NCBI GenBank assembly: GCA_012520615.1 | Contig: JAAYNX010000222.1 | Coordinates: forward strand, 1-52,653 | Reading direction: 5' to 3' | DNA from: Clostridiaceae bacterium | GTDB lineage: Bacteria; Bacillota; Clostridia; DSM-8532 | Length of the DNA stretch: 52,653 bases | Shown: positions 1 through 52,653 of the stretch, in pieces | How the letters are laid out: every line of letters begins with the position of its first letter | Position numbering within the stretch: position 1 is the first letter of the stretch | Translations under genes and position numbers: made by a program | Notes under the pieces: generated by a model | Seen by the model: only the letters and a program-made list of their open reading frames with translations | Told to the model about the DNA's origin: nothing | Database searches by the model: none

Positions 1-14
1 TATCTGGGCAAAAA

Positions 15-91
15 TGGCGACCCGGAAGGGGCTCGAACCCTCGACCTCTAGCGTGACAGGCTAGCGTTCTAACCAACTGAACTACCGGGCC
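15..91 (-). tRNA. tRNA-Asp (GTC)
   Basis: Read on the minus strand, the sequence folds as a complete cloverleaf. The acceptor GGCCCGG pairs with CCGGGTC (one G-U), the anticodon stem CTAGC/GCTAG closes the loop CTGTCAC with anticodon GTC, and the T-loop GGTTCGAGCC is standard. The CCA end is encoded. It lies directly downstream of tRNA-Val in the same transcript, and a T-run follows toward the window edge (minus-strand TTTTTGCC), consistent with a terminator there. Confidence 0.97.
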
Positions 92-94
92 GTA

Positions 95-170
95 TGGTGG
101 GAACAATAGGGCTCGAACCTATGACCCTCTGCTTGTAAGGCAGATGCTCTCCCAGCTGAGCTATGCTCCC
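95..170 (-). tRNA. tRNA-Val (TAC)
   Basis: Minus-strand cloverleaf beginning GGGAGCATAGCTCAGC, with anticodon loop CTTACAA (anticodon TAC), T-arm GGTTCGAGCC and an encoded CCA end. It is the first tRNA of a Val-Asp pair separated by only 3 nt. Confidence 0.97.
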
Positions 171-208
171 ACACCGTCTCGTTTTTGCCACTCACTTGCG
201 GCTTTTAC

Positions 209-237
209 AGTATACAAAATCCCGTCGGCTCTGTCAA
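209..237 (-). promoter_or_regulatory. Sigma-A type promoter of the tRNA-Val/Asp unit
   Basis: On the minus strand a perfect -35 TTGACA is followed by a 17-nt spacer and -10 TATACT. This ends about 40 nt before the tRNA-Val 5' end. Near-consensus boxes fit a strong housekeeping promoter for stable RNA. Confidence 0.85.
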
Positions 238-346
238 GTTCTTTTTGAATTTTTTTATATGTTCTTTTTGATACATTTCTTAGAGTTTGTGCCCTTCTAC
301 ATGATCCATATGCCACCAAATCATTGAAAATCCAAGCTTATACAAC

Positions 347-396
347 ATAACCCCGGTGTAGCAAAACAAGCTTATTTAGCCACTCACCGGGGTTAT
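347..396. terminator. 12-bp perfect inverted repeat downstream of rubredoxin
   Basis: ATAACCCCGGTG and its exact complement CACCGGGGTTAT are separated by 26 nt. The repeat lies between the rubredoxin stop and the tRNA promoter. The T-rich tail (TTTATTTTT) is on the plus-strand side, so its action as a terminator for the minus-strand rubredoxin gene is inferred from position rather than from a clean U-tract. The rest of 240-450 holds nothing I recognise. Confidence 0.5.
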
Positions 397-453
397 AAAG
401 ATTTATTTTTCGATTCTAATAATTATGCCTGTATCAAAAGATTCCAACGGTGA

Positions 454-612
454 TTATGCTTTTTCGAACATGTCCTTGGAAACTCCGCAATCGGGGCAAA
501 CCCAATCATCGGGAAGATCTTCAAAGGCAGTGCCCGGAGCAACTCCTGAATCTGGATCTCCTATTTCCGGATCATACTCATAGCCGCAAACTGTACAAAC
601 CCACTTCTCCAT
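454..612 (-). CDS. Rubredoxin
   Basis: A 52-residue one-iron electron-transfer protein of the cytoplasm. The two iron-binding knuckles are visible: CTVCG (Cys6, Cys9) and CPDCG (Cys39, Cys42), with the usual aromatic and acidic core ([13 protein letters not shown]). The ORF track begins 23 codons earlier, but the methionine of MEKWVCTVC has a good GGGAAAGGAG Shine-Dalgarno about 7 nt upstream and gives the standard family length, so I use it. In anaerobes rubredoxin usually passes electrons to rubrerythrin or other oxygen-defence reductases. No such partner lies beside it here, and it appears monocistronic between two hairpins. Family call very secure; the partner is unknown. Confidence 0.96.
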
Positions 613-654
613 ACATTTACTCCTTTCCCATGTTATCAGGCAATAACAGTTATC

Positions 655-701
655 GTTATAAAAAAGCTGCTTAAACCGCATCTCGGAGAAAGTAGCTTTT
701 T
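655..701 (-). terminator. Rho-independent terminator downstream of yyaC
   Basis: Plus-strand AAAAAGCTGCTT and AAGTAGCTTTTT pair 11 of 12 around a 17-nt loop. On the minus strand the stem ends in TTTTTTATAA, a U-tract in the right place for transcripts coming from yyaC. Confidence 0.7.
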
Positions 702-791
702 AGTCTATTGCCTAAGTAATCATTTTATACCACTATTGCCTTAGTTTAAAACTCTTTTGAATAAACTTCTTGCATTGTGCCCTAAATTTTT

Positions 792-1403
792 TTACAGAAC
801 ATTACACGTATCTTGAAAATTGATGGAGGAGTATTCATTAAAGGCCATATGAAGCCCTCGGGCAATTATATCTGCCATTTTCATTACAACAGACAGCCTC
901 GTACTTTGCAAAACAAGAAAATCCATAAATCCCCCTGTATTTACTACCCCAGTTATATGCATATCACCTACGGCAGGAAGTTCCTTCTTAAGCCCCGCTC
1001 CCGGCTTTATCGGGCCATCTCCGACAGAAATGCACCCAACATGATCAATCGCACCAAGGGATGCGTCTATCGCCACCAAAAAGGCTTGTGGATGGAGAGC
1101 AAGAGCTTTTAAAAGTGTTTCCTCCAAATTTCTCGCATGAACCGGATTTTCTAAAGTACCATATACATGAACACCATTCATTTTCCATTTAAGCAGCATA
1201 TCTCCCACAAGAGGACCCAGCGAATCCCCGGTGGAACGGTCAGTTCCTATGCACATGGCCACAATAGGGCGTTCCCGGGTAATACTTGTTCTGTTTCTAA
1301 ATCCAGCTGTTTCCATGGTTGCTGAAATAGCCCTTGCTACTTTAAATGTAGCTAATTTATCGTCCGATTTAAAATATCCTTTATTGCTCAAATAAACACG
1401 CAA
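792..1403 (-). CDS. yyaC: YyaC-like spore protein (DUF1256)
   Basis: A 203-residue member of the YyaC/DUF1256 family, a sporulation-associated group related in fold to the GPR-type germination protease and hydrogenase-maturation proteases. The family-typical segment GTDRSTGDSLGPLVG is at residues 53-67, followed by DASLG and the glycine-rich GVVNTGGFMDF. Length matches Bacillus YyaC (about 205). The start is uncertain. The track's TTG directly abuts GGAAGGG, which is too close for a normal Shine-Dalgarno; an in-frame stop lies 4 codons upstream, and the next candidates are a TTG four codons in or ATG at residue 30. The substrate of the family is not firmly established. It supports an endospore-forming host. 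Confidence 0.88.
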   Translation of the reverse strand: MRVYLSNKGYFKSDDKLATFKVARAISATMETAGFRNRTSITRERPIVAMCIGTDRSTGDSLGPLVGDMLLKWKMNGVHVYGTLENPVHARNLEETLLKALALHPQAFLVAIDASLGAIDHVGCISVGDGPIKPGAGLKKELPAVGDMHITGVVNTGGFMDFLVLQSTRLSVVMKMADIIARGLHMAFNEYSSINFQDTCNVL

Positions 1404-1507
1404 CCCTTCCGCTCAATACTCAATTAATAAGTATTCCCGTTGCATGTCCCAATATGCGATTGAAGTAAGGATTATTTGCTATTCGAGCGAAAGTAATAGC
1501 TGACTTT

Positions 1508-1587
1508 TGTCATACAGCACAAAGCGAAGGATCTTTTATACAAACTCAAAAGATTCTTCATTCCGCTTTGCTTCATTCAGAATGACA
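1508..1587. repeat. Imperfect inverted-repeat element (copy 1 of a dispersed repeat)
   Basis: TGTCAT...CAAAGCGAAGGATCTTTT pairs imperfectly with AAAAGATTCTTCATTCCGCTTTG...AATGACA, making a long hairpin between tex and yyaC. The minus-strand half, TGTCATTCTGAATGAAGCAA and onward, recurs at 29218-29247 with about 28 of 30 matches. This looks like a miniature palindromic repeat. It could also end tex transcription. Nothing else is recognised in the tex-yyaC gap. Confidence 0.65.
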
Positions 1588-1619
1588 CTTAGGTTTATCT
1601 TCCTGAACTAAAGGCTGGT

Positions 1620-3779
1620 CTATTTTCCTAGGCCTTTCATAGAAAGAGAAATCCTTTTACGGTTTGCGTCAACCTCTAAAACTCTTACCTTGACTATATC
1701 TCCCACTGATACTACTTCCATTGGATTTCGTACAAATCTGTCACTAAGCTCAGAAATATGTACCAATCCATCCTGATGGACACCTATGTCAACAAATGCG
1801 CCAAAGTCTACAACGTTACGTACTGTGCCGTCTAAAATCATATCAGCCTTTAAATCAGCTATATCCAGAACGTCCTCAGACAATAAGGGGGGCGGAAGCT
1901 CATCTCTGGGGTCTCTTCCGGGCTTTAAAAGCTCATTTACAATATCATTCAATGTAGGCACTCCCACACCTATGAGGGAAGCTACTTTTTCGGTACCGAG
2001 CTTTGTAACCTCTTCCTTTAACATTCCCAGCTTTCTATCCTTTACATCCTCCAAAGTGTGCCCTGTGAGCTTTAAAAGCTCTTTGCAGGCATCATAGCTC
2101 TCGGGATGAACAGAGGTATTGTCAAGAATGTTATTGCCCTCAGGAATGCGTAAAAAACCTGCACATTGCTCAAAAGCCTTTGCGCCGAGTTTTTTCACCT
2201 TCATAAGCTCTTTTCTCGTCTTAAAACCACCGTTTTCTTCCCTATATCCCACAATATTATTTGCTACGGTTGAGTTGACCCCTGCCACATAGGACAGTAG
2301 AGATGGTGAAGCGGTATTTAAGTCAACTCCCACACTATTTACACAGCTTTCAACTACTCCGGACAAGGCTCCGCCAAGTCTTTTTTGATTCATATCATGC
2401 TGGTACTGGCCTACACCTATGGCTTTCGGATCTATCTTAACCAATTCGGCCAAAGGGTCTTGAAGACGTCGTGCAATTGAAACAGCACTTCTTAAGGAAA
2501 CATCAAATTCGGGGAATTCCTCCGCAGCCAGTTTCGAGGCAGAATAAACCGAGGCTCCGGCTTCGCTAACCACCATATACCGAACTTTTTTGTTAAGAGT
2601 CTTTATAACTCCGGCCACAAATATTTCCGATTCTCTGGATGCGGTACCGTTTCCTATTGCTATAATCTCTACATTATACTTTTCTATTAAGGCTTTTAAC
2701 GTAGCTGACGCCTCAACAACCTTATTCTGAGGCGGAGTGGGATAAATTACTCCTGTGTGCAATACTCTTCCGATTTCATTTACAACAGCCAGCTTGCAAC
2801 CGGTACGATAGGCCGGATCAAGCCCCAGCACAGTTTTTCCCTTTACCGGAGGCTGCAAAAGAAGATTCCGTAAGTTCTCGGAGAAGACCTTTATCGCCTG
2901 CTCCGAAGCAGCCTCGGTTAGGCTCCCTCTTATTTCATTCTCTATGGATGGTGCAATTAAACGTTTATATGCATCCTCAACGGCATTTTCTATTATTTCT
3001 CTAAATATAGACCCAGATTTAGAAAGTGTCCGGTTTTTAAGCCAGTCAACTATTCTTGTTTCCGGAGCTTCAAGCTTAACCGACAAAAATTCTTCCTTTT
3101 CTCCTCTGTCAATTGCTAATATTCTATGGGGAGCTATTTTATAAACGGGCTCTTTAAAATCATAGTACATACGATAGGGTGAATCTTCCTCTTTCTTGGC
3201 CGAAGTGATTATTACCCCTTCCTTAAAAGTAAGTTCCCGTACGGCTCTTCTGTATTCGGCATTATCAGAAACAGTTTCAGCGATGATATCCATTGCCCCT
3301 TGGATTGCTTCTTCAACTGTTTTTACGCCCTTTTCTTCATCTAAATATTTTGAGGCTAGATCATTAATATCGCCTTGGACAAGCTTTTGACTGTATATTA
3401 TTACCGCCAGAGGCTCAAGACCCTTTTCCCTTGCTATGGATGCCCGGGTGCGGCGTTTAGGCTTAAAGGGACGGTAAATATCTTCTATTTCTTGCAGGGT
3501 TTCGGCTTTGGTTAAGTTTTCGGAAATCTCATCTGTCAGCATTTCCTGGGCTTCAATTAATCTTTTTACCTCTTCTTTGCGGTTTTCCAGATTCCTCAAA
3601 TAGACCAAACGATCATGGAGTTCTCTTAAAACTTGGTCATCCAGCCCACCGGTAACTTCCTTGCGGTATCGCGCAATAAAAGGAATGGTATTCCCTTCAT
3701 CAATAAGCTTTACCGTACTTTCAACTTGGGACTGTTTTATAGACAATTCCTTTGCAAGCCTTGATAATATATCAGCCAT
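1620..3779 (-). CDS. tex: Tex family transcription accessory / RNA-binding protein
   Basis: The 719-residue length is typical for Tex, the bacterial relative of eukaryotic Spt6, a cytoplasmic nucleic-acid-binding protein. Visible domains in order: the N-terminal Tex helical region with IPFIARYRKEVTGGLDD (about 32-48) and YRPFKPKRRTRA; the YqgF/RNase-H-like core starting VLGLDPAYRTGCK (about 318-330); helix-hairpin-helix region GVDLNTASPSLLSYVAG to GAKAFEQCAGFLRI; and a C-terminal S1 domain (about 647-716) with GTVRNVVDFGAFVDIG, QDGLVHISEL and ISLSMK. The start is well supported by AGGAGG seven nt upstream. It appears to be a single-gene unit. All expected parts are present. Confidence 0.97.
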   Translation of the reverse strand: MADILSRLAKELSIKQSQVESTVKLIDEGNTIPFIARYRKEVTGGLDDQVLRELHDRLVYLRNLENRKEEVKRLIEAQEMLTDEISENLTKAETLQEIEDIYRPFKPKRRTRASIAREKGLEPLAVIIYSQKLVQGDINDLASKYLDEEKGVKTVEEAIQGAMDIIAETVSDNAEYRRAVRELTFKEGVIITSAKKEEDSPYRMYYDFKEPVYKIAPHRILAIDRGEKEEFLSVKLEAPETRIVDWLKNRTLSKSGSIFREIIENAVEDAYKRLIAPSIENEIRGSLTEAASEQAIKVFSENLRNLLLQPPVKGKTVLGLDPAYRTGCKLAVVNEIGRVLHTGVIYPTPPQNKVVEASATLKALIEKYNVEIIAIGNGTASRESEIFVAGVIKTLNKKVRYMVVSEAGASVYSASKLAAEEFPEFDVSLRSAVSIARRLQDPLAELVKIDPKAIGVGQYQHDMNQKRLGGALSGVVESCVNSVGVDLNTASPSLLSYVAGVNSTVANNIVGYREENGGFKTRKELMKVKKLGAKAFEQCAGFLRIPEGNNILDNTSVHPESYDACKELLKLTGHTLEDVKDRKLGMLKEEVTKLGTEKVASLIGVGVPTLNDIVNELLKPGRDPRDELPPPLLSEDVLDIADLKADMILDGTVRNVVDFGAFVDIGVHQDGLVHISELSDRFVRNPMEVVSVGDIVKVRVLEVDANRKRISLSMKGLGK

Positions 3780-3893
3780 AAAATCCTCCTGAGTGTAGTA
3801 TATCTTTGGGTTGAGCCCTTTCCAGAATTATAACTAAATTTTGTTCCCGCCTCAATAGACGGCGAAAAATAGATATATCTTAAACCCTTAAAA

Positions 3894-5681
3894 TCACTTG
3901 ATTTTCACAAGTATAAATATGTCCGCAGCATAGTAGGTGTTCTCCGGCGATATATCCATGTTCAGGGTTTTAATTACAACATTGATTGCAGCATTTCCAT
4001 TCTCCTCCGAGAACATTGCCTCTTCAAGCGATATAACTTCTTTTAAGCTATCTTCACGTTCTTCGAACCTCTCAAATATTTTCTTTGTAGAAAAGCTCAA
4101 TATTTCCAGATCATTTTCATCAACCAAGGATATTATACAATCTTCGGAATTGGTGGTTTTTTCAAGGGTAAAGCTTTTTCCTGCCTTGCTTATGGTTCCG
4201 ATAACTTCATTAGCATTACTATTTTGGTATATATTTACCGTCGTTTCGGTTAAAACTTCATAGCCTGCGATATCAAGCATTGCTTTGTCATCCAATCTTA
4301 GATATGCAAATTTTGATTCGCCTCGCGGCCCATACATACTGAATCCAAAAACCTTCTCAAAATTGGAGTAATAATTAAACCCGGAAGGAAGGAACGAAAC
4401 TCTGTCGGTATATTCTATTCTGTTTAAATACTCTAAAGCTCTCACTATTTTTTCTCTGTCCTCAGCAGGAACGTTGGGATTAGGCTTTATCTGGTTGTTT
4501 TCCAGCATATTATTTTTTATAAGTGTGTCACGAAGAATTCCTGTCTGAGTATTTTTGCTGACGGTAAAGGCATCTACAGGAGGAACTATGGATATTATCG
4601 AAATAGCAATCAATATAGCCGCAACAATACCATTTTTCCGTACCGGCAAAATACTGAACAAGATCCCCGAAGCAATTGCAAAAATACCAAACGCTATTAC
4701 AAAGTAGCGGGTATGAGTCATTCCCATCTCCCCGGTTTTCATAATAGAGGCTATAACTTGAAAAATTACAATGGGTACTAAAACCTTAGGAAATATTTTT
4801 CTGAACAGCTGGGCAAACTTGTTTTCCAGCCGGCTTGCCAGAATGTATACAAGAATTACCGTAATGGAATATGATACTATCATGGGCTCTAGCAAATTGT
4901 CACTCCAAAAGTCGCTGCCTATATTAGTTATGATATACACAGCCAGAATCAGTGTGAAAACCGCCGTCAATGGAATTATAATATATGAAATCAGAATTCC
5001 CAGATATTTTGGGCAATTAGCCATGCTGTCAATTTTGTCCGCTTTTAATTTCAAGGTTTCTTCGGACTCATTATCATCTGATTTCCCGTAATAAACAGGT
5101 ATAAGAGACAAGAAGTAAATAGGCGCAAACAATATAAATATTATGTTTGCGGCATGGGAGTATGCTTCGCTGTCCACCTCAAAGAGAAGCTCATTTGTAG
5201 TAGCCATTATAATACTGGTGCCTCCAAAAATGATGCCGGCAAAAAACAATGAGATAAAAAAAGCTTTATACGCAACCATAAAGCTTTCATTAAAGCTTGT
5301 TTTGCTTTTAATGGCCGGAATCCATACGAAAGCAATTAAGAGTGCAAACAGAGCGACCAATGTTCGTATGCTGATTTCTACACTCAGTTCGGGCAGAGGC
5401 ATAATTATAAGGTAATAACCCAGTGTCAGCAGAGCCGCTCCGCCGCTTAAACCAATTCGGGAATAATTCCCTTGATAAAACCGTTCAAATATGACTTGGG
5501 CAACAGCACCAAGTATTGCGCCTACAATTAGTGTCAACACATATTTTGAATAATCACCGTTTCCATGAATATCAATGGCATTGACTATCATAGCTCCAAA
5601 AAGGAACACGGACGTCAACGGAAAACGGGTAATAGCGTTTGTTAATCCTTTAAGGGCATTTTGCAACTTTGTTCTTTTCAT
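3894..5681 (-). CDS. DUF4153 multi-pass membrane protein
   Basis: A polytopic membrane protein of 595 residues from the chosen start. Roughly twelve hydrophobic segments fill residues 15 to about 395, beginning with RFPLTSVFLFGAMIV, which is the usual opening of DUF4153 proteins. The C-terminal ~200 residues are hydrophilic (from about 400: NTQTGILRDTLI through YTDRVSFLPSGFNYY) and probably extracytoplasmic. I start at the fourth codon of the track ORF, because GAGG sits 9 nt before that ATG but directly touches the first one. No catalytic motif is visible and the family has no firm function. It stands alone, downstream of the divergent dinB. Confidence 0.8.
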   Translation of the reverse strand: MKRTKLQNALKGLTNAITRFPLTSVFLFGAMIVNAIDIHGNGDYSKYVLTLIVGAILGAVAQVIFERFYQGNYSRIGLSGGAALLTLGYYLIIMPLPELSVEISIRTLVALFALLIAFVWIPAIKSKTSFNESFMVAYKAFFISLFFAGIIFGGTSIIMATTNELLFEVDSEAYSHAANIIFILFAPIYFLSLIPVYYGKSDDNESEETLKLKADKIDSMANCPKYLGILISYIIIPLTAVFTLILAVYIITNIGSDFWSDNLLEPMIVSYSITVILVYILASRLENKFAQLFRKIFPKVLVPIVIFQVIASIMKTGEMGMTHTRYFVIAFGIFAIASGILFSILPVRKNGIVAAILIAISIISIVPPVDAFTVSKNTQTGILRDTLIKNNMLENNQIKPNPNVPAEDREKIVRALEYLNRIEYTDRVSFLPSGFNYYSNFEKVFGFSMYGPRGESKFAYLRLDDKAMLDIAGYEVLTETTVNIYQNSNANEVIGTISKAGKSFTLEKTTNSEDCIISLVDENDLEILSFSTKKIFERFEEREDSLKEVISLEEAMFSEENGNAAINVVIKTLNMDISPENTYYAADIFILVKIK

Positions 5682-5717
5682 CGCTATCATCCTCGTATTA
5701 TATAGTAGTAGTGTTTT

Positions 5718-5775
5718 AAGTCCCTCTCCAAGGACTTATAACGACCCGCCACCTAAGAGGCGGGAGAAATCTTTA
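5718..5775 (+). repeat. Double-hairpin palindromic element (CCCGCC-ACCTAAGA-GGCGGG type), copy 1
   Basis: Two adjacent hairpins occur: AAGTCC/GGACTT (5718-5737) and CCCGCC/GGCGGG around ACCTAAGA (5745-5764), followed by AGAAATCTTT. The second hairpin and tail recur in degraded form at 11918-11950. The compact, stable palindrome plus conserved flank resembles the end hairpins of IS200/IS605-type or palindrome-associated mobile elements. It might serve as a terminator or leader structure here. That identity is inferred. Confidence 0.5.
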
Positions 5776-5932
5776 TTCTCTTTATATAAGACTCTTTATA
5801 GATACTGTAGGTTCGTTTATTGTTTATTTTAATTCTAGCATATGTTCCATATGATATATATTACGGTTGTTTTACCTTACACCACTATCGAGCAGCAGTT
5901 GCCGTTACCGCCTCTCTACTCTTTTTTACCTC

Positions 5933-5961
5933 TTTACACCGAACAGATGTTCGATTATAAT
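5933..5961 (+). promoter_or_regulatory. dinB promoter with LexA (SOS) box in the spacer
   Basis: TTTACA, a 17-nt spacer and TATAAT form a sigma-A promoter 34 nt before the dinB start. The spacer contains CGAACAGATGTTCG (5940-5953), a perfect dyad in its arms and a full match to the Firmicute LexA consensus CGAAC-N4-GTTCG. LexA bound here would block RNA polymerase, so dinB should be induced by DNA damage. Confidence 0.9.
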
Positions 5962-5995
5962 TGAAACACATACTATTTTTAACCGGAGGAGTATT

Positions 5996-7255
5996 ATGGA
6001 AACATATAAAAGCGGAAACCGTATCATCCTGCATATTGACGTAAACTCCGCTTTTTTGAGTTGGGAAGCCACTTATCGCCTTCAGCACGGAGCAAGCCTT
6101 GACCTGCGAGAAGTGCCAAGTGTTGTGGGAGGAAACGAGGAAAGCCGCCATGGTATTGTATTAGCTAAATCTATTCCTGCCAAAAAATACGGTATCCAGA
6201 CCGGCGAGGTTTTATGGCAGGCCAGAAATAAATGTCCCAACCTTATAATTGTTCCGCCCGATTATTCCCTATACATGAAGTGTTCCACCGCACTGACCGA
6301 TTTATTATACGAATATTCACCCCTTCTGGAGCGATATTCTATTGACGAATGTTTTCTTGATATCACCGAATCTTTAAGAGAAAAAAGTCCTTTGGATATT
6401 GCCCGGGAAATTTCAAATAAGGTTAAGTCCGTTCTGGGGTTTACTGTGAATATCGGAATTTCCGTTAATAAGCTTTTGGCCAAAATGGCCTCGGATTTTG
6501 AGAAACCTGACAAAGTGCATACCCTTTTTCCGGATGAAGTTCCTAAAAAACTATGGCCTCTTCCGGTCAGGGATTTATTTATGGTAGGAAGACGTACAGC
6601 TCCTAAGCTTTACCGTCTGAATATTTTTTCAATAGGCCAGTTGGCACATGCCGATCCAGAATTTCTTACAGCGCATTTTAAAAGCTTCGGAAATTTACTT
6701 TGGAGGTATGCCAACGGCATAGATAATTCTCCAGTGAACCCCTTTAGCGCTGTGGCAAAGGGTATCGGCAATTCTACTACTACACCCTTTAATGTCGACA
6801 CTGAAAGAGAAGCACTTTTATTTCTTCTTTCACTCGTGGAGACAGCCTCTTCCAGGTTGAGAAGTGCCAGGCTACTAGCCCAAGTAGTTTCCGTATCAAT
6901 ACGAAAAACGGATTTATCATTCTTCTCACATCAAAGGAAGCTTCTCACCCCCACAGACAACACCGAGGTCTTATTTAAAACCGCGCGGGCACTTTTTAGG
7001 GAGTTTTGGGATGGTACTCCGCTAAGGCATCTGGGAGTTGCTTTTTCATCCCTCTGCAATGATAGGTTCTGTCAAACTTCTATTTTTGAAGATGAGCGGA
7101 TTTATAAGAAAAAATCATTAGATTCCAGTATTGATGCTATTCGCCTCAACCACGGGAATACTTCGGTGGTTCGGGGAAGCTTTATAAATTCAGGAATTCC
7201 GCCTCTTACGGGTGGAATTATTGATGACTATCCGGGTATGCGCAGCCAGCTTTAA
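5996..7255 (+). CDS. dinB: Y-family DNA polymerase (DinB / Pol IV-like)
   Basis: A translesion DNA polymerase of 419 residues. Palm motifs are visible: ILHIDVNSAFLSWE (metal-binding Asp14, steric-gate aromatic near Phe20) and YSIDECFLDI with catalytic Asp117-Glu118. The fingers lysine/arginine segment SIPAKKYGIQTGE, thumb helix-hairpin MVGRRTAPKLYRLNIFSIGQLA and a little-finger domain from about residue 240 follow. The ATG at 5996 is chosen over the track's earlier start because it follows CCGGAGGA and lies after the promoter and LexA box, which the longer reading would have placed inside coding sequence. A small ORF follows 18 nt later and is probably cotranscribed. Chromosomal replication bypass under SOS control is the expected role. 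Confidence 0.95.
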   Translation: METYKSGNRIILHIDVNSAFLSWEATYRLQHGASLDLREVPSVVGGNEESRHGIVLAKSIPAKKYGIQTGEVLWQARNKCPNLIIVPPDYSLYMKCSTALTDLLYEYSPLLERYSIDECFLDITESLREKSPLDIAREISNKVKSVLGFTVNIGISVNKLLAKMASDFEKPDKVHTLFPDEVPKKLWPLPVRDLFMVGRRTAPKLYRLNIFSIGQLAHADPEFLTAHFKSFGNLLWRYANGIDNSPVNPFSAVAKGIGNSTTTPFNVDTEREALLFLLSLVETASSRLRSARLLAQVVSVSIRKTDLSFFSHQRKLLTPTDNTEVLFKTARALFREFWDGTPLRHLGVAFSSLCNDRFCQTSIFEDERIYKKKSLDSSIDAIRLNHGNTSVVRGSFINSGIPPLTGGIIDDYPGMRSQL

Positions 7256-7273
7256 TTCTTTAGGAGCGATATT

Positions 7274-7537
7274 ATGAAAGTTTTAATGAAAAGTGTAGAT
7301 ATGATTTGTATTAGTAGCTGTGAAGGAGTTATCACTCCTATTAAATTTCGGTGGTTCGAGGACGGGCAAGAACCTAAAATCATTCGAATAGACCGTATAT
7401 TGGACAGAAAAACAGAAAAACTTGCGGGAAATCTCATGTTAGTGTTTACAGTTCAAAGCATTATAAACGGAGTTGAACGGATTTTTGAGATGAAATATGA
7501 GGCCAGCACTTATAAATGGTATCTATATAAGCTTTAG
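7274..7537 (+). CDS. Small protein cotranscribed with dinB, unknown function
   Basis: Eighty-seven residues with no catalytic motif that I recognise. It is a mixed beta-rich sequence with regularly spaced aromatic and basic residues (KFRWFEDGQEPKIIRIDRIL, then FEMKYEASTYKWYLYKL) and no signal or membrane segment. TAGGAGCG stands just before the ATG, and the gene begins 18 nt after dinB, so it almost certainly shares the LexA-controlled transcript. The overall shape (strand, W/F, strand, V/I-rich, ending in W-L) recalls small DUF6504-like partners found beside error-prone polymerases in other bacteria, but this is only a resemblance by eye. A role as accessory to translesion synthesis is inference from the operon. 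Confidence 0.7.
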   Translation: MKVLMKSVDMICISSCEGVITPIKFRWFEDGQEPKIIRIDRILDRKTEKLAGNLMLVFTVQSIINGVERIFEMKYEASTYKWYLYKL

Positions 7538-7582
7538 GGCAATTTAAAACGGGTTGTCATGAAATCATCCACGCAGTGATGA

Positions 7583-7728
7583 ATGAATACAACTTTTTGC
7601 CTTAATGGGAACTGTAGTTGATGCCATGTGTGAAGTGGAGCATGGATTTACGGAGCGCCGCGAATAATTCCCGAAATTCCAGAGCGGCACACATGACATC
7701 GACTAGAGGTCTTAGGTGTTGCATTCAT
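7583..7728. repeat. Nested inverted-repeat element between the dinB operon and dapB
   Basis: The inner arms 7615-7632 and 7688-7705 pair 16 of 18 (TAGTTGATGCCATGTGTG against TAGTCGATGTCATGTGTG). Outer arms 7583-7593 and 7718-7728 pair 10 of 11 (ATGAATACAAC against ATGAATGCAAC). The centre has GC-rich CGGAGCGCCGCG. No ORF fits. It lies between convergent genes. It could be a bidirectional terminator, a structured RNA or a miniature mobile element. Confidence 0.6.
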
Positions 7729-7772
7729 AGCAATAACACCGTAAAGCAATTTTGAGACAATTCTTAAATCTA

Positions 7773-8603
7773 TCAACTACTTGTATTTGCAATGGCAATT
7801 TTTCGCTTATCAAAGTATGATGCTAAAACTCTTTCCAAATCCAATACATCCTGCATCTCAAAGAAGCCTTTTCTACCTTTGATGAAGCGCACACCTCTCA
7901 TAGCTCCGTCTGCGAAAGCTTTTCGGTTGAAAGATTCGTGCACAATCTCTATTTTATCATTTTCCCCAGCAACCATTAGCTCATGTCTTCCAACTATACC
8001 ACCGGCTCTGACAGCATGAATGGGTATTGATTCGTTTACTTCCACGCCCGAGGATTGCAGCCCTTCTTCAATTTGGCCTGCAATTTTTAATGCAGTTCCT
8101 GATGGAGAATCTTTCTTATACTTATGGTGAGCTTCACTTATTTCAAAATCATAATCTGTCAAAATACGAGCAGCTATATTTGATAAAAGCATCATTACAT
8201 TTACGCCCACGGTTATATTGGGCGCATGTAGAATGCCCGAACCATTCTTTTTTGCCAACACTTTCATACGTAAAATATCAGTTTTAGAAAAACCGGTGGT
8301 GCCGATAACTAAAGCAGCCTTTTTTTCTGAAATACTTGCTACATAATTCATCGTCGCTTTATAATTTGAAAAATCAATAAAAACATCGGGTTTAAGTTTT
8401 TCAAGGACATAATTAAGCTGATTTGGTGGATAAATTTTTGCCCCTATTTCGGGCAATCCCAGAATTTCTCCGATATCTTTTCCAGCTTTTGTTGAGAATT
8501 CAGAACAAATGGCCCCTACAAGCTTCATATCTCGCTGTTTTAGAATAACTTTTGCAATTTCCATGCCTGTTCTACCAAGACCAATTATGCATACATGGGT
8601 CAT
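7773..8603 (-). CDS. dapB: 4-hydroxy-tetrahydrodipicolinate reductase (DapB-like)
   Basis: The NAD(P)H-dependent reductase of the diaminopimelate/lysine pathway, cytoplasmic; 276 residues. The N-terminal Rossmann motif is GLGRTGMEIAKVI (the usual GRMG reads GRTG). GTTGFS and the substrate-binding/catalytic signature EAHHKYKKDSPSGTA follow, so the active site looks intact. The start is moved to MTHVCIIG, which has GGAGGAG about 6 nt upstream; the track's TTG lies on the Shine-Dalgarno itself. A c-di-AMP riboswitch occupies its leader, so expression is probably tied to the envelope/osmotic second messenger. In a spore former the pathway also feeds dipicolinate and cortex/peptidoglycan. dapA is not in the window, so this could be one of two copies in the genome. 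Confidence 0.93.
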   Translation of the reverse strand: MTHVCIIGLGRTGMEIAKVILKQRDMKLVGAICSEFSTKAGKDIGEILGLPEIGAKIYPPNQLNYVLEKLKPDVFIDFSNYKATMNYVASISEKKAALVIGTTGFSKTDILRMKVLAKKNGSGILHAPNITVGVNVMMLLSNIAARILTDYDFEISEAHHKYKKDSPSGTALKIAGQIEEGLQSSGVEVNESIPIHAVRAGGIVGRHELMVAGENDKIEIVHESFNRKAFADGAMRGVRFIKGRKGFFEMQDVLDLERVLASYFDKRKIAIANTSS

Positions 8604-8664
8604 AAAATCTCCTCCAATCAATTTTTAGTAAAAATACTGGATGCGCAATTTTATGACGTTACAA

Positions 8665-8805
8665 CATAATAACCACCCTCTCCTCCAACGCTTACGAGAT
8701 TAGCTGACGGGTTCGGATCGAAAGAGTATAACCCTACCGGTTTACCGGATTCACCCCATAAATTGGTTTTCCCGCTCTTTAATAGCAAAGATTAAGCGCT
8801 TACTT
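8665..8805 (-). promoter_or_regulatory. c-di-AMP riboswitch (ydaO/yuaA class) upstream of dapB
   Basis: The minus strand carries the ordered conserved blocks of the ydaO class: AAAGAGCGGGAAAACCA, then ATGGGGTGAATCCGG, GGTAGGG, CGATCCGAACCCGTCAGC, and TAATCTCGTAAGCG followed by GGAGGAGAGGG. Helix-closing CGCTT/AAGCG segments lie at the ends. It begins about 200 nt and ends about 60 nt before the dapB start, on the same strand, with a promoter farther upstream. Members of this class usually turn genes off when c-di-AMP is high. I did not find a textbook terminator between aptamer and gene, so the output mode is open. Confidence 0.93.
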
Positions 8806-8900
8806 TATTTGAACAACCTCAGAGATGCAACATCGCATAAAGACGTTAGAAAATTATATGCGGCAATCTAATAGAATATTCGCAGTTTGTAAGCTTTTTA

Positions 8901-8930
8901 ATTTTAACATAAAATCTTCGGACCGGTCAA
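8901..8930 (-). promoter_or_regulatory. Probable promoter of the riboswitch-dapB transcript
   Basis: On the minus strand TTGACC, an 18-nt spacer and TAAAAT precede the aptamer by about 100 nt, which predicts a leader near 290 nt. The spacing is one longer than ideal. The remaining 8931-9118 is AT-rich, with a TATAAT on the plus strand near 9018 that may serve the next operon; no strong -35 accompanies it. Confidence 0.6.
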
Positions 8931-9118
8931 ATTCCCCTCTATAGCTATGTTCCTCCATAGCTAAAAATCAATAATTGTATCAACTTGAAAATTGTATTAA
9001 TTTTCTATTTTATCTGCTGTATAATGTTATAAATTGTATATTTGTAAATGCTTATTATTATTACTTTTTTATGTTACTAATAACTGTTTATTAATTGTAA
9101 ACATGGGAGGAATTTGAT

Positions 9119-9595
9119 ATGAGTAAAGTAAAAAAAATAGGGTTAAAAATTAACACAAAAGCATTATTAGTGATATCGCTTTTAGTTGTGCTTCTTGGCT
9201 GTTTCGAAATGTCTACAGACGTATATGCAGCAGGAGAAAATTTTGATCTCGGTAAATCTTGGACTATGAGGCTTGATGGACCTGAAATGGGGTCTAAGCC
9301 ATACTATCATATACACTTTTATTATAAAGGTGCACAAAAATATTGTTTGCGACTAGACACTTTGCAACCTTGTGATGGATATAAGAGTAATCCAGTACCA
9401 AATTGGGCGATGAAAAAGGCTAAAGGTTACGTGGGGAACAAATGGGGAAGTGCTATTTCTTCTTCCACTATTAGTTGGGGAAAAGCATTGCTTGTGGTTG
9501 GATGCGTTCTATTAATAGTTATTGCAACCATTTGTCCATTTGATGGACCAGCAGGTGATGCAGTAGCATGGGGGCTCTTGCTAGGAGTTGTATAA
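9119..9595 (+). CDS. Small exported Cys-containing protein with hydrophobic C-terminus, unknown
   Basis: A 158-residue protein that I do not recognise. There is a basic N-terminus and a hydrophobic segment at 15-28. It ends either in a Sec-type VYA|A cleavage near residue 37 or in a lipobox-like LLGC with Cys28. The exported part has a striking aromatic/His patch (PYYHIHFYYKG, 61-71), Cys76 and Cys85, then NPVPNW. A strong hydrophobic helix (121-139, containing Cys129 and ending at Cys139) follows, then GPAGDAVAWGLLLGVV at the very C-terminus. GGGAGG precedes the ATG. The stop overlaps the start of an ABC ATPase by one base, so the ABC pair probably exports it, protects against it, or senses it. 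A bacteriocin/toxin-like role is inference; the HIHF patch is only loosely reminiscent of secreted toxin domains. Confidence 0.85.
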   Translation: MSKVKKIGLKINTKALLVISLLVVLLGCFEMSTDVYAAGENFDLGKSWTMRLDGPEMGSKPYYHIHFYYKGAQKYCLRLDTLQPCDGYKSNPVPNWAMKKAKGYVGNKWGSAISSSTISWGKALLVVGCVLLIVIATICPFDGPAGDAVAWGLLLGVV

Positions 9596-10257
9596 TGAGA
9601 TTGGAGGATATAGTTAAGGGAAATATAATCAATAGTCAAATTTCTTTTGACATTTATGAAAAAAACATAGCTATAATTGGGAAAAATGGTAAAGGAAAAA
9701 CAACTTTGTTACGTATATTATCTGGCAACGTCTTACCGGATAAAGGAAGCGTAATATTAGATGAGAAAATATTCTCATTTCCGTTAGAATGGTCTCAAGT
9801 TACAAAATATCAACGTTCTATTAGGAATAAAACCTTGTATTTTGAAAATCAGAATTACTTATATTCTAATTTCACCTGTATGCAAAATGTTAAATATTGT
9901 ATGGCAGATGGGAGTTTTAATAAAGAACTCTTTTGGGAGACATTGGAGGAATTTGAATTTGATAAAAGATTTTTAGAAAAAAAAGTAGAAGAATTATCAC
10001 TTGGGACAAAACAAAAAATCTCTCTGTCATTAGCATTTTCATCTAAAAGGCCAATCATTCTTTTAGATGAACCAACATTAGGACTTGATATAGACTCAAA
10101 AAATGTATTTCTGGAATTTGTAAAAAGTAATAAAAATAAGAGAAAAATTGTAATATCATCAAACGACAATTCTGTTTTAGATGGGTTTAATACATTTTTG
10201 TTATGTGAAGACGGAGAGGTGAGAGAGAGTCATGTTAATCCGTATGGTAAAAGCTGA
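9595..10257 (+). CDS. ABC transporter ATP-binding protein (ABC-2 type exporter)
   Basis: A 220-residue nucleotide-binding domain. Walker A is GKNGKGKT (29-36), the signature is LSLGTKQK (usual LSGGQ altered) and Walker B is IILLDEPTLGLD. The H-loop histidine is replaced: the strand after Walker B reads VISSNDN where ISTHD is usual, so ATP hydrolysis may be atypical. I start at 9595, where ATG overlaps the preceding stop (TAATG) and AGGAG sits 7 nt upstream; the track's start at 9568 lacks a site and overlaps the upstream gene. The 3' end overlaps the permease by 26 nt. Base composition is clearly more AT-rich than the flanking housekeeping genes. It works with the next gene; substrate unknown. 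Confidence 0.93.
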   Translation: MRLEDIVKGNIINSQISFDIYEKNIAIIGKNGKGKTTLLRILSGNVLPDKGSVILDEKIFSFPLEWSQVTKYQRSIRNKTLYFENQNYLYSNFTCMQNVKYCMADGSFNKELFWETLEEFEFDKRFLEKKVEELSLGTKQKISLSLAFSSKRPIILLDEPTLGLDIDSKNVFLEFVKSNKNKRKIVISSNDNSVLDGFNTFLLCEDGEVRESHVNPYGKS

Positions 10258-11020
10258 ACTTAAATATATTTACTATGAAATGATTTCAGTTAGTAGGACA
10301 AACATTATATTTATAGGCTTATTTTTATCTTTGTTTGCATATTGCTCTTTTAACGGGAAATCACTAGCACAATATACAAGTGCAGAAAGTTATTTTATTA
10401 TACAGAGTACATCAATTTATATTTTGTTGCGAATGGTTTTATCAGGAATATCTTTGCCGAATAATGTGTTTGATGCAGAATTAAGAAGTGGCCGCTGTTT
10501 TGGGAATAATGGAATCGTTGATGCGAAAATGACAACTAAATATTCAATAAGAATTTTAATAAAAGCATTTTTTGCAAGTATACTAAATATAGTGACTATG
10601 TTTTTTATTATGTATTCACTTAATCTTGTAGTTGAAATAAAAAATTATATTCTTATAACGATATTAATTATGATAGGAACATTATATCTATTATCAATAG
10701 GATTTATAATTAATACTATTATGCGTGCCTTTTATCTTAAAAGAGAATTAATAATAGCCTTTGAAATTTTGTTTCTAATATTGTATTTTCTTATGAATGA
10801 AGATAGTCATCTTTTTCCCATAACTATTTTAATGACTCAGTTGTCTGGGGTACTTAGCAACGATATATTATATTCAAAATTTCTTTTAAATGAGATTATT
10901 GGATATGCCCTATTATGGATTGCAATGATTTTCTTTAGTATTATTATAGTTTATTTATCAAATTGCGTAACATCAATATTGTTAACAAGGGATTCGTATG
11001 GGAGGAAAAATGAAAAATAA
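10232..11020 (+). CDS. ABC-2 type permease, partner of the upstream ATPase
   Basis: An integral membrane protein of 262 residues with about six hydrophobic helices (near 24-40, 58-75, 112-135, 140-165, 178-193, 225-250), the size and shape of ABC-2 type permeases. The N-terminus MLIRMVKAELKYIYYEM is the amphipathic leader usual for this group. A second in-frame ATG four codons in could also be used. It overlaps the ATPase gene and is followed by the rhodanese gene with an 11-nt overlap, so all are one transcript. It probably forms a homodimer with two copies of the ATPase. No sequence clue to the substrate; the best guess is the small exported protein encoded first in the operon, or a related peptide. 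Confidence 0.88.
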   Translation: MLIRMVKAELKYIYYEMISVSRTNIIFIGLFLSLFAYCSFNGKSLAQYTSAESYFIIQSTSIYILLRMVLSGISLPNNVFDAELRSGRCFGNNGIVDAKMTTKYSIRILIKAFFASILNIVTMFFIMYSLNLVVEIKNYILITILIMIGTLYLLSIGFIINTIMRAFYLKRELIIAFEILFLILYFLMNEDSHLFPITILMTQLSGVLSNDILYSKFLLNEIIGYALLWIAMIFFSIIIVYLSNCVTSILLTRDSYGRKNEK

Positions 11021-11453
11021 AATTTTAGTCGGACTAATTCTGATATTAATTATTTTTAATGTTTGTATAATTAAAAAGTCTATGAAAAAAGATATTAAAC
11101 TACTGTATAATGAAAATGAATTATCTGAATTGTTACAAGGTATATATCCTGCCAATATATTGGTGGATTTAAGGGAAAGAGAGGATTATGAGGAGGGGCA
11201 TATAGATGGATTTCTTAATATACCATCTAATGATGGAATTGAGTTATTAGAATATCTAAAAAATAACGAACTTGAAAGAAAATCAATTTATGTAATGTGT
11301 TATTCAGGAAGAAGAGCTGCTGCAGCCTTTGAATTGCTGCAAAAAAATGGATACCCGTATATAACGTATATTACATTTGGCTATGAGGATTACGTAAATA
11401 GTCAAGATGGATTTATACCCAAAACGGGCCAATGCGATTGCTTAGCTGATTAG
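11010..11453 (+). CDS. Membrane-anchored rhodanese-like protein
   Basis: A 147-residue protein with an N-terminal signal anchor (residues 4-20, ILVGLILILIIFNVCI) and a rhodanese domain. The domain has VDLREREDYEEGHIDGFLNIP (about 52-72) and the active-site loop CYSGRRA with catalytic Cys97. A CDC motif lies near the C-terminus (GQCDCLAD). The start at MKNK is chosen because GGGAGG precedes it; the longer track start reads through that site. The domain should face outside the membrane, where a sulfur-transfer or cysteine-redox role on exported Cys-containing proteins is plausible, given that the first gene of the operon encodes such a protein. That link is inference. Families of this type are usually called 'rhodanese-like domain protein'. 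Confidence 0.9.
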   Translation: MKNKILVGLILILIIFNVCIIKKSMKKDIKLLYNENELSELLQGIYPANILVDLREREDYEEGHIDGFLNIPSNDGIELLEYLKNNELERKSIYVMCYSGRRAAAAFELLQKNGYPYITYITFGYEDYVNSQDGFIPKTGQCDCLAD

Positions 11454-11466
11454 GGAGGAGAAAATT

Positions 11467-11793
11467 ATGGAACATGAATTTTATTGCAGAGTAAGAAGAT
11501 ATTTCAGAGATAACGATTATGAAATGTGGAGTGTAGAATTTGATTATGGAGAAGGGTATCTAGCCGAAGATAAAATAGTGTTAAACTGGAACCATAACAA
11601 GCCTAATGTCCTCTGGCTTATTAAATTGGAAGGCAGGCTGAAATCAGAAGAATATGAGAGTATTGTTTTAGGGTTGTTTGAAGATGTTTCAGGAGGAGAA
11701 GGAACGTTTATTTTAAAGCGTAAACTTGATACAAATGTTGAAGAGTATGATGTGAACAACTTAATTGATGAGTATACAAAGGTTTTTGGCTGA
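11467..11793 (+). CDS. Small acidic protein, last gene of the AT-rich operon, unknown
   Basis: A 108-residue soluble, acidic protein with many Glu/Asp and several Trp/Tyr (WSVEFDYGEGYLAEDKIVLNW, then SGGEGTFILKRKLDTN). It has no signal, membrane helix or known motif. AGGGAGGAG stands 7 nt before the ATG, 13 nt after the rhodanese stop. Small size, acidity and its place at the end of an operon with a putative exported peptide fit an immunity-type or regulatory protein, but nothing in the sequence proves it. Confidence 0.8.
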   Translation: MEHEFYCRVRRYFRDNDYEMWSVEFDYGEGYLAEDKIVLNWNHNKPNVLWLIKLEGRLKSEEYESIVLGLFEDVSGGEGTFILKRKLDTNVEEYDVNNLIDEYTKVFG

Positions 11794-12127
11794 TAATATT
11801 TGGAAATACCCATATCCATAATAATCGAGGTTAAGATGGTGGAAACATATCATCAGGCACAAAGAGGCCAATTTGGGATCATGCTGTCATCTAGAGCTTC
11901 GTTGAAGCCCTACCTCTACCCGCACCTAAGAGGTATGGAAATCTTTTTTTCCTTATAATTTTTGGAAACAAATAATTGTTATCTATACTTTTAAATTCTA
12001 TTCTTTTATAATACAATAATGAGAACCTTAGCGATTAATGCAATCCGAATTGCTTAACGATAATAAGGAAGCCTTCCGATTACGATAAAAATATTAACAT
12101 TAGACAACATGAAAGTGAGTGCAGATT
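11794..12127. other. Intergenic region between the AT-rich operon and asnA
   Basis: A 334-nt gap. The first half holds a terminator-like repeat (separate entry). The second half is very AT-rich, with a possible -10 TATAAT at 12007-12012 but no good -35, and a small dyad GCAAT-CCGA-ATTGC flanked by TTAA near 12040-12056 that could be an operator for asnA. I looked for T-box signatures (AGGGTGG and following) because asnA genes often carry one, and saw none. Confidence 0.5.
11909..11952 (+). terminator. Terminator of the AT-rich operon; degraded copy 2 of the CCCGC-ACCTAAGAGG repeat
   Basis: TACCTCT (11911-11917) pairs with AGAGGTA (11929-11935) and is followed by TGGAAATCTTTTTTTCC, a usable U-tract. 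The core ACCCGCACCTAAGAGG plus GAAATCTTT matches the element at 5745-5775; its right arm has decayed. Confidence 0.65.
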
Positions 12128-13144
12128 ATGAATGCTAGTTCCTGCAAAATACCTGACAATTACAAAACTTCTTTGAACCTTAAGGATACTGAAATTGCTA
12201 TTAAAAAAATTAAAGATTTTTTTGAGGATGCTCTAGCTGAAGAGTTAAATCTTATCCGTGTTTCGGCTCCACTTTTTGTACGCCACGAATCAGGTTTAAA
12301 TGACAATCTTAACGGTGTCGAAAGACCGGTTTCCTTTGACACAATGCATATTGACGGTTCCATAGTGGAGATTGTGCAATCCCTTGCCAAATGGAAAAGG
12401 ATGGCGCTTGGTCGTTATGGTTTCTCTCTTGGTGAGGGCCTTTATACCGACATGAATGCAATACGCCGTGATGAAGAACCGGATAATCTTCATTCTATTT
12501 ATGTCGATCAGTGGGACTGGGAGCTAATTATTAGCAAGGAAGATCGCAATATAAATACTCTAAAGAATATTGTGGAGAGGATATATAAGATTTTTAAGCG
12601 TACCGAAGACTATATAGTAGGCGAATATCCCTCTTTACCCCGGTATTTATCCGATAAAATCACTTTTATTACGACCCAGGAGTTGGAGGATCTTTATCCG
12701 GATTATACCCCAAAGGAACGTGAATATGCGTTTACGAAGGCGCACGGATCAACTTGCCTAATGCAGATAGGCGATAAGCTTAAATCCGGAAAACCCCACG
12801 ACGGCCGAGCTCCTGACTATGATGATTGGAGCCTGAACTGTGATATTATTTTTTATTACCCGGTGTTAGATACTGCCTTTGAGGTTTCGTCCATGGGCAT
12901 TCGTGTAGATGAAGATTCCTTACGCGCTCAGCTAAAAAAATCCGGCTGTGAAGAAAGAAGCAAATTCCCATTTCACAGTGATATACTAAATAAGAAATTA
13001 CCTTATACCATAGGTGGAGGGCTTGGGCAATCCCGTATTTGCATGTTTCTTCTGGGAAAGGCACATGTAGGTGAAGTTCAATCTTCCATCTGGCCCGAGG
13101 AAACTCATAAATGCTGCAATGAGAACGGTATAATTTTGCTGTGA
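12128..13144 (+). CDS. asnA: Aspartate--ammonia ligase (asparagine synthetase A)
   Basis: ATP-dependent amidation of aspartate with free ammonia, forming AMP and PPi; cytoplasmic. The 338 residues are close to E. coli AsnA (330), a class-II tRNA-synthetase-like fold. Recognisable family segments include SAPLFVRHESGLNDNLNGVERPVSFD (read in two parts), EIVQSLAKWKRMAL, GLYTDMNAIRRDE, HSIYVDQWDWE, RAPDYDDWSLNCDII and GGGLGQSRICMFLL near the C-terminus. The track begins at a GTG three codons earlier; I prefer the ATG at 12128 because the weak AAGTGAG site is better spaced from it. It stands alone after the AT-rich island. Two asparaginases at 40.4-42.6 kb run the reverse reaction. Confidence 0.97.
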   Translation: MNASSCKIPDNYKTSLNLKDTEIAIKKIKDFFEDALAEELNLIRVSAPLFVRHESGLNDNLNGVERPVSFDTMHIDGSIVEIVQSLAKWKRMALGRYGFSLGEGLYTDMNAIRRDEEPDNLHSIYVDQWDWELIISKEDRNINTLKNIVERIYKIFKRTEDYIVGEYPSLPRYLSDKITFITTQELEDLYPDYTPKEREYAFTKAHGSTCLMQIGDKLKSGKPHDGRAPDYDDWSLNCDIIFYYPVLDTAFEVSSMGIRVDEDSLRAQLKKSGCEERSKFPFHSDILNKKLPYTIGGGLGQSRICMFLLGKAHVGEVQSSIWPEETHKCCNENGIILL

Positions 13145-13300
13145 AGATGCCGAAATTAGATTTTGACAAATGTAGTCCCTTGCCAATATAGGACATATTT
13201 ACTATTGTGCAAAATATATTAATCTGATACTTTATAAAAGAATTCTATTATTTTTACATATTAGCAAATATTGTGTGATTGATAATCTTTTTTGTGAATC

Positions 13301-13329
13301 TTGACAAAAGTCGATAAAAATTTTAGAAT
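13301..13329 (+). promoter_or_regulatory. Promoter of the AbrB-type regulator
   Basis: A perfect TTGACA, a 17-nt spacer and TAGAAT end 32 nt before the ATG. This is a strong sigma-A arrangement. Confidence 0.82.
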
Positions 13330-13361
13330 TCTCTTATAGATATTATTTGGGGGTATTGATA

Positions 13362-13601
13362 ATGAAAGCAACAGGAATGATAAGAAGTCTTGATCAGTTA
13401 GGCAGAATTGTAATACCGATTGAGCTAAGAAGAGTTCTAAACATAGAAATTGGGGATGGTTTAGAATTCTATTCCGACGAAAATGCCATAGTACTAAAAA
13501 AATATGAACCTGCTTGTGTTTTTTGCGACAATGCAAAAGATATGAAGGTTTATAGAGGCAAGAACGTTTGTAGCGAATGTTACGCTGAATTAAAAAAGTA
13601 G
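13362..13601 (+). CDS. AbrB/SpoVT-type transition-state regulator with C-terminal zinc knuckle
   Basis: A 79-residue DNA-binding regulator. The swapped-hairpin AbrB domain is clear: MKATGMIRSLDQLGRIVIP and LRRVLNIEIGDGLEFY (residues 1-42). The C-terminal part has CVFC and CSEC (two CxxC pairs), a probable zinc-binding knuckle seen in many clostridial AbrB-like proteins. The ATG at 13362 follows GGGGG by 9 nt; the earlier TTG of the track lies on that site. It is monocistronic with a strong promoter and its own terminator. Likely a dimeric/tetrameric transition-state regulator; targets unknown. Confidence 0.92.
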   Translation: MKATGMIRSLDQLGRIVIPIELRRVLNIEIGDGLEFYSDENAIVLKKYEPACVFCDNAKDMKVYRGKNVCSECYAELKK

Positions 13602-13628
13602 ACAAAACGTTTGCTTTTTACAGAAAAA

Positions 13629-13655
13629 GGCTGTCTTAGAGGCGGTCTTTTTTTT
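13629..13655 (+). terminator. Terminator of the AbrB-type gene
   Basis: GGCTGTCT-TAG-AGGCGGTC folds into an 8-bp stem (with G-U pairs), followed by eight T. It lies 28 nt after the stop, and the opposing ispD gene ends just beyond. Confidence 0.8.
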
Positions 13656-13663
13656 ATTTATAT

Positions 13664-14410
13664 TTAAAATTCTGTTTTAGAAAGGCCAATAAAAAACTCT
13701 CCTAAGATGATATCATCGGCTGAGGTAAGCTTGATGTTTCTACTGCTTCCTTCAAACATAGTAACCGGAAACCCTGCTAACTCTGCCAAACTTGCGTCAT
13801 CAGTGCCCAAGATATCTTTTTCCATTGCATTTTTATATGCCTTCATTATTATGCTTCTTTTAAAGGATTGAGGCGTTTGAGCATGCCACATTAAACTTCT
13901 TTCCGGAGTTGACTGAACTGTTCTTTTACTATCCACAATCTTTATTGTATCTTTCGCAGGTATACCTGCACATGCCGCACCTTGTTCCTTAGCAGTTTTT
14001 ATACTGCTTTCAATGATGTTCCGGTCAACGAAAGGCCTTGCTCCATCGTGGATAAGTACAATCTCTACAGTTTCCGGAAGCGCTTTAAGCCCGTTGTATA
14101 CCGATTCTTGGCGGCTATCTCCCCCGTTTGCCATGATAAGGTCAATCTTATTGATATAGGGTTGGCAGATACGCGCCATAGCTTCTTTCTCATCAGGATT
14201 TATTACTAGAATCATAGTATCAATTAGTTGTGAATAAACAAATTTCCTGATAGTCCACTCAATAACCGGTCTTCCCCTTAAATCTGCAAAAACTTTATTG
14301 TAGCCAAGCCCCATACGGCTTCCTTTTCCTGCTGCTACAATAATGGCGCCTACGGCGCCTTCATTCTTTTTCCCATGCTTTGTTCCAGTTATATTATCAA
14401 CCTCAGGCAT
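13664..14410 (-). CDS. ispD: 2-C-methyl-D-erythritol 4-phosphate cytidylyltransferase
   Basis: Third step of the non-mevalonate isoprenoid pathway, transferring CMP to MEP; cytoplasmic. It has 248 residues after a short N-terminal extension. The nucleotide-binding loop AIIVAAGKGSRMG (about 22-34) is the IspD signature, followed by KVFADLRGRPVIEWTI, GGDSRQESVYNGL, LIHDGARPFVD, and TPQSFKRSI with DDASLAE. The start at MPEVDN is preferred over the track's TTG because AGAAGGTGAG sits 5 nt upstream of that ATG. It is the last gene of a carD-yacL-ispD operon, an order common in Firmicutes. The first ~20 residues are extra compared with most IspD proteins. Confidence 0.96.
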   Translation of the reverse strand: MPEVDNITGTKHGKKNEGAVGAIIVAAGKGSRMGLGYNKVFADLRGRPVIEWTIRKFVYSQLIDTMILVINPDEKEAMARICQPYINKIDLIMANGGDSRQESVYNGLKALPETVEIVLIHDGARPFVDRNIIESSIKTAKEQGAACAGIPAKDTIKIVDSKRTVQSTPERSLMWHAQTPQSFKRSIIMKAYKNAMEKDILGTDDASLAELAGFPVTMFEGSSRNIKLTSADDIILGEFFIGLSKTEF

Positions 14411-14441
14411 AAACTCACCTTCTAATTTCAATTAAACGCTT

Positions 14442-15512
14442 TTAGTTCACCAAAGAAAGATGAACGTTTTTAAATTTACCAAAAACCATACGTCCGGCAG
14501 AGGTTTGAAGAACGCTAACCACAGTTACATCAACAAGCTGCCCTTTAAACTTATAGGCCTGCTCAACCACAACCATTGTTCCATCTTCCAAATAGCCCAC
14601 ACCCTGACCGCTCTCTTTACCTTCTTTAACTATACGAATGGTCATTTCTTCTCCAGATACGGCTACCGGCTTCATGGAATTGGCTAAATCATTAATATTA
14701 AGCACTTCAATATTTCTGATAGCCGCAACTTTTCCTAGATTATAGTCATTTGTTATAACTTTTGCTCCTATTTCCTTCGCCCGTGCTAAAAGCTGTTCAT
14801 CCACCTCTATTTGTGAGTCTCCCGTTGATTTATCAATGGTGATAGGAAACTTAGCATCACTTTTTAACATATTCAAAACATCAAGACCTCGGCGCCCTTT
14901 AGCCCTAACTATATCATCTGCCGAATCGGCCAAATGGCGAAGTTCCTCAAGAACAAATCCCGGAATTACAAGTTCACCTTCTAAGAAGCCTGTCCTGCTC
15001 AAATCCAGAATTCGTCCGTCAATAATGGCGCTGGTATCTAACAGCTTAACGCTGCTTGATAATCCTCTCTTTTTGCTCAAGGCTCCTTCAAATATGTTTT
15101 CGTTCTTTTTTATAACTGTAAAGTAAATGCCGCAAATACCAAATAAAATATTTATTATTATTGATAATGGCACTCCCACTAATGCGATTTTTACAAGAGG
15201 AATAGAAATAAGATTAGCAATTATAAGCCCTGCAATAAGCCCACCGGCTCCTATCATGAGCTCATACAGGGTAATTTTTTGCAACGAATCTTCAATTTTA
15301 TCAACAAAACCTGAGGCTAAAAGAATAATTCTGCCTCCGAGAAAAAACATCGCTACACCTAGAGTAATGGCGGCAACAACAACTAACCCAATTCCATAAA
15401 ACGTACTTAGGTATTGTTCCTTGCCGTTTTCAATCATTAACAGACGTACAAGTGATATCCCAGTCAGCGCGCCGGTAAGCCCAAATGCGGACTTTAAGAT
15501 CTTCTCTAGCAT
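14442..15512 (-). CDS. YacL-like membrane protein with PIN and TRAM domains
   Basis: A 356-residue protein of the YacL type. Four hydrophobic N-terminal helices (residues ~5-25, 35-65, 85-105, 110-135) anchor it in the membrane. A cytoplasmic PIN nuclease-like domain follows, with LLDTSAIIDGRILDL (~155-170), EELRHLADSADDIVRAKGRRGLD and KVITNDYNLGKVA carrying the acidic residues. The C-terminal TRAM domain (~295-350, GKESGQGVGYLEDGTMVVVEQA) binds RNA in other proteins. ATG at 15512 is chosen because GGGAG precedes it; the track start overlaps that site. Lies between carD and ispD. Family function is not settled; RNA processing at the membrane is the usual suggestion. Confidence 0.92.
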   Translation of the reverse strand: MLEKILKSAFGLTGALTGISLVRLLMIENGKEQYLSTFYGIGLVVVAAITLGVAMFFLGGRIILLASGFVDKIEDSLQKITLYELMIGAGGLIAGLIIANLISIPLVKIALVGVPLSIIINILFGICGIYFTVIKKNENIFEGALSKKRGLSSSVKLLDTSAIIDGRILDLSRTGFLEGELVIPGFVLEELRHLADSADDIVRAKGRRGLDVLNMLKSDAKFPITIDKSTGDSQIEVDEQLLARAKEIGAKVITNDYNLGKVAAIRNIEVLNINDLANSMKPVAVSGEEMTIRIVKEGKESGQGVGYLEDGTMVVVEQAYKFKGQLVDVTVVSVLQTSAGRMVFGKFKNVHLSLVN

Positions 15513-15537
15513 ATAAACTCCCATTGAATGAAATAAA

Positions 15538-16017
15538 TCAAGTCGATATTCGCGTATTAATTATATTTTCTACATCCATAGGGTTCATGTTTTTAGCCAA
15601 AACTAATTCACTAATCAAAATCTGTTTGGCACTGTTAAGCATTTTGCGTTCTCCTGTGGATAAACCTCTGTGTCTTTCTCTTATGACGAGGCTCTTAACC
15701 ACATCAGCAACTTCAAAAACATCGCCGCTTTTTATTTTAATCATATTTTCACGATATCTTTTATTCCAATTTGATGTTTGCTCATCACATCTGGTCTCCA
15801 AAGAATTAAAGACTTTATCGGCTTCATTCCTGTTAATTATATCTCTGATACCAATACAATCCACATTGTTGATAGGAATCATAACTTTCATGTCCCCGAC
15901 GGGCATTTTCATTACATAGTAACTTTTCAGTTCACCAAGAATTTCTCTTTCTTCAATTGATTCGATTATTCCTGCACCATGCATAGGATAAACAATTTTA
16001 TCCCCGATACTGAACAT
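15538..16017 (-). CDS. carD: CarD/CdnL-type RNA polymerase-binding regulator
   Basis: A 159-residue protein with an N-terminal RNA-polymerase-interacting Tudor-like domain (MFSIGDKIVYPMHGAGIIESI, YYVMKMPVGDMKVMIPI) and a C-terminal helical DNA-contacting domain (SLVIRERHRGLSTGERKML). This is the standard CarD/CdnL layout, related to the RID domain of Mfd. Proteins of this family stabilise the open promoter complex, often at rRNA promoters. Start at the tenth codon of the track ORF, where AAGGAG is 9 nt upstream. First gene of the carD-yacL-ispD operon. Confidence 0.94.
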   Translation of the reverse strand: MFSIGDKIVYPMHGAGIIESIEEREILGELKSYYVMKMPVGDMKVMIPINNVDCIGIRDIINRNEADKVFNSLETRCDEQTSNWNKRYRENMIKIKSGDVFEVADVVKSLVIRERHRGLSTGERKMLNSAKQILISELVLAKNMNPMDVENIINTRIST

Positions 16018-16378
16018 AATTTTTCGCTCCTTTTTCGTATACATAATCTCATTTGCTTAATTTTTGCTTAATTTTGTATCACATACGGGTTACTAATAAG
16101 CCAAATGTATGTATGGAGCCGTACTTACATGTCATTTTTTAAAGGAGATTATATATACTCGCTTAGCATCCAGTATACACCAACGAGAAGCAAAAGTCAA
16201 AGAAGCGCGGTTGAAAGCCTTTGTTTATAACGATTTTGCCCGTTACCCAAATCGAAGATTTCGAACGGGTCCCGTGTCGTTGAAACTCGAGGCGGATTTT
16301 ATACTTACATAGTCATTTATTCCCGCTTGGAAGTGTTTTTAACCTTTAAAAATCGTATTTGAAGCATATTATAATATT
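16018..16378. other. Gap upstream of carD with direct repeats and a hairpin
   Basis: A 361-nt gap. TACTTACAT-GTCATTT (16122-16137) recurs as TACTTACATAGTCATTT (16302-16318). Between them is a nested hairpin, CCCGTT...AACGGG with internal AAATC-GAA-GATTT (about 16237-16268). A 67-residue plus-strand ORF here shows no family features and is left out. The carD promoter should lie in this gap, but no clear sigma-A pair was found. Confidence 0.45.
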
Positions 16379-19300
16379 TTAGCGACCAATAAGAAAGGCC
16401 TTGAGCTTTTCAAACCCTGAAACTACATTATGATAATGTTTTGCAATATCTAGCTGACTGGCCTTTACTCTGGCCTCAATATCCTCAACATAGTCTTCCA
16501 TCAGCTCTATCAGCGGAATATAGAGTTTTTTGGTTTTGCTTATTTCTTTTAGCTCCTCAAAGGCATCTTGGCACGAAAACTCATAAGTGGAACACTTATT
16601 TTCCATAAGAGAAGCTACAATATCTGCAATTTCAATCATATTTGCTCCGCTGATTATATCCTTGCCCATAAGCATATGTTTATCTGAAAAAGTTGTCTCT
16701 CCAAGGGTGGCATTGAACATATCAAAAATATCCATGAGTTCAGCTTCCTCAAAGATTACGTTCACTTTTTTAATTGCTTCTCTTGCCAAGTTGTGCCGTT
16801 CTAGGGGAGAATGCTCTTTTTCAAAGATCTCTTTGTTATAGGTGAGCATACCAAGATTATATAGGAGGGCTGCGGCTCCTACTGTTTCCATCATACTCCA
16901 GTTCTGTTTTGACATTTGTCCAAGAAGGATAGCAACGGTTTCCATGTTTCTTGCATGGGCAAAACTATGCGGCATTCTAAAGCTTATGGCGTATATAAAT
17001 GTTCTCAGTAAGCTCACTATTTCAGCTTTACTGAGTTTAATGGTTCCAATATACGACAGCAGTTCTACCCTGTATTCGCCTGACGTAATTCTGCTTAGCA
17101 TATTTTCTTCACATAATTGCATTAATACATCTTTATATTCTGGCTTAAACCCGTTTTGTTCAAGTCTTTTGTCAACATTATCATAAACATCTTCTTCCTT
17201 GCTGTTCACAATAACATCGGCAATTGCCACCGCAGAAGACAATAAATATGCTTCATCAGGAATTGATATATTGTTGATAGTACCGTTGACACCAAATTTC
17301 TTATAGTGATACAAAATCATTCTGGCGTATTCGGGATAAGGAGAAAATTCCTTATAAAGCAAATAGGAAAAAATGCTGTGTTCCGATATCTCATCGCCTT
17401 TTACTGGGTTACAATCTTTATATCCGGGGTAAAGTACCCCCACTTCATGAAATATTGTAGTAATAATTAAGCTTACAAATTTCTCTCCTTCAAGGTTTAA
17501 ACGTTTGCCGAGCTTCATCATTAAATAAACCGTAACGGAGAGACTTCTCGCATAATCTAAATTTAAAAGGGCAAGAGATTTTTTCATGATAATATATAAT
17601 TGTCTCAAATCAATATTTTTATTGTGAATAATGCTCTTAATTATTTTCTTCGCTTTTGGATCAGGTTCGGTTAATATGGCACTTGGTCTTCCGGTAAAGT
17701 AACCTTGTACATAATCAACACCCATACGGCATAAGGTTGAGAGTTCCTCCTGATTTTCAACTCCTTCGGCTAATACACGAGTCCCCCGGTAGCGGGCATA
17801 ACTTATTATATCCTCCAGCATATGTTGTTTTCTGAGGTCTTCATTGATTCCTCTGACCATTTCTCTATCAATCTTTATAATGTCCGGTTCAAGTGCCAAG
17901 AGAGCCAAATGGTTGGAATAACCTGACCCAAAATCATCTAGAGCAAACTTAGCACCAGCTTTCCTTACAATAGACTTCCTGAGATTTATTTCATCGGGAT
18001 CCATGCGGGTTCTCTCAATAACCTCAAAGACCACTTTCATATGGCCAAAATATCTGTCCCTAATATCGTTATAGTCTTTTTCATCAAGGGTTGCATAGGG
18101 TGCGGTGTTAATAAAAAGATAATGATCCTTAAATTTTGCGTCGCGAGCCATGTAGGTATCAAGCGCATTATATACCATTCTTTTTTCCAAAATTATATAA
18201 TGTCCTGATGCCTCGGCATCATCAACCAATTCCAGAATGTTGCTGTAAATTGGATTCACAGGCCGAGACAAGGCCTCAAAGCCGTAAAGCTCCCCGGTCC
18301 TTAAAGATACAATGGGCTGAAATACAACACTTAACTGGTTTCTATCAATAATATCCTTAATAAAGGTACGTCTTAAAGATGCCATATGAGCTTCCTCAAA
18401 TCGCTCATAGTTAAATTCATTGGGGCTTTTTGCTATCCCGCGCAATGCTTCATGCTCCGCAAAAGCTGCATATTCAAGTAACTCGGCAGAAGTTTTACCG
18501 TGTATTTTGTAAGCAGCATACCCAATTGCCATAGGAAAAGTAACCGCTATGCCATCTACTTCTCCTATATATTTCTCAATTCTGCTAGCTATGGCGGCAG
18601 TTTCTTTCTCGAATTCCTTTAAGTCTTTTACATCTTTCATAATAATAAGAAAGTCAGATCCCCACCATCTTATCGGAATCATGTCATTGGTTAAAAACTT
18701 TTTAATAACTTCTGCACAAACACGGATGTAGCTATTTCCCGAAACCATTCCAAAGCGCTCTTGAAATTCCTGGTAGCCTTTAAGACCTATATAAACAAAA
18801 ACCACATGCTCATTTTCTGCGCATTGGGCTATTGCCTTGCCACCAACCTCAGACAATGCGTTGCGGTTATAAAATCCGGTGATGTTGTCATGTATAGTCC
18901 GTTCTTTTTCAAGATTTCTGCTTCTTACCTCTCTGGTGATATCAGTTATCGCTCCGGTTATCCTTGTTTTATTTTTATTGGGACGTCCCCAAAACTTGAG
19001 CCAATGAATCTTTTCTTCTTTTCCCACGACACTGCACTCAAAATTCATGTCGCAATCTTTATCAAGGCTCTTTTCCACATGCTTAATAAAGTCTATTAAA
19101 GTAATATCGAACCGGAAATTATTAAAAAGATTTTCTGCACTGATTTCTGTGGCTTCGGTTTCACCGGACAAGGCACTTATCATACCTGATATAAAAGTAA
19201 AATCTGAACTATTAACATCATATTCAAAAAAATCAAATATTAAGTCTGCATCTCTTAAAGTCCGCATTTGTCTATAAAATTCTGCTATGTTTTCTGATAG

Positions 19301-19711
19301 CCGCTCATTTTTTTCAATCTCAGATTTTAGTCTTTCATTCTTCTCATTTAAGCTCTCCAATGAATATTTTAGAACTGCAGATATAGTCATCATGTCCATC
19401 TTCTTTGTGTTTTTCTCACCTGTAGCTAAAATTTCTTTTTCTACATCGTTCAATGAATTACTAAACTCAAAGAAAGCCTGGTCATGTTTTCTAAAAATGA
19501 AATATTGAAAAACAAAATTAAGACCCACCAGTATAGTAAATAAACGCAATAACCAATATAAAGAATTTGGGTTGCTAATAAAAGAGCGTGTATTATCGCT
19601 AAGTAAGGGGAAAATAGATATCAACAGTAGCCCTGCAAAAGAAGCGAAATAAATAAACCAGCTTATATATCGGAAAATAATAGTCCGTTTTGTCTTATGT
19701 AAAAAATTCAT
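16379..19711 (-). CDS. c-di-GMP signalling protein: degenerate GGDEF, EAL, tandem HD-like domains
   Basis: A 1110-residue membrane-bound signalling protein. Order: two N-terminal membrane helices (~13-35, 47-70), a short coiled coil (~110-150), a PAS-like sensor (~155-270, ending in ITGAITDITREVRSRN), and a GGDEF domain (~275-440) whose signature reads WWGSDF, so cyclase activity is probably lost. The EAL domain (~455-700) looks complete: YGFEALSRP, LFINTAPYATL, ERTRM, DDFGSGYSN, IIKIDREMV and LAEGVENQEEL. It is therefore a likely c-di-GMP phosphodiesterase. The C-terminal ~400 residues hold two HD/HDOD-like helical regions, one with FHEVGVLYPG and YHYKKFG, the other with HSFAHARNMETVAILLG; metal-binding His-Asp pairs are incomplete. 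AGAGGG lies 10 nt before the ATG. Monocistronic. Confidence 0.9.
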   Translation of the reverse strand: MNFLHKTKRTIIFRYISWFIYFASFAGLLLISIFPLLSDNTRSFISNPNSLYWLLRLFTILVGLNFVFQYFIFRKHDQAFFEFSNSLNDVEKEILATGEKNTKKMDMMTISAVLKYSLESLNEKNERLKSEIEKNERLSENIAEFYRQMRTLRDADLIFDFFEYDVNSSDFTFISGMISALSGETEATEISAENLFNNFRFDITLIDFIKHVEKSLDKDCDMNFECSVVGKEEKIHWLKFWGRPNKNKTRITGAITDITREVRSRNLEKERTIHDNITGFYNRNALSEVGGKAIAQCAENEHVVFVYIGLKGYQEFQERFGMVSGNSYIRVCAEVIKKFLTNDMIPIRWWGSDFLIIMKDVKDLKEFEKETAAIASRIEKYIGEVDGIAVTFPMAIGYAAYKIHGKTSAELLEYAAFAEHEALRGIAKSPNEFNYERFEEAHMASLRRTFIKDIIDRNQLSVVFQPIVSLRTGELYGFEALSRPVNPIYSNILELVDDAEASGHYIILEKRMVYNALDTYMARDAKFKDHYLFINTAPYATLDEKDYNDIRDRYFGHMKVVFEVIERTRMDPDEINLRKSIVRKAGAKFALDDFGSGYSNHLALLALEPDIIKIDREMVRGINEDLRKQHMLEDIISYARYRGTRVLAEGVENQEELSTLCRMGVDYVQGYFTGRPSAILTEPDPKAKKIIKSIIHNKNIDLRQLYIIMKKSLALLNLDYARSLSVTVYLMMKLGKRLNLEGEKFVSLIITTIFHEVGVLYPGYKDCNPVKGDEISEHSIFSYLLYKEFSPYPEYARMILYHYKKFGVNGTINNISIPDEAYLLSSAVAIADVIVNSKEEDVYDNVDKRLEQNGFKPEYKDVLMQLCEENMLSRITSGEYRVELLSYIGTIKLSKAEIVSLLRTFIYAISFRMPHSFAHARNMETVAILLGQMSKQNWSMMETVGAAALLYNLGMLTYNKEIFEKEHSPLERHNLAREAIKKVNVIFEEAELMDIFDMFNATLGETTFSDKHMLMGKDIISGANMIEIADIVASLMENKCSTYEFSCQDAFEELKEISKTKKLYIPLIELMEDYVEDIEARVKASQLDIAKHYHNVVSGFEKLKAFLIGR

Positions 19712-19852
19712 CCGGTTATTCCCTCTTAAACTTGATTACTATACTGATAATTGTTTAATATTGTACTATAATACTTTATCGGCTTAAACACCGCAAAAGC
19801 ATTAGCTAAAATAACTCTTTTTATTAAATTTTTACGAAGGATGTGATGTTCG

Positions 19853-20269
19853 ATGAAATCTTTTAGAAAAGAGCTCACAGTAAACGTTCCAGCAAGACGG
19901 GCTTACCTTAATATTACTCGTGAAGTAGAAAAATGTCTTCAGGAAAGTGGTATCAAGGAGGGTCTTGTTTTGGTTAACGCCATGAATATTACGGCCAGTG
20001 TATTCATTAATGATGATGAGTCGGGTCTTCATGCCGATTTTGAAAGATGGTTGGAAAAGCTTGCTCCTGAAAAGCCCCATTCCCAGTATTCCCATAATGG
20101 CTATGAAGATAATGCAGATGCCCATTTAAAGCGGCAGCTGATGGGAAGAGAGGTTGTCGTTGCTGTAACTAATGGAAAGCTTGACTTTGGAACCTGGGAG
20201 CAAATATTTTACGGAGAATATGACGGAAAACGCAATAAACGAATACTGATAAAAATTATCGGCGAATAG
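19853..20269 (+). CDS. YjbQ / UPF0047 family protein (secondary thiamine-phosphate synthase type)
   Basis: A 138-residue cytoplasmic protein with the full UPF0047 pattern: an N-terminal beta region, [41 protein letters not shown] with the conserved His/Asn/Asp cluster, and [27 protein letters not shown]. coli YjbQ shows weak thiamine-phosphate synthase activity when overproduced; the physiological role is not settled. It stands upstream of the TraR/DksA-like gene, 75 nt apart and on the same strand, and is divergent from the c-di-GMP gene. Confidence 0.93.
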
Positions 20270-20344
20270 CCTATAAAGGCAGTATTATTAATCTCAATCG
20301 GTGAAATATTAATGATATCAGACAGATTGAGAAAGGTATGCGTT

Positions 20345-20878
20345 ATGGATTTAAGAGAAAATAATCATTACAGGCATTTGTTGAATCAGCATAAAGAAAG
20401 CCGTGCTGATATACTGGACGATATGGAAAATCTAAGGCTGGGCGAAAACGATAATAATGAGTCCAGTGAGCTATCAAATTATGATAATCACCCTGCGGAG
20501 ATAGCCAGCGAATTATATGACATTCAACACCAAATGGCTTTAAAAAAGCTACAGGAACATGAAATTAAAGAAATAGACAAGGCCGCTAAAAAAATAGAAG
20601 AAGGAACATATGGTATCTGTGAAAGTTGCAATAAAGCAATCGATTCCAGAAGGCTGGAACTTTTACCTCAGGCAAAGCTGTGTATTGATTGTGCCAAAGA
20701 AGCCGACAATTTTATTGCTGACATAAAAGCCGATAAAAAGAAAAGACGGCCTTCTGAAGAGCAGGTTATTCACTCATCAAACCTAAACGATTCAGCAAGA
20801 GGAGAACAGTTTCTTGACCTTATGGAATATGGCTCGGCTGATTCTCATCAGGATAGAGGCGGGAAAATCGTACAGTAA
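20345..20878 (+). CDS. TraR/DksA-type zinc-finger protein (YteA-like)
   Basis: A 177-residue protein with an acidic coiled-coil N-terminal half (YRHLLNQHKESRADILDDMENL, then DNHPAEIASELYDIQHQMAL) and a four-cysteine zinc finger CESCNKAI...LCIDCA near residues 97-121, followed by a polar tail. This matches Firmicute YteA-like proteins (TIGR02890 type), which are related to DksA, the RNA-polymerase secondary-channel regulator. YteA is linked to sporulation in Bacillus; the role here is inferred. ATG at 20345 is chosen because AAAGG is about 7 nt upstream. A clear terminator follows. Confidence 0.9.
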   Translation: MDLRENNHYRHLLNQHKESRADILDDMENLRLGENDNNESSELSNYDNHPAEIASELYDIQHQMALKKLQEHEIKEIDKAAKKIEEGTYGICESCNKAIDSRRLELLPQAKLCIDCAKEADNFIADIKADKKKRRPSEEQVIHSSNLNDSARGEQFLDLMEYGSADSHQDRGGKIVQ

Positions 20879-20893
20879 GTAACTATTAATATC

Positions 20894-20928
20894 AAAAGGG
20901 GCTTCTTTGAATGAACTGCCCCTTTTAT
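20894..20928 (+). terminator. Terminator of the yjbQ-YteA unit
   Basis: AAAAGGGGC pairs perfectly with GCCCCTTTT around a 15-nt loop, ending TTTTATTATG, 15 nt after the stop. Confidence 0.85.
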
Positions 20929-21108
20929 TATGCGACAAAGCACCGGTGTTTTATATGCACCAAGTGTAATAACTGGTATAATGGGTATATACAAAGGTGG
21001 AAACTATGTTTACTTTGGAATATTGTTAGAATATAATAATAGTCACATAAAAGACCGATTAAATACTCTATATTTACAATAACAGCAAGGAAAAGGTGTG
21101 GATTTTTG

Positions 21109-22794
21109 ATGGAAGAAATGGAAAAAAAGCAGAAGAACTTTATAGAGGAAATAGTTGAAGATGATTTACGCTCTGGTCGCGTTAAAGAGGTTCATACCCG
21201 TTTCCCGCCTGAGCCCAACGGTTATCTTCATATAGGCCATACCAAAGCCATGTGCATCGATTTTGGAATCGCTGAAAAGTATGGAGGAAAGTGTAATTTA
21301 CGCTTCGATGATACAAACCCTAGCAAAGAAGACGTAGAATATGTGGATGCTATTATTGAAGATATAAAATGGATGGGCTTTGATTTTGAGGATCGCCTAT
21401 ATTACGGGTCCGATTATAGTGAAAAAATTTATAACTACGCAATAGACCTAATTAAAAGAGGTTTGGCTTATGTTGATGATTTGAATGTGGACCAAATCCG
21501 TGAGTATCGCGGAACCTTAACTGAGCCTGGAAAAAACAGTCCTTGGCGTGATAGATCCATCGAAGAAACCCTTGATTTATTCCAAAGAATGAGAAACGGT
21601 GAATTCGAAAGCGGAGAGAAGGTTTTAAGGGCCAAAATAGATATGGCTTCGCCTAATATAAACATGAGAGACCCTGTTATTTACCGGATAAAGAAAGAGC
21701 ATCATCATCGTACCGGTGATGAATGGTGCATATATCCTATGTACGATTTTGCTCATCCTTTGCAGGATTCTATCGAGGGTATCACACACTCCTTATGCTC
21801 CATTGAATACGCAGACCACAGGCCTTTATACGATTGGTTCTTGGAAAAGCTTGAAATTAAAAATCCGCCTCATCAATACGAGTTTTCAAGACTAAATATT
21901 AACTATACTGTAATGAGCAAAAGAAAGCTCAGAGAATTGGTGGAAAAGAACTATGTCTCAGGTTGGGATGATCCCAGAATGCCGACACTCTGTGCTTTAA
22001 GACGTCGTGGATATACCCCTGCTTCAATAAGAAATTTTATTGAGCTGGTGGGAGTATCCAGAACCAACAGTATTGTTGATTGGGGACTTTTAGAGCACTG
22101 TGTACGGGAGGACCTTAACAAAAATGCCGACCGGGTAATGGGTGTATTAAATCCCTTAAAGGTTGTAATAGAAAATTATCCCGAGGATAAAACCGAAGAA
22201 TTTGATGTAGAAAATAATCCCGAAAAGCCTGAAAGAGGAACAAGAAAAGTGCCTTTTTCCCGAGAAATATATATTGAGCAGGATGATTTTATGGTGAATC
22301 CTCCTTCAAAATATTTTAGATTAAAGCCAGATGGCGAAGTGCGCCTCAAAAATGCTTATTTTATAAAATGCACCGGCTATGAAACTGACGAAAACGGAAA
22401 TGTGACATTGGTTAAGGCCACATATGACCCTGAGTCCAGAGGCGGTGAATCTCCTGACGGACGCAAGGTTAGAGGAACAATACATTGGGTTTCGGCAGAA
22501 CATGCTGTTGATGTTGAAGTTCGCCTCTATGATATGTTATTTAAAGTTGAAAATCCAGACGACATTCCCGAGGGCGGGGATTATAAGGATAACCTGAATC
22601 CCGATTCCTTAATAGTATTGAATCACAGCAAGGTTGAGCCAGTGCTAAAGGATGCAAAACCGGGAGATCGTTTCCAGTTTTTAAGAATGGGTTATTTTTG
22701 TGTGGACAATAAGGATTCCAAACCCGATTCACTTGTTTTCAACAAAACTGTGGGACTAAAGGACACTTGGGCTAAAATAGCGAAGAAAGGCTGA
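21109..22794 (+). CDS. glnS: Glutamine--tRNA ligase
   Basis: Class I aminoacyl-tRNA synthetase charging tRNA-Gln directly; cytoplasmic. It has 561 residues (E. coli 554). HIGH motif: [16 protein letters not shown] (~30-45). GlnRS-specific elements include [11 protein letters not shown] and the [15 protein letters not shown] segment. The KMSKS loop reads VMSKRKL. The C-terminal beta-barrel anticodon-binding region follows from about residue 340 ([36 protein letters not shown]). ATG at 21109 follows an AAAAGGTG site; the track's TTG one codon earlier is less likely. Many Clostridia use GatCAB instead, so this gene indicates a direct tRNA-Gln route in this host. A promoter -10 TATAAT lies near 20977, without a good -35. 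Confidence 0.97.
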
Positions 22795-22804
22795 ATGTCG
22801 CTTT

Positions 22805-22909
22805 ACTGTTTACAAGGAGCACAAGCGACTTAAGGAAACAGTAGAAGCTCCCACGCAAGGCTTGCCCATTAGGTCGAGCAAAAGCGGAGTCTTATTGGCA
22901 CCCAAGCTA
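22805..22909 (+). repeat. Dispersed ~105-nt repeat, copy A
   Basis: Starts ACTGTTTACAAGGAGC, continues with AAACAGTAG and CGCAAGGCTTGCC, and ends CAAGCTA. The same ordered blocks are found at 24179-24281 on the opposite strand. CTGTTT/AAACAG and GCAAG/CTTGC can pair, so the element is partly palindromic. The two copies face each other across divIC-yabQ-yabP. Confidence 0.65.
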
Positions 22910-22928
22910 TTTAAATTCAATAATAAAC

Positions 22929-22953
22929 AATGGCGGCTAATAATGCCGCCATT
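22929..22953. terminator. Bidirectional terminator between glnS and divIC
   Basis: AATGGCGGC-TAATAAT-GCCGCCATT is a perfect 9-bp stem located between two convergent genes. Short T/A-rich flanks on both sides would allow use in either direction. Confidence 0.75.
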
Positions 22954-22983
22954 TACTTTACTTCATTTTGCTTTTCCATACTT

Positions 22984-23268
22984 TTATTTATTAGTGTCTA
23001 CAAAAACTCTCTCCCCGTCTTTAACCATGCCAAGCTTTTCTCTGGCTATTTTTTCAATACTTTCATCACTGGAAATTTCATCTTTTTCTTCTAAGAGGCG
23101 CCGTTTTTCTTCCTCTTCTTTGGCAATCTTCTGTTCAAGCTGTTTTATTTCCAGATTAAGTATGTATAAATCATTAGATTGGGCAGTAAAAGTAAAGGCC
23201 GCATAAATCAGCACACATGCAATAAGCGGTATAAGCCACCAGCCTTTCTTTGTCTTTCGTACCGACAC
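22984..23268 (-). CDS. divIC: Septum formation initiator, FtsB/DivIC family
   Basis: A 94-residue bitopic cell-division protein: basic cytoplasmic N-terminus (MSVRKTKKGWW), one membrane helix (~11-28), an extracellular coiled coil (~33-62, IKQLEQKIAKEEEEKRRLLEEK), then the conserved SDESIEKIAREKLGMVKDGERV. It starts at GTG with AAGGATGG about 8 nt upstream. It is the last gene of the yabP-yabQ-divIC cluster, the same order as in Bacillus and most Clostridia, and acts with DivIB/FtsL at the septum. Confidence 0.94.
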   Translation of the reverse strand: MSVRKTKKGWWLIPLIACVLIYAAFTFTAQSNDLYILNLEIKQLEQKIAKEEEEKRRLLEEKDEISSDESIEKIAREKLGMVKDGERVFVDTNK

Positions 23269-23361
23269 TTACATCCATCCTTTTTCTTAAATAAAACACA
23301 TAGTGTTTATATTATACCACGGTTACAATTATTGTAACAGGGTATTTGGACCTACAAAGAC

Positions 23362-23838
23362 CTATTTTTTAACAAAAGTGTTTCTCAGACGGTTAAAATC
23401 AACTCTTGCTTTATAGCTCTCCAATGCCGCTCGATTTCTGATTTTTGAAGATACACTTTTTATATGACCGGTCAGAATTTTAATAATTGGTTTTAATAGG
23501 TCTGTCAGCTTAATAAAAGGCCACAATATAATTTTAATCATAGTGGTTAATAACCATAGAACCGGTTTGCTTAGAACACTAAGGTATAAAGCTCCTCCAA
23601 TAAAGGTTCCCGCATAATAATATGCCCTGGTTTCACCATTACTGATTACATAGGACGACAAGAAGAATATAATCGCTGCAATAAGCCAGAACAGTATATC
23701 CTCAAAATGAACCATCGCGGTTTTTGTTTTTACAATACGCCGCTTTAGTCTGAACATATCATAAAGAAAAGCTATAATAACTCCTGCCGCTCCGGCTCCG
23801 CCAAATACCATTAACTCATATGCTACACTGTTTTGCAT
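23362..23838 (-). CDS. yabQ: Spore cortex biosynthesis protein YabQ
   Basis: A 158-residue membrane protein with four hydrophobic segments (~12-27, 47-66, 72-90, 92-108) and a basic C-terminal tail. The N-terminus ELMVFGGAGAAGVIIAFLYDMFRLKRR is typical for YabQ. In Bacillus it sits in the outer forespore membrane and is required for cortex formation, under sigma-E. It starts 14 nt after the yabP stop, so both are one transcript, with divIC downstream. Confidence 0.93.
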   Translation of the reverse strand: MQNSVAYELMVFGGAGAAGVIIAFLYDMFRLKRRIVKTKTAMVHFEDILFWLIAAIIFFLSSYVISNGETRAYYYAGTFIGGALYLSVLSKPVLWLLTTMIKIILWPFIKLTDLLKPIIKILTGHIKSVSSKIRNRAALESYKARVDFNRLRNTFVKK

Positions 23839-23852
23839 CTATTGCCGCCTCT

Positions 23853-24143
23853 CTATCTGAAAAGCCCCGAGAAGAAGCCTCCTTTTCTTTGATTTCCACC
23901 GTTATCCATATACTCACAAGCACCGATATCGCCTTCCACATCAAGCTCCGAGGTTTCAACATTAAGCTTGTTAATATGCATCCCCATACCCCGAACTATT
24001 AGAATACCTAATTCGGTATCTAGTACAATGCAATCTTCATTAAAGCTTTCGACATGTCTTACCCCTGATATCATAAGACGTCGCCTGTCTTTTAGCATAA
24101 TATTCTGTGACCGCTGCTCAAAATTCTTTCGTTCTTCAGGCAT
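23853..24143 (-). CDS. yabP: Sporulation protein YabP
   Basis: A 96-residue YabP/YqfC-type protein. Family core: NIMLKDRRRLMISGVRHVESFNEDCIVLDTELGILIVRG (read in parts, ~14-52) followed by LNVETSELDVEGDI, then a glycine-rich C-terminus. In Bacillus yabP and yabQ are cotranscribed in the mother cell. AGGAGG precedes the ATG. Its usual upstream neighbour yabO lies 2.8 kb away, beyond an inserted gene pair. Confidence 0.94.
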   Translation of the reverse strand: MPEERKNFEQRSQNIMLKDRRRLMISGVRHVESFNEDCIVLDTELGILIVRGMGMHINKLNVETSELDVEGDIGACEYMDNGGNQRKGGFFSGLFR

Positions 24144-24178
24144 AACAGCACCTCCTTTTAGTCAAATATATACCGCAG

Positions 24179-24281
24179 TAGCTTGCTACCAATCAGTCTT
24201 CGCTGCCGCTTGGCTTCTTTGGCAAGCCTTGCATGGGTGTTGCTACTGTTTCTTTCGTCGCATTCGCTCCTTATAAACAGT
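24179..24281 (-). repeat. Dispersed ~105-nt repeat, copy B (inverted relative to copy A)
   Basis: On the minus strand it reads ACTGTTTATAAGGAGC, AAACAGTAGC, ATGCAAGGCTTGCC, GCAGCGAAGACTGATTGG and CAAGCTACT. Block order and most bases agree with copy A at 22805-22909. A further short hairpin, TTCAGCA/TGCTGAA, lies just outside at about 24291-24313. It lies about 35 nt upstream of yabP. Confidence 0.65.
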
Positions 24282-24637
24282 GCAACTACCTTCAGCAGTA
24301 GCTTGCTGAAAGTTCTGCCCTTGAATTTTATGCACAAGCTCCCCTTCATATTACTTATTGCCGAAAAATGCAGTTATGTTAATTATATGGCCTGTATTTT
24401 TGTGGTGTTCTGGTGATGAAGGTTACGGCGCTTGTTAACTTGCACAATTTTTTTGTTAAAAATCTAACACTCACAGCAAAAAGGATATGGATAATAAGGT
24501 TAAAATTTGATAGTGTATATACTGTTAACCTAATTAATTCTGATGCAAACGATGTTATTTCATAATATTTTCGGAATAATAAGGAGGACACAATTTATCA
24601 CACAGTTTAAAATAAATTTACAGAAAGGCATAATAGT
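24282..24637. other. Upstream region of the malate dehydrogenase gene
   Basis: About 350 nt, AT-rich. AAGGAGGAC lies at 24581-24589, well before the gene, and ACAGAAAGGC lies close to the ATG. GTTAAC-type dyads appear near 24433 and 24532. A TATACT near 24518 could be a -10, but without a good -35. No riboswitch class I know is visible. The 63-77 residue ORFs on either strand show no family features. Confidence 0.4.
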
Positions 24638-25588
24638 ATGAATAACAACAGATCGAAAGTAGCAATAATTGGAGCAGGATTCGTTGGAGCATCGACAGCA
24701 TTTGCCCTTGCAATGAAGCAGTTGGTAAATGAAATGGTAATCATCGATGTTGACAGGAATAAAGCTGCTGGGGAGGCAATGGATATCAATCACGGGCTGC
24801 CGTTTATCGGGCAGATGAATATTTATGACGGAGATTATTCCGACTGCGCTGATTGTGATGCCATTATTATTACAGCAGGAGTTAACAGAAAACCTGGTGA
24901 AACGCGTATTGATTTAGCTAAAAAGAATGTGAGTATCGCAAAAGAAGTTACAACCAATATAATGAAATATTATACCCGTGGTGTAATTCTTGTGGTTTCT
25001 AATCCGGTAGATATTCTCACTTATAAAGTCCAGAAATGGTCTGGCTTGCCCAATGGGAGAGTATTAGGAACTGGTACGGTTTTAGACAGTTCACGATTCA
25101 GATATCTGCTTAGCGAAAAGCTTGATGTGGATGTAAAAAATGTTCATGGTTATATTATTGGTGAACATGGGGAGACCCAATTACCATTCTGGAGTGCTAC
25201 ACACATTGCAGGTAAAAATATAAGTGAATATTTTAACGACCCAGCCTACGGCATAACAGAAGCCGATAAACTTTCCATTGTAGAGAATGTAAAAAGTGCG
25301 GGCGCCGGAATTATTAAGAACAAAGGTGCAACTTATTATGCAATTGCCGTTTCGGTAAATACACTCTTAGAGTCATTGCTTAAGAATCAAAATACCATTA
25401 GAACGGTTTCATCGGTCATTGATAATAAATTCGGTATTGACGATGTAGCCTTGAGTCTTCCCTCAGTCCTTAATCAAAACGGGGTTAAAAAGGTTATGGA
25501 CTTAAACATGACCGATGAAGAACTTTCCTTACTTCATCATTCAGCAGATCAGTTGAAGCTTATTTTAGAAGAAGTAAAAGATATTTGA
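24638..25588 (+). CDS. mdh: LDH-type malate dehydrogenase
   Basis: A 316-residue NAD-dependent 2-hydroxyacid dehydrogenase of the LDH/MDH superfamily. Rossmann motif VAIIGAGFVGAST with Asp37/Asp39 in VIIDVDR points to NAD(H). The substrate loop reads GVNRKPGETRIDL: lactate dehydrogenases have Gln at the place of Arg84 here (NQKPGETR), and Arg at this place selects malate/oxaloacetate. The remaining catalytic residues are present (Arg90, NPVDILTY, RFRYLL, GEHGE with the catalytic His). The call as malate rather than lactate dehydrogenase therefore rests on Arg84 and on the malic enzyme encoded next. Together they make a malate shunt: oxaloacetate to malate to pyruvate, moving reducing power from NADH to NADPH. 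Confidence 0.88.
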   Translation: MNNNRSKVAIIGAGFVGASTAFALAMKQLVNEMVIIDVDRNKAAGEAMDINHGLPFIGQMNIYDGDYSDCADCDAIIITAGVNRKPGETRIDLAKKNVSIAKEVTTNIMKYYTRGVILVVSNPVDILTYKVQKWSGLPNGRVLGTGTVLDSSRFRYLLSEKLDVDVKNVHGYIIGEHGETQLPFWSATHIAGKNISEYFNDPAYGITEADKLSIVENVKSAGAGIIKNKGATYYAIAVSVNTLLESLLKNQNTIRTVSSVIDNKFGIDDVALSLPSVLNQNGVKKVMDLNMTDEELSLLHHSADQLKLILEEVKDI

Positions 25589-25623
25589 GTTACGGACAAA
25601 TTATTATTAAGGAGCGAAATATT

Positions 25624-26796
25624 ATGGATTACAGAAAAGAATCATTAAAACTTCATAATGAATGGAAGGGAAAAATCGAAGTTATCAGTAAAGTTCCGGT
25701 AAAAGATAAGCAAGACCTTTCACTTGCATATACCCCAGGTGTTGCTGAACCATGCCTTGCCATTCAAAAAGATGTAAACCTCTCATACAACCTGACAAGG
25801 AGATGGAACCTTGTTGCAGTTGTAACAGACGGTACTGCGGTACTTGGGCTGGGGGATATTGGTCCTGAAGCCGGAATGCCTGTTATGGAAGGCAAATGTG
25901 TATTGTTTAAAACCTTTGGTGATGTAGATGCATTTCCGCTTTGCATCCGCTCCAAAGACGTAGATGAAATCGTACACACGATTAAATTGCTTGCCGGAAG
26001 CTTCGGAGGCGTAAATTTGGAGGATATCTCTGCTCCAAGATGTTTTGAAATTGAAAAACGGCTGAAGGCTGAATGCGATATTCCAATATTCCATGATGAC
26101 CAACACGGTACTGCTATCGTCGTTCTGGCAGCTATGCTAAATGCTTTGAAGCTAACAAATAAGGACATACATGATATCGAGGTTGTAGTAAATGGCTCTG
26201 GAGCGGCAGGTATAGCCATCACTAAACTGTTGATGGCTATGGGATTGGAAAAAGTTATCCTTTGCGATACAAAGGGTGCTATTTATGAAGGAAGAGACAA
26301 TCTGAACCCAATAAAAGAAGAAATGGCTAAGATATCAAATCTGCATAAGAAAAAAGGCCTGTTAGAGGATGTCATCGTTGGAGCTGATGTGTTCCTTGGT
26401 GTATCTGCAGCCGGTGTTCTCACAAAGGAAATGGTTAAAACAATGGCAAATGATCCTATTATTTTTGCCATGGCAAATCCCACCCCGGAGATAATGCCGG
26501 ACGAAGCAATTGAAGCCGGTGCAAGTGTTGTGGGTACAGGTCGTTCAGACTTCCCGAACCAGATTAACAACGTTCTTGCATTCCCTGGCATTTTCAGAGG
26601 CACTTTGGATGTAAGAGCAAGCGATATCAATGATGAAATGAAGATTGCAGCAGCAAAAGCTATCGCAGAACTTGTTTCTGATGAGGAACTCAATGCTGAA
26701 TATGTTATTCCCGCTCCTTTTGATCCTAGGGTAGGAAGCGCAGTTGCCAAAGCAGTTGCAGAAGCTGCCAGAAAATCAGGCGTTAGCAGGGTATAA
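25624..26796 (+). CDS. Malic enzyme (malate dehydrogenase, oxaloacetate-decarboxylating)
   Basis: A 390-residue short-form bacterial malic enzyme, converting malate to pyruvate and CO2 with NAD(P)+. Family segments: LSLAYTPGVAEPCLAI, NLVAVVTDGTAVLGLGDIGP, VMEGKCVLFK, FGGVNLEDISAPRCFEIE, IFHDDQHGTAIVVLA (metal and catalytic site) and the nucleotide fold VVVNGSGAAGIAI. It starts at 25624 after AAGGAGCG, 35 nt past mdh, in the same transcript. Coenzyme choice cannot be fixed by eye; in the clostridial malate shunt it is NADP-dependent and ammonium-activated. A perfect terminator follows. Confidence 0.96.
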   Translation: MDYRKESLKLHNEWKGKIEVISKVPVKDKQDLSLAYTPGVAEPCLAIQKDVNLSYNLTRRWNLVAVVTDGTAVLGLGDIGPEAGMPVMEGKCVLFKTFGDVDAFPLCIRSKDVDEIVHTIKLLAGSFGGVNLEDISAPRCFEIEKRLKAECDIPIFHDDQHGTAIVVLAAMLNALKLTNKDIHDIEVVVNGSGAAGIAITKLLMAMGLEKVILCDTKGAIYEGRDNLNPIKEEMAKISNLHKKKGLLEDVIVGADVFLGVSAAGVLTKEMVKTMANDPIIFAMANPTPEIMPDEAIEAGASVVGTGRSDFPNQINNVLAFPGIFRGTLDVRASDINDEMKIAAAKAIAELVSDEELNAEYVIPAPFDPRVGSAVAKAVAEAARKSGVSRV

Positions 26797-26818
26797 GGAA
26801 ATCATCCGATTGTATAAA

Positions 26819-26860
26819 TACATACCGGGAGCATCATTTAAGTGAGGCTCCCGGTATGTA
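26819..26860. terminator. Terminator of the mdh-malic enzyme operon
   Basis: TACATACCGGGAGC pairs perfectly over 14 bp with GCTCCCGGTATGTA around a 14-nt loop. It lies between convergent operons and probably serves both. Confidence 0.85.
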
Positions 26861-26902
26861 ATTAATTCCTAAGTTTAACTCCCCTTTGTGGGAGTCTATT
26901 AT

Positions 26903-27142
26903 TTATATAAGCTCATACATTTCAATGCTTTCTTCTTTTTTAACATGTTCAGTTACCTTTAGAACCTTGAATTTGGTAAGATTCTCACCAAATCGGATTT
27001 CAACAATATCTCCCACATTAACTTCTGTCCCAGGCTTGGCAGTACGACCGTTTATAGTAACTTTCTCCTTTGAACAGGCCTCATTGGCTAGAGTTCTCCT
27101 TTTAATAATACGACTAACTTTAAGAAATTTATCTATACGCAT
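26903..27142 (-). CDS. yabO: S4-domain RNA-binding protein YabO (RqcP)
   Basis: A 79-residue S4 RNA-binding protein: MRIDKFLKVSRIIKRRTLANEACSKEKVTINGR (read in parts) then KPGTEVNVGDIVEIRFG. This is the YabO/RqcP family, which acts with RqcH in ribosome-associated quality control by alanine tailing. The ATG at 27142 comes 1 nt after the mazG stop and follows GAGGAGG; the track's longer ORF overlaps mazG and is not used. Order mazG-yabO is as in Bacillus (yabN-yabO). In Bacillus yabP would be next; here mdh and the malic enzyme gene are interposed. Confidence 0.93.
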   Translation of the reverse strand: MRIDKFLKVSRIIKRRTLANEACSKEKVTINGRTAKPGTEVNVGDIVEIRFGENLTKFKVLKVTEHVKKEESIEMYELI

Positions 27143-27143
27143 G

Positions 27144-27950
27144 CTAATCCTCCTCTTTTTCTTTTCCTTCAAGTTTTTTAGATTCATCCCAGAAAGCATC
27201 CATCTCGGCAAGAGACATATCAGCAAGCTGTTTTCCTTGCTTAGCGGCGCTTTTTTCAACAAATTCAAACCTGCGAATAAACTTGTTAACAGTAGCTGTT
27301 AACGCAAGCTCGGGCTGGACCTTCAAAAACCTTGATACGTTTACTACCGCAAAGAGTAAGTCTCCCAGTTCTTCTTCAATGTTTGCTCTATTTTCGTTTT
27401 TGTATGCCTCCTCCAGCTCTTTAAACTCCTCTTTCACCTTGAGCATGGCATCATTTATATCATCCCAGTCAAACCCAACCTGAGCAGCTTTCTGCTGCAC
27501 TTTAAAGCTTCGCATAAGAGCAGGAAGGTTGCTCGGAACCCCATTCAAAACTTGTGTCTGTGTTTTCTGACCCTTTTCTTCCTTCTTGATCTTTTCCCAA
27601 ATCGTCATTACATCATCGGGAGTTTCTGCTTCTTCTCCCCCGAAAACATGTCGGTGACGATTTACCATTTTTGCACTTACACCGTGAATTACATCGCTAA
27701 AGTCAAATTGTCCGTTCTCTTTGGCAATCTGAGCATGAAATACAACTTGAAGGAGTAAGTCTCCCAACTCATCGCAAAGTTTTGTGGGGCTTTCCTCGTC
27801 TATGGCTTCTAAAACTTCATATGCCTCTTCTATAAGGTATCGTTTAAGACTCTTGTGATCCTGCTCCCTATCCCACGGACAACCATTTGGAGCCCGAAGC
27901 AAAGACATAATCTCCAACAAATCATTATAGTCATATCTTTCTTTTTTCAT
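27144..27950 (-). CDS. mazG: Nucleoside triphosphate pyrophosphohydrolase MazG (YabN C-terminal type)
   Basis: A 268-residue all-alpha NTP pyrophosphohydrolase that hydrolyses (d)NTPs to NMP and PPi, house-cleaning in the cytoplasm. Two tandem MazG domains: first CPWDREQDHKSLKRYLIEEAYEVLEAID (20-55) with the metal-binding EExxE and LCDELGDLLLQVVFHAQIA; second KVQQKAAQVGFDWDD and NIEEELGDLLFAVVNVSRFL. It lacks the N-terminal methyltransferase-like domain of Bacillus YabN, so it resembles E. coli MazG in length. AGGAATAT precedes the ATG. First gene of the split mazG-yabO-yabP-yabQ-divIC series within this window. Confidence 0.95.
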   Translation of the reverse strand: MKKERYDYNDLLEIMSLLRAPNGCPWDREQDHKSLKRYLIEEAYEVLEAIDEESPTKLCDELGDLLLQVVFHAQIAKENGQFDFSDVIHGVSAKMVNRHRHVFGGEEAETPDDVMTIWEKIKKEEKGQKTQTQVLNGVPSNLPALMRSFKVQQKAAQVGFDWDDINDAMLKVKEEFKELEEAYKNENRANIEEELGDLLFAVVNVSRFLKVQPELALTATVNKFIRRFEFVEKSAAKQGKQLADMSLAEMDAFWDESKKLEGKEKEED

Positions 27951-28007
27951 ATATTCCTCCGCTATTAGTCCGTTGATTACCTGCCGTAAATTTCTTGATT
28001 TTGTTTA

Positions 28008-28787
28008 TCAGCGTTTGAGTTCCCCTGTACCGGTGAGTTTTTCTATACTCCTTGGCAGGGCATCCTTAGAATTTTTCCAATCCGCTTCGGAGTTACGGTA
28101 ATCAAACATCTTTGTAAAGTAATTTACTTCTTCATTAATTCGTTTTAGTTCTGACAATTCCAAAGGCAACAGTTCAGTTAAAAATTCAGCCTGCGTGGCA
28201 GGAGAAAACACCTCTCTTGCTTTAATAAGCAATCCTTCAACATGCTTTAGACAAAAACCTTTAGATTCATTGAATTTCCTTTTAAATTGCGGCTCCTTTT
28301 TATAAAGATAGAGGGTGTTATCTAAAAGTCTGTCCATATTGTCATTTGTTTTTTTGCATACGGCGCAAGTGCTTTTTAACGTGGTAAGTTTACTTAGCAA
28401 TTCCTCTATAGCCTTTCCCGCAACACTCTTCCTGCCCTTGATGTTTTCTGAAAAAGCTTCGAGGTGACCTTTATTTTGCAAGGAATTGATTTCCTTTTCA
28501 TGCTTTAAATATATTTCTTCTATGTCCTTGATCTGCTCGGCCATATGAGTGTCAATAACCAAAGCCAGCGGTAATCTATTCTTCTGAAGGTTGTACAGCT
28601 TGGCAAAATGATTGGCACAAAAGCCGGTACGATTTGTTTCAATCCTGCAATCAGGTTCCATCATGGCCGGCCCTATAGCATATTCCAGTGCATCATTCTC
28701 TAACCTTTTTTCACAAACACAAAGGGGGCATTCGGTTTTCTGATCAAATGCCTCATTGATAGGAATGGTATATATTCTTTCTTTCAT
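28008..28787 (-). CDS. DUF6062 family Cys-rich protein
   Basis: A 259-residue soluble protein of the DUF6062 type. Paired metal-knuckle-like motifs recur: CPLCVCE (about 20-26) with GFCANH (about 54-60), then CAVCK (about 138-142) with GFCLKH (about 175-180). This gives two CxxC...CxxH sets and suggests two zinc sites on a helical scaffold. The middle is long and alpha-helical. The start is MKERIYTIPI, because GGAG lies 9 nt upstream and the track's earlier TTG sits on it. It follows no operon partner with certainty; mazG begins 57 nt downstream on the same strand, so cotranscription is possible. Function unknown. Confidence 0.85.
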   Translation of the reverse strand: MKERIYTIPINEAFDQKTECPLCVCEKRLENDALEYAIGPAMMEPDCRIETNRTGFCANHFAKLYNLQKNRLPLALVIDTHMAEQIKDIEEIYLKHEKEINSLQNKGHLEAFSENIKGRKSVAGKAIEELLSKLTTLKSTCAVCKKTNDNMDRLLDNTLYLYKKEPQFKRKFNESKGFCLKHVEGLLIKAREVFSPATQAEFLTELLPLELSELKRINEEVNYFTKMFDYRNSEADWKNSKDALPRSIEKLTGTGELKR

Positions 28788-28904
28788 GTATAATATCTCC
28801 AAGTTTTCTAGGACCGCTTTTTACCAATGTGTATAGGATATCACAATTGGAAAAAACTAATCAAGGCTATTACACCCGTTTTTGATGTTTTTTTCAAAAA
28901 ACAC

Positions 28905-28933
28905 TTGACTCTAAATAAGGTCTTTGCTATTAT
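28905..28933 (+). promoter_or_regulatory. Promoter of the tRNA-Met/tRNA-Glu unit
   Basis: TTGACT, a 17-nt spacer and TATTAT, ending 36 nt before tRNA-Met. Confidence 0.8.
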
Positions 28934-28969
28934 GTAATAGCGTCACAAAACGGTTCGCGAAAAATTTAT

Positions 28970-29046
28970 GGCGGCGTAGCTCAGATGGCTAGAGCACGCG
29001 GTTCATACCCGCGGTGTCGTTGGTTCAATTCCTACCGCCGCTACCA
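28970..29046 (+). tRNA. tRNA-Met (CAT), elongator type
   Basis: Cloverleaf with acceptor GGCGGCG / CGCCGCT, D-arm AGCTCAGATGGCTAGAGCA, anticodon stem-loop CGCGG-TTCATAC-CCGCG (anticodon CAT) and T-loop GGTTCAATTCC, with encoded CCA. The fully paired first acceptor position and lack of the initiator GGG/CCC anticodon stem argue for the elongator. An Ile-tRNA whose CAT is later modified cannot be wholly excluded by eye. Confidence 0.93.
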
Positions 29047-29049
29047 TAT

Positions 29050-29124
29050 GGCCCCATGGTCAAGAGGTCAAGACACGGCCCTTTCACGGCTGTAACGGGG
29101 GTTCGATTCCCCCTGGGGTCACCA
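29050..29124 (+). tRNA. tRNA-Glu (TTC)
   Basis: Starts GGCCCCATGGTCAAG and ends CTGGGGTCACCA with encoded CCA. Anticodon loop CTTTCAC gives TTC. Three nt after tRNA-Met. Confidence 0.97.
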
Positions 29125-29126
29125 AT

Positions 29127-29160
29127 AAAAGCGAGATGATTACAAATCATCTCGCTTTTT
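29127..29160 (+). terminator. Terminator of the tRNA-Met/Glu unit
   Basis: AAAAGCGAGATGATT pairs perfectly over 15 bp with AATCATCTCGCTTTT around a 3-nt loop, followed by TGTTT. Confidence 0.92.
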
Positions 29161-29217
29161 GTTTACGCGGAAAATCCTTCGACTCCACTGCGCTCCGCTC
29201 AAGAGGACATCAACATA

Positions 29218-29247
29218 TGTCATTCTGAATGGAGTAAAGCGGAATGA
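29218..29247 (+). repeat. Dispersed repeat, copy 2 (see 1508-1587)
   Basis: TGTCATTCTGAATGGAGTAA continuing AAGCGGAATGA repeats the minus-strand sequence of the 1508-1587 element with two mismatches. Just upstream is AATCCTTCGACTCCACTGCG, a sequence style common in intergenic palindromes of Firmicutes. Confidence 0.6.
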
Positions 29248-29260
29248 CACACCACCTATG

Positions 29261-29854
29261 TCAATTCAATTCGTCAAGAGTGAGGGAGAAGTTGTTCATG
29301 AAATGCTTCATGAAGTACTCGACTTCGGGAAGCTTTAAACTTTTTATCTTTTTTTGTATTGACTTTTGTGCTTTTTGGAATTCACCGTTTCCGGCTTTTG
29401 ACTCTTCCACACATTTTATGTAGGCACAAATTCTGTCTGCGGCTTTAACTAGCCTCCCTTCGAGGCTAGTTTCATCATAGAACAGAATTCCTTTATAATA
29501 ATCCTGTAAAAAATCAGGAAGCAGTGATAAAAGCTTATCTTTTGAAAGTTCCTCCAAACCTTTATACGAAGTTTGAATCTCCGGGTTAAAATATTTTATA
29601 GGAGTGGGAAGATCTCCGGTGATGGTTTCGTTGCTATCATGATACATTGCAAATAGAGCTGTTTTTTCAGGATTTGCATTACCATTATATACCTTATTAT
29701 TGATTACAGCCAAACCATGGGCAATCATAGCTACCTGAAGGCTGTGCTCCATAATATTTTCTCTGTCCACATTTCGCATAAGGCTCCATCTGTAAATATG
29801 CCTCATGCGGGACAAAAAAGCAAAAAAGCTGTATTGGTTATTTTCCTGATTCAA
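29261..29854 (-). CDS. HD-domain nucleotide phosphohydrolase (YfbR-like 5'-deoxynucleotidase)
   Basis: A 197-residue cytoplasmic HD hydrolase. Motifs: RMRHIYRWSLM, then ENIMEHSLQVAMIAH with the first metal His, FAMYHDSNETITGDLPTP with the HD pair and the E-T...GD loop typical for YfbR, and ETSLEGRLVKAADRICAYIKC with the last Asp. YfbR-type enzymes dephosphorylate deoxyribonucleoside 5'-monophosphates. It starts at TTG; AGGGAGG lies about 9 nt upstream and no ATG fits. murA begins upstream on the same strand with only a 29-nt gap, so they may share a transcript. Confidence 0.92.
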   Translation of the reverse strand: MNQENNQYSFFAFLSRMRHIYRWSLMRNVDRENIMEHSLQVAMIAHGLAVINNKVYNGNANPEKTALFAMYHDSNETITGDLPTPIKYFNPEIQTSYKGLEELSKDKLLSLLPDFLQDYYKGILFYDETSLEGRLVKAADRICAYIKCVEESKAGNGEFQKAQKSIQKKIKSLKLPEVEYFMKHFMNNFSLTLDELN

Positions 29855-29883
29855 TAAAAAAACCTCCCTTTAAAACAACTCTG

Positions 29884-31143
29884 TCATACCCGTTGAATAT
29901 CTGCACCAAGTCTCTGTAATTTATTCTCTATAAATTCGTACCCTCTGTCAATATGATGTATGTCGAGGACCTCTGTTGTTCCGGTAGCGGCAAGTCCTGC
30001 AATTATAAGCGCCGCTCCTGCCCTTAAATCCGTTGCACGCACCTGCGCCCCCTGTAATGTCTCTATACCTTCTATAATTGCTGTTCTTCCGTCTACGCGT
30101 ATTTGAGCGCCCATTCTTCTAAGTTCATTTACATGCATGAATCTGTTTTCAAAAATAGTTTCCACAATAACGCTGGTTCCTTCGGCAAAACAGACATACG
30201 CAGATAATTGGGCCTGCATATCTGTTGGAAAGCCGGGAAACGGATGGGTCTTAATATCCAAAGCCATAGGCCTGTTTTTACCTATGACTCTTATAGTATT
30301 ATTTTCTTCTATGATTTCGATGCCTGATTCCCGCAGCTTAGCCGTTACAGGTTTTAAATGCTCGGGAACTACATTTTTAAGGGTTATGTCTCCGCCGGTT
30401 AACGCCGCTGCTGTCATAAATGTTCCGGCCTCAATTCTGTCTGGCATAATGGTATGTTCCGTGCCATTTACCTTATCCACACCATCTATTGTTATCGTAT
30501 CCGTTCCCGCTCCGAAGATTTTTGCTCCCATTTTGGTAAGAAATGATGCTAAATCTACTATTTCAGGCTCCGATGCCGCATTTTCGATTACTGTCCGCCC
30601 CTCAGCCAATACTGCCGCAGTTATCAGGTTTTCAGTTGCTCCCACGCTAGGAAAATCAAGATAAATAGTTGCTCCATGCAGCTTTTTATCGGGGCAATAT
30701 GCCTCAATGAAACCATGTCCGTTATTTATTTGCGCACCCATAGCCTCAAAGCCTTTAAGATGGAGGTCTACTGGTCTGCTTCCGATGGGGCATCCTCCTG
30801 GCAAAGCAACTTTTGCGGTTCCTGTTCTGGCAAGCAAAGGCCCCATTACCAAAAAAGAAGCCCGGAGCTTGTTTACCAATTCATACTCTGCAGTATGACC
30901 GGTAAGAGATTGGGCTGATACTGTAATTTTTCTTGATCTTCCGTTTACTTTTACATTTGCCCCCAAGTTTGATATAAGTTCGCACATATCCGAAACATCA
31001 TCTAACCCCGGAATTTGTTTGATGAGGCATTCCTCTGCTGTTAATAAGCATGCAGATATAATGGGGAGAATAGCATTTTTTGAACTTGAAATTAATGCAG
31101 AGCCCATTAAAGGCTTTCCCCCGTTAATAACAAAAGCTCCCAT
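29884..31143 (-). CDS. murA: UDP-N-acetylglucosamine 1-carboxyvinyltransferase
   Basis: First committed step of peptidoglycan synthesis, adding enolpyruvate from PEP to UDP-GlcNAc; cytoplasmic. 419 residues, the normal length. Substrate-binding SSSKNAILPIISACLL at the N-terminus, the active-site loop LPGGCPIGSRPVDLHL with the catalytic Cys (fosfomycin target), DFPSVGATENL, and PGFPTDMQAQLSA all match. The start is ATG at 31143, with AAGAGG 8 nt upstream; the track's GTG is too close to that site. Firmicutes often have two copies (murAA, murAB); which one this is cannot be told here. Downstream of the two giant surface-protein genes on the same strand. Confidence 0.96.
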   Translation of the reverse strand: MGAFVINGGKPLMGSALISSSKNAILPIISACLLTAEECLIKQIPGLDDVSDMCELISNLGANVKVNGRSRKITVSAQSLTGHTAEYELVNKLRASFLVMGPLLARTGTAKVALPGGCPIGSRPVDLHLKGFEAMGAQINNGHGFIEAYCPDKKLHGATIYLDFPSVGATENLITAAVLAEGRTVIENAASEPEIVDLASFLTKMGAKIFGAGTDTITIDGVDKVNGTEHTIMPDRIEAGTFMTAAALTGGDITLKNVVPEHLKPVTAKLRESGIEIIEENNTIRVIGKNRPMALDIKTHPFPGFPTDMQAQLSAYVCFAEGTSVIVETIFENRFMHVNELRRMGAQIRVDGRTAIIEGIETLQGAQVRATDLRAGAALIIAGLAATGTTEVLDIHHIDRGYEFIENKLQRLGADIQRV

Positions 31144-31250
31144 ATACTTCACCTCTTAATTTTTATGTAAAAGTCTTTAATGAAGCTTTTGTTCATGTCT
31201 TTATTATTTTCTTAAAACTTAGTTTCAATCATGGTAAATAATCTTGTTTT

Positions 31251-34200
31251 TTATAAATCTCCGCAAATTCGCAATGTGCGCTCAAGCATAACCAAAAAAT
31301 CACCAAAAGTCATCATTCTGTCAGGGTATGCCAAGCTTGTAGCATTGCCTTGAAGTATACCTTTTTCAAGGGCAAATTTGTAAGAATTTAAATATCTGTT
31401 TTCAGCCTTATTTAAGTCAGTATAATGTGACCAAATTCCCGGTTTCGTGGGTATAGCGCTTTCACGGGTTTTAAATTTGTAAAATTCAATTAATAAATTT
31501 ACGGCCTTATCCCTTCTGACGTAGGAATTGGTTACCTCTCCCGAATTGTCTATTAGCCCTGCACTGACAGCTTTTTGAACTATATCATAGTCGTTATATT
31601 CTGTCTCTAGCACATCAAACAAAAGCTTTAATATATCCTTTTGCGTCATATGAGCATTGTGATTAAAATTCGTATTTTTTATACTCTTCAAATCATAAAT
31701 CTTCTGAATTCTTTCCATGCTTTCTCTTACATACAAAGGAACAGTTGTTTGAGGCTTAATCTCATTTGTTGCAGCCACAATTGCCCCCGGTTTATCCAAT
31801 TCCCCTATGACACGGCCAAGTGAATAATCAGTGAATGTGGGCAGCTTATACCAACTCTGGTTTGAGCTACAAGCAAAGGTATTAATCTGTCCTTGTGCGT
31901 AGCTTCTTATGTCTGTAACAGGCAGTTCAACCCTGATTGGTATGTTGAGCGTATTTATTGGGCTGCCTTGTATATACGAAAATTTAAAGTCGGTAACCGG
32001 AGTTTTAAAATTCATATTTGCCGATGGTGTGTATTGGCTTGCTGGTGAAAGGGTTTCCAATCTAAAGTCCAATACATTATTCTTTGTTTTCATCTTAAAG
32101 TATGAATCTGTATGAAAAGTACCGGGCCTTATTGTGTACTCACCCCAAGGTAGTATAAGATAGAGCTCCTTTTTTAGCTCTGCTAAAGTATCTATTACAA
32201 CAGAGCTTAAATCCAACCTAATTATAGAGGTTCTTTCAGGAGGAACAGAGAGATCTATTTTTACAATCGATCCATATTGGCTTCGGATTCTTTCTCCCAA
32301 AACATGAGCATCATCACCCTGAGAAGAAATAACCCATATACCGTCTTCAAGCTTGGCCGGAATATTAAGACCGTCGCCCGTTACAGCTTCTTCAAGATCA
32401 AAGCTGCCGTCATACTCGTTTTTGCTTTTGTTGGTTATAACCATAATAGTACGGGTAGGCATACTCCGAAGTTTGGTTGTTGGGTCGTACGCATAAAGCC
32501 TTGCATAATAGCGCCTGTTAGATATCAATCCGGTAGCCGTATATGTATCGCTGTTCACTTCAATTGTTTTCGAACCTGTAAAATTCAAATCCTCGGAAAA
32601 CTCCAAGAGATATAAAAGTCCGCTTTCCTGAACCCAGATATAGGTTATACTGCTTTCGGTGACACCATTTGGACCAGTATCAACACCGAATCCGGTAGGC
32701 GGTGCAGGAGGCTTGTGGGCTTCTGTTTTTATAACCAGCGGGTTGCTAAATTCCGATTCTATAGCATTTCCCTGAGAGTCTATGCTGATTGCCTTTATCC
32801 AGAAATAATAAACTGTATCGGACTGGAGTGAATCCACTCTGAAAAAGGTGTTGTTTTTTATTTGTTCATAGCTGACCTGCTTTATTATGGTCGCTTGTTC
32901 CAGTTTATCGCTGGTACCTCCTCTGATTTCATAATTCATATCAATAAAATATGTCCAGAAAAGGTCTACAAAGGTTGAGGCTGCAATGCCCTTTAAATCA
33001 ACGGGCACTGTCGGGGTTACCGGAGTTTCCGGAACATCTACAGGAGTAGTAATAATTATGGGGTCGGAAGGATCGGAAGAAACCCCGTTCTGATTTTCTA
33101 TGGTAACCCAGACCAGGTATGTAGTATTATCGTTAAGACCTGATATATCAAAGCTAAAGGTCTGGTCTTCATCATCCTGCAGGTCAGGAACATTGAATCT
33201 CTGTTGCGGAATTTCAAAGGCTTGGATATCAGGTTGAGATAAATCGCTGTATGCTATAAATGGTTCATCCCTGTTATTTCTCATACTAATAGCGTTTACA
33301 GCCTCATTGTAGCTAACTACATGAGGAACCACTGACCACCCGGTAAGATATTCAAACTTTTTACCAATTTTTTTATCATCATATCCCTCGTCACCGGGAT
33401 TAAGTTCGTCATTCGCTATGTAATCGTCCTTGGAGACTTGGTCCCATCTCTCGTCATTAGCATTATATAAAGCATACCATGTTTTATCCAGTACCAGCGT
33501 TGCGCCTGTTAACGTAACGCTGTCAGACCCGTCAGCATTTACTTTTAATCCAAATGGCGGCGCAGAAGGGGCTTCCGGTCTGTCAGCTCCCGCATCGGGA
33601 TCTGTAATAATTACCTTCACCGATTGCTTTGATACATATGGCATAGTTATCATAAAACCATCGGTAGGGCTTTCTACCAGATAGCTCTTTTTCGCATATA
33701 TCACAAAATAATATGTTGAGTTGGATTTTAAGCCAGTCAGATCATATCTGTATCCAATAACCTCGCCCGAAGCTTTGCTCCTAATCATATTTGATTCGCT
33801 GATTGTCAGGTTTGAGGCAATCATAAAGTTGGACGGCGGATTGCTGACATCCTGTATATCTTCCAACAAATAAACATCGTAGGTTACTTCATTGTCAATA
33901 ATACCTTCCCCTGTTCTGGGTGGTTTCCAAAAAATTGATGCACTAAAGGGCGTGAGAAAGTCTTCATACTTTAAATCAGAATCTGCAGGAGGAAAAGAAT
34001 CTACAATCTCAGGAGCCTGGGGCTGCTGGGGAATCTGTTCCTTAAGCATAACCTTGTTATTGGATCTGAAATCAACTGGGGTAAGCGAGCCCGGCGCATA
34101 AGCTTTGGCATCAATTTTAAAGCTATATGAATTAGTGTCACCCTTTTTAACTGTTATCTGATAACTGTCAATATCAGGAATGAGTCTGTATAGCTTTCCT

Positions 34201-35144
34201 TCCGGCTCATTATTGACGTAACGGTACAGCTCGTAATCAACTCGGGTAAAAGTGCTCCCCTTAACAATCGGATTCCAGAAAAGCCTCCAGATAGTGTCCC
34301 CTTCATTATTGTAGCCTACCTTCTGAGCTTTAAGAAGAATATCAGTTTTAATTGTAACTGCTTCTATCTCTTCTGCCGTGGCATAAGCAACACTAGCGTT
34401 AGGTTGAGGAACAACTTTTATTGAATATTCCCGGCCGGGCATGGCATGGGTATATACATACTCCAGTTTTTTCTCGGCACTGTTTATGGTAACATTGGAA
34501 CCCGGTTTACCTATTTCAGATGCTACTATATCTGGAATTGGCGGGGGCTGAGTAAAACCCTTGGTATCAGATACCAGAATTTTATAGTTAATACGGCCGG
34601 TGGTGTCCCATACATCATCCCATTTGATTTTCATGTTATTGGTGCCGGGTATAAGCTCTACAGATACATGCAGACCTGTCAGAAACTTTGCAGGATTAGA
34701 TTTCTGCGAAGTAATAGTGTACTGACCTGTAGGAGTATTAATCTTATATTGTGATTTTAAATAGGTTTCATAAATAGTTCCATGCTTTATACCTTCCGGC
34801 GTATACTCGGTAAATCTAAAGCTTGTGGCAGCACCGTTCAAGGGAATAGTCATCGCTTCTTGAATTACTTGCCCCGAACCGGTCGAAATCTCATTCATTC
34901 CTACAATTATATATCTTTCATCTGCTTCGGCAGGGAAATTAGTTATGGACCAAGTCCAGCCTAGTTCTGCATACCATTCGCTGCTGTTTACATTTTTAAC
35001 ATAGCCTATATCAGTGACCTTGTTCTGGCTGGGCGGCTGCAGAAGCATGGTGTCAGCAAATATACTTGGGCTCGGTATAAGCCCCAGCATGAATGTAAAT
35101 ACAAGCAGGATTGCTATTATTTTAATTTTTATTTTTTGGTCCAT
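31251..35144 (-). CDS. Large secreted fibronectin-III-like surface protein with SLH-like C-terminus
   Basis: A 1297-residue exported protein. Signal peptide 1-30 (hydrophobic IIAILLVFTFMLGLIP, probable cleavage SIFA|D). Several Fn3-like beta-sandwich repeats follow across about 40-900; their closing strands are visible as TYYFVIYAKKS, TTYLVWVTIENQNG, TVYYFWIKAIS and RRYYARLYAYDP. A different beta-rich domain comes next (~915-1130). The last ~120 residues look like S-layer homology units: DKAVNLLIEFYKF, then HYTDLNKAENRYLNSYKFALEKGILQGN and AYPDRMMTFGDFLVMLERTL. It is therefore probably anchored to the cell-wall secondary polymer. AAAGGAG precedes the ATG, 23 nt after the sister gene. No enzymatic module is visible; a structural, adhesive or spore/S-layer role is inferred. 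Confidence 0.82.
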   Translation of the reverse strand: MDQKIKIKIIAILLVFTFMLGLIPSPSIFADTMLLQPPSQNKVTDIGYVKNVNSSEWYAELGWTWSITNFPAEADERYIIVGMNEISTGSGQVIQEAMTIPLNGAATSFRFTEYTPEGIKHGTIYETYLKSQYKINTPTGQYTITSQKSNPAKFLTGLHVSVELIPGTNNMKIKWDDVWDTTGRINYKILVSDTKGFTQPPPIPDIVASEIGKPGSNVTINSAEKKLEYVYTHAMPGREYSIKVVPQPNASVAYATAEEIEAVTIKTDILLKAQKVGYNNEGDTIWRLFWNPIVKGSTFTRVDYELYRYVNNEPEGKLYRLIPDIDSYQITVKKGDTNSYSFKIDAKAYAPGSLTPVDFRSNNKVMLKEQIPQQPQAPEIVDSFPPADSDLKYEDFLTPFSASIFWKPPRTGEGIIDNEVTYDVYLLEDIQDVSNPPSNFMIASNLTISESNMIRSKASGEVIGYRYDLTGLKSNSTYYFVIYAKKSYLVESPTDGFMITMPYVSKQSVKVIITDPDAGADRPEAPSAPPFGLKVNADGSDSVTLTGATLVLDKTWYALYNANDERWDQVSKDDYIANDELNPGDEGYDDKKIGKKFEYLTGWSVVPHVVSYNEAVNAISMRNNRDEPFIAYSDLSQPDIQAFEIPQQRFNVPDLQDDEDQTFSFDISGLNDNTTYLVWVTIENQNGVSSDPSDPIIITTPVDVPETPVTPTVPVDLKGIAASTFVDLFWTYFIDMNYEIRGGTSDKLEQATIIKQVSYEQIKNNTFFRVDSLQSDTVYYFWIKAISIDSQGNAIESEFSNPLVIKTEAHKPPAPPTGFGVDTGPNGVTESSITYIWVQESGLLYLLEFSEDLNFTGSKTIEVNSDTYTATGLISNRRYYARLYAYDPTTKLRSMPTRTIMVITNKSKNEYDGSFDLEEAVTGDGLNIPAKLEDGIWVISSQGDDAHVLGERIRSQYGSIVKIDLSVPPERTSIIRLDLSSVVIDTLAELKKELYLILPWGEYTIRPGTFHTDSYFKMKTKNNVLDFRLETLSPASQYTPSANMNFKTPVTDFKFSYIQGSPINTLNIPIRVELPVTDIRSYAQGQINTFACSSNQSWYKLPTFTDYSLGRVIGELDKPGAIVAATNEIKPQTTVPLYVRESMERIQKIYDLKSIKNTNFNHNAHMTQKDILKLLFDVLETEYNDYDIVQKAVSAGLIDNSGEVTNSYVRRDKAVNLLIEFYKFKTRESAIPTKPGIWSHYTDLNKAENRYLNSYKFALEKGILQGNATSLAYPDRMMTFGDFLVMLERTLRICGDL

Positions 35145-35167
35145 AAGCTTGTTCTCCTTTGGATTCT

Positions 35168-38100
35168 CTAATTAAGCTCTTCCAAAACCTTGGATACCAT
35201 ATCTAGCATTTCACCAATGGTTGTTCTGTCGTTTGCTTCAAATCTATTATTATTAAGGATAACGAGATTTAAATCTACTCCCAGAACCACATAGGGGTAT
35301 AAGCGAGGGGTTATTTCGGTACCATTTGCAATGGATATAGTTCTGGATGGCTTCATAAATTCCGGATTTATGCCAGCTTTCGTACAATAGAGCTTAACCG
35401 CCATTGAAACAGAGGATTGGTTATCCATATACCCGGTGAGCTGGCTTCTTCCAATAATACCGTCTATACCAAGTTTTGAAGCTTTTTGAGCCGGAGTCAT
35501 TCCAATAATTTCGCCTTCTCTTCTAGTTACCACAGCATAGAGCATAACAGCCTGCTCACCACTTAACGGATTAGCCGGGTAGATGGTTCCCTGCCCGAAT
35601 ACCTTGGTAAGATCATAGCGGGATGACAGGTAGGAATAAGAACCGCTGCCCGATGTACCGGGCTGTGTAATTATTTCCCCTTTGTTTATTACAAGATACT
35701 CTCCCGGTTTTTCTGCACGGAAAAGCACATATTGCATAACATAGCCTTTGCCTCCGGCAGGTTCCATAAACCCTGAACCGTAATTAACAAATGGAGTAAT
35801 ATAACCGCTTCGATAAGTATACTCAATATTTACACCTATTCTTCCGGGCAACTCATTTATCCCTTTAGTTACAAGATAATTTGCTGGCATTCCGCTTCCG
35901 CCATCGATAATATCCCTCAAATAACGGGAGAGCTCTATTTCAATCTTGTTAATAACTGAATCTATCATGTCCTTGAGCTCTATATGGCTCTTATAGCTGT
36001 GACTTGCCAGATTGTTCAATATTATGGTAAGTTCACGGTCGATAATTCCGTACTTAAATGGCCCGGTGGCATCGGGGTTTCTAAGAATGTCATACAGTAT
36101 ATTGTTTATTTCTGCATATGTAAGGCGCGAACCTACGGCGACAGTCTGAAGTTCATACGCTTTAGAAATTAATGTAATGCCGCTAGGTAAAGGATTTTTC
36201 GGGCTTTGCCTACGGTTTATTTTCAAAAGAAGCATGGCCTCCTTTGCCCCGCCTGCCAGAGCCTTCGCCTGTAAATCTGCAAGATCGATACTGCCCTTAT
36301 TAAGAGTAAATTCAGCCCCTAAAATTTTAATATTAAGCCTGCTCCCGTAGGCTTCAATTGCTTGCAATGTCTTATTGGGGATGAGCACCTCATAATATGA
36401 TGTATTTGCTTGCTCTGCTGATATATTCACCGTAACGGTGGAATTCCTAGATGCCTTCAGCAAGCCTTCAATTCTATCGTCCTTTAATAAAACCCTGACG
36501 GTAGAGTCGTCCTTTTTATCAATCCGCCAGTAAAGCTTTTGGGTTAGCTTATCCGCTGAATAATTAAACAGATCGATAACATTTTCTTCTCGCTTTCCTT
36601 CGTCATAGTCAGCCTGGGAAAAGTCTGTTCTTGCTGTAACAGGCCCTATATGGAGAGAATCTTCCAAGTTCTGGGCCCATAGTTTAATATAATACAGGGT
36701 ATTGGACTTTAACAATTGATTTGTTAAAACACCGTTTTCGTCCTTTACCGGTTTCCCTCTAATTTTTGCGTAATAAATATATTTGGAAGAGCCTTCATCC
36801 ACATAGATACGGGTTTTCTCGCGGTAAAACTCAATTCTTCCCCACTCGGTTTCATAGCCATAATCAGTATGCCCGGTGGCACTGTAATTTAACTGCTGGT
36901 ATTCAGAATCACTGTCTGTTCTGGCCTCTAAAAAGTAACGATACGGGGCCTCCCCTTCAAAACGTATCTCTATTTCTTTTAAGCCGTCCCGGGTTTTCTC
37001 CTGTATAGGCGCTCCTCCTTCATCTACCCAGGTGCTGCTCTTGTTGTCATACCATTGTCCATTGTCTTTGTTTTTTACTTGTACATCATACCATTGATTG
37101 GAGTTTAAATTGTACATCCTGAAATAATAGGTGGTTCCATCCTGTACACAAGTGTATTCAGCTCTGTTCAGAAGGACATATTCTGATTCCGCTTCTTCCG
37201 CTTTTTTAAGATAAACCTGCATAGAATCCGCAGTAGCACCGGGAGCGGTGCTTTGAATATTGAAACCTATCTCCATGTCCTTAACAGCTTCAATAAACGC
37301 CGGGGCTTTTACCATACGGGTTGTGACGGGTATGGTAATCCATCTGCTTGTGGTTTCAATAGACTCCCCTTCTGTATCTGTCTGATTTCTATTTCGAACT
37401 GCTCTAAGGCTGAAGAAATAAATCCTGTTAGGCCTTAAAAAGTCCCTGCGTATGGGCATAAGAACCTGTCCGTTTTCGCTCACGGTAAGTTTGATATTCT
37501 CAAGGGCACTATCATTTATATCCAGATGCAGCTTACTATCACCGGCAGGATTTCTGAATTCGTTGTATGCCTCAAGAAAATTAATGTTTACGGCGTCATT
37601 CTCATAATCAGCATCATCTGCCCTTTCAGGGATGGCTTTCGATGTACAAACCATTTCATAGGTAACATCCTTTTCGGCGTGAAGCCAGTTTAAGATAACC
37701 CAGGCATCACTTAGAAGCAATTCTCCGTCTTCATCAACTGCGATAGAAAATTCAGCAGGCGCCCGGGGGTCTCTATAATCATTATCCAAACCTCCGTCAT
37801 CTATTTTCGGAGTAGTAATGGTCTTCACCGCTGTATCCACTGAGCTGCCGAGCTTTTCATCCCCTACCATGAGAGTTGCTCTGGCTTTAATGTAATATAC
37901 GGTATTTGGAAGGATCGGGGTGCCATCTTTATCATTATAAATGATTGTTTCTAGCATAGGTTCTTCTGCTCTTAAAGTTGAATATGAAACTTCATCAACA
38001 ACATCGGGATTTTCGCTAAAATTAGACGAATCTCTGCTAATAAAAAATTCGTATCTAATGGATCTGCCATCAACAACATCAGTATAGCGCTGCCACTCCA

Positions 38101-40231
38101 CATTGGTCAGGATACGGGGGTATTCTACCCGGATTCCGTCCAACTCTATTTCGCCTGTTACCGGATCGGGATCAATATTTGGCTCAATATGCAGACTAAT
38201 ATCGGGCATGGGTACCGGTGTTTCTGTTAAAGGCCATGTAGTGAAGCTAATAACAGGCGATTTGTAAGAAAGGCGGTTGTTTAAATCACTGCTCAGTCCA
38301 TCAGCCCATAGTTCATCATATATGTCGTCATTATCCTCCAGACGGGAGGAGAAAATCTGCATAAAATATGTGGTGTTGGGTACCAGAAAATCAGGGTAAT
38401 CGCCGGGTATAAGGTTTTCATCCGGGTCTTCGTTATTTTCCTTTGTAAGTTTCGATCCGCTTACATAATCGTAGAAAAGATTATCTCCCGGCAAAGTATT
38501 ACTATTGCTGTACTCGGGATCCCCCGGATCCTGTGGGATTTTGCATATTATTCTGTTTGGGTTATCAGGATCCTGAATAAAATGCTTTTTACCCAGAACC
38601 AGCACTCGCTTTTGAGCTGTAGGCAAATAAATCTCCTTGGGATTTGTTGTGCCTATTTTAGTGGTACTTACTGCTTTTTCTGTGTCAGGTAAAAGGGTCG
38701 ATAAAAGGATATGGAATATTATATCTGAACCAACTTCTGGCTTGCTTTTAAAGGTTTCCCAATCCTCGGTTCTCCATGACAAAGGCTTTTCAAATGATAG
38801 TTGCAAATCGTTTATTGGTATTTCCACTTCACCGCTAGAAAGCTCTGTTGTAGGCACTGTTACTGTGTCACGCCCTGAATATATCGCCTCGACTCGGATT
38901 TCCTTAGGAAGAGGCGGCTTTCCGGAATCTACACCTAAATTTCGTATATCAATGGCAAGAGATGAGCTTCTTGGTTTATCAGAGGAGCTATCATAATAAA
39001 CCACTCTGAAATAGTATTCCGGGTTTTGGTTGCCATCAATTACTATGTTTACGATTTCACTTCCGTAGTCCACGGAGGCTTGCAATGACGAAGCAGGTAT
39101 TTTGACCCATTTATTCGTATCTGTGTATAGATCCTGTATACGGGGCGCATATTGAACTTGATAAAAAAGCTCCGGATAATTACCGTTCACTATTTTTTTA
39201 AACCGCACCTCTACCTTATCAGTATCAATCTTTGTCAGCTCCATTTGCATCGGGGTAAAAATAGAGGTAAGATTGTGCCCGATACCTTTAAAAGCATTAT
39301 CAATATTTTTTACAGGGAAACGGTTTCCACTATCTGTTTGCAACTTGGTTATTCTTGTGTTTACCTGTTCCGAAGCAGCGTTTTCAAATATAATACCTAT
39401 GTTGGTAAAGGCATATTCGGTTCCAGGCTCTATACCCTCTTCTTTTTTAAGAACTACCGAAACAACGTTGTCAGGATCGGTAACTAAACCGTTCTCAAAT
39501 CCACTGACTGAAGCCGTCTTTCCCTCAATTATCATGTTGTTTTCAGAGTCATAGTCAGTAGTAAAATTAAGCTGACGTGTTGAGCCTTGCCCTACTGTCA
39601 TATTGATTTGGAAACAGGCTTTGCTTATTGGAGCTTCTGAAGTTTGAAGAAGTTCTAAGGCTTGTGGTTCCGTTAAATCTACCAATTCATGAGTATTACG
39701 ATTATATATGGTTGGTATTTTCCAGTTTAATTTCATTATGGGGTTGTCCCCGCTTTTTACAAGGACAGCATTGCCTTGGGTACTGCCTTCCGGCTCTAAT
39801 ATAGGGGCATCATCCTCGATATCTTTCATTTTAGCCATTACATTGAAGGATTCACCCGTAAAAGTGATATCGGCAAGATAATAAGTCTCTCCATAATGAG
39901 ACAACGCACCATCTCCTGCCCTGTAAATACTTAGGGACAAATCATAAATATGGTCTGGCGCAAGCTCTGTACTTACTATAACCTTTCCGTCTTTATATTC
40001 CCCTAACACCGTAATTACTTCATCAATATTTGCCGGGTTATGATATGTAAGCTCTGAACGCGCTGGCTCGTTTAGTAAGGGATAACTTATTTCATATTTG
40101 TATGTAACAGGGTTATATTCTACCGTCAGGTCAATTCCCTCAGCAGCAAAAGTTTTTATTTCAGTCGGTAACCCTGATAAAACAAGTATTAATACCAAAA
40201 GCAGCGATATGACTTTTTTGAATTTATTCAT
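35168..40231 (-). CDS. Giant secreted fibronectin-III-like surface protein (1687 aa)
   Basis: First gene of a two-gene operon with its paralogue. Signal peptide 1-29 (ISLLLVLILVLSGLP, cleavage near TFA|A). Fn3-like repeats fill about 40-1220, with closing strands such as TTYFMQIFSSR, TVYYIKARATL, RIYFFSLRAVRN, TTYYFRMYNL and TLYYIKLWAQN. From ~1230 a separate beta domain resembles those preceding SLH modules (NSTVTVNISAEQ, LNIKILGAEFTL). The end shows degenerate SLH-like units: TIYPANPLSGEQAVMLYAVV, then LTGYMDNQSSVSMAVKLYC, then RFEANDRTTIGEMLDMVSKVL. It shares the overall plan with the 1297-residue protein but has more repeats. GGGGG precedes the ATG. No catalytic module seen; function unknown. 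Confidence 0.82.
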   Translation of the reverse strand: MNKFKKVISLLLVLILVLSGLPTEIKTFAAEGIDLTVEYNPVTYKYEISYPLLNEPARSELTYHNPANIDEVITVLGEYKDGKVIVSTELAPDHIYDLSLSIYRAGDGALSHYGETYYLADITFTGESFNVMAKMKDIEDDAPILEPEGSTQGNAVLVKSGDNPIMKLNWKIPTIYNRNTHELVDLTEPQALELLQTSEAPISKACFQINMTVGQGSTRQLNFTTDYDSENNMIIEGKTASVSGFENGLVTDPDNVVSVVLKKEEGIEPGTEYAFTNIGIIFENAASEQVNTRITKLQTDSGNRFPVKNIDNAFKGIGHNLTSIFTPMQMELTKIDTDKVEVRFKKIVNGNYPELFYQVQYAPRIQDLYTDTNKWVKIPASSLQASVDYGSEIVNIVIDGNQNPEYYFRVVYYDSSSDKPRSSSLAIDIRNLGVDSGKPPLPKEIRVEAIYSGRDTVTVPTTELSSGEVEIPINDLQLSFEKPLSWRTEDWETFKSKPEVGSDIIFHILLSTLLPDTEKAVSTTKIGTTNPKEIYLPTAQKRVLVLGKKHFIQDPDNPNRIICKIPQDPGDPEYSNSNTLPGDNLFYDYVSGSKLTKENNEDPDENLIPGDYPDFLVPNTTYFMQIFSSRLEDNDDIYDELWADGLSSDLNNRLSYKSPVISFTTWPLTETPVPMPDISLHIEPNIDPDPVTGEIELDGIRVEYPRILTNVEWQRYTDVVDGRSIRYEFFISRDSSNFSENPDVVDEVSYSTLRAEEPMLETIIYNDKDGTPILPNTVYYIKARATLMVGDEKLGSSVDTAVKTITTPKIDDGGLDNDYRDPRAPAEFSIAVDEDGELLLSDAWVILNWLHAEKDVTYEMVCTSKAIPERADDADYENDAVNINFLEAYNEFRNPAGDSKLHLDINDSALENIKLTVSENGQVLMPIRRDFLRPNRIYFFSLRAVRNRNQTDTEGESIETTSRWITIPVTTRMVKAPAFIEAVKDMEIGFNIQSTAPGATADSMQVYLKKAEEAESEYVLLNRAEYTCVQDGTTYYFRMYNLNSNQWYDVQVKNKDNGQWYDNKSSTWVDEGGAPIQEKTRDGLKEIEIRFEGEAPYRYFLEARTDSDSEYQQLNYSATGHTDYGYETEWGRIEFYREKTRIYVDEGSSKYIYYAKIRGKPVKDENGVLTNQLLKSNTLYYIKLWAQNLEDSLHIGPVTARTDFSQADYDEGKREENVIDLFNYSADKLTQKLYWRIDKKDDSTVRVLLKDDRIEGLLKASRNSTVTVNISAEQANTSYYEVLIPNKTLQAIEAYGSRLNIKILGAEFTLNKGSIDLADLQAKALAGGAKEAMLLLKINRRQSPKNPLPSGITLISKAYELQTVAVGSRLTYAEINNILYDILRNPDATGPFKYGIIDRELTIILNNLASHSYKSHIELKDMIDSVINKIEIELSRYLRDIIDGGSGMPANYLVTKGINELPGRIGVNIEYTYRSGYITPFVNYGSGFMEPAGGKGYVMQYVLFRAEKPGEYLVINKGEIITQPGTSGSGSYSYLSSRYDLTKVFGQGTIYPANPLSGEQAVMLYAVVTRREGEIIGMTPAQKASKLGIDGIIGRSQLTGYMDNQSSVSMAVKLYCTKAGINPEFMKPSRTISIANGTEITPRLYPYVVLGVDLNLVILNNNRFEANDRTTIGEMLDMVSKVLEELN

Positions 40232-40264
40232 TAAGGAATCCCCCTAATTATTTTCACATATATT

Positions 40265-40317
40265 TTTGCGCATCATTATTCGCAAATCAGATTTAAAGAT
40301 ACTATTACTATATCTTT
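40265..40317 (-). promoter_or_regulatory. Two small hairpins in the leader of the giant surface-protein operon
   Basis: TTTGCG/CGCAAA (40265-40286, 10-nt loop) and AAAGATA/TATCTTT (40295-40317, 9-nt loop) lie 35-85 nt before the start codon. They may be operators or leader-RNA structures. No known riboswitch pattern was seen. Confidence 0.4.
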
Positions 40318-40381
40318 ATCGACATATTAAGCCCTGTTTTTAATGAGCCGCTCCATTACATTTTGTTTACTAATATGGGAC

Positions 40382-40407
40382 ATGGGGACAGGTACCTTGT
40401 CCCACAT
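40382..40407. repeat. Short REP-like palindrome
   Basis: ATGGGGACAGGTACC continuing TTGTCCCACAT is nearly self-complementary (GGGACA, GGTACC, TGTCCC). Similar GGGACA-type palindromes are scattered in many Firmicute genomes. It lies between the asparaginase stop and the divergent operon. Confidence 0.55.
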
Positions 40408-40458
40408 ATATGTAATGGAGGGAACGCAGCATCCCCTAGTCATTTTTATAATTCCTCA

Positions 40459-41496
40459 CTATTCAGAATTTACCCTACTTCCAAGGGTGAGTACCTCATC
40501 TTTATGAAAGACCGGAATTATATGGCCGATATGCTCATCAAGATTGTTTAACAGTTTCGATATATGCCAATGCTTTAGCTTTTCATACTCATCATCGCCA
40601 ATAACCTTAAGCTCCAATAAAAGCTGAATCACTACTGGGTATACAGCTCTTTCTCCTCCGTCGACAATCTTGATACAAATACCTAGATTTTTTTCTTTGA
40701 TTCCCAGGCAGTAAACTGATTCAGCTCCTATCTTTGCTATTAATTTACCATTAGTATGCTGCATGAGCTCGGTACAAAATTCACCTGTTCCAGCCACCAT
40801 TTCCGGATGTTTATTCATAGCCTCAAATACGGCTTTGCAAGATTCATGATAAGTGCTGTCCGGATCTTTGGAATACTTTGTTAGTCTGGCATAGGACAAA
40901 GCCATATTATAAATGGGCAAAATGAAAATAGGCAACCCGCAGCCATCGGTACCTATGGGGATGCCATCAATCTGCTGGTCGGTAAAAATACTGATGGTTT
41001 TTAAAACTTCCTGCTGCACCGGATGAGATGCTTTATTGTAGTCAGATATATCGTATCCTAGAAATTTTGAATAAGCGAGCATTGCTGCATGCTTTCCTGA
41101 ACAGCCTGCATGCAGAGCAGAAGGTTTTTCTCCTTGGAGAATTAGCCTGTTATTTTCATCCTCATTATAAGGTCTTTTTACACCGCAATGAAGATCTTTA
41201 ACGTCTAGATTCAATCTTTTCAGAACATTTAAAACCGTATCCTGATGCATTTTTTCACCACTATGAGAAGCACAGCCTATGGCAATTTCTTTCGGTGAAT
41301 AGTCCATGGCTTTTGCTCCTCCCGAGTGGATGAAAGGTATAATCTGAATAGGCTTTGCCGATGACCTAAAAAAGAACTTTGTATTAATATCGCCTTTCTT
41401 GTATATCACTTTTCCATCCGAATCAACAACGCATATATAGCCCTGATGAATACTCTCTACATATCGGTTTCTCGTAACTACTGCTAATTGTTCCAT
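40459..41496 (-). CDS. R. etli-type (PF06089) L-asparaginase, paralogue 1
   Basis: A 345-residue amidohydrolase of the class-3 asparaginase family (Rhizobium etli ReAII type), unrelated to E. coli AnsA/AnsB. The active-site serine-lysine motif FFRSSAKPIQ, the metal-site motif CSGKHAAML, DGCGLPIF and GEFCTELM with their conserved cysteines are all intact; CASHSGE is also present. Expected reaction: asparagine to aspartate plus ammonia. No signal peptide, so cytoplasmic. ATG at 41496 is used because AAAGGAG is 9 nt upstream. It lies 13 nt downstream of a paralogue in the same orientation. Confidence 0.9.
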   Translation of the reverse strand: MEQLAVVTRNRYVESIHQGYICVVDSDGKVIYKKGDINTKFFFRSSAKPIQIIPFIHSGGAKAMDYSPKEIAIGCASHSGEKMHQDTVLNVLKRLNLDVKDLHCGVKRPYNEDENNRLILQGEKPSALHAGCSGKHAAMLAYSKFLGYDISDYNKASHPVQQEVLKTISIFTDQQIDGIPIGTDGCGLPIFILPIYNMALSYARLTKYSKDPDSTYHESCKAVFEAMNKHPEMVAGTGEFCTELMQHTNGKLIAKIGAESVYCLGIKEKNLGICIKIVDGGERAVYPVVIQLLLELKVIGDDEYEKLKHWHISKLLNNLDEHIGHIIPVFHKDEVLTLGSRVNSE

Positions 41497-41509
41497 GTTT
41501 ATGACTCCT

Positions 41510-42550
41510 TTAGGGATATATGTCTCCCGGTTCATATTTGCTTGTTTTGTTTTCTATCAAGCTAAAAGAAGGATGAATATAGCCTACGATATTCCCCTTA
41601 TCGTCTTTTACCGCCGGAAGAGCCCACTTCTCAAGTTTTTTTACAGTTGCACTATCTAATATTTCTAATTCCTCCAGTATCCGTACTGCTACTGGGTAGC
41701 TTGACCATGGATGACCGTCGGACATCTTTATACATACACCTAACCGCTTTTCCGGAATGGATATGCAATAAACCCCTTCCGCTCCGATTTTTCCTATGGC
41801 GCGTCCGTCGGAATAATTAATTAAATCGGTGCAAAATGTATCGCTGCCTCTTATAACACGGGGGTATTTTGTCATGGCGCTTTGAATGAGGCCGAAGCAA
41901 TCTTTGTATTTTCTATTTCCTTCATAGCCATGGGCAAGTCGGGCGTACAACCAGGCCGTTTGCTGCATGGTAAGAAAATATGTGGGTAATGTGCAGCCAT
42001 CTTTCCCTGTAATAATCTCACTTTCATCACACTCTAACAGCTCAGCCATTGTCTTTGATATCAGATGATTTACGGGGTGCTCCGGTTTTGTATAGTCTTT
42101 AGGGGAGTAATTGTAAAACTGGCAAAGGGCCAGAAATCCTGCGTGCTTTCCTGAGCAATTGCTAAATATGGGAGTAGGCCGTTTGTTTAACATCACAAGG
42201 GCGTCGTGAACCTTTTGGCTTTCCGGATACTTATGGCCGCAATCCAAAGCTTTTTCGTTAAGACCAATTTTCTTTAGTATTGACAGTATGATTTTACGGT
42301 GAAAAGCCTGTCCCTCATGAGAAGAGCACATAATGGCAAATTCTTTTAGAGATATATTGAATTTTTCCAATAGTCCGGAATTGACATAGGCAACTGCATA
42401 AAGTGGCTTTCCCGAAGAACGCAGGTAGATTCCTGCATTAGGATTGCCAATAGAATGAATAATATTATTATCTGAATCGGTTACACAAATATATCCGTCA
42501 TGCAAACTTTCTACTCGGCCTGATCTTGTTCTGACTGCTAATTGCGGCAT
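41510..42550 (-). CDS. R. etli-type (PF06089) L-asparaginase, paralogue 2
   Basis: A 346-residue sister of the next gene, roughly one-third identical by eye along its length. Motifs: YLRSSGKPLY (SSxKP kept), CSSHEGQ, CSGKHAGFL, DGCTLPTY and DTFCTDLI. Several positions differ from paralogue 1 (SSGKP against SSAKP; DGCTLP against DGCGLP), so substrate range or efficiency may differ. AAGGAG precedes the ATG at 42550; the track's earlier start reads through that site. First gene of the two-gene operon; divergent from dnaD. Confidence 0.9.
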   Translation of the reverse strand: MPQLAVRTRSGRVESLHDGYICVTDSDNNIIHSIGNPNAGIYLRSSGKPLYAVAYVNSGLLEKFNISLKEFAIMCSSHEGQAFHRKIILSILKKIGLNEKALDCGHKYPESQKVHDALVMLNKRPTPIFSNCSGKHAGFLALCQFYNYSPKDYTKPEHPVNHLISKTMAELLECDESEIITGKDGCTLPTYFLTMQQTAWLYARLAHGYEGNRKYKDCFGLIQSAMTKYPRVIRGSDTFCTDLINYSDGRAIGKIGAEGVYCISIPEKRLGVCIKMSDGHPWSSYPVAVRILEELEILDSATVKKLEKWALPAVKDDKGNIVGYIHPSFSLIENKTSKYEPGDIYP

Positions 42551-42605
42551 ATTTTTTCTCCTTTTCACAATGTTTACATACATTAATGTTGTTATTATTT
42601 TAGTC

Positions 42606-42634
42606 TTAAGAATATCTTGAGTTTGTGCTATAAT
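42606..42634 (+). promoter_or_regulatory. Promoter of the dnaD-dnaI operon
   Basis: TTAAGA, a 17-nt spacer and TATAAT, with an extended -10 (TGCTATAAT). It ends 36 nt before the DnaD-type gene. Confidence 0.72.
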
Positions 42635-42670
42635 GTCTTTACCTATTCAAAATATAAATGAGGTTTTTTT

Positions 42671-43639
42671 ATGCAATTTGAATTTGTTAAGGACATCCTC
42701 CTATCGGACACATTGGTTCCGGACATTTTTCTAAGCGATATAATGCCCCGGATTCCATCCGATGCTGTTAAGGTGTACCTTTACTGCATTTTTTTAAGTA
42801 AATACAATAAAGAAGCCCGTCCTGAAGATTTGGCCGCAAAGTTGGATCTTTCATTGGATACAGTTAATGCATCATTTTTTATTCTCGAGCAAGAGGAGCT
42901 AATTTTGCGCACCCCGAAAGTTGTTTCTCTTACAAACATTAAAGAGCTCGCTCTATCAAAGCATTATAAAAAGAGAACAACTTCCGAAGCCGATTCTGCC
43001 AATAATAAAACCCAGACGAATATTAAAAGAAATCAATGTATTGATTCAATAAATAAAATGTTTTTTCAGGGAATTATGGCTCCCAGCTGGTATGCTGCAA
43101 TAGACAATTGGTTTTTAACTCATCGCTTTGACGAGGATGTTATGGTGAGCCTGTTTAAATTTTGCTATGATAATAACGCAATGAATATTAAGTATGTGGA
43201 AAAGGTTGCTGCAACATGGGCTTCAAAAAATATAACTAGTCACTGGGAACTTGAAAAATACATGGAAGCCTGTGAGAGAACAAGAGAAATAGGCAAAACC
43301 ATTGCTAAATCTTTAAGGCTTGGTAAAAAACTAACTGCCTATGAAGAAAAACATCTTGAAACCTGGCTTAATGAATATGGTTATGATATGACTATAATTG
43401 ATGAAGCTCTTAAGCTTACTGTCGGTAAATCTACCCCCTTCAAATATGCCCACAATATCCTTACAAATTGGCATAAAGAGGGCATACAAAGCCTTGAGCA
43501 GCTTAAGGCGTATCAGGAAGCGTCATTCTCATCAAAAAGAAGTAAATCATCGACCAATACCGGGAAAAAGCCCCGTCGTGATAACTTTCAGCAACGTCGC
43601 TACGATGATAGCTTCTATGATAAGCTTGAAAACTTATAA
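42671..43639 (+). CDS. DnaD-domain replication initiation protein
   Basis: A 322-residue DnaD/DnaB-type primosomal protein. The N-terminal winged helix (~30-95, SDAVKVYLYCIFLSKYN, AAKLDLSLDTVNASFFILEQEELI) mediates oligomerisation. Two DDBH2 domains follow, each ending in the signature YxxxIxxxW: IKYVEKVAATWASKNI (~175-190) and KYAHNILTNWHKEGI (~258-272). The tail is basic (KRSKSSTNTGKKPRRD) and probably binds DNA. In Firmicutes these proteins remodel origin DNA and help load the helicase together with DnaI, whose gene follows 60 nt later. Confidence 0.93.
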   Translation: MQFEFVKDILLSDTLVPDIFLSDIMPRIPSDAVKVYLYCIFLSKYNKEARPEDLAAKLDLSLDTVNASFFILEQEELILRTPKVVSLTNIKELALSKHYKKRTTSEADSANNKTQTNIKRNQCIDSINKMFFQGIMAPSWYAAIDNWFLTHRFDEDVMVSLFKFCYDNNAMNIKYVEKVAATWASKNITSHWELEKYMEACERTREIGKTIAKSLRLGKKLTAYEEKHLETWLNEYGYDMTIIDEALKLTVGKSTPFKYAHNILTNWHKEGIQSLEQLKAYQEASFSSKRSKSSTNTGKKPRRDNFQQRRYDDSFYDKLENL

Positions 43640-43699
43640 ATGGCAACATTAGTTACCACTGTATAATCGTTATAGTTAAACTGAAAGGACAAGGGTTAA

Positions 43700-44719
43700 A
43701 TGGCTGATATTAGGCGCTTTTTAGATAGCGAGTACGCTCTTAAGCGTGATAGGGCTATTTATGAGGCAGAACGGCGGAAACGTGACGTTTTCGAAAAAAT
43801 CCCCGAGCTATCTCGCATTGAAACTGAGATCACTTTGACAGGCGTGCGCTATGCCCGTTCACTTATTAGTGATGCTGATTCAGCGAATGCTATTAGTGAG
43901 TATTTGGAAAAGATGGGGCGTTTGAATGCCGAGAAGGAAGCCATTTTATCAAAACACAATATACCCGTTAATTATTTGGAACCCCGCTTTTCCTGTACAA
44001 TTTGCGAGGACAAAGGTTATATTTCCAAAGATGGGGCATCTGTGCCGTGTTCATGCTATCAAAAACTGTATTTAGAGCAATTGTACAAGGTTTCAAATCT
44101 TGTGGACGATGAAGGAACAGGCTTTGAGTTTTTTGATGAGAGCTTCTATTCGGTCACCCCCGATAAAAAGAAATACTTTACTGAAATTTCTCCGAGGGCC
44201 CAGATTTTAGCGGTAAAAGAGCAATGCCTTGAATTCATAGATAATTTTGCTGATAACGCCTCTCATAATCTTTATTTTTACGGTCCCACCGGTACGGGAA
44301 AGACTTTCATGGCAAAAAGCATAGGTATTGAAATCCTTAAGGCAGGGTTCACCGTCTTATATTTAAGTGCAACAACTTTATTCCCAATAATACAGCAATA
44401 TCGCCTTAATATAGACAGAGACGGCGTATCTAGTGAACAAGCATATAAGAATCTTATTACCGTGAATCTTTTAATTCTGGATGATTTGGGTACAGAACCG
44501 GGAAGTGATTCAAAATATGCTGAATTATTATCCCTTCTTGAGCTAAGAAAGGCTCAGGGGAAAAACAATATTGCCAGAACCATTATTTCTTCGAACCTTG
44601 ATTTTAAAAGGCTCTTCCAGGAATATAACGAGCGGATAGCATCCCGTATTATAGGAGAATTCCAAGCACTACAGTTTGCAGGCGAAGATATTCGTATTCT
44701 CAAAAAACTAAAAAGATGA
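43700..44719 (+). CDS. dnaI: Helicase loader DnaI/DnaC-type ATPase
   Basis: A 339-residue AAA+ protein. The N-terminal helicase-binding half holds a zinc knuckle CTICEDKG...CSCY (Cys99, Cys102, Cys117, Cys119). The ATPase half has Walker A GPTGTGKT (195-202), Walker B LLILDDLG (257-264), sensor I RTIISSNL and the arginine-finger region ERIASRIIGEF. This is the DnaI (Firmicute) pattern, loading the replicative helicase onto DNA. Encoded after the DnaD-type protein, as a functional pair. Could be annotated simply as 'ATP-binding protein' or DnaC; the zinc knuckle favours DnaI. Confidence 0.94.
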   Translation: MADIRRFLDSEYALKRDRAIYEAERRKRDVFEKIPELSRIETEITLTGVRYARSLISDADSANAISEYLEKMGRLNAEKEAILSKHNIPVNYLEPRFSCTICEDKGYISKDGASVPCSCYQKLYLEQLYKVSNLVDDEGTGFEFFDESFYSVTPDKKKYFTEISPRAQILAVKEQCLEFIDNFADNASHNLYFYGPTGTGKTFMAKSIGIEILKAGFTVLYLSATTLFPIIQQYRLNIDRDGVSSEQAYKNLITVNLLILDDLGTEPGSDSKYAELLSLLELRKAQGKNNIARTIISSNLDFKRLFQEYNERIASRIIGEFQALQFAGEDIRILKKLKR

Positions 44720-44736
44720 TTATTTATGACAAAATG

Positions 44737-44765
44737 TTGTAAATTCTACATGTAAGTGATACAAT
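44737..44765 (+). promoter_or_regulatory. Promoter of the chemoreceptor gene
   Basis: TTGTAA, a 17-nt spacer and TACAAT, ending 40 nt before the ATG. Confidence 0.65.
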
Positions 44766-44805
44766 ATTTAGTAATAAACTGTAATGTTTAAAGGAGCCGA
44801 TTTAA

Positions 44806-46281
44806 ATGCAACAAAATTCCTCATTTCAGAGAACTAATAAAGTTGTATTGATGATTAATATGCTGCTTAACGTCACTACTTTCACCGGATACTTGCTGGA
44901 AGTGCTGAGGGGAGGCAGGACCCTAGGTTATCTTCTTGTGTTTTCAGCAATTATCTTTATACCGCTTATTATAGCATTAATCGTATATCAGAAAAAACCC
45001 GCCTCTTTAAGCATTAAATACATTACTTTAATAGGATATTTGTTTTTTTATCTATTTGTTAACTTTACTTCTACCCATTTGATTACCTATGTGTATTTCT
45101 TCTGTATAATTTTAATGTATTACCTATACTTTGACTTAAAGCTTATAATAGTTTCCTGCGCAGTAGCTTTTGCAATAAACATCGGGAAAATCGGATATAG
45201 TATTTTGGTGATGAAACTAAATGCCGGAAGTATTGTAGCGGATTACATGATTCAAGTTGCGTCATTCATCCTTTTTTCTCTTTCTATCATCATCTCCACT
45301 AGACTTTCTATTATCATTAATAATGAGAATTTAGAAAATATCAGAGCCCAACAGAAGAAGCAGGCAGAAATATTGGATGATGTCCTTAAAATAGCCGCTT
45401 CTATAGAAAAAAACTCACAAGATGTTTACGCCATTGTGGAAGAATCCGCAAGCAGTTCTGATATTATTTCAAATGCCGTTAACGAGATAAGTTCAGGGAT
45501 TGTACATACTGCCGAAAGCATACAGAATCAATCTGTAATGGCTAAAAATATTCACTCCCTAATAGTTAATACATCTGAACTCTCAGACAAAATGGAAGCT
45601 CTCTCGAATGAGTCTGTCTGTGCATTGAATGAGGGCATTGAACATGTCCGTGAGCTAAGTGATAAGGCTTTAGTAGTTAGCGACAAGAATCAATATGCAT
45701 ATAGAAAAATGCAGGAATTAACCGAGAAAGCTAACGAAATTCAAGGCATCGCCCAAATAATAACGGGCATCTCAGAACAAACTAATCTGCTTTCTTTAAA
45801 CGCTTCTATCGAGGCTGCCCGTGCTGGAGAAAACGGCCGTGGCTTTGCAGTTGTAGCTGATGAAATACGAAAACTTGCCATACAGAGTAAGGACAGTGCC
45901 ACCAGTATAGCAGAGATTCTTGAATCCTTAGGGAGAAAAGCATTTAAAACATCCGAGTCGGTTATAACCTTAAAAGAAATAAATGATCAACAAACTAACC
46001 TTATAAACAACACCAAAAATGTATTTGATAGTATCGCTAATAAAATGGAAGTATTCACCGATGATGTTCGCTTGGTAACCCAAAAGCTTGGCGAAATAGT
46101 AAACTCTAATAACAAGGTCATTGAAAGCATAACCGAAATCTCTGCCTTGAGTGAAGAGGCTACCGCCAATGCCGAAGAAGCCAATTCCATGACTGCAATA
46201 AGCAGGCAGAATGCTGACAAAGCAAGGGTTATCGTAAAAGAATTAATTGACACTTCCAATAATTTTAAAAAATATCTCTGA
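44806..46281 (+). CDS. Methyl-accepting chemotaxis protein with six-helix membrane sensor
   Basis: A 491-residue chemoreceptor. The N-terminal ~175 residues are six membrane helices with hardly any extracellular loop, so it probably senses membrane state or an internal signal rather than a periplasm-like ligand domain. No HAMP domain is evident. The cytoplasmic signalling helical hairpin has the conserved tip [19 protein letters not shown] and [15 protein letters not shown] (~325-365), the CheA/CheW-binding region. GGAGCC precedes the ATG. Monocistronic, with a terminator downstream. Confidence 0.94.
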
Positions 46282-46393
46282 TTTATTAACACTAGACAAT
46301 GACGTATGAAGGGTCTTAAAGCTCCAGACTAAACGCTCTTATTTTTCTATGGGTTAGTACCCTAAATGTATTTCAACTTAGTAAATGTTTTAA

Positions 46394-46440
46394 TAGCCGG
46401 ATGTCACAGTTTTAATGCGATATCCGGCTATTTATATTTC
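46394..46440. terminator. Terminator between the chemoreceptor gene and ypeB
   Basis: TAGCCGGAT pairs perfectly with ATCCGGCTA around a 29-nt loop, followed by TTTATATTTC. It lies between convergent genes. Confidence 0.65.
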
Positions 46441-46539
46441 CAAGATGAAATATTAACACCACCGACATACAACCCTAGAAAAAGACTTTCAGTAGAAAAC
46501 TTTTTATTTCAGGGGGGCTGGCACTAATGAGCAAAAAAC

Positions 46540-47970
46540 CTACATGGTTAAAATACCTTCTTCAGAGTTTATAATTATTAGCACCTCCTCTTCGGCACCT
46601 GTGTTCGCGTTGATATAAACTAAGAAGTCCTTGTCTTCTACTTTACCTGTAAACTCATAGCATAGAATCTCAGTGCCATAATTAGTAGGTATCACTGCAA
46701 GACCTGACGATTTAATGTTTTCCCCTCTTTTTACTTTTTCTCTGGCCTGAGCCTCTGTCAATTTTGGTTCACCAAACTTCCGTTCTGTATGATTCATAAG
46801 ATAGCCATTTGCCTCAAAACCGACAACCTCTCCATTGTCCAAAGCTACCTTTACTTTTATAAGATCAGGATAGTAGGTAATATTATTTTCGGTATAAGCG
46901 TAATTAATAGTTGCAACACCATCGTTTTGCATGTAGTAGGATTGCTTCATATTCGGATAATTTCGATCCTTTAAAAACTTCGCGCCTATTTCCATCGCTT
47001 TATTAATATCTATGGTCTTATCACCTACTTCTCTGTTGTAGAGATACCATACCACTCTGCCCCCAATTACCGAAACATCAGCTTCTGCGACGCTATCCTC
47101 ATCTTTGTTAGCTAATTCCATTTTAAAATTATACGTATTTATTATTCCGTTATTGTTATCTGCAAGCTTGGCAATGTTCCTAACCTTTCCATCACCCATA
47201 AACTTACTCAATATTTCCATAGCCTGGTTCTCTGTTACCTTATTCCCGGATAAACCGAGAGCTTTTCGATTTTGCATGTGTTCGGAATAAGGCCCGTCAT
47301 AAATCAAAGTGGGCATTTCCTCAAATTGATCGTTTATGCTGCTAAATGTCTTTGGCATTTCCTCTGAGATTTCTTTCATCTCTTCTTGACCCTCATAGGC
47401 CACGTTCTCCCACTTAAGGTTGCCGTTAGAAAGATCCTGCTGCATTTCCAAAAGACCTTTTTCAAGATTTACCGAAAAGCTGTGCAGATTGGCCAATGTT
47501 TTCATCTGCTCATCATCAATGGGTTTTCCGTTGGTATTTTGCCTTACCATTGATTTTGACATATCGGCCACTTGAGTTAAAAATTTCTCTGTGTTGGATA
47601 ATACCCCTACTGAAATAGGCAGCTGACCCAAATTGCTAGCGGCACAGTATGATTCCCGCCAAACATCGCTTAAAGTTGCGGCAGTAAGCTCGGGAGAGGA
47701 AGTCATGCGTGCTTTCATAAGCATAACCTCCACGTTCTGAATATATCCCACCAGCTCATAAAAGGCTTTGTTGTAAGCATTATTCAGCTGTTGTCTTAAC
47801 CTCATGGCCATATTATATTGATATGCCCCAAATATGGTGGTTAAAAGAAGTATGACTATTATTACGCTTTTAGCCCGATTCTTAGCCTGTGAGCGTTTTA
47901 GTGCCTCATAATTATCTTTAATGTTTTCCGCTCTTTCTCTTTCTAAATTCATTTCCACATCTTTTTCCAT
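46540..47970 (-). CDS. ypeB: Germination protein YpeB
   Basis: A 476-residue sporulation protein, partner of the cortex-lytic enzyme SleB. Layout: cytoplasmic N-terminus, one membrane helix (~35-52, SVIIVILLLTTIFGAYQYN), an extracytoplasmic helical N domain (~60-240), and three consecutive PepSY-like repeats at the C-terminus (NQAMEILSKFM, NKAMEIGAKFLKD, TEAQAREKVKRG). In Bacillus, YpeB and SleB stabilise each other in the spore, and YpeB is cleaved during germination. It follows sleB by 32 nt on the same strand, the standard sleB-ypeB operon, usually sigma-G controlled. Confidence 0.95.
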   Translation of the reverse strand: MEKDVEMNLERERAENIKDNYEALKRSQAKNRAKSVIIVILLLTTIFGAYQYNMAMRLRQQLNNAYNKAFYELVGYIQNVEVMLMKARMTSSPELTAATLSDVWRESYCAASNLGQLPISVGVLSNTEKFLTQVADMSKSMVRQNTNGKPIDDEQMKTLANLHSFSVNLEKGLLEMQQDLSNGNLKWENVAYEGQEEMKEISEEMPKTFSSINDQFEEMPTLIYDGPYSEHMQNRKALGLSGNKVTENQAMEILSKFMGDGKVRNIAKLADNNNGIINTYNFKMELANKDEDSVAEADVSVIGGRVVWYLYNREVGDKTIDINKAMEIGAKFLKDRNYPNMKQSYYMQNDGVATINYAYTENNITYYPDLIKVKVALDNGEVVGFEANGYLMNHTERKFGEPKLTEAQAREKVKRGENIKSSGLAVIPTNYGTEILCYEFTGKVEDKDFLVYINANTGAEEEVLIIINSEEGILTM

Positions 47971-48002
47971 ATCACACCTACGCCTTTCCGTACTATGTTT
48001 TT

Positions 48003-48470
48003 TTACTTTCCAAAATTATGTTTCCCAATTTTAACAATAATTTTCCTGGACCAAATCCATTTACTTGTAGCTGTTGCCGGATTCCAATAATATAAGCATC
48101 CATAGGTGGGATCCCAACCGTTTAAGGCATCCTGAGCCGCTTTTACGACTGTTGATTTTGGATCAATAGCAACATTAATTTGGCCGTCACTCACCGCAGT
48201 AAAAGCTCCCGGTTGATAAATCACTCCAGCAATGGAATTTGGAAAGCTCGAAGACTTTACCCGATTAAGAATTACCGCTCCAACGGCTACCTGCCCCTCA
48301 TAAGGCTCTCCCCTAGCTTCGCCATTTATTGCTCTTGCCAGAAGCTGTAAATCGCTTACTTGGCCGGCAGGTGCTCCAAAGCTGCTTTGTCCAGAAATAA
48401 CACTTAATGCAATAATCGAAAAAATCATAATAAGTAGCTTTTTAGTTTTAATACTTTTCCTTGTCCTCAT
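48003..48470 (-). CDS. sleB: Spore cortex-lytic enzyme SleB, short form without PG-binding domain
   Basis: A 155-residue exported hydrolase: signal peptide 1-32 (LLIMIFSIIALSVISGQ, cleavage near SFGA), then the Hydrolase_2 domain with ARAINGEARGEPYEGQVAVGAVILNRV, whose first Glu is the catalytic residue, FPNSIAGVIYQPGAFTAV, and GCLYYWNPATA. It is a lytic transglycosylase acting on cortex muramic-lactam peptidoglycan. Bacillus SleB has an additional N-terminal peptidoglycan-binding domain, which is absent here, as in some other Clostridia. AGAGGTGG precedes the ATG. Encoded with ypeB. Confidence 0.95.
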   Translation of the reverse strand: MRTRKSIKTKKLLIMIFSIIALSVISGQSSFGAPAGQVSDLQLLARAINGEARGEPYEGQVAVGAVILNRVKSSSFPNSIAGVIYQPGAFTAVSDGQINVAIDPKSTVVKAAQDALNGWDPTYGCLYYWNPATATSKWIWSRKIIVKIGKHNFGK

Positions 48471-48538
48471 AGTAATGCCACCTCTGTGTATATTCTCAGA
48501 ATCTATTCTTTCAAAATTCTGGACAATTATGCTACAAA

Positions 48539-48569
48539 AAAAGTACGGCTAATTATTTGCCGTACTTTT
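48539..48569 (-). terminator. Terminator of the TolC-like export operon
   Basis: AAAAGTACGGC pairs perfectly over 11 bp with GCCGTACTTTT around a 9-nt loop. On the minus strand it ends in TTTTTTTGTAG, the correct U-tract for transcripts leaving the export operon, and it stands before sleB. Confidence 0.85.
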
Positions 48570-48574
48570 CCCAT

Positions 48575-48643
48575 GCGCCCATCAGGGGCGCAAACTAACG
48601 GGTGAAAGTCTCGAACACGTCTTAGTAGCGGGAAGTGTATACC
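48575..48643 (+). mobile_element. Probable 5' remnant of a group II intron
   Basis: GCGCCC-ATCAG-GGGCGC hairpin, then CTAACGGGTGAAAGTCTCGA, ACACGTCTTAGTAGCGGGAA and GTGTATACC. The run resembles the 5' end of domain I of bacterial group II introns (GUGCGCCC..., GGGUGAAAGUCCCG, UAGUAGCGG). Only about 70 nt is present and there is no reverse-transcriptase ORF or domain V, so it is a scrap. Recognised from memory of the intron type, not from a search. Confidence 0.45.
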
Positions 48644-48646
48644 TTT

Positions 48647-49960
48647 CTATAACACTCCAAGCATAGCAAGTTCAACCGCATCAAGTGCCCTTACATAATT
48701 GTACAAAGCTTTCCATGCATCAAGTTCGCTTTGTCTAAATCGAAGCTCTGCTTCTTGTAATTCAATTTTGCTAATTAAGCCGAGATTATACTTATTACGC
48801 GCGACAATATACTTTTTTTGTTGTGCTGCAGCCTTTTTTTCTTGAATTTTTACCGCATCATATTTTGTTTCATATTCAGAATAAAGATTGTTAAAATTAA
48901 TAGATCTCTCAATTAACCATGTATCCAGCTCTGCTTTTGCAATTTCTCTGTTCTTTTCTTCTATTTTTATGATGCTTGATTCCGCTTCATAAACATCATC
49001 TAAAATATCAATTTTTCCATCAATAATAGAAATATTTTTTATAAGTTGTTTTGCTTTAATATCATTTTTTTCAAAACTACTCTCGGCAGCACTATGTTTA
49101 ATAATATTTTGCGGCCGTATATTTTTGATATCTATAGTTATTTCAGCACTTAGATTCTCATTGATATCAATGATTCTAAGAATATGCTTATATAAGTTAT
49201 TATAGCTAGACAAAACAGATTCACGCTCATTTTTTGCAACTAACAATTCCGCATCCTGATAATCAACATCAATCTGAGTAGCTCTTCCTTGGTCAAGGTT
49301 TGCCTTATTTATTTGGTAGAGAATATTATTGTATTCAACTGAATTATCCGCAAGATTATAATTTTCTTTTAATATTATTAAGGAAAGACATTTTTCTTTA
49401 AAATCCGCTACCAGCTTCTTTTGTTCCTGTTCACGTAAAAGTTCTTCGTTAGCCTGAACGAACTTATAATTTTCACTTTGAACGTATATATCTGCTTTTA
49501 ATGCTATTGAATCAGCAAGGTAAGCCTGATACATGCTTAAATCCAATGAACACGCATCCATGCTGGTTGCAACAGTCACCCATTCTCCTGATCCTTCTGT
49601 TAAAGTCTCCATTTCTTTTTGATAGAGTTCTATCAAGATTTCATTCTGGTTTATTAATTGTCGATACTTTTCTTGATTGGCGTTCTGGGCAGATAATTCC
49701 GCATCCAGCCGCATTAGATTTAAATTATTTAGTTGATACGCTAATTCGATCTTTCTGTATTCCGGACCTGAAGTTTTATAAATTTGAATAATCCCGTCCA
49801 GTGTGTATTCTGCTTTTTTACCTTCACCATAATCAATTGAATAAACCTCATTAAGACTCCAATCAGTTATTGGAAGTAAATTTGCTGCGAATATGGTTCC
49901 TCCAGAAAGCGAAACCAATAATACAATACATATAATTGCAATCAACGTTTTTAGCTTCAT
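48647..49960 (-). CDS. TolC-like exported coiled-coil protein (outer-membrane efflux protein family)
   Basis: A 437-residue exported protein: signal peptide 1-25 (TLIAIICIVLLVSLSGGTIFA), then almost entirely long helices. The second half ends with the pattern of outer-membrane efflux (OEP/TolC) repeats: RNKYNLGLISKIELQEAEL then SELDAWKALYNYVRALDAVELAMLG; an earlier repeat has INKANLDQGRATQIDVDYQDAEL. A TolC-type protein is unexpected in a cell that, by its other genes, appears to lack an outer membrane. The start at 49960 follows AAAGGAAAGAG; the track's earlier start has no site. It lies 46 nt after the HlyD-like gene and presumably works with it. Confidence 0.85.
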   Translation of the reverse strand: MKLKTLIAIICIVLLVSLSGGTIFAANLLPITDWSLNEVYSIDYGEGKKAEYTLDGIIQIYKTSGPEYRKIELAYQLNNLNLMRLDAELSAQNANQEKYRQLINQNEILIELYQKEMETLTEGSGEWVTVATSMDACSLDLSMYQAYLADSIALKADIYVQSENYKFVQANEELLREQEQKKLVADFKEKCLSLIILKENYNLADNSVEYNNILYQINKANLDQGRATQIDVDYQDAELLVAKNERESVLSSYNNLYKHILRIIDINENLSAEITIDIKNIRPQNIIKHSAAESSFEKNDIKAKQLIKNISIIDGKIDILDDVYEAESSIIKIEEKNREIAKAELDTWLIERSINFNNLYSEYETKYDAVKIQEKKAAAQQKKYIVARNKYNLGLISKIELQEAELRFRQSELDAWKALYNYVRALDAVELAMLGVL

Positions 49961-50006
49961 ATAAAACTCTTTCCTTTCTTTATTACTGAGTTTAGAATGT
50001 TTTCCT

Positions 50007-51890
50007 TTAATCCAGCAAATCGATTTTCTCAAGAAAATATCTTAGAAATGTTTTTTGTTTGGTAATAATATTTGCTTCACAAAGCATTCCAACTTTTATC
50101 TCTCCTTGCTTCCCATTTGCTCCAATTAGCTTAGTTCCGGGTACTGTAGCTTTGACTATATAGAAGCTTTGCCCACTGGATTCATTTATCATTGCATCCT
50201 TTGAAATACTTACTATTTGCCCTCTAATCTCTCCGTACTCCTTATTAGGCAAGGCCGCAAAATTATACTTAACAGTATCGTTTACTTTGAGTTCTCCGAT
50301 ATCTTCATTGCTTACATATATCTGCATGGTATACGCTGTGTTGTTATCAGGAATAATTGTAAGTACCTCTTGCCCTCCTGGTATAAAATCCCCCGGAAGC
50401 ATCTCATACAAAACGTTTACAGCTCCATCAATACTAGCTGTAACTAGGGCATTGTCGATATCTATTTCAACCTTTTTTATACTCTGCTCAAGCGTCTTAA
50501 TATTTTCAGTAATACTTCTGATTTTGTCATCAGTCGCCACAATTTCTTGAGCCTTTAACCTATTGATATAAAGAAGTCCGTTTTGGTCATTTGAAGATTC
50601 TGTCTTGTTTGATTTTAATGATTTTAACTCCACTTCTCCCAACTTAATGCTTAAGTTGATTGAATTAATCGTATCAATAAGCTTTTCTTTGTAATCCATC
50701 ATATTTTGCCGTTCATCCAGATAGAGCTTCTTTATAGAATTGCTCCTGTCTTCTTCGTTCAAATTTAATAATGTTTCTTTGTCCAGTGATCCACTTATTC
50801 TACTTTCTAGTTCTAGGATACTCTTTTCTTTCTCCTTTATATTTTTTTGAATGTCCGCCTTATAACTTGTTTCAAAATTTGAATATGTTCCCTCTGCTTT
50901 ATCCATTTGCATTCTGGCGTTTTCAATTTCAACTTCCGATACTCCATACTGTTCCATTGATTTATATGCTTCGTATATCTTCTTTGCTTCCATATACTGG
51001 TTCTCTAAATCCCTTAAATTCAGAAGATATTCATCATACAAATAAGCAAATTCGTCATCTTTTGCAAATACTGATTTATTTTGTGTTATGCATTCAAGCA
51101 GTGTAGAATAAGCATTCTTTAAAGTTTTTTCTTCTTCAAGTGCCAGCTTTAGTGCTTCATAATTGCTTGCCTTTATCTGGTTAGCTTGTTCATCATACTT
51201 TCTATTTATATCTCTATAGGTTATTTTATAATTCTCATATTTCTGACGGTACTCCATATCGGTATCGGTTTTTGTTTCAATAAGGTTCTTATTTGCATCC
51301 AGCGACTTTATATAGTTTTCAATGCTGATTTTCTCATTGTTATATTTTGAAAGTTGAGCTTTGTTTATATTAATCTCTTCGTCAAGCTTTACCACCTTAT
51401 AATCTGCATCAATTCTGGCGAATTCAATTTCAATCAGTAATTTATTAACTTTTTGGTAATACACTGTTTCTGTTTCCTCATTGAATACATTTTGTTCGGT
51501 AATAATCGACTCCCTGTATTTACCAAGGTTATCTAGTTCCATATTCAACTCATCCAGTTGCCTTCCCAGATTATCTTTTTCAACGGTTAGTGCCTCATGC
51601 TCAATTGTATAGAGTATATCTCCTTTTCGTACAGAAGCTCCCTGCTCAAATCTCATTTCTTTTACAACGCCGCCATAGAGATTTCTTACAGTACTAATAC
51701 CTGCCGCAGGTCTTACCTGACCATTGGCTTTAACAACAATCTCAACTTTTCCCAAGGATGCCCATAATATAGCACTGCCTAAAATGGCTAGAAGTATATA
51801 TGTAAATATCCATAAAAACGGATGGGGCTTTGACTGGTATACTTCCCGGCTATCGCTCATGTCTTTAATATCAACCAAAACTGCTTTCAT
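50007..51890 (-). CDS. HlyD-family adaptor of an ABC exporter
   Basis: A 627-residue membrane-fusion-type adaptor, longer than the usual 400-480. Short cytoplasmic N-terminus, one membrane helix (~26-46, FLWIFTYILLAILGSAILWA), first half of a lipoyl/barrel domain (VKANGQVRPAAG, GGVVKEMRFEQGASVRKGDILYTIE), a coiled-coil region of about 370 residues, the second lipoyl half (TASIDGAVNVLYEMLPGDFIPGGQEVL) and a C-terminal beta barrel (YGEIRGQIVSIS). The ATG at 51890 overlaps the ABC stop (ATGA) and has GAAGGGGG upstream. It couples the ABC protein to the TolC-like protein; the cargo is not visible. Confidence 0.92.
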   Translation of the reverse strand: MKAVLVDIKDMSDSREVYQSKPHPFLWIFTYILLAILGSAILWASLGKVEIVVKANGQVRPAAGISTVRNLYGGVVKEMRFEQGASVRKGDILYTIEHEALTVEKDNLGRQLDELNMELDNLGKYRESIITEQNVFNEETETVYYQKVNKLLIEIEFARIDADYKVVKLDEEININKAQLSKYNNEKISIENYIKSLDANKNLIETKTDTDMEYRQKYENYKITYRDINRKYDEQANQIKASNYEALKLALEEEKTLKNAYSTLLECITQNKSVFAKDDEFAYLYDEYLLNLRDLENQYMEAKKIYEAYKSMEQYGVSEVEIENARMQMDKAEGTYSNFETSYKADIQKNIKEKEKSILELESRISGSLDKETLLNLNEEDRSNSIKKLYLDERQNMMDYKEKLIDTINSINLSIKLGEVELKSLKSNKTESSNDQNGLLYINRLKAQEIVATDDKIRSITENIKTLEQSIKKVEIDIDNALVTASIDGAVNVLYEMLPGDFIPGGQEVLTIIPDNNTAYTMQIYVSNEDIGELKVNDTVKYNFAALPNKEYGEIRGQIVSISKDAMINESSGQSFYIVKATVPGTKLIGANGKQGEIKVGMLCEANIITKQKTFLRYFLEKIDLLD

Positions 51891-52653
51891 GGGTTGCTGC
51901 CCCCTTCCGTACAATCAGAAGTGGCACTAGCTTCTGCAACACAGGATGAAAACTCAGGGATATATAATCCGGGAACTGCCAGGATAGGCACAGTTGCAGT
52001 TGCAGTTTCCTTGTTTGAAGCAGGTGCGCTTTCCTTGTCTGCAATCAACTGAGTGTTATCTTTATTCTCTTTATTCTCTTCGTTATCAGGTAATTGTTCC
52101 TTCCAAAGCTCGTAATACCTACCATGTTTGTTCATTAGTTCTTTGTGAGTACCCATTTCTATAATTTTACCTTCATCCATTACATAAATTCTGTCACATC
52201 TTTTTATAGTGCTGAGCCTGTGAGCTATGATAATAGTAGTGACACCTTTGCACACAGTTTCAATGGTTCGTTCTATAGCTTTTTCTGAAATTGAGTCAAG
52301 GTTACTGGTTGCTTCGTCCATAATGAAAATATCAGGTTTTTTAAGAATTGCCCTTGCAATAGCCAACCGTTGTTTTTGGCCTCCTGACAGATTTGCAGCG
52401 TTTTCCTCCAAATGTGTTTCGTATCTTAACGGAAGCTTATTAATAAAATCATGAGCCTGTGCCATCTGACAAGCCTCGACTATATCGTTCATATCAGCAT
52501 CTTTTCTTCCGAGGCAAAGATTTTCCCTTATAGTTCCGCTGAACATAAAGATGTCTTGCGAGATATATGCTATTTTTTCACGCAAGGAATCGTAAGATAT
52601 ATCTTTCACATTATAGTTTTTTATTGTAATATCGCCTTTTTCCCACGAATAAA
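51887..52653 (-). CDS. ABC transporter ATPase/permease, C-terminal part, truncated by the window edge
   Basis: The 3' end of an ABC exporter gene; the reading frame stays open to the last base, so the 5' part (membrane domain, possible peptidase domain) is outside. Visible: Q-loop IAYISQDIFMFSGTIRENL, signature NLSGGQKQRLAIARAIL, Walker B DIFIMDEATSNLDS, H-loop IIAHRLSTI and D-loop. This is the ABCB-like exporter type, typical of bacteriocin/peptide and type I secretion. After the domain ends (WKEQLPDN) there is an unusual tail of ~65 residues, first acidic/polar, then PILAVPGLYIPEFSSC, and ending CTEGGSNP. Its stop overlaps the HlyD-like start by 4 nt. Confidence 0.92.
   Translation of the reverse strand, partial: YSWEKGDITIKNYNVKDISYDSLREKIAYISQDIFMFSGTIRENLCLGRKDADMNDIVEACQMAQAHDFINKLPLRYETHLEENAANLSGGQKQRLAIARAILKKPDIFIMDEATSNLDSISEKAIERTIETVCKGVTTIIIAHRLSTIKRCDRIYVMDEGKIIEMGTHKELMNKHGRYYELWKEQLPDNEENKENKDNTQLIADKESAPASNKETATATVPILAVPGLYIPEFSSCVAEASATSDCTEGGSNP

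Follow-up and report, generated by a model that had tools for sequence, protein, structure and literature searches.

Two adjacent genes of a Clostridiaceae bacterium (assembly GCA_012520615.1, contig JAAYNX010000222.1) are devoted to two giant proteins without any evident enzyme, and the question arises what kind of cell-surface function would require such a pair. Gene A (35168..40231, minus strand) encodes a secreted Fn3-array protein of 1687 aa and gene B (31251..35144, minus strand) one of 1297 aa; here the window means the whole stretch of 52,653 nucleotides that was analysed, to which all positions refer. An earlier note on this DNA had described A and B as a tandem of exported proteins oriented toward murA (29884..31152, minus strand; UDP-N-acetylglucosamine 1-carboxyvinyltransferase, TIGR01072), which lies outside the A-B module and serves as a synteny marker. 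Both open reading frames are found there, with gaps of 23 bases between A and B and 98 bases between B and murA, all on the minus strand, and a Sec-type signal peptide, read directly from the sequence, stands at the start of each protein. A sortase motif was found in neither of the two window proteins. Two tandem L-asparaginase II genes (PF06089; 40459-42583, minus strand) are located directly upstream of A. A c-di-AMP riboswitch (RF00379, 100 bits; 8673-8808, minus strand) precedes the gene at 7773-8621, and the Rfam search gave no RNA element near A or B.

The bulk of both proteins is an Fn3-type region, which extends roughly over residues 35-1205 of A and 38-906 of B. In the window, Fn3 scores 57 bits in B (Pfam cut-off 25) and 12.5 bits in A, below the cut-off, and it is matched at E <= 0.01 in 13 of 25 A orthologues; in addition, the domains of A align to the Fn3 domains of B with a probability of up to 96% in profile comparison. 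The Fn3-like arrays noticed earlier are thus borne out in both proteins, in B by Pfam and in A through its orthologues and the alignment to B, each with several Fn3 domains recognized by profile. The repeated strand-end motif TxYYxxIxA, also noticed earlier, is present in four copies in A and four in B, and residue shuffles gave a mean of 0.06-0.08 copies and never reached four in 1000 shuffles. The significant Pfam families among 51 A and B orthologues are Fn3, SLH and Ig/Fn3-like relatives, the remaining matches being scattered singles near E 0.01. NCBIfam added nothing to the Pfam domain content of window A and B, and no catalytic or binding module was found in these two proteins by Pfam and NCBIfam or in the 51 orthologues by Pfam, so that the profile search for a hidden enzymatic or binding domain, proposed as a refutation of the enzyme-free description, came back empty. 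AlphaFold models of the two proteins, built from four close sequences, have a mean pLDDT of 43 and 37, and Foldseek searches with these low-confidence models gave PDB matches mainly to Fn3-type tandems; structure prediction, which had been suggested as a check, confirms Fn3 to this extent, and the models are too weak for more. Long Fn3 strings on SLH anchors are an already known kind of surface protein.

The anchors are situated at the C-terminal ends, where a pre-SLH domain (about residues 1205-1360 in A and 906-1090 in B) precedes a degenerate SLH triplet (about residues 1515-1687 in A and 1115-1297 in B). SLH domains anchor proteins to the cell-surface wall polysaccharide. Pfam gives no SLH match above cut-off in window A or B; SLH is matched at E <= 0.01 in 12 of 26 B orthologues and 8 of 25 A orthologues, and the B protein of the C. 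cellulolyticum type reaches 21.4 bits (Pfam cut-off 20.8). Furthermore, among solved structures the profile of B finds, besides many Fn3 chains, the SLH trimers of the S-layer protein Sap, namely 6bt4 (E 3e-5) over residues 1114-1287 and 3pyw (E 7e-5) over residues 1132-1287. Residues 1530-1687 of A match the SLH region of B with an E value of 1.5e-22 in profile comparison, and both C-terminal ends thus comprise three consecutive SLH repeats with homology to an SLH trimer of known structure. The degenerate SLH-like ends that had been suspected are therefore real, by orthologue matches and by matches to the Sap structures, despite the missing Pfam match in the window. Most TRAE-type wall-polymer-contact motifs have disappeared from the SLH repeats of the window's family, window A and B included, where the third repeat reads TIGEM in A and MTFGD in B, while most other families retain TRGE or TRAE in this repeat. 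The last ~370 residues of B are common to unrelated SLH proteins in other families (E 1e-31 to 1e-35), and they consequently represent a common anchoring cassette. The csaB pyruvyl transferase (TIGR03609) is over cut-off in 20 of 20 genomes tested (265 bits in G000), and many other SLH proteins are present in all 20. The csaB match sits within open frames of ~750 aa in most genomes, which suggests a fused CsaB.

A and B had also been called paralogous. This relationship is invisible to BLASTP, which gave no alignment (E 0.25), but it is clear by profile comparison, in which hhalign joins A and B end to end over 1202 columns (E 6e-55), most clearly in the C-terminal parts (SLH region E 1.5e-22, preceding domain E 1.6e-13). 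On this profile evidence, A and B are clearly full-length ancient paralogues.

The phylogenetic spread of the pair, which the earlier note had proposed to follow, was examined at several levels. Among the 32 genomes of the window's family, B is found in 27 and A in 29, each time at full length and as one copy per genome except where contigs are split. Of the 291 genomes sampled across the class, 20 outside the family carry A, and strong B matches outside the family come from exactly these 20; in the phylum sample B occurs in seven of seven genomes of a Caldicellulosiruptor-like genus, which we take to include C. bescii, C. kronotskyensis and C. owensensis, with A adjoining B in all four loci read. 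Moreover, the A-B order is conserved in all loci read from ten families, out to Caldicellulosiruptor. Judged from these genomes, A-B is no local oddity: the module is old, its two genes always come as a pair, and many clostridia have it. A member of the window's family that is 98% complete (G025) is without A and B though its genus relatives have both, apparently by joint loss, and in G205 (L094 2997-7879) gene A appears broken, with a TGA and split frames, and B is intact. Caldicellulosiruptor is described as non-sporulating; all seven Caldicellulosiruptor-like genomes carry a full-length spoIVA.

The surroundings of the module vary among families. In families other than the window's, the genes usually come in the order atp operon (or other genes), A, B, C, ywmB, murA, spoIID and an M23 peptidase gene, where C is a third SLH protein of ~288 aa with intact SLH repeats that usually comes after A-B. 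In the window's family, C is missing from the block and murA stands directly after B, followed by a 5'-deoxynucleotidase gene and not by spoIID. The A-B-C block of Caldicellulosiruptor lies away from murA and spoIID and neighbours a gene whose N-terminus is read as UDP-GlcNAc 2-epimerase. The murA surroundings that had hinted at sporulation are the ordinary ywmB-murA-spoIID-spoIIQ block, which is the usual neighbour of the module. In a C. cellulolyticum-type genome (G163; L081 1-4815), two extra SLH genes precede A, one encoding a 766 aa SLH-Fn3 protein and having an exact sigma-D type site (L117), the other encoding a protein of 830 aa that combines BslA, SbsC C-terminal and SLH domains.

A further clue is found upstream of A, where a putative sigma-D (sigma-28) type site, TAAA-N15-GTCGATAA (40316..40342, minus strand), is located 84 nt before the start of the gene. 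The sigma-D consensus described in B. subtilis, TAAA-N13-16-GCCGATAW, has also served to find direct targets in C. difficile (PMC3865298); the window site agrees with it at 11 of 12 positions, and sites of this type are found upstream of A in other families too. Alignment of the region upstream of A from ten congeners gave a conserved 15-base box followed by TAAA-N15/16-GCCGATAA. The box, which lies upstream of the sigma-D type site, reads GTAAACAAAATGTAA in the window (40356..40370, minus strand) and mostly GTAAAGGAAWTGTAA in the relatives; in the loci read, GTAAAGGAAWTGTAA is confined to the region upstream of A in members of the window's genus, and it is possibly the site of a regulator. 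Of 26 A loci, 24 have an upstream site with at least 10 of 12 matches, a level that 38 of 227 other genes in these loci reach. The motif was discovered in the window's genus, and the independent test consists of 16 upstream regions from nine other families, in which 15 of 16 A loci have at least 10 of 12 matches against the same 38 of 227 other genes (Fisher 3e-10) and 8 of 16 have at least 11 of 12 against 8 of 227 (Fisher 5e-7), both p values being optimistic because the regions are related. Among 2426 permutations of the motif, not one scored as high as the motif itself. The exact pattern occurs 37 times in six whole genomes and 5 times in the window's own genome, against 19 and 4 for the reversed-pattern control, and at only about twice the control overall single matches are weak, so that the case rests on the conserved position. 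Genes with an exact copy in front of them include a flagellar rod gene of the window's genome, cheW (G026), motA (G485) and, from the A-B cluster of G163, its first SLH-Fn3 gene. Generic sigma-70 and terminator scans stayed at chance level. The site and its conservation suggest that A-B may be under sigma-D control.

Taken together, A and B may be an ancient paralogous wall-anchored pair of motile cells, used for surface attachment or movement, a reading in which we place about as much belief as doubt. The A-B genes would be transcribed by a putative sigma-D RNA polymerase in motile cells, and the two proteins would leave the cell through Sec and be bound by the pyruvylated secondary wall polymer, in whose synthesis CsaB takes part; given the erosion of the SLH motifs in the window's family, their hold on the wall is perhaps weaker there or depends on contacts of another kind. 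The Fn3 strings would then reach out from the wall and act jointly in attachment to, or movement over, surfaces, for example plant fibre. We infer the wall attachment, the joint action and the attachment or movement role from sequence, and attachment to surfaces or movement over them is one option among several for what Fn3 strings may do. As to the heteromeric surface structure suggested by the earlier note, the pairing in the same 20 genomes outside the family fits two parts working together and does not by itself prove that they associate physically. It is a tentative and rather speculative extension that the obligately paired Fn3-SLH paralogues might constitute a two-protein apparatus, or with C a three-protein one, assembled together on the wall under the flagellar sigma factor, inherited since before Caldicellulosiruptor split from the other sampled clostridia and undescribed as a system. 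In the main texts of the searchable open-licence literature, we found no account of the ten-family pairing, of the three-gene block or of the motility-type promoter, and no paper on A or B turned up there by topic or by locus tag, the tags being estimated from genome position.

The same anchors allow a reading as cell-envelope structure, in which A and B would form an S-layer lattice, as its subunits, or a spacer layer associated with the S-layer. Motility would have no particular part in this, and the promoter motif would be incidental or mark just one of several promoters. We regard this as a serious possibility, still short of probable. The SLH anchor cassette, the all-beta beads, the lack of an enzyme and the status of single-copy core genes in the window's family are what such a structure would show; murA and wall genes adjoin A-B in most other families, and the Caldicellulosiruptor neighbour read as UDP-GlcNAc 2-epimerase is possibly an enzyme for a wall-polymer precursor. 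Main S-layer proteins are usually very abundant. However, a conserved sigma-D type site is unexpected for a constitutive lattice protein, and the genomes contain many other SLH proteins.

We judge it unlikely that A and B are adhesins for plant fibre or cellulose or serve as accessory spacers in a surface system that degrades polysaccharides, although several of the carriers resemble cellulolytic clostridia and Caldicellulosiruptor, in whose extracellular enzymes Fn3 beads are common. No carbohydrate-binding module, dockerin, cohesin or hydrolase was found in any A or B member scanned, and the neighbouring genes are not carbohydrate-degrading. This reading overlaps with that of a surface pair of motile cells if attachment is the purpose. 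Least of all do we favour a role in spores or at a stage of sporulation, under regulation shared with the spoIID-spoIIQ neighbourhood, a very improbable reading that takes up the sporulation coat of the earlier note and the usual position of the module upstream of ywmB-murA-spoIID-M23 outside the window's family, but is opposed by SLH anchors that belong to wall polysaccharide, by the sigma-D type footprint upstream of A, by a module away from murA and spoIID in Caldicellulosiruptor, a genus described as non-sporulating, and by the 5'-deoxynucleotidase gene in place of spoIID after murA in the window's family; spoIVA is present in 20 of 20 A-B genomes tested, Caldicellulosiruptor included, so gene content does not decide a spore role.

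With A and B read as a wall-anchored pair of motile cells, a family-wide core pair of ~9 kb gains a testable place, anchored to the wall and standing behind a motility-type promoter sequence. If true, this would tie the surface architecture of biomass-degrading clostridia to their attachment and motility, and it would explain the joint occurrence of two non-enzymatic giants.

Several known systems resemble the pair in part. The SLH-Fn3 polysaccharide-degrading enzymes of clostridia and Caldicellulosiruptor share with A and B the Fn3 spacers and the same pre-SLH and SLH cassette, but they possess the catalytic or binding modules that A and B lack. SLH surface proteins of the type of Bacillus anthracis Sap and Paenibacillus alvei SpaA (PF00395) likewise have a signal peptide, an SLH triplet and csaB in the genome, whereas A and B have largely lost their SLH motifs in the window's family, have a long Fn3 array as their body in place of S-layer assembly domains, and always come as a paralogous pair. 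In C. difficile, expression of the surface adhesin gene cbpA falls in a sigD mutant (PMC3865298), so a surface protein gene with a sigma-D link has a precedent, although A and B belong to different protein families with different anchors and their own link consists of promoter sequence. CmoA of Paenibacillus sp. NAIST15-1, a large extracellular protein of Ig-like beads, seems to be part of the flagellar regulon, and movement on hard agar requires it; unlike A and B, it is a single protein with vWFA and IPT/TIG domains, and it was detected in the secreted and the surface-associated fractions (PMC5072692). No homology is claimed, but CmoA resembles A and B as a large extracellular protein built from beads and apparently under flagellar-type control, which for A and B is a prediction, and by analogy it indicates that a motility role is possible for bead proteins of this kind.
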